A DNA stretch of 28,808 bases from positions 1 through 28,808 of the IMG/VR virus record IMGVR_UViG_3300031566_000277. The stretch is one strand, 5' to 3'. How positions within the stretch are numbered: the first letter of the stretch is position 1; every line of letters starts with the position of its first letter. Source of the stretch: a virus. A model generated the notes under the pieces. That model did not search any database and was not told where the DNA came from. It was given only the letters and a program-made list of their open reading frames with translations. Position numbers and translations under genes: made by a program. This document shows, in pieces, positions 1 to 28,808 of this stretch.

Positions 1-206
1 ACCTCCTGCTCTCGGAGAGGCGGCTTACCGGCATTGACAAAAAGGGGGCAGAGGCGCAAGATGAAGCACCATACGGGTGCCTGGCCTGGAGGATCGGCCG
101 GGAAAAGCTCCGCAAGGGGAAGCTCGACGACACGGACGACGACGGCGGAGGATTCGGGATCAGGGAACTGCTCGGGATGGGAGAACTCGGGATGGGAGAA
201 CTCTGA
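1..206 (+). CDS. 3' end of an upstream gene, cut by the window edge (possibly terminase large subunit)
   Basis: The frame whose first complete codon starts at base 3 is open from the window edge to a TGA at 204-206 and gives the last 67 residues of a protein. The segment is charged, with an acidic DDTDDD run followed by a glycine-rich stretch. Its end, LGMGELGMGEL, is encoded by a 15-base tandem duplication at 171-200. The stop overlaps the next start as TGATG, so the two genes are probably translationally coupled. Its place just upstream of the portal is where many phages carry the terminase large subunit, but no terminase motif lies in the visible part, so that identity is positional inference only. 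Confidence 0.6.
   Translation, partial: LLLSERRLTGIDKKGAEAQDEAPYGCLAWRIGREKLRKGKLDDTDDDGGGFGIRELLGMGELGMGEL
171..200 (+). repeat. 15-base tandem duplication inside the 3' end of the upstream gene
   Basis: Two exact copies of CTCGGGATGGGAGAA lie side by side (171-185 and 186-200). They encode LGMGE twice and keep the frame. It is most likely a slippage duplication in a tolerant C-terminal tail. Confidence 0.85.
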
Positions 207-478
207 TGACGCGAGGCCCTGGAATGAGCGGCGGAATGCCAGCCGGCGCGGTGCCGCTGTTGGGCCAGCAGCAGGCGCAGGCGCAAGCCGGGGCGCAGCA
301 GATTTTCCTTGCCATGTACATCCCGCTCATTCCGCACCTGACCGTCTTCCGGGCTGCCCACGGCTATGCCGTCGAGGGCGGTCTGACCGAAGACGCGACC
401 CCCGACCGCGTGGCGGAAGAGGCGGCCGACTACGTGGACGCCGCGATGAAGCGGCTGGGGTTCAACAAGGCGGAGTAG
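206..478 (+). CDS. small phage protein of unknown function between upstream gene and portal
   Basis: This is a 90-residue protein. I chose the ATG at 206 because it overlaps the preceding TGA (TGATG) and because the frame further upstream reads as low-complexity Arg/Gly, a shadow of the preceding gene. The N-terminus is Gly/Met/Pro-rich with a QQQAQAQAGAQQ stretch. A hydrophobic segment follows (IFLAMYIPLIPHLTVF, about residues 32-47), then an acidic helical C-terminus ending AMKRLGFNKAE. The hydrophobic segment contains two prolines, so I do not call it a membrane helix. No family is recognised. The stop is two bases upstream of the tRNA-like sequence. The position suggests a packaging or structural accessory role, but nothing in the sequence proves it. 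Confidence 0.7.
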   Translation: MTRGPGMSGGMPAGAVPLLGQQQAQAQAGAQQIFLAMYIPLIPHLTVFRAAHGYAVEGGLTEDATPDRVAEEAADYVDAAMKRLGFNKAE

Positions 479-479
479 A

Positions 480-551
480 CGTGGCCGGGAGGCAAGGCGT
501 CTCACTGGTCTCATAAGCCAGAGCAGGCCGGTTCGATTCCGGCGGCCACCA
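480..551 (+). tRNA. tRNA-like gene, anticodon CAT (Met or Ile2 type)
   Basis: The stretch folds as a cloverleaf. The anticodon stem is 505-509/517-521 (CTGGT/GCCAG) with loop CTCATAA and anticodon CAT at 512-514. The T arm is 527-543 with the consensus loop TTCGATT and a perfect 5-bp stem. The D stem is 489-492/500-503 with GG in its loop, and the acceptor is 481-486 paired with 544-549. Oddities: the outermost acceptor pair is C-C, position 8 is G and position 14 is C instead of the near-universal U8 and A14, and the end can be read as ACCA at 548-551 if the palindromic GGCC acceptor is paired one register over. The anticodon stem lacks the three G-C pairs of an initiator tRNA. It may be a functional phage tRNA, a degenerate one, or an integration-site remnant. 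Confidence 0.6.
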
Positions 552-586
552 CTTTCAACCGTTTGACAATCCAACCCGGGAAACTT

Positions 587-612
587 CACCGCCGCCCGGC
601 CAGGCAGCGGTG
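587..612 (+). other. hairpin in the leader between tRNA and portal gene
   Basis: CACCGC at 587-592 pairs perfectly with GCGGTG at 607-612 around a 14-base loop. It sits 20 bases upstream of a larger hairpin. No gene is seen in the 552-713 gap, so this is candidate leader structure. Its role is unknown. Confidence 0.4.
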
Positions 613-618
613 AGGGAA

Positions 619-680
619 CCCCAAGCAAACAGCAGCCGTCGAGGGCTCGACACCTCGGCGGCTGTTTTCGTTTCTTGGGG
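619..680 (+). terminator. extended hairpin with T-tract, candidate intrinsic terminator or attenuator upstream of portal
   Basis: Bases 633-644 pair with 653-664 as a 12-bp stem with one G-T pair and an 8-base loop, followed directly by TTTTCGTTT. An outer helix, CCCCAAG at 619-625 with CTTGGGG at 674-680, can extend the structure. The strong GC stem plus T-tract is the pattern of an intrinsic terminator. It could separate the upstream gene and tRNA transcript from the head genes, or act as an attenuator or processing site, since the portal start lies only 33 bases beyond it. Confidence 0.6.
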
Positions 681-713
681 TTCTCCCGGCCGCTTTTACC
701 CTGGTCAAGAGTC

Positions 714-2465
714 ATGGCCGGCTTCGACGTGGGCAACCGGATCGACCTCGGCCGCCTGCACAAGGCGATCGGCACTTCTCGCGATGCCCTGCGCCCGTTC
801 CGGGGCAGCAGGACCGAGATGATCCGCGACTACGTGGGGTCCTGGTACTCGTCCAGCGGGGCCCGTTTCCTGACCTACGTGAACAAGCTGAACCAGACGG
901 CCGGCATCTACACGATGGCCCTGGCCTTCAACAATCCGCAGGTCAAGATCGACTCGTTCGACTTCCGCCTCTGGCCCTTCTGCCGCAAGTACCAGGTCAA
1001 CGTCAACAAGGTCATCGCCAACATCGACCTCAAAACGACCTTGCAGGCGGCCACGCTGGACGCCTTCTTCCTGATGGGCATCTGCAAGGTCTACATGGCC
1101 GACGCGGGCGAGGTGCAGCTCGACGACAACGTGTGGGTCGACCCCGGAAAGCCCTGGGTGAGCCGAATCTCGCCCGACGACGCGATTCTCGACATGGCCG
1201 TCAAGGACATCCGGGCCATGCGGTTCTGCGGCGACCGCTACCGGGTTCCCTATTGGAAGATCAGCGAGCGCGACGACTTCGAGCGCAGGGTGGTTGCGCA
1301 CGTCTCCCCGACCTCGAAGGCCGCCACCCAGGAGGGGAGCGAACGGGCATCCGAGATCGCCTCCGGCATGGCCGTGGATGACGACGAGCTGGAGCCGATG
1401 GTCTGGCTGGAGGACGTGTACCTGCCGGAGACCAGGCGGCTGGTGACCTTCGCGGCCGACAACACGGATCTGCCTCCCCTGAAGGTCGGGGACCGGCGGG
1501 ATAGTCCCCAGGGGCCCTACAAGCACCTGAGCCTGGGGCTCGTGCCCGACAACATCATCCCGAGCACGCCGGCCCACCACCTCAAGGCGCTGCACGACCT
1601 GAGCAACCGGCTCTACCGGAAGCTCTCGGCCCAGGCGGCTCAGCAGAAGAACACGATCGCATATCCCCCCGGCGGCGAAGACGACGCAAAGAGACACAAG
1701 GAAGCCAAGAACGGCGAGTATTGGAAGTGCCGCGATCCTAAGAGCATTTCCCCGGTCAACACGCCCGGCGTGGACGGCAACACGCACGCCTTTTTCCTGG
1801 CCGCCCAGGAAATCTACAACGTCCAGTCCGGCAATGAGCGGGTGATTGGCGGACTTAGCAGCGAGGCGGAGACGCTGGGGCAGGCGGAGATGGAGCGGGG
1901 CGGCGCGGTCGGCCGCATCGCCCACATGAAGGGGGCCGTGAACTGTTGGGCGGGCGACATCGCACGGGAGATGGGCGGACTGATGTTCGATGACGAGGCC
2001 CTGACGGTCTCCTCGTCGATGGAGGCCGAGAACACGGGCTTCTTCGTCGACACGAGCTGGCGGCCCGGCGAGCGCGAGGGGCTGAAGGACCACTACGACT
2101 TCTCGGTCGAGCCGAACAGCATGGGCTACCAGCCGCCGGAGGCCAAGCTGCAAAGGATCTTTGCTTTCGTAGAGAAGGTGGGCAAGGTCTATCCCATGGT
2201 CCAGGCGGGCATTCTCGACGTGCAGGAGCTGACGAGGATCGCGTCGGAGTACGAGAACATTCCGGAGCTACAGCGGATCTTCAAGTACATGACGCCGGAG
2301 ATGCTGGGCGGGCCCGGCGGCGATCCGCACCAGGCGACCAAGGCGCCCGTCACGAGCCGGGAGACGGTGCGGACCAACCGCTCCCAGGGTCCGCAGGGTC
2401 AGGGGATGGCGGCCGTCTTGGGGCAAATGATGCAGGGGCGTGGGCAAGGGCAAAACGGGACCTGA
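714..2465 (+). CDS. portal protein
   Basis: This 583-residue protein has the character of a portal subunit, the dodecameric ring at the capsid vertex through which DNA is packaged and ejected. Near the N-terminus it has FRGSRTEMIRDYVGSWYSSS (about residues 28-47), a pattern common at the front of podovirus-type portals. A mixed region follows, with helical clip and stem-like sequence, and then a Gln/Gly-rich disordered tail (MMQGRGQGQNGT). I chose the ATG at 714. An upstream in-frame TTG at 675 lies inside the terminator-like hairpin and would add only a non-conserved leader. Length and position, directly upstream of scaffold and capsid genes, fit. The assignment rests on motif memory and synteny. 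Confidence 0.8.
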   Translation: MAGFDVGNRIDLGRLHKAIGTSRDALRPFRGSRTEMIRDYVGSWYSSSGARFLTYVNKLNQTAGIYTMALAFNNPQVKIDSFDFRLWPFCRKYQVNVNKVIANIDLKTTLQAATLDAFFLMGICKVYMADAGEVQLDDNVWVDPGKPWVSRISPDDAILDMAVKDIRAMRFCGDRYRVPYWKISERDDFERRVVAHVSPTSKAATQEGSERASEIASGMAVDDDELEPMVWLEDVYLPETRRLVTFAADNTDLPPLKVGDRRDSPQGPYKHLSLGLVPDNIIPSTPAHHLKALHDLSNRLYRKLSAQAAQQKNTIAYPPGGEDDAKRHKEAKNGEYWKCRDPKSISPVNTPGVDGNTHAFFLAAQEIYNVQSGNERVIGGLSSEAETLGQAEMERGGAVGRIAHMKGAVNCWAGDIAREMGGLMFDDEALTVSSSMEAENTGFFVDTSWRPGEREGLKDHYDFSVEPNSMGYQPPEAKLQRIFAFVEKVGKVYPMVQAGILDVQELTRIASEYENIPELQRIFKYMTPEMLGGPGGDPHQATKAPVTSRETVRTNRSQGPQGQGMAAVLGQMMQGRGQGQNGT

Positions 2466-2476
2466 GGAGCGGGACG

Positions 2477-2755
2477 ATGAAGTATCGAAAGAAACCCGTG
2501 GTGGTCGAGGCGCATAGGCTCGCGAAATTCGCAGTTATGCCGAAGTGGCTTTGCGAAGCATGGGACTCTGGCGTTGTCCATCTTCACCCTGCGGGCAACG
2601 ACCTCGTGCTGATTGAGACCCTCGAAGGCACGATGGAAGCGAACATGGGCGATTGGATCATCAAGGGCATCAAGGGGGAATTGTATCCCTGCAAGCCGGA
2701 TATTTTCGAGGCAACCTACGAACCCGTGGGCACCTCGGACGAATCGCCGGGGTAG
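2477..2755 (+). CDS. small phage protein with a GDWIIKGIKGELYPCKPDIF motif
   Basis: This 92-residue protein starts MKYRKKPVVVEA and carries GDWIIKGIKGELYPCKPDIF near its C-terminus. That combination recurs in a widespread small phage protein of unknown function. The start is clear: the preceding stop is 11 bases upstream and a GGAGCGGGAC purine stretch precedes the ATG. There is no signal peptide or membrane segment, and the content suggests a compact beta-rich fold. It lies between the portal and a second small gene within the head operon. The family has no role I can state with confidence. Recognition of the family is firm; function is unknown. Confidence 0.75.
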   Translation: MKYRKKPVVVEAHRLAKFAVMPKWLCEAWDSGVVHLHPAGNDLVLIETLEGTMEANMGDWIIKGIKGELYPCKPDIFEATYEPVGTSDESPG

Positions 2756-2779
2756 TTCTTGGCGCCGTGGAAATGACTG

Positions 2780-3133
2780 ATGGGCAGCGCGACGAAAAAG
2801 CTGGTCTACGTCGGCGGTGAGCCTCACTGGCTGAGCGCGGAGGAGCAAGAGGCCCTCGGGATCATACCGCGCCGGTCGGGACTCCCCGGGATCGCCTCCG
2901 GCTACAGCGAGGGAAAGCCGGGAAAGTCGCTCTCCATGTCCTGCCATCCGAGCCAGGTGAAGCTGATGAACGACACGATGGCGGACCACGGAATCAGTGG
3001 CGTCGAGTGGGACAAGCGGGGCAAGTGCAGGATCACCTCGCGCAGGGCGCGAGCCCGCGCGATGCCCATCGTGGGCAACATGCTGCGGCTCGGGCGCTTG
3101 CACGACGAGGACGGGTGCTACGGGGACGGTTGA
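2780..3133 (+). CDS. hypothetical phage protein upstream of scaffold
   Basis: The 117-residue product begins MGSATKKLVYVGGEPHWLS and ends LHDEDGCYGDG. The middle holds SCHPSQVKLMNDTMADHGIS followed by an Arg-rich helix (RITSRRARARAM). Small proteins with a His-Pro-Ser-Gln-type helix and a C-terminal Asp-Gly-Gly-Tyr-Gly-Asp-like ending occur in this slot (portal to scaffold) in other short-tailed phages, as far as I remember; this is unverified. The basic helix could bind nucleic acid or an acidic partner such as the neighbouring scaffold, which is inference only. The ATG at 2780 follows a 24-base gap with no strong ribosome-binding sequence. Confidence 0.65.
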   Translation: MGSATKKLVYVGGEPHWLSAEEQEALGIIPRRSGLPGIASGYSEGKPGKSLSMSCHPSQVKLMNDTMADHGISGVEWDKRGKCRITSRRARARAMPIVGNMLRLGRLHDEDGCYGDG

Positions 3134-3160
3134 CCAACAAACTCAACGGAGGCTACGGCG

Positions 3161-4297
3161 ATGCCTGAAGAGACGAACGAAAGCGACTGGGGCAAGATGA
3201 CGCCCGAGCAACAGCAGGCGGACGTCGACAAGGGCGTGGAGGAAGTCCGGGGGGCGACTGCTGCCGGCCCCGACGAGGACGCGGGTTCCGAAGAGGGCGG
3301 CAAAACCACCGAAAAAACCGAAAAAACCGAAAAAAAAGAGACTACCGGCGACGGCGACGAGACTTCCGCCGCCGCCGATGCCGCCGCGGGCGAGACTTCC
3401 GAGTCGGCCGATGGCGAAGAGGCGGAGGATGGCGCGGAGGATGGCGCGAAGGAGGGCGCGGAGGAGTCGGAAGCCAAGTGGCTGGACGACGATACCCGCG
3501 ACTTTGTTGCCACGATCGGCGGCCTGACCGAGGAGGACCTGGCCGGCCTGCACTCCCGGGAGGAGCTCGACTGCGTTCTGCGGGTCATCAACCGAAAGGC
3601 ATTCGAGGCCGGAAGGGCGGTTCTTGGTGAGCTGGGAGGCCAGCAGGACGCGCAGGCTAGCCGCAAGGAGGAGGCCGACCGGCAGGCGAAAGCCCGAGAG
3701 GCAGAGCAGCAGGCACGCCAGCGTGGCGATGATGTTCTCGCCGACCTGGCCAAGTTCAAGCTGCCTGAGGACTTCGACGAGGCGGCCGTCAAGCCGCTCA
3801 ACGCCTTCGTCGAGGCGGCGTCCGCGGAGATACGCAACCTGCGGTCCGAGGTGGCTGGGTTCAAGGAGGAGCGCCAGCAGGAGGCTGCCGGCGACATTCG
3901 CCGCCGGGCCCTGGATTCCCTCCACTCGCTGGGCCACAAGGACTTGTTCGGCGAGCCCGGCAAAGCCCCCACGGCAGACCAGGCGGCGAACATCGCCAAG
4001 GCGATCGACGCCCACCTGGTCCACGCCAACGGGCTTTTTGCGATGGGGCGTCAGGCCGCGCCGACGCCCGCGTTTCTGAAGGCCGCCGTGCAATTGGCGT
4101 TCGGCGACCAACTTTCCAAGCAGCAGCAACGGCAGCTTACCGAGAAGCTCACGAAGCAGTCGGCGAAGCGCACCGGGGGCACCGCGGCAAAGACACTGCC
4201 GAGGCGCAAGGCGTCCCAGTCCAAGCTGGAGGAGGTGACGTCCGACCCGGAAATCGACAAGCTCTTCAAGGACCTGGTTTCGGAGAAATCGGGCTGA
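3161..4297 (+). CDS. capsid scaffolding protein
   Basis: This 378-residue protein is very charged and predicted mostly helical or disordered. Residues 1-105 are an acidic low-complexity head with KTTEKTEKTEKKE and EDGAEDGAKEGAEE repeats. Residues 165-190 and 225-250 are Gln/Glu/Arg coiled-coil-like. The C-terminus is basic then acidic (about 330-378). An acidic, coiled-coil, low-complexity protein placed directly before the major capsid gene is the signature of an internal scaffold, which templates procapsid assembly and then leaves. The start has a good ribosome-binding site (ACGGAGG, 8-9 bases upstream). An A8 run at 3329-3336 gives the in-frame slippery heptamer A-AAA-AAA. The function is assigned by character and position. 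Confidence 0.75.
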   Translation: MPEETNESDWGKMTPEQQQADVDKGVEEVRGATAAGPDEDAGSEEGGKTTEKTEKTEKKETTGDGDETSAAADAAAGETSESADGEEAEDGAEDGAKEGAEESEAKWLDDDTRDFVATIGGLTEEDLAGLHSREELDCVLRVINRKAFEAGRAVLGELGGQQDAQASRKEEADRQAKAREAEQQARQRGDDVLADLAKFKLPEDFDEAAVKPLNAFVEAASAEIRNLRSEVAGFKEERQQEAAGDIRRRALDSLHSLGHKDLFGEPGKAPTADQAANIAKAIDAHLVHANGLFAMGRQAAPTPAFLKAAVQLAFGDQLSKQQQRQLTEKLTKQSAKRTGGTAAKTLPRRKASQSKLEEVTSDPEIDKLFKDLVSEKSG

Positions 4298-4323
4298 GCC
4301 GCCTCATATAGGAGCGCGTTTTC

Positions 4324-5463
4324 ATGCCGTACCTGGCAGTCGATCAAGTGGACGACTTCCTCGAAGCCGTCATGCATAAATACGTGAAGACGGACTGGAA
4401 AGACATTTCCATGCCGCTTCAGAAATACTGGTTCGCCGCGCGCCTGTACTCCCAGGCGAAGCCCGACGACATGGAAGGCGACGAGGTGAACTGGAAGCTC
4501 CAGATCAACAACCCGGACAATTTCAAGGTGACGGGCCTCTACGCGGACGACACGACCAGCCGCGTGAACCTGCTCACCCACGGGTCGATGAAGTGGTCGC
4601 AGAACACGACCAACTACACCTACGACATCACGGAGCCCATCTTCCGGACGTCGAAGGTGGGGATCCTGGAGTACATCAACGTGCAAGAGCACGCCATGTA
4701 CAACGACTACTTCAAGGGCATGGAAAAGCTGATGATGGGGCCCGGCCCGACCTCTCCGACAGAGGCGCCCCGCCCGCCCGCCTCGCTGCTGTGGTGGATT
4801 CAGCCCTACAACACGGCGACCGGTTACGGCAACAACTCGTCGACGTACCAGCTCCGCGCCGGGGCCACTTCCGACTTCCTGGGGATGGACCCCTACGGGT
4901 TTTCGGCGGTGGGGACCGGAGGAATCCTGCGGACCACCTACAGCGGGTGGCGAAACCGCGTGGGCGTCTACAAGACCTTCTCCGAAGACGACGCGATCGA
5001 CACGATCATCGAGTGCATGGACAAGTGCGCGTTCACGCCGGCGCAGAGCTACTCCGAGCTGGCGCCGGGAAGCAAGCCCGGGTGGGAGCTGCTGACCACG
5101 TACAGCCGTCTCAAGGCGGCCAGGAAGATCGCCCAGAGCAGCAACGACAACCTGAGGAGCGACCTGGCCATGTACAAGGGCGCCGTGCTGGTCCGCGGCG
5201 TGCCGTTGGTCTGGGTCCCGGCATGGTCGAACCAGGAGTTCGGTCTGGCCAGGACGGACGGCCTCGTTTTGGGTGTCAACTGGGACACCTTCAAGTACTA
5301 CTTCGCCTCCGGCCTGCGGATGAAGAAGAGACCGCCGTACCAGGACAAGGACAAGCACAACGTCAGGTGGCGCGTGATGGACGACAGCGGCCAGATCGTT
5401 TGCTTCGACTGCCGGCAGAACTTCGCCGTGAACTCTTCGGAGACCATCACGGAATCCGACTGA
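4324..5463 (+). CDS. major capsid protein (HK97-type fold expected)
   Basis: The 379-residue protein follows the scaffold gene and has a TAGGAG ribosome-binding site. Its C-terminal third holds the features I associate with one phage capsid family: LRSDLAMYKGAVLVRGVPLVWVPA, split by eye into a long strand then a loop, later GVNWDTFKYYFASG, and the ending HNVRWRVMDD with VCFDCRQNFAV. Residues 150-215 (Pro/Gly/Asn-rich) could form a surface loop. It would form the icosahedral shell together with the portal. Synteny (portal, scaffold, then this gene, then a LamG-like partner) supports the call. The fold statement follows from what is known of tailed-phage capsids rather than from a visible diagnostic motif. 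Confidence 0.85.
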   Translation: MPYLAVDQVDDFLEAVMHKYVKTDWKDISMPLQKYWFAARLYSQAKPDDMEGDEVNWKLQINNPDNFKVTGLYADDTTSRVNLLTHGSMKWSQNTTNYTYDITEPIFRTSKVGILEYINVQEHAMYNDYFKGMEKLMMGPGPTSPTEAPRPPASLLWWIQPYNTATGYGNNSSTYQLRAGATSDFLGMDPYGFSAVGTGGILRTTYSGWRNRVGVYKTFSEDDAIDTIIECMDKCAFTPAQSYSELAPGSKPGWELLTTYSRLKAARKIAQSSNDNLRSDLAMYKGAVLVRGVPLVWVPAWSNQEFGLARTDGLVLGVNWDTFKYYFASGLRMKKRPPYQDKDKHNVRWRVMDDSGQIVCFDCRQNFAVNSSETITESD

Positions 5464-5542
5464 CCGATTGTCCGAGTCGGTCGTGAAGTGGAGGGCAGTT
5501 CGCTACCAAAAACCATTCGCTTGATAGGAAGGAAAAACGATA

Positions 5543-6430
5543 ATGTCCAATCGACCGGAAATGCCGGGCAGCAACCCCATGGGGCTCAGCCAGGCCCTGT
5601 GGGCGGGGATGCCGCTCGATCAGATCATCGCGTTCCGGGACCCGAGCGTCGGTTTCGGATTCTTCGACAACTTCACCGACTTCGGTGGGATCCTGTCCAC
5701 CAGCGACGGCCAGTATCACTCGGAGGGCAACACCTACCGGTCCTACCAGACGGCCTCCACGTTCATTACGAACGTGGCCTTCACGCCGACGCCGGCCTCC
5801 GTTGCCCCGACCGCCATTGGCGCGATCAAGTTTTCGCCGACGGCCGGCATTGTGGACAACGACATCATGACGCTCGTCCGCGGCGGCAACATCGCCACGC
5901 CCTACGGCGGCTTCCCGTTCTCCATGATCCCCGGCATGTCCAGGGACCTGGTGTTCGAGGCCCGCTTCAAGACGAGCAGCGTCACGGCTTCGATCGGCAA
6001 CTTCTTTGTCGGTCTCGGCGGCGCGGCAGGCGTCGACACGGCCTCGGCCGACTGCCCGATCGCGGCCGACGTCTTGGCGACGACGCTGAGCATGATCGGG
6101 TTCGGGAGGTTCGGGACCTCGACGACCGCGCTGGGGCTGTTCTACGAGCGGGCCAGCGGCACCGTGGCCACGAAAGCGGCGGTGGGAACCCTGGTCGCCG
6201 ACACCTACATCAAGGCCGGGTTCAAGTGGGACGGAGCCATGCAGACCCTGACGCCCTGGATTGACGGGGTCGAACAGCCGGCGTCCCGCTGCAGCAAGGC
6301 GATTGCGGCTGCCACGCCCTGGCCGAACGACTACATGACGGCCATCGCGTCCGCCCGGCAGATCGACGGCACGACTGCCAGCGAATTGACCATGGACTGG
6401 TGGGCCTGCGCCCAGAAGGCATACGGGTAG
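5543..6430 (+). CDS. capsid-associated structural protein with LamG-like beta sandwich (decoration or head fibre)
   Basis: This 295-residue protein starts at an ATG preceded by GGAAGG. The N-terminus ALWAGMPLDQIIAFRDPSVG leads into FGFFDNFTDFGG, a segment I have seen in proteins encoded just after this type of capsid gene. The rest alternates beta strands and loops (for example LVFEARFKTSSVTASIGNFF, then FYERASGTVATKAAVG, and a late KAGFKWDGAMQTLTPWIDG) as in concanavalin-like jelly rolls. No enzyme residues are evident. The likely role is a decoration protein or head fibre on the capsid surface. A carbohydrate-binding function is possible but not shown. Confidence 0.65.
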   Translation: MSNRPEMPGSNPMGLSQALWAGMPLDQIIAFRDPSVGFGFFDNFTDFGGILSTSDGQYHSEGNTYRSYQTASTFITNVAFTPTPASVAPTAIGAIKFSPTAGIVDNDIMTLVRGGNIATPYGGFPFSMIPGMSRDLVFEARFKTSSVTASIGNFFVGLGGAAGVDTASADCPIAADVLATTLSMIGFGRFGTSTTALGLFYERASGTVATKAAVGTLVADTYIKAGFKWDGAMQTLTPWIDGVEQPASRCSKAIAAATPWPNDYMTAIASARQIDGTTASELTMDWWACAQKAYG

Positions 6431-6446
6431 ACGGGCACCGTAGCCT

Positions 6447-6491
6447 CGCCCTGCCGATCCAAAGGTGGGTGGCCCGCGGATCGGCAGGGTG
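6447..6491 (+). terminator. 12-bp perfect hairpin after the head genes, terminator-like without T-tract
   Basis: CCCTGCCGATCC at 6449-6460 is followed 17 bases later by its exact complement at 6478-6489. A G-T and a C-G pair can extend it outward. No T-run follows (CCCCTTCAGC), so it is not a classical intrinsic terminator. It may reduce read-through after the highly expressed capsid genes, protect the 3' end of the mRNA, or be a processing site. The 6431-6546 gap shows no gene. Confidence 0.55.
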
Positions 6492-6546
6492 CCCCTTCAG
6501 CGAGCGGGTGACATTGGAAAAGAAGAAAGAAAGAGGAGGTGTCTGA

Positions 6547-6915
6547 ATGGGACTCCGCGATTTGCTCGCCCTGCGGTCCGAGTGGCTCTCCCTCGGTCCT
6601 CCCCCGCCAGTTGCTGCCGAGCCGACTTTCCGTGCCTGGTGCCGAAAACTGGCCCACCTGCGCGTCTCCGGGACCGATCTCTCTGCCCCCCAGGCCGACG
6701 ATCGGGCGGCCGAGCTATTCTCCAGGATCGTCCAGACCGACGCATTGTGGGCCCGGGCGTATCCGTTGATCCGCGACTTCGTTGTCCCGGCGGCCGAGCC
6801 CCTGATGATCTCGTTGGAGGCCGCTGGCTCGGTGGGCATCGGGACGGCCACCCAGTGTCTGGATGTGCTCTACCTGCTGGGCGCAACTCTCCGCGTGCCG
6901 GCTGACTTTTCCTGA
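6547..6915 (+). CDS. hypothetical phage protein
   Basis: This 122-residue product has a strong ribosome-binding site (AGGAGGT at 6534-6540, six bases before the ATG), which fixes the start. It is mainly helical: MGLRDLLALRSEWLSL at the front, a central charged helix, and a hydrophobic C-terminal half (residues about 76-118) rich in Val, Ala and Leu. The hydrophobic part is interrupted by Pro, Glu and Gln, so I do not predict a transmembrane helix with confidence. No family is recognised. It opens the accessory cassette that follows the hairpin and precedes the papain-fold hydrolase gene. Confidence 0.65.
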   Translation: MGLRDLLALRSEWLSLGPPPPVAAEPTFRAWCRKLAHLRVSGTDLSAPQADDRAAELFSRIVQTDALWARAYPLIRDFVVPAAEPLMISLEAAGSVGIGTATQCLDVLYLLGATLRVPADFS

Positions 6916-6944
6916 TTTACGAAGGCGATTATAAGGTTAGCGGG

Positions 6945-7565
6945 ATGACCATGATCCTCTCCAGTCTGGAAGTCATCCGGCCTCTGGCCAGAACAGGAGG
7001 TGTCTTCTCTTATGGTGCCGAGCGCGGGCTTGCACAATGGATTGAGTCCTTCACGGATTCGGACCAGTCACACGTCAGTCTTGCCATCGTCCAGGGACCG
7101 CTGCTGATGGTCGCCGAGGCGATTGGCGCGGGAACGAAGGTCCGCCCCGTCAACCTGAACTGGGAGAACGCTGCCGATATGTGGTATCTCCCGCTTCGGC
7201 AGGAGCTACTCGACCCTCTCGCACTCTACAAGCTGCTGGACTTCATCCGCGACGTTTCCGAGAGGGAAGTTCCTTACGACTTCCGGGCATTGCTTCCAGG
7301 ACAATGGAGAAACCGTCGTCCGCCCGAGGACTTCAGCCGGCTCTACTGCTCGGAGTTGATCTCCCTCGGCTTCCTGCGCGCCGGCCTCTACGAAGGCACC
7401 CCGGAATTAACCCCAGCAGAGGTCTGTAATCTGAACCTCTATGAGGACAACTACTACTGTATCAAGTGGGGCCGCGACGGCCCCAAAGAGATCCCCGGCT
7501 ACAACACGGTCGACCCGCGCGGAAACCTGTTTTCAACCATGCCTCCAGTGGGGGCGCCTCAATAA
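6945..7565 (+). CDS. permuted papain-fold hydrolase, YiiX/NlpC-P60-like
   Basis: The 206-residue protein shows the catalytic layout of circularly permuted NlpC/P60 enzymes (YaeF/YiiX-like). The His comes first in SHVSLAIV (His43), an acidic residue follows in MVAEAIGAG (Glu58), and the nucleophile comes late in RLYCSELISLGF (Cys135). Members of this superfamily are amidases or peptidases acting on peptidoglycan peptides, lipids or protein esters. In phage they may serve as virion-associated or lytic cell-wall enzymes. There is no signal peptide. It may start at 6945 or at the ATG six bases later. It is the first of two different papain-fold cysteine enzymes in this cassette; the other is the C1-type protein at 9141. 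The substrate is unknown. Confidence 0.7.
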   Translation: MTMILSSLEVIRPLARTGGVFSYGAERGLAQWIESFTDSDQSHVSLAIVQGPLLMVAEAIGAGTKVRPVNLNWENAADMWYLPLRQELLDPLALYKLLDFIRDVSEREVPYDFRALLPGQWRNRRPPEDFSRLYCSELISLGFLRAGLYEGTPELTPAEVCNLNLYEDNYYCIKWGRDGPKEIPGYNTVDPRGNLFSTMPPVGAPQ

Positions 7566-7575
7566 AAGGGAAGAC

Positions 7576-7812
7576 ATGGGACGACCGCGACTACGAGATT
7601 CCGCAGCCTACGCCGCCGCCGAGGCGGGCGAGGCCGCCAATGCCGTTGAGAACGCCGCTAACTGGCTCTCCTATCTCCTGGAGCGGCTGACCAGCGAGGG
7701 GCTCGAATTTGAGTTGAACTCGCTCGGTGGCATCCAGATCCCCAAGACCACCGTCGCCATCAAACTGAAAGAACCGGAAGAACTAACCCAACCCGTTTCA
7801 CCAGAGGAGTAA
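7576..7812 (+). CDS. small helical protein of unknown function
   Basis: This 78-residue product has its ATG at 7576 preceded by AAAAGGGA, which I prefer to an upstream in-frame ATG at 7441 that would overlap the hydrolase gene by over 100 bases. Residues 8-45 form an Ala-rich helix (AYAAAEAGEAANAVENAANW, then LSYLLERLTSEG). A short beta-like segment with GGIQIPKTTVAIKLKEP follows, and the tail is acidic. The next gene starts 5 bases after its stop. The architecture suggests a small oligomeric or adaptor protein. No family is recognised. Confidence 0.65.
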   Translation: MGRPRLRDSAAYAAAEAGEAANAVENAANWLSYLLERLTSEGLEFELNSLGGIQIPKTTVAIKLKEPEELTQPVSPEE

Positions 7813-7817
7813 GAGAC

Positions 7818-8099
7818 ATGCTGGCCTTGCATCGCGACTTTGGAAGCGCCCTACGAACCGCCGCCGGCCACGCTAAGCGGCGTGGCCTGATTACCGCCGC
7901 CGACAAGCAGAGGGTGCGGACGGCCGTCCGCGAAAAGCCCGACGCCGTTCAAGAGGCCCAGGACGAAGTCCTGGAAGCGGCCTTCTGCCGCGGCTACGTC
8001 CAGAGCACCGAGAGGATTCCCGAGGTGAAGGAGATCGACTGCGACAAGCTTATGGAGCTGTTGATCCAACTCCTACCGATCCTCCTCACGCTGTTCTAA
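7818..8099 (+). CDS. small protein with hydrophobic C-terminus
   Basis: This 93-residue product has a good ribosome-binding site overlapping the end of the previous gene (AGAGGAGTAAGAGAC). The body is basic and helical (HAKRRGLITAADKQRVRTAV). After a Cys/Asp segment the last 15 residues, LMELLIQLLPILLTLF, are strongly hydrophobic. That end is short for a bilayer-spanning helix but could be a tail anchor or an amphipathic membrane-binding helix. Its position between a cell-wall-type hydrolase and a secreted protein makes a membrane role plausible, for example as a lysis accessory, but there is no recognised family. Confidence 0.65.
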   Translation: MLALHRDFGSALRTAAGHAKRRGLITAADKQRVRTAVREKPDAVQEAQDEVLEAAFCRGYVQSTERIPEVKEIDCDKLMELLIQLLPILLTLF

Positions 8100-8104
8100 T
8101 CGCC

Positions 8105-8263
8105 ATGTGGTACGCCGTGATCGCCGCGGTCGTGTATTGCGACGAGGCCGGGGAGTGCCAGACGGAGATGCTCAGCGGCGCCCATTGCATCCGCTGGACG
8201 CCACTGGACGAGTTATGGGAGCGGGCCCGAAAAGAGGCCCAGAAGGAGAAAAACAACCGATGA
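8105..8263 (+). CDS. very small ORF (52 aa) overlapping the secreted protein gene
   Basis: The ATG at 8105 opens a 52-residue frame ending at a TGA (8261-8263) that overlaps the next ATG as ATGA. The product starts MWYAVIAAVVYCDEAGECQ, contains three cysteines and ends in a charged helix (WERARKEAQKEKNNR). The exact stop-start overlap and the purine-rich AGAAGGAGAAA that serves as ribosome-binding site for the next gene support real translation. The first 12 residues are hydrophobic but too short for a membrane helix. Function is unknown. Confidence 0.5.
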   Translation: MWYAVIAAVVYCDEAGECQTEMLSGAHCIRWTPLDELWERARKEAQKEKNNR

Positions 8264-9144
8264 AACGCCTCGTTCCGGCCGCCGCCCTGGCGGCCCTACT
8301 GCTCTTACTGTTATCGCCGTTTTCCCAGGCCGCCGATGGGCCAAAACTCGTCGGCCCGGAGCGGGTCGCCGTCGGCGAGCGATTTGACGTGGAGGTCGCC
8401 GGCGTCACCTGGGACGTGTCCCAGTACACGAAGCCCGACCTACCGCAGACCGAATGGCGAATCTTCAACGGCCAGCACGGGCTGAAAACCCACCTGGACA
8501 TTCGCTCCGTCGTGGCTCCTGGCGAGACCACCGTGCTTCGGGTGCTTGAAAATGGACAGGTCAAAACGCTTTCCGTGACCGAGGCGGGCCCGATCAAGAC
8601 GGCCGTCGTGCCGTTTTGCACGCTAACCGCCGACACCCCCGGCAAATTGACGGTTGCGTTCCTGTTCATGGCCGACCGGACCGCCAAGCTGCTGAGCCTG
8701 GCCGTGGAGGTGGGGGATCCGATTCCGCCTCCACCTCCACCGCCTCCTCCGCCACCCCCGCCGCCTCCGCCTCCCGCGGAGAAGTGCCAGGTGATGTTTT
8801 TCTACCAGAGCGACACGCTGGACAACCTGCCCCACGCCAAGCGCGTGATGCTGGCCGGCCAGGCCTTTCGCAAAGCGCTGGAGGCCAAGGGCCACAGCTT
8901 CGAGGGGGCCTTTGATGTTGATGCGGTGGCGGGCACCGGGCGCACGACGTGCGACGCCACCGGCTGCTTCCCGGTCGGACTGCCCGACGCGCTGAGGCCC
9001 TGGTGGCAGGCCGTCGACAAAAAGCCGCTGCCCGCCGTGGCCATCGCGCCGATGGACGGGGGCACGATCCAGGTCTTCGCACTACCACAAGACACCGCTG
9101 GATTCTGGAGCCTGCTGGAAAAGGGAGAGGGGGTGAAGCGATGA
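8260..9144 (+). CDS. secreted protein with Ig-like domain, 17-proline linker and a compact C-terminal domain
   Basis: The start at 8260 is fixed by the ATGA overlap, a GAAGGAG ribosome-binding site, and the signal peptide it exposes. That peptide is MKRLVPAAALAALLLLLLSP plus FSQA, with likely cleavage after Ala24. The 294-residue protein then has a beta-rich Ig-like region (about 28-150), exactly 17 consecutive prolines (156-172), and a C-terminal domain with four cysteines (two as TTCDATGCFPVG) and a LPAVAIAPMDGGTIQVFALP segment. That segment loosely recalls the cis-proline part of thioredoxin folds. It should be exported from the infected cell or to the periplasm. Its stop overlaps the papain-like protease start, so the two are probably made together. 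Function is unknown; target, inhibitor or partner of the protease are all open possibilities. Confidence 0.75.
   Translation: MKRLVPAAALAALLLLLLSPFSQAADGPKLVGPERVAVGERFDVEVAGVTWDVSQYTKPDLPQTEWRIFNGQHGLKTHLDIRSVVAPGETTVLRVLENGQVKTLSVTEAGPIKTAVVPFCTLTADTPGKLTVAFLFMADRTAKLLSLAVEVGDPIPPPPPPPPPPPPPPPPPAEKCQVMFFYQSDTLDNLPHAKRVMLAGQAFRKALEAKGHSFEGAFDVDAVAGTGRTTCDATGCFPVGLPDALRPWWQAVDKKPLPAVAIAPMDGGTIQVFALPQDTAGFWSLLEKGEGVKR
8725..8775 (+). repeat. 17-codon proline run
   Basis: Seventeen successive CCN codons use mixed third bases (CCG, CCT, CCA, CCC), so the tract is kept at the protein level and is not a simple DNA repeat. Such a run stalls ribosomes and requires elongation factor P for translation. 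Confidence 0.95.
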
Positions 9145-9935
9145 TTCAGCGATTCGATCTCGATAGTCCCGACGACTTGTCGGCGGTCCTTCAGCGAACG
9201 ACTCAGTTCGGAGCGCAGATCGGAGCGTTTCCCCGGCGCACGGTCTATGGCCGCGCGCGCGGCTTAGTACCCGTAGGCGAGGCGATTCCCGACAAGCTGG
9301 TCCAGCCGGCCGACTACAAGGAGGTGATCGCCGAGTGCCACGCCGATCAGGTGTTCCCAGTCTACCATCAGCGGGAATCTTGGGGGCCGCCGGGAACTAC
9401 CTGGGACCAGAACGGACTGAACTATTGCTGGTCCTGGGGGCTCACCGCCACGCTGATGGACCTCCGCGAGCGCGAAGGGAGGCCGACCGTGCAACTATCG
9501 CCGGTATCGTTGGGCTGGTTGGTGAATTGGCGCAACGCCGGCAACTACCTGGAGTCGGCAATCGCCGGCGCCAAGGAGCGGGGCGTCTGCTCGGCCGCGT
9601 ACACGCCGGACATGCACAGCCTCCGCCCCAACCGATTTAAGGACGGGTGGGAAGAGGATGCCATAAATTACCGGCTCGGCGAGGTCTGGGACTGCGACCC
9701 GCGGGCCATGCTCCAGCACGCGCTCTCGGTGCTGGCGACCGGCACCCCGCTCTACATTGCGTACGATTGGTGGGGTCACGCCCTGGAGTGCGTTGGCCTT
9801 CGGTGGGACGAAAAGCAAGTCAACAATGTCGTGTGGATCGTCCGCAACTCGCACGGCGAGAAAGACGTGATCGAGCTGACCGGCAATCGCGGCCTGCCGG
9901 ACGAGGCGTATGGATTACGCGCAAGCCTGACCTGA
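9141..9935 (+). CDS. papain-like (C1 family) cysteine protease
   Basis: This 264-residue protein has the full papain catalytic set in order. Gln90 (oxyanion hole) and Cys96 (nucleophile) lie in WDQNGLNYCWSWGL, with the same six-residue spacing as papain's Gln19 and Cys25 and the characteristic Trp after Cys. His213 lies in DWWGHALECVGL, and Asn236 in VWIVRNSHGEKD, matching the KNSWG-type motif. LSPVSLGWLVN after the Cys helix corresponds to the LSEQ-type segment. The first 85 residues could act as a propeptide or targeting region. There is no signal peptide. The start overlaps the preceding stop (ATGA). The role could be virion protein processing, destruction of a proteinaceous host surface during entry or exit, or maturation of the adjacent secreted protein. 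Confidence 0.85.
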   Translation: MIQRFDLDSPDDLSAVLQRTTQFGAQIGAFPRRTVYGRARGLVPVGEAIPDKLVQPADYKEVIAECHADQVFPVYHQRESWGPPGTTWDQNGLNYCWSWGLTATLMDLREREGRPTVQLSPVSLGWLVNWRNAGNYLESAIAGAKERGVCSAAYTPDMHSLRPNRFKDGWEEDAINYRLGEVWDCDPRAMLQHALSVLATGTPLYIAYDWWGHALECVGLRWDEKQVNNVVWIVRNSHGEKDVIELTGNRGLPDEAYGLRASLT

Positions 9936-9947
9936 GAGGTGACAGTG

Positions 9948-10325
9948 ATGGATTGGATCGACACGATCAATCAAGTTGGTGTGCCAGTGACAATGCTGGC
10001 CGTATTCCTCCTTGCCGGCTGGTGGGTGCTCCGACAGACACTCGGCAAGGAGGGATGGCTGAAGCTACTGGCGGCCAAGCTGGTGGAACGTCTAATCGCG
10101 TTCTTCGCTCGCATGGACGAGCTGCTGGGCCGTCTCGTCCGGATGGAGGAACGCCAGACCGACGCCACTACAGTGCTGCACTCGCAGCATGACACGATCT
10201 GCGAAGCGGGGCTGCATTTCTGCGATCTGACCGAGAAGATCTGCCAAAAACTTGAGGTCGACGTGGACAAGGAGCTGGAGGCCGTCCGCACGGCCCTCCG
10301 CAATGCGCAGGAGAACGGGGCTTAG
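9948..10325 (+). CDS. single-TM coiled-coil protein, holin-like candidate
   Basis: This is a 125-residue product. I prefer the ATG at 9948 (GAGAGG about five to eight bases before it) to a GTG nine bases upstream. Residues 11-29 (VGVPVTMLAVFLLAGWWVL) are a clear transmembrane helix after a short N-terminus. Basic and amphipathic helices follow, then a coiled-coil-like acidic tail with two Cys (ICEAGLHFC). One TM plus a cytoplasmic coiled coil is seen in several small phage holins and in membrane-anchored lysis accessories. Together with the two cysteine hydrolases upstream it could complete a lysis cassette. That link is inferred from context, since holins share no diagnostic sequence. Confidence 0.6.
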   Translation: MDWIDTINQVGVPVTMLAVFLLAGWWVLRQTLGKEGWLKLLAAKLVERLIAFFARMDELLGRLVRMEERQTDATTVLHSQHDTICEAGLHFCDLTEKICQKLEVDVDKELEAVRTALRNAQENGA

Positions 10326-10350
10326 GGAAGGTTGCGGAGTTGGAGGAAAC

Positions 10351-11361
10351 ATGACAACGCTCGCCTGCGATTACGCCAGTCTGGTCAACGAGGTGGGCTT
10401 CCACCTGTTCGGGCTGCGCCCCAAGACGGCCGATGTGATTACGGACGCCGTGGCCAGCGCCAACCAGGCGACCGACATCCTGCGGTCCATCGCCAAGGGG
10501 CTCCAATTCATCTACTCCGCTCATCGCTGGTCGTTCTTGCGTCCGCTGGTCACGGTCACCACCCATCCCGCGTACCACACGGGCACGATCACCGTTGACG
10601 CCGATGGGAACGTGACTGGGACGGACACCGTGTTTCCGGACTATTCGGCCTCGGCTTCAGGATGGCTCACGATCCCCAGCGTGGGCTCGTTTGCCGTGAA
10701 GACCTACACGAGCGGTACGGAGCTGGTCCTGACAGACTACACGGGCGGCGCCGTTACGAGTGCGTCGACGTTCACCCTTGGCTTCAACACCTACCCGCTA
10801 CCAGCCGGTGTGGACAGCCTGGAGGGACGCCTGACGTTCGCGCAAGGCATCGACTGCCCCTCCCGGCCCCTGACCAGGGTTCCAGAGGTCGATATTCGCC
10901 GTCTCCTGAGTCAAAGCAACACGCCCGGCAGGCCCGGGATGTATGCGGAGACGACTCAGACCTTCGACGCCACGGCCGGCTCCACGCGGTTCGTCACGTT
11001 CTGGCCGGTGCCTGATCTGGAGTACATCTTAACGGCGGTCGGGACGCTTCGACCGTCCATGATAACCAGCACGAACAAGTACCCGCTGGGGATCGAGGTC
11101 TTGGCGCCCTGCATTTCCGAATCGTGCCTTGCGTCTGCGGAGAGGAACGTCCAGGGCAAGGACGCCGGCCACCAGGACGCCGTTCACAACCGGGCCCTGG
11201 CGCCGCTTCTGGCCATGGCGATTCAGCGGGACAAGGAGTACAGCAGCCCGGAGAGCCTGGGGGTCGACCACGGGCAGGACAGCGTGTCCCTCGGACCCGA
11301 ACGCTTCCGTAGCGGCCAAATTTACTGGGCCGGCGGCTGCGACTACGAAGGTTACCTGTAA
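10351..11361 (+). CDS. head-tail adaptor / connector protein
   Basis: This 336-residue protein starts at an ATG with GGAGTTGGAGGAAAC upstream. Near the N-terminus, after a helix, it carries LQFIYSAHRWSFLRPL (residues 51-66). The aromatic, Trp-Ser-Phe-Leu-Arg-Pro pattern recurs in phage proteins sitting between portal and nozzle. A beta-rich domain (about 65-155, Thr/Gly-rich) then precedes a helical C-terminal part (LAPLLAMAIQRDKEYSSPES). Proteins of this type form the ring below the portal (T7 gp11-like role) and, with the nozzle, the short tail. The distance to the nozzle-like gene (about 5.8 kb) is longer than usual because fibre and enzyme genes are inserted. Confidence 0.65.
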   Translation: MTTLACDYASLVNEVGFHLFGLRPKTADVITDAVASANQATDILRSIAKGLQFIYSAHRWSFLRPLVTVTTHPAYHTGTITVDADGNVTGTDTVFPDYSASASGWLTIPSVGSFAVKTYTSGTELVLTDYTGGAVTSASTFTLGFNTYPLPAGVDSLEGRLTFAQGIDCPSRPLTRVPEVDIRRLLSQSNTPGRPGMYAETTQTFDATAGSTRFVTFWPVPDLEYILTAVGTLRPSMITSTNKYPLGIEVLAPCISESCLASAERNVQGKDAGHQDAVHNRALAPLLAMAIQRDKEYSSPESLGVDHGQDSVSLGPERFRSGQIYWAGGCDYEGYL

Positions 11362-11376
11362 CAGGAGTTTCGTCAA

Positions 11377-11703
11377 ATGTCGGTTCGATCCTTCGCGCAA
11401 AGCGTGGCCGTCACGACGGCCCTTGGCACCACGGCGGCCTTCCGATTCACGGACATGGTCTCGGGGCGGATTTTGCTGCCAGATGGGGAAAATACATCGC
11501 TCACTTTCTACGAATGCGACACGATCGACGGGACCTATGTCCTCTGCGACGACGTTGGGACAAATGGTGTTGTGGCCGTCGTCACCGCCGCGGTCACACC
11601 GAAGTCTTACGTGATTCCGACCGCCCTGGCCGGGTCACGCTTTATCAAGATCGTTGCCAACGTGGCAGACGTGACGGCCACCGTCGTTACGAAGGACGAA
11701 TAG
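11377..11703 (+). CDS. small beta-rich structural protein
   Basis: The 108-residue product has an ACAGGAG ribosome-binding site and starts 16 bases after the adaptor gene. It is Thr/Val/Ala-rich with alternating strands (RILLPDGENTSLTFYECDTI, later SRFIKIVANVADVTATVVTK). This looks like an Ig-like or jelly-roll sandwich of the size of capsid decoration or tail accessory proteins. No cysteine pair, signal peptide or membrane helix is visible. The exact family is not recognised; a virion surface role is inferred from fold character and neighbours. Confidence 0.65.
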   Translation: MSVRSFAQSVAVTTALGTTAAFRFTDMVSGRILLPDGENTSLTFYECDTIDGTYVLCDDVGTNGVVAVVTAAVTPKSYVIPTALAGSRFIKIVANVADVTATVVTKDE

Positions 11704-11800
11704 ACTCGACAGGAAACACCAAAGGGTGGGCGGCGCCGGCAGCGCCCGTTGTTCTGCACCTTGCCGGTACAACCCCGTTCTCAAAAGGAGAGAACCCATC

Positions 11801-12628
11801 ATGCAACCCTCGAACGCTCTGCATCAGATCCGGAAGTCCCCGTTTGCCATCGTCGATCCTGGCGACGCCGGCTACATCTACATCGACCGCAACTGGCTTT
11901 ACTGCCCGATCGTCACGAAAACCGCCGAAACGCGAATCCTCGACGGGCCGCCCAAGGCCGGGCTGACCGCGCGCTTGGGAATGACAACGGACGCCGGGGA
12001 CTGCGTTGTGACGGTCAAGGATTCTGCCGGGGCGACGACCGGCACGACCACCTTCGACGACGCGGCGGACTGGGCGGAGTACATCTCCATCGAGACCAGC
12101 CCCGGCGTGTTCGCCTGGCGGTGCCTGGCGACCTACGGGACGGTGAACACCGTTCCCACGCCGTCGGCGATCAGCGGCGTGGTGGTCACGAAGATGGTGC
12201 CGTTCATCGAGAATGCCGTCAACACGGTTCACACCGGAACGGTGCCGATCCCGGCTGGGGCCACGCTCCTGAACATCCAGGTCGTCAACACGGTGCTCTG
12301 GGGTGCCACGTCCGCTGCCCTCGACGTGGGCGACGACGACGACGCGAACGGCTATTTCGCGGCGGTCAACTGCAAGGCGACGGACCTGCTGGTCGGCGAG
12401 GTGCTGGACATCAGCAACGCCGAAAACTGGGGTGGCAAGAACGGAGACTACCTCGTCGCGGCGACCGGCCGCAAGGGCTGTGCAGCCGGCGGCATTTACT
12501 ACGCCGCTGCCAACAACATCATCGGCGTGATGACGGTCGGCACCCCGGCCGCGGCGACGGGGCGAACCTTCATGGCGGTCACCTACTGCGTGCCCGACAG
12601 CATCGCCGCCGTGGCCACTGGTCCCTGA
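11801..12628 (+). CDS. beta-rich structural protein of unknown role
   Basis: This 275-residue protein has its ATG at 11801 set by AAAAGGAGAG seven bases upstream; an in-frame ATG at 11726 would lie in the intergenic region without a site. Sequence such as GDAGYIYIDRNWLYCPIVTK, an internal DVGDDDDANGYF acidic loop, and Gly/Ala-rich ends (GVMTVGTPAAATGRTFMAVT) point to a beta-structured virion protein. The 97-base leader before it has a modest GC hairpin (11728-11732 with 11743-11747). It could be a fibre, decoration or tail component. No family is recognised. Confidence 0.65.
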   Translation: MQPSNALHQIRKSPFAIVDPGDAGYIYIDRNWLYCPIVTKTAETRILDGPPKAGLTARLGMTTDAGDCVVTVKDSAGATTGTTTFDDAADWAEYISIETSPGVFAWRCLATYGTVNTVPTPSAISGVVVTKMVPFIENAVNTVHTGTVPIPAGATLLNIQVVNTVLWGATSAALDVGDDDDANGYFAAVNCKATDLLVGEVLDISNAENWGGKNGDYLVAATGRKGCAAGGIYYAAANNIIGVMTVGTPAAATGRTFMAVTYCVPDSIAAVATGP

Positions 12629-12646
12629 TCCAAAGGAGAAGTCGTC

Positions 12647-12814
12647 GTGAGTTCCGAACCCGAGAGCCCCTATCAGGCCAAGGCCGGGATGGGGGACGCT
12701 GTGAAAGTGTCCGTTGCGCGCGGCCCTCAGCCCGAGCAGGCAGAGAAGCCCGAACCCAAGCCCAAAGAGAAAGAGGAGGAAGCTCCCGATGCGAGCGAAC
12801 AAGTCGATTCTTGA
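12647..12814 (+). CDS. small acidic, Pro/Glu/Lys-rich protein
   Basis: A GTG at 12647, preceded by AAAGGAG at eight bases, opens a 55-residue frame ending in TGA at 12812-12814. The product is low complexity (PQPEQAEKPEPKPKEKEEE) and probably disordered. It overlaps the next gene by 26 bases. The good ribosome-binding site and the filling of an otherwise empty gap support it. Such tails often act as flexible linkers or assembly factors. Function is unknown. Confidence 0.5.
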   Translation: MSSEPESPYQAKAGMGDAVKVSVARGPQPEQAEKPEPKPKEKEEEAPDASEQVDS

Positions 12815-13340
12815 CGGGATCGTGCGCAAGCCGCGTTTCCGCGGGGGCCGTAATCCCGCCCCCCACAGTCCCCTAGCCGTCCAGAACCGCGTGCTCATCG
12901 ACGTGGTGGGGCCCGAGGGCCTGAAGAAGCACGTCGAGCACGATGGGAATATCCTCACGCAGTACGGGCTGAACCGGCTGTCGGAGATGCTGGCCTCCGA
13001 TGCGGGCGGGGCCAGCGCCTGGATGAACTATCTCGGCGTGGGGAACGACACCACCGCGGCCGACAGCACGGATAGCGGTATCGGTTCCACGTTCGGGACC
13101 GGAACTCTCGGCGGCGCCACGGTCAACCGCTCGGACAAGACGGACTACACGGCCGAGTACCAGGCCACGTTCAGCGACACGGTCAACGCCCGCACCATTG
13201 AGGAGGTCTGCCTTTGCCAGACCGACACCTACGACGCCTCGGGCGGGGCTCGCAGCGTCCTGGGGGAGGACAGCGTGGGCAAGGGGACCGCCGACACCGT
13301 GTACCTGAGCTACCAGTTCATCGCCGGCACGGCAGCATGA
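12789..13340 (+). CDS. putative tail appendage protein
   Basis: The 183-residue product starts at an ATG with AGGAGGAAGC upstream, inside the previous small gene. Its body follows a pattern I have seen in phage tail-fibre-like proteins: an N-terminal helix with MLASDAGG, then NYLGVGNDTTAADSTDSGIG, a strand YTAEYQATFSDTVNARTIEE followed by VCLC, then a late KGTADTVYLSYQFIAG strand. It resembles the short appendage proteins that cap or extend tail fibres. No catalytic residues are visible. It sits before the glycosyltransferase-methyltransferase gene, which may modify it or other surface proteins. Confidence 0.6.
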   Translation: MRANKSILDGIVRKPRFRGGRNPAPHSPLAVQNRVLIDVVGPEGLKKHVEHDGNILTQYGLNRLSEMLASDAGGASAWMNYLGVGNDTTAADSTDSGIGSTFGTGTLGGATVNRSDKTDYTAEYQATFSDTVNARTIEEVCLCQTDTYDASGGARSVLGEDSVGKGTADTVYLSYQFIAGTAA

Positions 13341-13359
13341 CCGAAGGAGGCGATGGAGC

Positions 13360-14892
13360 ATGACTCGCAGCGCCATGGCAATCTGCACGCCGATCCCGTT
13401 TCGCGCCGGGACCCGGGTGCTCGAACGGATCACGGTCGAGTTCCACAGGGCCAAGCTCTCCCTGGCCAGGCCGACTTGCTTCAACTTCTGCGAGATCGTC
13501 GCGGATGGCATGGAGGTGGGCGTAGCCCGCTGCTTTGCCGTGGAGAAGGCCCTGGAGCAAGAGAGTCCGCCGGAGTTCATCTTCTGGCTGGACTACGACG
13601 TGCTTCCCAGCTTCGACGCAATGACGAAGTTGTTCTACCGCGCCCGCTGCTACCCGGAGTACGACGTCTTTGCGGGGGTCTACTGTTCGAAGGGGTCGCC
13701 GCCGGAGCCCCTGATCTACATGGAGCAGGGGGCGGGGCCGTTCTGGGACTGGGCAGTCGGCGATCTGCTGTTCGACGTTCACGGGGTCCACAGCGGCCTG
13801 ACGCTCGTGCGGACGAGCCTCTACCGGAAGATGCTCGACGAGGAGCCCGGGAAGCCCCTTTACCTGACCACGGATAACCGCAAGTTCGAGAACGGCCGGC
13901 TGCACACCCGCACCGGGACGGAGGACCTCTGGTTCTGCCGGCGGGCCTGCGACGACTTCGGCGCCAGGATCATGGTGGACACCTCCGTCCTGGCCGGGCA
14001 CATCAACAACGCCACCGGGAAAATCTTCGGGCTGTTGGACGACTCGCCGCCGATTCAGCGGAGCCACTTCATGCGAAAGCGAACAGTCCGCGAGCAATTC
14101 GATTTCCAGGTCAAGGTCAAGGACGGTCCGAACAATGTGTGCATCGTGGCCGATGATAAGGCGGGCAACTACCGATACCTGCATGCGGATGGAAAGGTGC
14201 GGTGGTGGATCGGCGGCGGCAGGGGTGCTGGTTGGTTCCAGAATGTGGATGAGGCGTCGGCCGTCCTTGCCGAGTGGAAAAGTCGTCAACCTCTCTCGGA
14301 CGAGAAGCTCGCCCTGGACATCGGCGCTGGGGCCACGCGGCGCGAATGGCCCGGCTACCGGACCTACACGACCGACATCCGGCCGGAGACCGCGCCCGAT
14401 TACGTCATGGACAGCCGCCTGCTGAACCTGCCGGACGAGGAGTTCGACCTGGTTTCGTCCTGCCACCACTTGGAGCACCTCGGCCGCTGGGACCAGGAGC
14501 GCGTGTGGGGCGAGATGGCCCGCGTGTTGAAGCCGGGCGGACGCATGGAGCACATCGTCCCGTCCTTGGAATGGGCGGCTGCCCACATCATGGACGGCCA
14601 CGCGGACGAGTCCGTCTTCAACGTCCTCTACGGCGCCCAGGAGGCCCAGGGCTATCGGCGGGAAATGAACACCCACTTCATGGGCTTCACCCGGCCCGTG
14701 GCCCGCGCGATGGCCGAGGAGGTGGCCGGACTGGTGGACGTGCAAGTCCGCGACTGGCGCGACGACGAGGCGCTGGGGCTGAACCTGGTCATCTCCGGAA
14801 ACAAGCCGGGGCCGAAGAAGCCGGGGCCGAAGAAGCCGAGGCCGAAGAAGCCGAGGCCGAAGAAGCCGAGGCCGAAGAAGCGAAAGCGGTAG
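13360..14892 (+). CDS. glycosyltransferase-methyltransferase fusion with basic repeat tail
   Basis: The 510-residue protein has two enzymatic domains. The first (about 1-235) is a GT-A-type glycosyltransferase: FIFWLDYDVLPS holds a DxD motif (Asp78-Tyr-Asp80, sugar-nucleotide and metal binding), and TEDLWFCRRACDDFGARIMV followed by DTSVLAGH matches the acceptor-side ED...C...G...H pattern. The second (about 315-480) is a class I SAM methyltransferase: LALDIGAGATRREWPG (motif I), FDLVSSCHHLEHLGRWD, then EMARVLKPGGRMEHIV. A linker of about 70 residues lies between. The end (482-510) is five KP(G/R)PK units plus KRKR, strongly basic and possibly DNA- or virion-binding. The ribosome-binding site is GAAGGAGG. 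The likely role is glycosylation and methylation of virion or host surface glycans. Confidence 0.8.
   Translation: MTRSAMAICTPIPFRAGTRVLERITVEFHRAKLSLARPTCFNFCEIVADGMEVGVARCFAVEKALEQESPPEFIFWLDYDVLPSFDAMTKLFYRARCYPEYDVFAGVYCSKGSPPEPLIYMEQGAGPFWDWAVGDLLFDVHGVHSGLTLVRTSLYRKMLDEEPGKPLYLTTDNRKFENGRLHTRTGTEDLWFCRRACDDFGARIMVDTSVLAGHINNATGKIFGLLDDSPPIQRSHFMRKRTVREQFDFQVKVKDGPNNVCIVADDKAGNYRYLHADGKVRWWIGGGRGAGWFQNVDEASAVLAEWKSRQPLSDEKLALDIGAGATRREWPGYRTYTTDIRPETAPDYVMDSRLLNLPDEEFDLVSSCHHLEHLGRWDQERVWGEMARVLKPGGRMEHIVPSLEWAAAHIMDGHADESVFNVLYGAQEAQGYRREMNTHFMGFTRPVARAMAEEVAGLVDVQVRDWRDDEALGLNLVISGNKPGPKKPGPKKPRPKKPRPKKPRPKKRKR
14803..14877 (+). repeat. five 15-base tandem repeats encoding a KP(G/R)PK tail
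   Basis: Five copies of AAGCCGRGGCCGAAG run head to tail (R is G in the first two units and A in the last three) and end in a KRKR codon run before the stop. The repeat number is likely to vary by slippage, which would change the length of the basic tail without breaking the frame. Confidence 0.9.
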
Positions 14893-14940
14893 TCGACGGC
14901 TTTTGTCCTTTGTGGCGGGTGTAATCCTTTTGTCTATCGC

Positions 14941-14999
14941 CGCCAACACGCGCAGTTGGCGACCTGACTAATTGCCCGGCGGGGCCGGGAGACGGCAAT
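14941..14999 (+). other. two adjacent hairpins in the gap before the fibre gene
   Basis: CGCCAAC at 14941-14947 pairs with GTTGGCG at 14955-14961 (loop of 7). ATTGCC at 14971-14976 pairs with GGCAAT at 14994-14999, with an alternative inner CCCGGC/GCCGGG pairing (14975-14980/14984-14989). No T-tract follows. The 136-base gap (14893-15028) shows no gene. The structures could attenuate or process transcripts between the enzyme and fibre genes. Confidence 0.4.
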
Positions 15000-15028
15000 C
15001 AAGACGGCGATTGATGGAGTAGCATAGC

Positions 15029-17131
15029 ATGGCGTGGCTGACCGGATACACATACCGAAAAAAGATCACGACGCAGTTTGTGAACGTGGACGATACGCTC
15101 GCCGACTTTCCGATCCTTGTTCGCTTCGATGACGACGCCGACTTGGCTGATGCCCTGGCTACCGGGTTTGACATCCGCTTCACTCAGTCCGATGGCGAGA
15201 CGCTTCTGAAGTACGAGCGGCAGTCGTGGTCCGGTGGCGGCGCCTCCAACGTCACGGCCATCTTCTGGGTAAAGATACCCTCGATCTCCGCCGTCGCTGG
15301 CACCGAGTTCTATGTCTACTGGAAGAAGTCTGACGCCGGCGACGGTGAAGACGCGCCCAACGTGTGGGATTCCAACTTCAAGGGAGTCTGGCACCTAGAA
15401 GACCTCACCGACTCGACGGGCAATAGCCATGACTTGACCGCAGTTAATGGTCCGACCAGTGGACAGACCGGGAAGGTTGGGAACTGCTACCTGTTCAACG
15501 ACGCGGACATCGAGTACCTGACGATTGCCGAGAACTGCGACATTGGAGCCAACGGGTTTCCTTGCACAATCTCTACGTGGTGCAAGACCGACGTGGACAG
15601 CATACTGGAGGTGCTGGCGTCTTTGCAGAATACCAGCGCAGGAATCCAGCGCCATTTGCATTATCTGGCTGGACACGCCGGTGGAGACCCTGCCCGCATC
15701 CTCAGTGGTACTTCAGCCTACGCCAACACCACCACCGGGTTCTCCACAAACACTTGGCACCACATTACAACCATGGTTGCCGCCGCAAACAGCCGTGCCG
15801 TGTTCATCGACGGTGGGAGCAAAGGCACTAATACTGGCTCGTTAACACCGACCGGGATCGACAGGTTTTCCATCGGGTCCAGTGGGAATTCTGCTGACTA
15901 CTCTCCGTTCTCGGGCTACATCGACGAGGTCAGGCTCAGCAATATCGTTCGCTCCGACGCATGGATTCACTTCGAGTTTCACAACATCGCCGAGGCCGAC
16001 CACGAGCTGGACTGGGGCACCAAGGAGTCGTCCGGCGGAGAGACCCACGAAGTTCCGGTCTCCGATTCGCTTGGTGCAACGGACGCACTGGGCATCTCGG
16101 CGGGCAAGGCACGTTCGCTTGCTGCTACGGCCGGTCTCGATGATGCCATCTCCTTCGCGGCTGCGTCCTGTCGGGGGCTCTCCGAAGCGTCCGGCCTGAG
16201 CGATGCCGTCCAGGTTGCGGTCGCCCGCCCGTTGCTGGTCGGCGACACGGCCGGGATCGCCGACAGCGCTTCTGCTTCTTTGGCAGGCGTGCACTCGCGC
16301 CAACTGAGCGACACGGCCGGGCTGTCCGACAGCGTCGCGAGGGCGGTCGCCCACAGCCGGCTTGTGGTGGACACGGCCGGTCTGGCGGATGACTGTTTCG
16401 TTTCGGTTACGGCGGGCGGAGAGACCTACGAAGCCGAGGGCGACGGCACCCTGGGTGCCACGGATAACCTCGCCGTGGCGTGCGTGGCGGCGCGCGTAAC
16501 GGGCGACACGGCGGGCATCGGTGATTCGGTCAGTGTCGCCGTCGCACGGGCGGTTGTGGTCAGCGATGCCGCCGGTCTGGCGGACGCGGCGTCGCGCTCC
16601 GTCGTCGCGTGTCGGCAGGTAACGGACGACCTGGGCGCTTCCGATGCCCTGTCTCCGGCGGCCGGTCACGCCTGCTCCGTGAGCGACGATCTGGGTGCCA
16701 CGGATGCCACGGCTGCCGCCGCCGCCCGCGCCCGGTTGATCGCGGATGCGTTCGGGGCCTCGGACGGTGCCGATGCAGCGATCCTCTTCGCGCGGCTGAT
16801 TCAGGACAGCGCCGGGCTGAGCGACAGCGCGGCCCGGATCGCGGCTTTTCGGCGGACCCTCATCGAGACGGCAGGACTGGCGGACAATGTAGACCTCGCG
16901 AGCAAGCATCTCAGGCAGACTGCCGATACGGCGGGGTTGGGCGATTTCCTGAAGGTGGTGCTGAACGCGAAGTTGGCAGAGACGGCCGACACACTCGGGG
17001 CCTCGGACGCCGTCATCGTACAGCGGTTCATCGGCATTTCCACGCTATCCCCGACCTTCAAGCAGCGCCACCACATCCGTTACGCACACAGGCGGTGCGT
17101 GACGGCCAGGCGGACCAAGACCATCGTGTAG
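15029..17131 (+). CDS. tail fibre / adhesin: DUF2341 + LamG-like + DTAGLSD-type repeats
   Basis: This 700-residue protein has three parts. Residues 1-105 match the DUF2341 pattern: WLTGYTYRKKITTQFVNV, then ADFPILVRFDDDADLADALA, GFDIRFTQSDGETLLKYE and EFYVYWKKSD. Residues 119-325 look like a LamG/concanavalin-like sandwich (GVWHLEDLTDSTGNSHDLT, then NTWHHITTMV and GYIDEVRLSNIVRSDAWIHF). Residues 342-667 are about 16 repeats of 18-25 residues built on D(T/S/D)(A/L)G(L/A/I)xD, with Val/Ala-rich strands between. The end is Arg/His-rich. DUF2341 and LamG are common in surface and fibre proteins, and the repeats look like a shaft. This is probably a receptor-binding fibre or host-surface adhesin. 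Confidence 0.75.
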   Translation: MAWLTGYTYRKKITTQFVNVDDTLADFPILVRFDDDADLADALATGFDIRFTQSDGETLLKYERQSWSGGGASNVTAIFWVKIPSISAVAGTEFYVYWKKSDAGDGEDAPNVWDSNFKGVWHLEDLTDSTGNSHDLTAVNGPTSGQTGKVGNCYLFNDADIEYLTIAENCDIGANGFPCTISTWCKTDVDSILEVLASLQNTSAGIQRHLHYLAGHAGGDPARILSGTSAYANTTTGFSTNTWHHITTMVAAANSRAVFIDGGSKGTNTGSLTPTGIDRFSIGSSGNSADYSPFSGYIDEVRLSNIVRSDAWIHFEFHNIAEADHELDWGTKESSGGETHEVPVSDSLGATDALGISAGKARSLAATAGLDDAISFAAASCRGLSEASGLSDAVQVAVARPLLVGDTAGIADSASASLAGVHSRQLSDTAGLSDSVARAVAHSRLVVDTAGLADDCFVSVTAGGETYEAEGDGTLGATDNLAVACVAARVTGDTAGIGDSVSVAVARAVVVSDAAGLADAASRSVVACRQVTDDLGASDALSPAAGHACSVSDDLGATDATAAAAARARLIADAFGASDGADAAILFARLIQDSAGLSDSAARIAAFRRTLIETAGLADNVDLASKHLRQTADTAGLGDFLKVVLNAKLAETADTLGASDAVIVQRFIGISTLSPTFKQRHHIRYAHRRCVTARRTKTIV
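16052..17029 (+). repeat. about 16 degenerate repeats (~54-75 bases each) in the fibre gene
   Basis: Repeats centre on codons for DTAGLxD, DxLGAxD or close variants, spaced mostly 19-22 residues apart, each followed by an Ala/Val-rich stretch ending in Arg or similar. The DNA copies differ widely while the protein motif is kept, so these are old, selected repeats and not recent slippage. Confidence 0.85.
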
Positions 17132-17142
17132 GAGGGCATCGC

Positions 17143-19200
17143 GTGGCGAAGGCATCCGGATTGACCGAGCTGCGATTCCCCCTGGGCGGGCTGAACCGCC
17201 AGGCGGGGTTCGACCAACAGCCTCCCTACACGACCGCTTACGCGAGCGACTGCCGCCCCTTCGACGTGGTCAACCTTTCTGCTGCCCAAATGCACGGGGC
17301 CCGGCAGCGCGGCGGTGCGCGGCCAGGTCTCACGAAAGCCTACGCCCAGCAGATCGGCAGCGGGCCGATCCAGCTCCTGGATTACGCCTCGGTGCTCGGA
17401 ACGGACGGGGTGGCCAGCCATATCCTCTTGGCCGTCTCCGGGGGGACGCTCTACCAGAACGCTTCGGGTTCGATGGTCGCCGTCACGGGGGGGCCGCACT
17501 TCAACGCCACGGCCAAGCAGCTCCAGGGATGCCAGGTCGGCACGAAATACTACGTCGCCGACTTCCGGGCGGTGAACGTCGTCGGCCTCGATGGCACCAT
17601 TGCGAGCACGAACCGGCTGTCGGATCACGCCGGGATCGTGACGGACTGGACGACGCTGGGTATCGACACGGCCAATGACTACGTGTGGATTTCCGGCAGC
17701 ATCGACACTGAGAGCAACATCTTCCCGATCAGCTCGGTCGAGGTCGGCTACATCGTCATCGACGGGACGATGACCAACCAGGCCAGCGGGGTCACCTGGC
17801 AGATCGGCCGCCCGGTCAAGGTGTTCGACCCGGCCAACCCGACCACGGCGCCCACCTACCTCGGCGGCACGTTTCCGATTCCGGCCGCCAATTATCGCAT
17901 CGGCACGGTGACCAGCGTGAACGGGGTGGTGACGCTTACCGGGGGATCCTGGTCGGGTGTCCCCGCGACAACGGCCGAGAATATGTTGACGCTGACCATC
18001 CCCAACGCCAGCGGGATCGGCACGCAGCAATATCTCGTGGCGTCAAAGGGCGGAAACACCCAACTCACCCTGGTCGACCAGACCGACGACGCGGACTGCT
18101 CTGGAGTGAACTACACGCTTTCCTGGGCGAGTGACTTCTACGGCTTGCCCCCCCTGGGGTGCCCGCTCTGCTGCAACTACCGGGGGTCGCTCTTACTGGC
18201 GGGCCCGGGTGCCGTCTGGTACAAGAGCCGCATTCTCGACCCCAACGATTGGGATTACGGCTACGATCCCAACGATGCCTCGCGGGCCATCGGCGGCACG
18301 GCGACCACGACGGGTGGGATCCCCGACCCGATCCTAGCGCTTATCACCCACTCCGATCAGTACATGCTCTTCGGCTCCGAACGATCCATGTGGAAGCTGA
18401 CCACCGATCCGGCCTACGGCGGCCAGATCACGGCCCTGTCCAGGGAAGTGGGCGTGCTCGGACCCAACGCCTGGTGCAACCTTCCGGACGGTTCGTCGGT
18501 AGTTCTGAGCCGAGACGGCGTCTACCAGGTTCCGCCAGGGGCGGAGTCCAAACCGGAGGCCATCTCCAGGCCGCTCTTGCCGGTGGAGCTGCTGGACGTG
18601 GACTGGGTGAACAACGCGATCTCCATGGAGTACGACCCTCGGGACCGGGGGATTCACCTGAACATCGTGCCGAGCGCCGGGACCGCCGGCACGCACTACT
18701 TCCTGGATCTCGTGGGCCTGGGGTTCTGGCCGGTCTCGATGCCGGCGGGGCAGCAGCCTACGGCCACGATCCGGTACGCGCCCAATTCGACCATCCCCGG
18801 CTACGTCGTCCTGGGAGGCTACGACGGGTACCTGCGGAAGTATTCCACGTCGGCCACCACGGATGACGGCACGGCCATCGCGTCGTTTGTGCTCTACGGG
18901 CCCTTTCGCGTGGGCGGCCCCGGGTACGTGGGCGAGATCCTGCAGCTCGCCGCCGATTTGGACCCCAACGGGCAGGGAGTCAGTTGGAAGATTTACCAGG
19001 GAGAGACGGCGCAGGCGGCCGTCGCGGCGGCCGTGGCCGGCGGTGATGCGCCCTGGTCGGGGAGCTGGGCGGCCGGCGGGAACCACCGGGACTTTCCCCG
19101 CGCCTCCGGGCCGGCCCTGGTGATCCTCATTAGCGGAACCTACGGGTGGGCCATCGAGGGGCTGCGACTGGAAGGCCGGCGAGGAGGGCCCATCCGATGA
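17143..19200 (+). CDS. nozzle / tail tubular-like beta-propeller protein
   Basis: The GTG at 17143 has a good ribosome-binding site (GGAGGG) and follows the previous stop by 11 bases; an in-frame open stretch upstream overlaps the fibre gene and is a shadow. The 685-residue protein begins GLTELRFPLGGLNRQAGFDQ, then RPFDVVNLSAAQMHGARQRG and GGARPGLTKAYAQQIG, a start pattern of phage proteins with propeller-type repeats. Later NYRGSLLLAG, SRILDPNDWDYG, a DQYMLFGSERSMWKLT blade, VVLSRDGVYQVPPG and LGFWPVSMPAG look like successive blades. T7 gp12-type nozzles form the tail tip in this way. A Thr/Gly-rich insertion (about 190-320) may be an added domain. Confidence 0.7.
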   Translation: MAKASGLTELRFPLGGLNRQAGFDQQPPYTTAYASDCRPFDVVNLSAAQMHGARQRGGARPGLTKAYAQQIGSGPIQLLDYASVLGTDGVASHILLAVSGGTLYQNASGSMVAVTGGPHFNATAKQLQGCQVGTKYYVADFRAVNVVGLDGTIASTNRLSDHAGIVTDWTTLGIDTANDYVWISGSIDTESNIFPISSVEVGYIVIDGTMTNQASGVTWQIGRPVKVFDPANPTTAPTYLGGTFPIPAANYRIGTVTSVNGVVTLTGGSWSGVPATTAENMLTLTIPNASGIGTQQYLVASKGGNTQLTLVDQTDDADCSGVNYTLSWASDFYGLPPLGCPLCCNYRGSLLLAGPGAVWYKSRILDPNDWDYGYDPNDASRAIGGTATTTGGIPDPILALITHSDQYMLFGSERSMWKLTTDPAYGGQITALSREVGVLGPNAWCNLPDGSSVVLSRDGVYQVPPGAESKPEAISRPLLPVELLDVDWVNNAISMEYDPRDRGIHLNIVPSAGTAGTHYFLDLVGLGFWPVSMPAGQQPTATIRYAPNSTIPGYVVLGGYDGYLRKYSTSATTDDGTAIASFVLYGPFRVGGPGYVGEILQLAADLDPNGQGVSWKIYQGETAQAAVAAAVAGGDAPWSGSWAAGGNHRDFPRASGPALVILISGTYGWAIEGLRLEGRRGGPIR

Positions 19201-20549
19201 ACGAACGCCCCTGGCCAGCCTATCCCCAGGTCAACCCCGTCGACGCCAGTTCAGGTCCAACCGGGATTGAGCAGTTGGCCGCTTCCCTGAACGCGATGGT
19301 GGGGCAGTTCAACCAGATGGCAACAATACTGGGCGGCCTGGAACAGCAGATGACGTGGATGCGCGACCAGATTCTCAAGGCGTGGGAGGCAATCAACGGC
19401 GTTCAGGCGACCGTCCCGGCCCTGTTCACGGGCGAGAACGACCAGGGCTACATCACCAACGAGGTCTTGAAGAACTGGCCGGCGGAGACGTGGTTCGTCG
19501 GCAACGCGGCGGGGACGCCCCTACTGACGGTCAACCCTACGGCAGAGGACCCCTACGTCGAGGTCTCCGCCGCGGCTGGCCCCGGGTACGTCAACAGCGC
19601 CGCCGTGTACCTGGACGAGGACGGCAACTACGGCATCGCCATTGACGGCGACAACCTCCAACTCGGCGCCGTGGGTGGCGTGGTCTACAGTTACCAGCTT
19701 ATCAATTCCCTCACCGGCTTCGCAGTTAATACCGACGTTGGTGCCTCGGCGGTGACCGGCGGGGCTACGTTCGTCGGCGGCCTCTACATCTCCGGCGACA
19801 TCCAGGGTGGAATCGCCGAGACCGCCGAGGACGACAAGTTCTACCTCCGCTTCCACGCCACGGGCCAAAGCGCTCTCTGGTATGACCTAACGACGTTCTT
19901 GCCCGGCCTGACGCTCGATACGGCCTGGGCCGGCTCCACGTCGCTGGTGACGCTGGGCACCGTGGGAACGGGGACTTGGGAGGGGACCGCGATCGAGGAT
20001 GCCTACATCGACTCTGCCGCGACGTGGAACGCGATGATCCCTCTGAGTCTCGGCACCGCGGCCGGGCAGTTGATCTACTTCAGCGCCGAGGCGACGGCGG
20101 CGGCCCTCACGCCCGGGGGAGCTTCCGGCGTCTTGGCTTGGAACGCGGCCACGACGGCATGGGCCGTGGGCCTGGTGAGCCTCGCGCAGATGGCGACGAT
20201 GACCGCGAACAGCCTTCTGGGAAACAACACAGGGGACGCGGCCACTCCGGCGGCATTGTCGGTCGCCCAGGTGCAGACCCTCCTCGGGTTGACCTACGTT
20301 CCGAATCTCGGTGGAGAATCGGCTTGGACGGGATCTACCTCGCTGGTGACGTTGGGCTCGGTCACGACCTGCGCCGCGTTCACGTGCCAGGGCACCGTCC
20401 AGGCAACCGGGTTCAAGGGGGCGACATTGCGGCCGGTCTCAGACGGCGTGGCGGCCGTCAAGGTAACGAACGTCGCTGGATCGGCCGTGATGACCTACGA
20501 CACGACGAACAAGATTTGTTACCCCAATCGCATCGTGATTCCGACGTGA
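19197..20549 (+). CDS. tail fibre protein with N-terminal coiled coil
   Basis: The 450-residue protein starts at an ATG overlapping the previous stop (ATGA). Residues 20-68 are coiled-coil-like (GIEQLAASLNAMVGQFNQMA, then EQQMTWMRDQILKAWEAING), as in virion-attachment ends. The rest is repetitive, Thr/Ala/Gly-rich and beta-structured. TGTWEGTAIEDAYIDSAATW (about 258-277) is typical of phage fibre shafts. The segment W(A/T)GSTSLVTLG occurs twice (around bases 19926-19955 and 20328-20357). A trimeric fibre attached below the nozzle is likely; the receptor is unknown. Confidence 0.75.
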   Translation: MNERPWPAYPQVNPVDASSGPTGIEQLAASLNAMVGQFNQMATILGGLEQQMTWMRDQILKAWEAINGVQATVPALFTGENDQGYITNEVLKNWPAETWFVGNAAGTPLLTVNPTAEDPYVEVSAAAGPGYVNSAAVYLDEDGNYGIAIDGDNLQLGAVGGVVYSYQLINSLTGFAVNTDVGASAVTGGATFVGGLYISGDIQGGIAETAEDDKFYLRFHATGQSALWYDLTTFLPGLTLDTAWAGSTSLVTLGTVGTGTWEGTAIEDAYIDSAATWNAMIPLSLGTAAGQLIYFSAEATAAALTPGGASGVLAWNAATTAWAVGLVSLAQMATMTANSLLGNNTGDAATPAALSVAQVQTLLGLTYVPNLGGESAWTGSTSLVTLGSVTTCAAFTCQGTVQATGFKGATLRPVSDGVAAVKVTNVAGSAVMTYDTTNKICYPNRIVIPT

Positions 20550-20552
20550 GCC

Positions 20553-20990
20553 ATGATAGACGGAGAAGTCGTTTGCGATCGCGTCAGTGACAGCGCCACG
20601 ATGACGCTCTACGGTCATTATTGGGTTTTGGGCGAGGACCTGACCGGTATGATCGAGTACCTGATGGAGTATCCTGTCCTTGAGGAAGAGGGTGGTGCTC
20701 AGGTTACTGGGGCACCTGGAGAAATCTTTCGGGTAGAGGTTTGGCACATCGACGATGAAGGGCACTGGGATTACATTCTCGGATACACCGTCGGCCTCTG
20801 CGGAGGAGACGGCCTGGGTTATTGGTGGGGCGATTGGGCCGAGTGGTCGGTTTACACCGGACGCTCTGGCGTTCTCTACGAGCTGGCAATAATCCAGGAA
20901 ACCGGGTGGCCGGAGAGTTACCTGGCCGTCGGCCAGGGAGGCACCAGTTGGTCCGCCTTGCAGATGACGGCTTGGTTCCCAGACGCTTAG
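20553..20990 (+). CDS. hypothetical acidic Trp/Gly-rich protein after the tail fibre
   Basis: This 145-residue product begins three bases after the fibre stop with no clear ribosome-binding sequence, so re-initiation after the fibre gene is likely. It is acidic and rich in Trp, Tyr and Gly (for example GLGYWWGDWAEWSVYTG and the ending LQMTAWFPDA). That suggests a compact beta domain, perhaps a fibre-tip, chaperone-like or carbohydrate-binding partner of the fibre. Base composition is slightly less GC-rich than its neighbours. No family is recognised. Confidence 0.6.
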   Translation: MIDGEVVCDRVSDSATMTLYGHYWVLGEDLTGMIEYLMEYPVLEEEGGAQVTGAPGEIFRVEVWHIDDEGHWDYILGYTVGLCGGDGLGYWWGDWAEWSVYTGRSGVLYELAIIQETGWPESYLAVGQGGTSWSALQMTAWFPDA

Positions 20991-21021
20991 ACCACTATTT
21001 CAATCACAAAGGAGCACCCGC

Positions 21022-21546
21022 ATGGTCGCTTCAACTATCCCGTCAACCGGCGAACTCTACGCCAAGGTCCAGGGCGAGCTTAAGGGCTACGGCAACGCCG
21101 AGCAGCAGCGCCTCCAACAGTCGTACCGTGCGGCGCTGGGGACGGCAATGCAGGGGCTTGCCTCTTCCGGCCTGGCCGGCACGACGATCGCTCCCAGCAT
21201 GCGCATGGGCTACATGCGACAGTACCAGCAGGCCCTGGCCGAGCTGGACCAACGCTTGCGCCAGTCGCGGCTGAGCGCGGAATCGACCTTCGGGCTGGGC
21301 GGAATCCAGCTCGATCAGTCGGCCCAGCAGATCGCCAACCAGATGCAGCTCGGCATGGGCAACCTCGGCGTGAGCCGGCAGTACGCCGGCATCGCCCAGC
21401 AGCAGTTGAACCTCCAGCGCCAGCAGGCGGAACGCAGCTATAAGCTGGCCAGCCGGTCTCAGCAGGCAAGCACATATAGACCGCCCACGGTGTCGACTCC
21501 CTATCCCAGAACCGTCGACCCCTCGTTACTAGGTTATGGGAGATAA
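21022..21546 (+). CDS. putative internal virion / ejection protein (short, Gln-rich helical)
   Basis: The 174-residue product has an AAAGGAG ribosome-binding site. It is almost entirely helical and Gln-rich: LYAKVQGELKGYGNAEQQRL, then GTAMQGLASSGLAGTTIAPS, and a long QQALAELDQRLRQSRLSAE helix. The ending is Pro/Tyr-rich (YRPPTVSTPYPRTVDPSLLG). A GLASSGLxGTT segment within such a helix is a pattern I associate with small proteins encoded before the large internal virion proteins of short-tailed phages. It stands immediately before the long coiled-coil gene, which supports an internal core or ejection role. There is no enzyme motif. Confidence 0.6.
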   Translation: MVASTIPSTGELYAKVQGELKGYGNAEQQRLQQSYRAALGTAMQGLASSGLAGTTIAPSMRMGYMRQYQQALAELDQRLRQSRLSAESTFGLGGIQLDQSAQQIANQMQLGMGNLGVSRQYAGIAQQQLNLQRQQAERSYKLASRSQQASTYRPPTVSTPYPRTVDPSLLGYGR

Positions 21547-21551
21547 TCGCC

Positions 21552-22274
21552 ATGGTGTCTTTGTATCAACGCAGAGATCAGGCATGGGAGGGCTACCGCC
21601 GCACGGCGATCGGCAGTCCCTCCTGGGAGGCGTATCGCCAGACGGCCGAGGCGAACCGCGCCCATCTGGAGGCGGTGACAAGCAGAAACTGGGCCCGGCG
21701 CCAGCAGAAGGAAGCCGCGCGCCAGCAGAGGGAAGCCGCGGAGGCGGAGAGGCGCCGGGCTGAGCAGGCGTACCGTTACCAGGCGGCCCTCTCCGCTCAA
21801 GAAGCGCAGCAGGGGGCCGAGCGCGACGCCGCCCGGTTCCAGCACGACGACGAGCTCTTCGAGCGCCAGCGGGCCGGCCGATTGGCAGAACAGCAACTCG
21901 CCCAGCTCCAGCAAGAGAAGATGGCTCGGATGGAGGCCGGACAACAGGAGGCGCGCGACGTTCGCCTCGGAGGGTTGGAGGAGGCCAGGGACTACCGGCT
22001 GGCCGACATTCAGGGGCAGCGCGACGTTTCGCAGGCCGGGCTCCAAGAGGCCAGGGACGTTCGTCTTGATGAGATGGAGGGTGCCCGCGATGTGCGTCTC
22101 GGCGTCATGGACCAAGCCACACGCGAATCGCAACAGACTTTCCAGGAAGAGGAAGCGGCCAAGGGCAGGCGCTTCGATGTTCGCAAGACGCTGTTTGAAG
22201 CGGGCCAACAGGCAGCCCGAGACACGCGCCTGGAAGGGTTCGCCCAGCGGAGGATCACGGGAGCAGCGGTTTGA
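21552..22274 (+). CDS. coiled-coil internal virion protein, N-terminal part (frame shifts near the end)
   Basis: The 240-residue frame begins at an ATG five bases after the previous stop. Almost the whole product is coiled coil. It has a 7-residue RQQ(K/R)EAA duplication (bases 21699-21740) and an 11-residue repeat with RD at residues 135, 146, 157, 168, 179 and again at 223, a hendecad coiled coil. The frame stops at 22272-22274 (TGA), yet the +1 frame continues the same coiled-coil character to 23301. Reading both as one gives a protein of about 582 residues. So this is either the front half of a frameshifted gene or, less likely, a complete short protein. Internal core or ejection function is inferred from composition and position. 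Confidence 0.7.
   Translation: MVSLYQRRDQAWEGYRRTAIGSPSWEAYRQTAEANRAHLEAVTSRNWARRQQKEAARQQREAAEAERRRAEQAYRYQAALSAQEAQQGAERDAARFQHDDELFERQRAGRLAEQQLAQLQQEKMARMEAGQQEARDVRLGGLEEARDYRLADIQGQRDVSQAGLQEARDVRLDEMEGARDVRLGVMDQATRESQQTFQEEEAAKGRRFDVRKTLFEAGQQAARDTRLEGFAQRRITGAAV
21699..22115 (+). repeat. 7-residue duplication and 11-residue hendecad repeats in the coiled-coil gene
   Basis: Bases 21699-21719 and 21720-21740 are 21-base near-identical tandem units. From 21951 to about 22115 a 33-base period places an ARDVRL-like core every 11 residues five times. An 11-residue period marks a coiled coil with altered supercoil. Confidence 0.8.
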
Positions 22275-23301
22275 AACTGAGCAGGCGGCCTTGGAGCGCG
22301 AGCAACAAGAGGCCGACATCGTGGAGAGAATGAGGCACGAGACCGCCCTTGCCGACATGGCCCAGCGCGGCCACGAAGCCATTCAGGAGATCATCGAGCG
22401 CAGACAGAATCGCATGCTGGATGCACGCTATGACCAGGAGGCCGACCTCCTGAGGACGCGGATGGATGCCGAGAAGGATCAGATCATTTCGCTGGGGCTT
22501 TCCGAGGGAACGCTGCGCCTTCCGGGGGGCGTCAAGGAACGGCTGGATGCCAATGAGCAGGCCGCCACCAGGATCGCCTCAAGCCCGTATATGTCCGAGC
22601 AGCAGCGCGAGGACGCCCTGAAGCAGATTCAAGAGAAAAACGTGGCCCTGCGACGGCTGGCAATCCCAATTCCGCAGGAGGAGAGAGCGCAGAGCATGGA
22701 AGCTGAGAAGCAGCGTCTTATTGCAGAGCTGCCGGCCGGGATGCGCGCCTTTCCCTGGCAGTTCGACCCCAAGAGCCGGACCTTGCAAGTCGCGCGCGGC
22801 TACAAGCCTCCCGAGCCTCCGCTCGAGATTCCCGAGGATCCGCTCCAGGAATTGCGCCAGCGAGTCATCACGGACGAGACAGGCCAGCGATGGATCGTGA
22901 CTCCCAAGCGGGGCGCCCCTCCCGACCTCAAAGCGGTGCCTCCACCCAAGGAGGAGAAGGAAGAGAAACCCGCGACTCCCGAGAAGCGCCTCGCTACCGC
23001 CGCCGCCTTTCGCAAGGAGGTGGATGCGCGGCTGGAGGAGAGGGTCGCAGCGGCGATGATCGCGCTTAAGGCTTCCGCGAAAAAAAAGTTGTCGGAGGAG
23101 CAACTGGCGGAGTCCGAGCGCGTCTACGCCGAGCACTTCCGCCCCGAAGTGCAGCGCGAGGTTTGGCAAAGGATGTATCCCGAGCAGGCGGGCGACGGGC
23201 AAGGCGGGGCTGGGCAGGCGCCGGGTTGGCCGCCCGGTGCAATCCTCAATGAGGACGGCACGGTCACCTACAAGGAGAAGCGCTACAGGAAGGGCTTCTA
23301 A
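22258..23301 (+). CDS. coiled-coil internal virion protein, C-terminal part in the +1 frame
   Basis: From 22258 the +1 frame reads REQRFETEQAALEREQQEAD and stays charged and helical (for example ERMRHETALADMAQRG) to a TAA at 23299-23301. A Pro-rich section follows around residue 180 of this part (GYKPPEPPLEIPEDP), and the ending is AILNEDGTVTYKEKRYRKGF. Removing one A at 22257 would join the frames as QRRIREQRF without disturbing the coil. If it is a separate gene, GTG at 22321 with AGAGG eight bases upstream, or ATG at 22330, are candidate starts. Its last base overlaps the giant gene start (TAATG). Internal virion function is inferred. Confidence 0.65.
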   Translation, partial: REQRFETEQAALEREQQEADIVERMRHETALADMAQRGHEAIQEIIERRQNRMLDARYDQEADLLRTRMDAEKDQIISLGLSEGTLRLPGGVKERLDANEQAATRIASSPYMSEQQREDALKQIQEKNVALRRLAIPIPQEERAQSMEAEKQRLIAELPAGMRAFPWQFDPKSRTLQVARGYKPPEPPLEIPEDPLQELRQRVITDETGQRWIVTPKRGAPPDLKAVPPPKEEKEEKPATPEKRLATAAAFRKEVDARLEERVAAAMIALKASAKKKLSEEQLAESERVYAEHFRPEVQREVWQRMYPEQAGDGQGGAGQAPGWPPGAILNEDGTVTYKEKRYRKGF

Positions 23302-26300
23302 TGCCACGCACCTCCCAGATACCGGCTGGCTGGCTTCCGGTCACCGAGGATCAGGCCGAGGACATTCCGGCCGGCTGGGTTCCGGTTGAGTCCGAGCCGA
23401 GTGTGGAGGACTACGACTATGCTGGCGCGAGAAAGGCCGGTATTAAGCCGGGTCCGAACGGACACTGGCCCGACACCTACAAACTGCCGAATCACATCAC
23501 GTTCAGTAAGGACAGCAAGTATTCCACTGACGAAACACCCGGAGGAACTTGGGCCAAGGACCCGAAGGGGAACTGGTCGTACACGCCATCGGACTTCGTG
23601 TTGTCGCAGCATTCGCCTGATGAGTTGGAGGCGTATTTCAAGGCTCACGAGCCTGATGCACGTTTGGTAATGCCATGGAGCCCGGAGGGTCGTATCCGCA
23701 GCTTTGCCTCACAGCTTGATCCGCAGAGCGCCGCCTGGCTGCGGGGCAACCTTGAGGCCGTCAAGGAGGAGGTGGGTGAGAAGTTTCCCGCGCTGCCCGC
23801 CTTGCCGGGCGAACCCGGACACGACCCGAAGGCGTTTCCGCAGCAGTGGGTTGACTGGTCCAAAAAATTTGAGCCGATCGGACAGGCCCTCCAGGGGCGG
23901 CTTGATGAAGAGGAGGAGGAGAACGAGCGAAAACGACGCGAAGAATGGGAGCGCCATGTGGCGAGAAAGAGAAAGCTGCGCCCGATCGCTAAGGTCTTTG
24001 CCGGCAGTCCAGCCCTGGGTGTAGCTGAACACGTTGCCGCCGCGGAAATTGCGCCCGAGGACCGGGCGGCGTTCTTGGATGTCGCCCGGGAGGAGTACGC
24101 CAAGACGCGGGCCCAAGAGAAAGCGGGCTTCGGCCCGCGGCTTGGCACTTCGATCGTCCAGGGCGTCTTCGACTTCGGTATGCCGCTTGCCAAGATGGTC
24201 AGTAAGGCGGTTGGTGGGCCACTCAAGGGGCTTGACCGAGATCAGGAGATCTTTCGTCAACAACTGCTGGCCGTGCGGGAGCACGAAGACCCTACAATTC
24301 GAGAAGACACGCCGTGGATTGGCCGGACGGCTCAAAAGGCCGGCCGGATGACGGTTCCGATGGTGCAGAGCGTCGGGCTCGGCCGGGCAATGGGCGGCGC
24401 AGCGAGCGGACTTGGTGCAACGCAGCGCGGCGTGCGTGTCGCGCAATCCATAGGCGTGTCCGGATCTTTCCTCCCGCAAATCGCGGACAACACATACAGC
24501 TCGCTTATCGCAGAAGGTGTTGAGCCGCGCCGGGCCCAGCTCATCACGGCTGTCAGTGCTCCGATCGAGGCGGCGGTGGAATCCATCCTGCCAGACCCTT
24601 TCGCCGGCTACGGACGGACGGCCGGCGCGACAATTCGGCAGATGGCGGCACAGAACATCAAGCGATTCACCGTCAACTACACCAAGGAGCTGGCGGAGGA
24701 GGGCATTCAGGGCGTCATCAACGAGACGGCGATGGAAGTGGGCCGCCGACTCGACGAGGACATTCCCAACAAGGGGCTGGGAAACATCCTCATGCGCGGG
24801 CTGGAGGATATGAAAGAGGCGGCGGGGCCGCTCGGGCTGATGATGGCGCCAGGCGCGATGGCCAGCATGGTGGAGAAGGTCGAGGCTCAGGACGGCGTGC
24901 CGTCGCGTGCCGACGCCGACGCGCTCAAAATGTCGCCCGAGGAAGCGAGAAACCGAGAGACCCGGAAACGGGCCTGGGATGAGAAATTCAAACAACCGCT
25001 CAAGAGGTACGTCGATGCCCTCAAAAAGCAAAAGGCAGGCGCGCCTGATGGCGGCGGCGGCGCACGACCCGAAGTTCGCGAAGACGGTGGGCGTCCCCCG
25101 GAAGGTGGCGCAGGAGTTCAACCGGGCGGACTCGGGGACCGGGGTCTTGAAAGGCCACCGCAAGAAGGGGAAGGCCCGGGAGAAGCCCCGCCGGCGACGG
25201 AAGAAGCTCTCGGGCAGCCAGCGGATCGCCCGGAGGATGCCGGCCTAGGCGCTCCTACGTCGCCGCCTGGGGCCGCCGCGGTGGCGGGAGGCCCCGGGGC
25301 CCGGTCGATCCAGAACGCCTACACGGAGCAGCGTAGGGCTGATTTGGGGATGGCACCCCGGACGCCCCCCGGACATAGGGGCTGGCCCGTCGCCCAGGCA
25401 GAGGCCGCCGCCGCTACGGACGCCGAGGTGACGAATCTGGTCGACCGGCTTCGGGCGAAGCCGGAGGCGGTCGGGGACACCGAAGACTTTATGCTGCTGC
25501 GGCGGCTGAACGAGATCGAGAATCGGCACACCGAGGCCCTGGGCCGTGGCGACGCCGGCGCAGCAGCGGCGGCCGAAACCGAGTTGGCCGACATCTACGA
25601 CGTGTCGGAGCGAGTCGGGACGCCCCAGGGAAGAGGGCTGGCCGCCCGGAAGGCGTGGATCGCGGAGGACGACTCTCTGCTCGGAGTTCTGCGGCGGGGA
25701 GTGAAAGCGAAGAAGGCTCCCCTGACGGAGGGCGAGCGGGAAAGCCTGACCAAACTGGCGGGGGAGGTGGCCGATCTGAAGGCTGAACTCGCCCAGTACG
25801 ACCAAGACCACATCAACGATGAGATCGACCGCCAGATCGCCGAGACCACGGCCAAACGCCGAGCGACGATCGAGAGCCGCTTCGAGCAGCAGTACGACAC
25901 CGCGCACGAGTACGGGATTGATCCGAAGGAGCTGCGCGAGCGGGCCAAGGATCGCGCAGAAGCGGATGCGGGGCCCATCCGAGACTATAACGAATCCTAC
26001 CGTGCGGCCGTCCAGGCGACCGGACTCACCCCCGCAAAGATACGCGACATTGAAGAGGGCCGGCTTTTCGAGGGGGGCAAGGCGGTCAACCTCGCCGAGT
26101 ACGGTGGCCTGGACACCAAGGCCCCGATTCTGGCCCGAGAGTATCCGGCCCTGGGAATCCGTTCTGAGCCCGGCGACGTGCAGCAGACGCTCGACACCGC
26201 GCAGGCACTTGTCGAGGTGTTGAAGGACGGCCCCAAGCGCCTCCCCGAGTGGCACGACAAGCTGGACGAGGTTGCGCGGGAAATGGCGGCCGAGAGCGGG

Positions 26301-28808
26301 AAGGAACTTCCCGACGACTTCAGTCTCCAACGCGAGCCGGCGGACAGCTTTGACTGGGAGACCGGAGAGGACATCCCACCGCCCGGGAAGAAGAGCCTGG
26401 CGAAGAAGCCGCGCGTCACCGCCAAGGAGAAGGCTGCCAAAGCCAGGGTCCGGGTACAAACGGCCGTCGCGTCTCTTAAAGAGTCCTTCGCGGCACTCAA
26501 ACAGGTCGGGGCCGTCTTCGACCCGATGGCAGAGGCCGAGAAACAAGTGAAGTTCCTCGCCGATCTGCGCGAGGTCGGCCTGGCCTACGTCGAGTTGGGC
26601 GTTCGCAGTTTCAATGCGGCCGTCGCCCGGCTGGCTGCCGATCTGGGGCACATGAGCGAGGGCCTCCGGAGACACTTCGAGGGGGAGTGGCGCAACCTCT
26701 TGGGCGAAGGCATGGTGCGGTCGCCCGTGCGCGACCCCAGCGACACGAACGAACTCGGCAGATACGCCAGGAAGATCACGCGCTGGGTCGTCGAATCCGG
26801 AGTCCAGGATCGAGAGGCGGTCGTCGATGAGGTCCACCGCGAGCTGGAGACCGTGAAGCCCGGGATCACGCGCCGTGAAGCGATGGATGCAATGTCCGGC
26901 TACGGCGACTTCAAGGAGCTTACCAAAGACGAGATCAGCAAGACGGTACGCGCGATCAAGGGCCAGTTGCAGCAGTTGGCAAAGGTCCAGGACTTGCAGA
27001 GCGCGATCGCCGAATCGAAGAAGTGGCTGGCCTCCGGAATGAGCCCGGAGGAGGCAGCCCGCAAGCTGGAAGAATCGGGGTTGCTGCCGAAGAAGACGGG
27101 CTTTGAGCGCCGCACGCCGGACGACATCGAGCGGCAGTTGATCGCCCAGGTCAACGAGCTGAAGAAAGAGGTCCCGGTGTCGGTAGAGGCGGGTGAAGGA
27201 CAACTGAAGAGCGCCCTGGATGCCGCCAAGACGGCGGTCCGCAACCGGATCACGGACCTGGAGCAAGAGATCGCCACGCGGGAGAAGATCGTCAAGACGC
27301 GGACCACGCTGAAGCCTGACGTGGAGTTGACGGCCCTACGCAAACAGCGAAATCAGTTGTGGGAGGCGCACAACAAAATCTTCCCGCGCACGAAAAAGAC
27401 CGTCACACCCGAACAGCAGTTGGCGGCAACGGGCCGCGCTCTTGACCGTGCCATTGACCAGTTGGCAGCCGAGCTGGAGGCAGGCAGGATCGGACGGAAG
27501 CCGCTCTTGCCGCGTCGCACGAGCCCCGAGATCGAGGCCAAGCGTTCCAAGCTGGAAGGCCTGCGCGCCCAGCGAGAAGAGCTGCGCACGCACGATCCCG
27601 CCTACCAGGCGAGCGAAGACGCACGGCTGCTGGCGGCCAAGAAGCGAGAACTCACTGGGCGTCTGGCCGAGTTGGAGGACCGGCTGGCTCGCAAGGACTT
27701 CGCCAAGAAGCCGCTACGCAGGACGCCGGAAGACGCGGAGAGCCTGGCGATGCGGCATAAGGTTGACGCGGCGCGGAAGAAGGTACGCGCCGAAGTGGAT
27801 AAGATCGCGCGGGCGAACCGTCCGACGTGGAAGAAGGCGCTGGGGGTTCCCGTCGAGGTCGCCAGGGCCATCAAGAGCATATGGGCTTCCATCGACTTCT
27901 CCGCTCTTGGCCGCCAGGGAGGCTGGCTTGCCGCCTCGCACCCGATCAAAGCGGCGCGGGCCCAAGCGAGGTCCTTTCGCGCCGCCCTGTCCGACAAGGA
28001 AGCCTTCGCCATCATGGAAGGCATCTCGTTACGCCCGAACGCGAAGTCTGGGCTCTATGAGCGAGCGGGACTTGAACTCACGGACATCAGCGGCGCCATC
28101 GTCTCAAGGGAAGAGATGTACCAGTCAACATGGGCCGAGCACATTCCCATTGTCAAGTATGGCGTGAAGGCTTCAGAGAGGGCCTACGTCTCCCAACTCA
28201 ATCAGCAGCGTGCGGACGTGTTCGATGCCATGGTCGCGACTATGACTCGCGATCCAGCGAACGTGACAGACGCTGAGGCAAGGGTCATCGCCAACTACGT
28301 CAACGTCGCGAGCTGGCGTGGCGACGTGGGACGGTACGAGCAGGCCGCCGCAAGTCTCGGGGCCGTGCTCTGGACGCCCCGCGGATACGTCTCGCGGTTC
28401 GAGCTGCTAATCGGGCAGCCCCTCTGGAAAGACGCGGGGAAGGCGTCCTGGCGCGTGCGCAGGGTAATTGCGCGGGAGTACGGCAGGTCTCTGGCGGGTC
28501 TCTCGGTGTTCTACGCCACCGCTGCTGCATTTCTCTACGCGACCTTCGGCCCCCCATCGGACGACGAGGAGGGCTGGTCGATTTCCCTAGATCCCTACTC
28601 GGCAGACCTTGGCAAGTTCCGGTTTGGCCCCACGCGAATTGATCCTTTGGGCGGCCTATCGCAAACGGCCAGATTGATGACGAGGCTCTCTACGAACACG
28701 ATCAACGGTCTCCGCCAGGCGATGGGGGGGGAAGTTACCAAGGAGGGCAAGGCGGAAATGAAGCAGAGCTTGCCAGTCGTCGGCAGGTTCCTCAAAGCGA
28801 AGCTCGCT
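23301..28808 (+). CDS. giant polyvalent-type internal virion protein with LPD38-like C-terminus, cut by the window edge
   Basis: From an ATG overlapping the previous stop (TAATG), one frame stays open for 1836 codons to the window edge; the end is not seen. Residues 7-30 repeat IPAGW(L/V)PV. Residues 37-115 hold a domain met in many large phage proteins (DYDYAGARKAGIKPGPNGHW, PDTYKLPNHITFSKDSKYS). Residues about 335-540 are hydrophobic-helical (SFLPQIADNTYSSLIAEG; IEAAVESILPDPFAGYG). A Gly/Pro linker spans 575-675, then mostly charged coiled coil to about 1500. From about 1525 (IDFSALGRQGGWLAASHP ... YVSRFELLIGQPLW, a TM-like segment at 1730-1750, then DPYSADLGKFRFGPTRIDPL) it resembles LPD38 of polyvalent proteins. 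It is likely packaged in the capsid and ejected into the host. Confidence 0.8.
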   Translation, partial: MPRTSQIPAGWLPVTEDQAEDIPAGWVPVESEPSVEDYDYAGARKAGIKPGPNGHWPDTYKLPNHITFSKDSKYSTDETPGGTWAKDPKGNWSYTPSDFVLSQHSPDELEAYFKAHEPDARLVMPWSPEGRIRSFASQLDPQSAAWLRGNLEAVKEEVGEKFPALPALPGEPGHDPKAFPQQWVDWSKKFEPIGQALQGRLDEEEEENERKRREEWERHVARKRKLRPIAKVFAGSPALGVAEHVAAAEIAPEDRAAFLDVAREEYAKTRAQEKAGFGPRLGTSIVQGVFDFGMPLAKMVSKAVGGPLKGLDRDQEIFRQQLLAVREHEDPTIREDTPWIGRTAQKAGRMTVPMVQSVGLGRAMGGAASGLGATQRGVRVAQSIGVSGSFLPQIADNTYSSLIAEGVEPRRAQLITAVSAPIEAAVESILPDPFAGYGRTAGATIRQMAAQNIKRFTVNYTKELAEEGIQGVINETAMEVGRRLDEDIPNKGLGNILMRGLEDMKEAAGPLGLMMAPGAMASMVEKVEAQDGVPSRADADALKMSPEEARNRETRKRAWDEKFKQPLKRYVDALKKQKAGAPDGGGGARPEVREDGGRPPEGGAGVQPGGLGDRGLERPPQEGEGPGEAPPATEEALGQPADRPEDAGLGAPTSPPGAAAVAGGPGARSIQNAYTEQRRADLGMAPRTPPGHRGWPVAQAEAAAATDAEVTNLVDRLRAKPEAVGDTEDFMLLRRLNEIENRHTEALGRGDAGAAAAAETELADIYDVSERVGTPQGRGLAARKAWIAEDDSLLGVLRRGVKAKKAPLTEGERESLTKLAGEVADLKAELAQYDQDHINDEIDRQIAETTAKRRATIESRFEQQYDTAHEYGIDPKELRERAKDRAEADAGPIRDYNESYRAAVQATGLTPAKIRDIEEGRLFEGGKAVNLAEYGGLDTKAPILAREYPALGIRSEPGDVQQTLDTAQALVEVLKDGPKRLPEWHDKLDEVAREMAAESGKELPDDFSLQREPADSFDWETGEDIPPPGKKSLAKKPRVTAKEKAAKARVRVQTAVASLKESFAALKQVGAVFDPMAEAEKQVKFLADLREVGLAYVELGVRSFNAAVARLAADLGHMSEGLRRHFEGEWRNLLGEGMVRSPVRDPSDTNELGRYARKITRWVVESGVQDREAVVDEVHRELETVKPGITRREAMDAMSGYGDFKELTKDEISKTVRAIKGQLQQLAKVQDLQSAIAESKKWLASGMSPEEAARKLEESGLLPKKTGFERRTPDDIERQLIAQVNELKKEVPVSVEAGEGQLKSALDAAKTAVRNRITDLEQEIATREKIVKTRTTLKPDVELTALRKQRNQLWEAHNKIFPRTKKTVTPEQQLAATGRALDRAIDQLAAELEAGRIGRKPLLPRRTSPEIEAKRSKLEGLRAQREELRTHDPAYQASEDARLLAAKKRELTGRLAELEDRLARKDFAKKPLRRTPEDAESLAMRHKVDAARKKVRAEVDKIARANRPTWKKALGVPVEVARAIKSIWASIDFSALGRQGGWLAASHPIKAARAQARSFRAALSDKEAFAIMEGISLRPNAKSGLYERAGLELTDISGAIVSREEMYQSTWAEHIPIVKYGVKASERAYVSQLNQQRADVFDAMVATMTRDPANVTDAEARVIANYVNVASWRGDVGRYEQAAASLGAVLWTPRGYVSRFELLIGQPLWKDAGKASWRVRRVIAREYGRSLAGLSVFYATAAAFLYATFGPPSDDEEGWSISLDPYSADLGKFRFGPTRIDPLGGLSQTARLMTRLSTNTINGLRQAMGGEVTKEGKAEMKQSLPVVGRFLKAKLA

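Follow-up and report, generated by a model that had tools for sequence, protein, structure and literature searches.

Phage polyvalent proteins are very large and modular; they are encoded among late virion genes and are likely packaged (Iyer et al. 2017, PMC5512222). For ejection operons, the gene order gp14, gp15, gp16 has been described (PMC8954989). T7 gp16 and comparable third-gene ejection proteins are the last and largest products of such clusters (609–1337 aa), with a hydrophobic segment in the C-terminal part. In phage phiEco32, gp26 (1473 aa) is a giant last gene behind the ejection proteins. Short terminal peptides can direct loading. The first 10 residues of T4 IPIII suffice for entry into the head (PMC9026906). 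Encapsulin shells, which have the HK97 fold, are described as possessing a dedicated cargo-loading mechanism (PMC8346489).

We analysed a complete IMG/VR virus record, IMGVR_UViG_3300031566_000277, of 28,808 bases (hereafter, the window). Its last gene resembles polyvalent proteins in its great size, modularity and late-gene neighbourhood. Furthermore, relatives of the gene contain a PBECR3 domain, a helicase or LPD38; its N-terminal module occurs elsewhere with ddrB-ParB. Gene order and the adaptor place it among late virion genes. However, in the window's copy no polyvalent domain was recognised. The mark of polyvalent proteins, a single polypeptide with at least two domains that differ in activity, is found instead in the relatives G018, G022 and G014. 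Like T7 gp16, the gene is the last and largest of a gp14-gp15-gp16-like cluster (labels by position) and encodes a hydrophobic segment in its C-terminal part. Conversely, it has no detectable homology to gp16, has no transglycosylase domain and is larger (at least 1836 aa). The gene order around phiEco32 gp26 is comparable, but gp26 has no profile similarity to the window protein, no homology between the two was found and the gp26 N-terminus has no tandem copies. Comparison of sequence and structure with T7 gp16, phiEco32 gp26 and any solved ejection protein gave no match; such proteins diverge fast and our models have mean pLDDT values of about 60.

We consider it probable that the gene product is a giant protein inside the virion of a short-tailed phage, occupying the place of T7 gp16. 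It would be loaded into the head, be ejected with the DNA and act as a delivery chassis, with an enzyme slot between two conserved regions, domain H and core M. In the window this slot is empty. Judged by its sequence, the protein is a new family, with no Pfam, PHROG or NCBIfam matches, within a known kind of protein.

The reading frame is uninterrupted from the ATG at position 23301 to the last base. The sequence is the whole record, and the frame therefore ends with it; position 28,808 is open because the contig itself stops there. Shuffling the window 100 times under a Markov model gave stop-free runs of at most 570 codons, compared with 1836 observed. GC content at the three codon positions is 0.68/0.48/0.77 and is coding-like in every 200-codon block. 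A ribosome-binding site precedes the start codon, which is overlapped by the stop of the preceding gene (TAATG). Homologues are also encoded without internal stops. The giant frame reported in the initial annotation is thus borne out: 23301–28808 is one real gene, cut by the contig end. Alignment with complete relatives predicts that some 80–190 further C-terminal residues are missing. Coordinates of all features are listed in Table 1.

Table 1. Features of the giant gene and of neighbouring late genes in the window.
Feature	Position	Strand	Evidence
SU10-type adaptor (neck protein of short-tailed phages)	10354..11361	+	55–78% to a G002 protein matching SU10_adaptor PF24175 (37 bits)
gp14-position gene, 174 aa	21022..21546	+	kept at the same position in G006, G008 and G010
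Coiled-coil gene at the gp15 position, broken by a frame change	21552..23301	+	single frame in relatives
AGGAAGG ribosome-binding site	23287..23293	+	sequence; seven bases before the start
Giant ORF, 1836 codons, open at contig end	23301..28808	+	frame and stop-free homologues
Peptide copy 1, IPAGWLPV, aa 7–14	23319..23342	+	repeat score and codons
Peptide copy 2, IPAGWVPV, aa 22–29	23364..23387	+	repeat score and codons
HWPDTYKLPNH module, aa 37–129, mobile between phage virion proteins	23409..23687	+	69–71% to G008, 58% to G023; 36 IMG/VR loci
Helical Gly/Ala-rich domain H, aa ~258–560	24072..24980	+	matches G003, G005, G010, G014 and G023; model
Conserved linker motif, aa 588–613, ARPEVREDGGRPPEGGAGVQPGG	25062..25139	+	46–68% identity to relatives differing elsewhere
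Cargo slot, aa 614–668, empty here	25140..25304	+	PBECR3 or helicase at the same place in relatives
Helical core M, aa 669–1520, coiled-coil rich	25305..27860	+	segment BLASTP; model
C-terminal module, aa 1521–1836+	27861..28808	+	64% to G018, 41% to G019

The giant gene is the last in the late cluster visible here, behind the gp14- and gp15-position genes. As with the portal, these names reflect position. The SU10-type adaptor points to a short-tailed phage. Near 22245–22275 the gp15-position gene changes frame, and homology to relatives runs on both sides; a sequencing error, a mutation or a programmed shift could account for this. In L031 and L073 the products at the gp15 position end in GPDGK-Y-KKG just before the giant gene, and the window has NEDGTVTYKEKRYRKGF near position 23260. 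Directly 3' of the giant gene, a conserved gene trio is present in G002 (L028:8365-10957), G005, G006, G008, G010 and G013; the window stops short of this region. The trio consists of DDAH/amidinotransferase-like, PAD_porph/agmatine-deiminase-like and phosphatidylserine-decarboxylase-like genes. Two frames of the tail region are also of note. The first (13360–14892) has a methyltransferase domain in its second half (PF08241, 39.8 bits) and a Pro/Lys repeat at its end. The second (15029–17131) combines DUF2341 with a concanavalin-type lectin domain; an Ala/Asp-rich repeat comes next.

Searches of the giant protein against Pfam, PHROGs, NCBIfam, named phages, plasmids and the PDB gave no convincing match. 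Relatives were reached afterwards, via the portal-position gene (675–2465), which has kin in IMG/VR contigs and a Planctomycetaceae MAG. The giant gene has no internal stop in G003, G008, G002, G006, G018, G013, G014, G019, G020, G022 or G023. Among the other phage contigs and the Planctomycetaceae MAG contig, the shortest frame has 1020 codons and the longest 3281. That MAG contig, G018, has a frame of 1822 codons that is open at either end. The very start of the G022 protein is encoded in a different frame, and this gene may contain a frameshift. Relatives of the portal-position and giant genes lie on L042 and L072, which are Planctomycetaceae MAG contigs; this is a host lead or a binning error. 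Phages with this protein family may infect planctomycetes. A family invisible to Pfam, PHROG and NCBIfam profiles is brought into view.

To define module borders we used BLASTP of protein segments against the relatives. By this measure, the protein is a mosaic of peptide repeats, HWPDTYK module, domain H, linker, cargo slot, core M and C-terminal module. The N-terminal HWPDTYKLPNH-type domain of the initial annotation is present but lies at residues 37–129, not 1–120; segment BLASTP left it unmatched in G003, G002 and G006. Domain H is the part most widely common among relatives. It includes the region 335–540, previously called hydrophobic and membrane-active. Here hydrophobicity is weak (best 19-residue hydropathy window 1.27, at 412–430), and the region is better described as a conserved Gly/Ala-rich helical domain. 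Core M is common to G018, G003, G002, G006, G008, G020 and G022, and partly to G019. Composition and an all-helical model of low confidence support long helices or the coiled coil named in the initial annotation. The C-terminal module is additionally present in G020, G003 and G022; G006 and G008 have a different end, common to those two. A TM-like segment expected in this part proved borderline (residues 1731–1749, positions 28491–28547, mean hydropathy 1.56).

The LPD38-like end that had been proposed fails. The Pfam profile (PF18857) matched neither the window protein nor most relatives, while the same search gave 81 bits in G014, a positive control; in G013 the score was 16 bits, below the threshold. 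Comparison of six C-terminal modules with LPD38 by hhalign returned a probability of 0.4%, from three LPD38 sequences only and so with limited sensitivity. We rejected LPD38 membership on these two tests. The C-terminal module may nonetheless play a similar part.

Between linker and core, the window's protein has only about 55 Gly/Pro-rich residues. At this place G018 encodes a PBECR3 nuclease (71.7 bits, cut-off 30) and G022 a ResIII-type helicase (ResIII/Helicase_C region; 30.8 bits, cut-off 22.5). Enzymes between polyvalent domains, as first suggested, are therefore found in relatives but not in the window's copy, where Pfam, PHROGs and NCBIfam recognised no enzymatic domain. In the relative in L072, the PBECR3 segment covers aa 461–580. 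By eye, G022 also has a ParB-like stretch. The more distant G014 has domain H alone in common and carries LPD38 (75.8 bits; 81 bits in the search above) with a HEIGHH motif. The 2657-aa relative at L074:5753-13723 has LPD38 and HEIGHH, and the MPTase-PolyVal profile did not match it. We do not claim HEIGHH in G014 as a domain, nor an ART suggested by visual inspection of G020; the ART-PolyVal and MPTase-PolyVal profiles matched no relative examined. The relatives form a natural series, in which one apparent delivery chassis is empty or holds different enzymes. This series shows a cargo insertion site in proteins that are probably injected.

The initial annotation saw a polyvalent protein and a candidate for an ejected internal protein. 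This stands in part. The modular architecture is of polyvalent type and the position is late. Modules M and C are joined to PBECR3 in G018 and to ResIII/Helicase_C in G022, domain H is joined to LPD38 and HEIGHH in G014, and other module fusions involve peptidoglycan hydrolases and ddrB-ParB. What is not supported is LPD38 and the idea of a hidden enzyme. From gene position, adaptor type, modular homology and the cargo of relatives, we infer the following course. The protein would be loaded into the head, perhaps through its N-terminal peptides, and would leave it along with the DNA. On the path through the envelope, domain H and the C-terminal segment may touch membranes. The slot between H and M holds different enzymes in different relatives.

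Three other explanations were weighed. If the protein were a polyvalent effector, an undetected enzyme in residues 680–1500 would act on the host after injection. Relatives do carry enzymes, and many phage enzymes lie beyond Pfam. However, core M occurs in close relatives with or without recognised cargo, and neither its sequence nor its fold, taken from a low-confidence model, found a match in the PDB. Structure prediction of residues 680–1500, which had been suggested as a check, gave an almost wholly helical AlphaFold2 model with no alpha/beta fold (mean pLDDT 60.6). The long middle thus appears as a conserved all-helical core. Helices also dominate the N-terminal model (mean pLDDT 60.4). 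Neither model gave a reliable fold match; the one BFVD match, to an unnamed protein, had an E-value of 2.6e-4 and TM-scores were 0.10 or less. Because model confidence is low, we go no further than to call a hidden enzyme in the core, and an effector of this kind, unlikely.

Tail tape-measure proteins are long helical rods that determine the length of the tail and are ejected. Length, helicity and a hydrophobic stretch would all suit such a role, and tape-measure proteins are among the weak top Foldseek matches of our models, though with E-values that are not significant. The SU10-type adaptor argues against it. So do the absence of distal tail genes downstream, where six relatives have metabolic enzyme genes, and the spread in length of the relatives (1020 to 3281 codons), which have enzyme inserts. 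We regard this role as highly improbable. Little credence is due, too, to a decaying or fragmentary gene in a phage that has lost cargo and function. An empty slot, and the frame change in the gene upstream, are what decay would produce; 1836 stop-free codons with normal codon-position bias throughout are not, and G019 has an intact gene that likewise lacks recognised cargo. We favour an ejected delivery chassis. Since the slot is empty here, the protein is probably for ejection or channel formation, not for enzymatic attack.

The most interesting part of the finding is the peptide repeats. In the window, two IPAGW copies are spaced by 15 residues, with a score reached by none of 200 shuffles and none of 28 internal control windows. 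Most relatives start with two or three near-identical copies of a peptide of 7–15 aa, and the motif is wholly different between phages. Those found in two or three copies are WWESRSEPV (G003), TIPPPPDGSGIVMPQ (G002), DPWDAFPD (G005), DWLDEFPV (G010), PLTIDDFP (G020), WAPPEDA (G006 and G013) and P-GWE (G022). Copies of LPEWLSATP flank the HWPDTYK module on both sides in G008. Three copies of W-DAPVV, recognised by motif and missed by the 60-residue test, flank it likewise in G023. Support for repeats is weak in G014 and G019. Within the available sequence of each genome, no motif was found elsewhere.

We surveyed all collected loci, with close copies removed, for N-terminal repeats at p up to 0.02. 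The sample is biased toward the giant-protein family and module carriers. Of 30 frames with 900 codons or more, 13 had a significant repeat; the counts were 17 of 414 for frames below that length and 4 of 185 for internal windows. Such repeats are not universal: they are absent from phiEco32 gp26, N4 vRNAP, phiKMV gp37 and LUZ24 gp50. A Vibrio phage polyvalent protein has them. In 14 peptide pairs, chosen for peptide likeness, the same codon is used at 45 of 101 identical residues, about the level of random choice; the informative point is that codons are randomised. The copies are therefore old, and the peptide itself is maintained.

These properties suggest a putative multivalent docking or capsid-loading tag. 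Tentatively, and with less confidence than the delivery role itself, we propose an undescribed class of loading tag. In this proposal, a multivalent short linear motif would dock giant internal proteins to a cognate partner (portal, core or capsid interior). Tag and partner would co-diversify at a pace that leaves almost every phage with a motif of its own, with copies alike within a protein. The closest known parallels are the capsid targeting sequence of T4 and the cargo-loading peptides of encapsulins, which are likewise short and terminal. However, the peptides here are tandem and unrelated in sequence between phages, and their role as a loading tag is putative. We know of no description of such tandem N-terminal repeats. 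A literature search found none, which does not by itself prove novelty. If true, the proposal would explain how giant internal proteins enter phage heads, and a simple fusion test is possible.

The HWPDTYK module occurs in 36 IMG/VR loci, as an N-terminal or internal part of other large proteins or as short genes of about 100–240 codons. Large carriers have glucosaminidase with NlpC/P60, tail lysozyme or ddrB-ParB. With gene names assigned by eye, the stand-alone gene directly follows the portal-position gene in L084 and L086 and overlaps its end; in L092 and L111 its neighbours are a transglycosylase-like gene on one side and a giant gene of 1968 aa on the other. These gene fusions and neighbours tie the module, by association, to head and ejection functions. 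The giant gene beside the stand-alone module has three N-terminal peptide copies.
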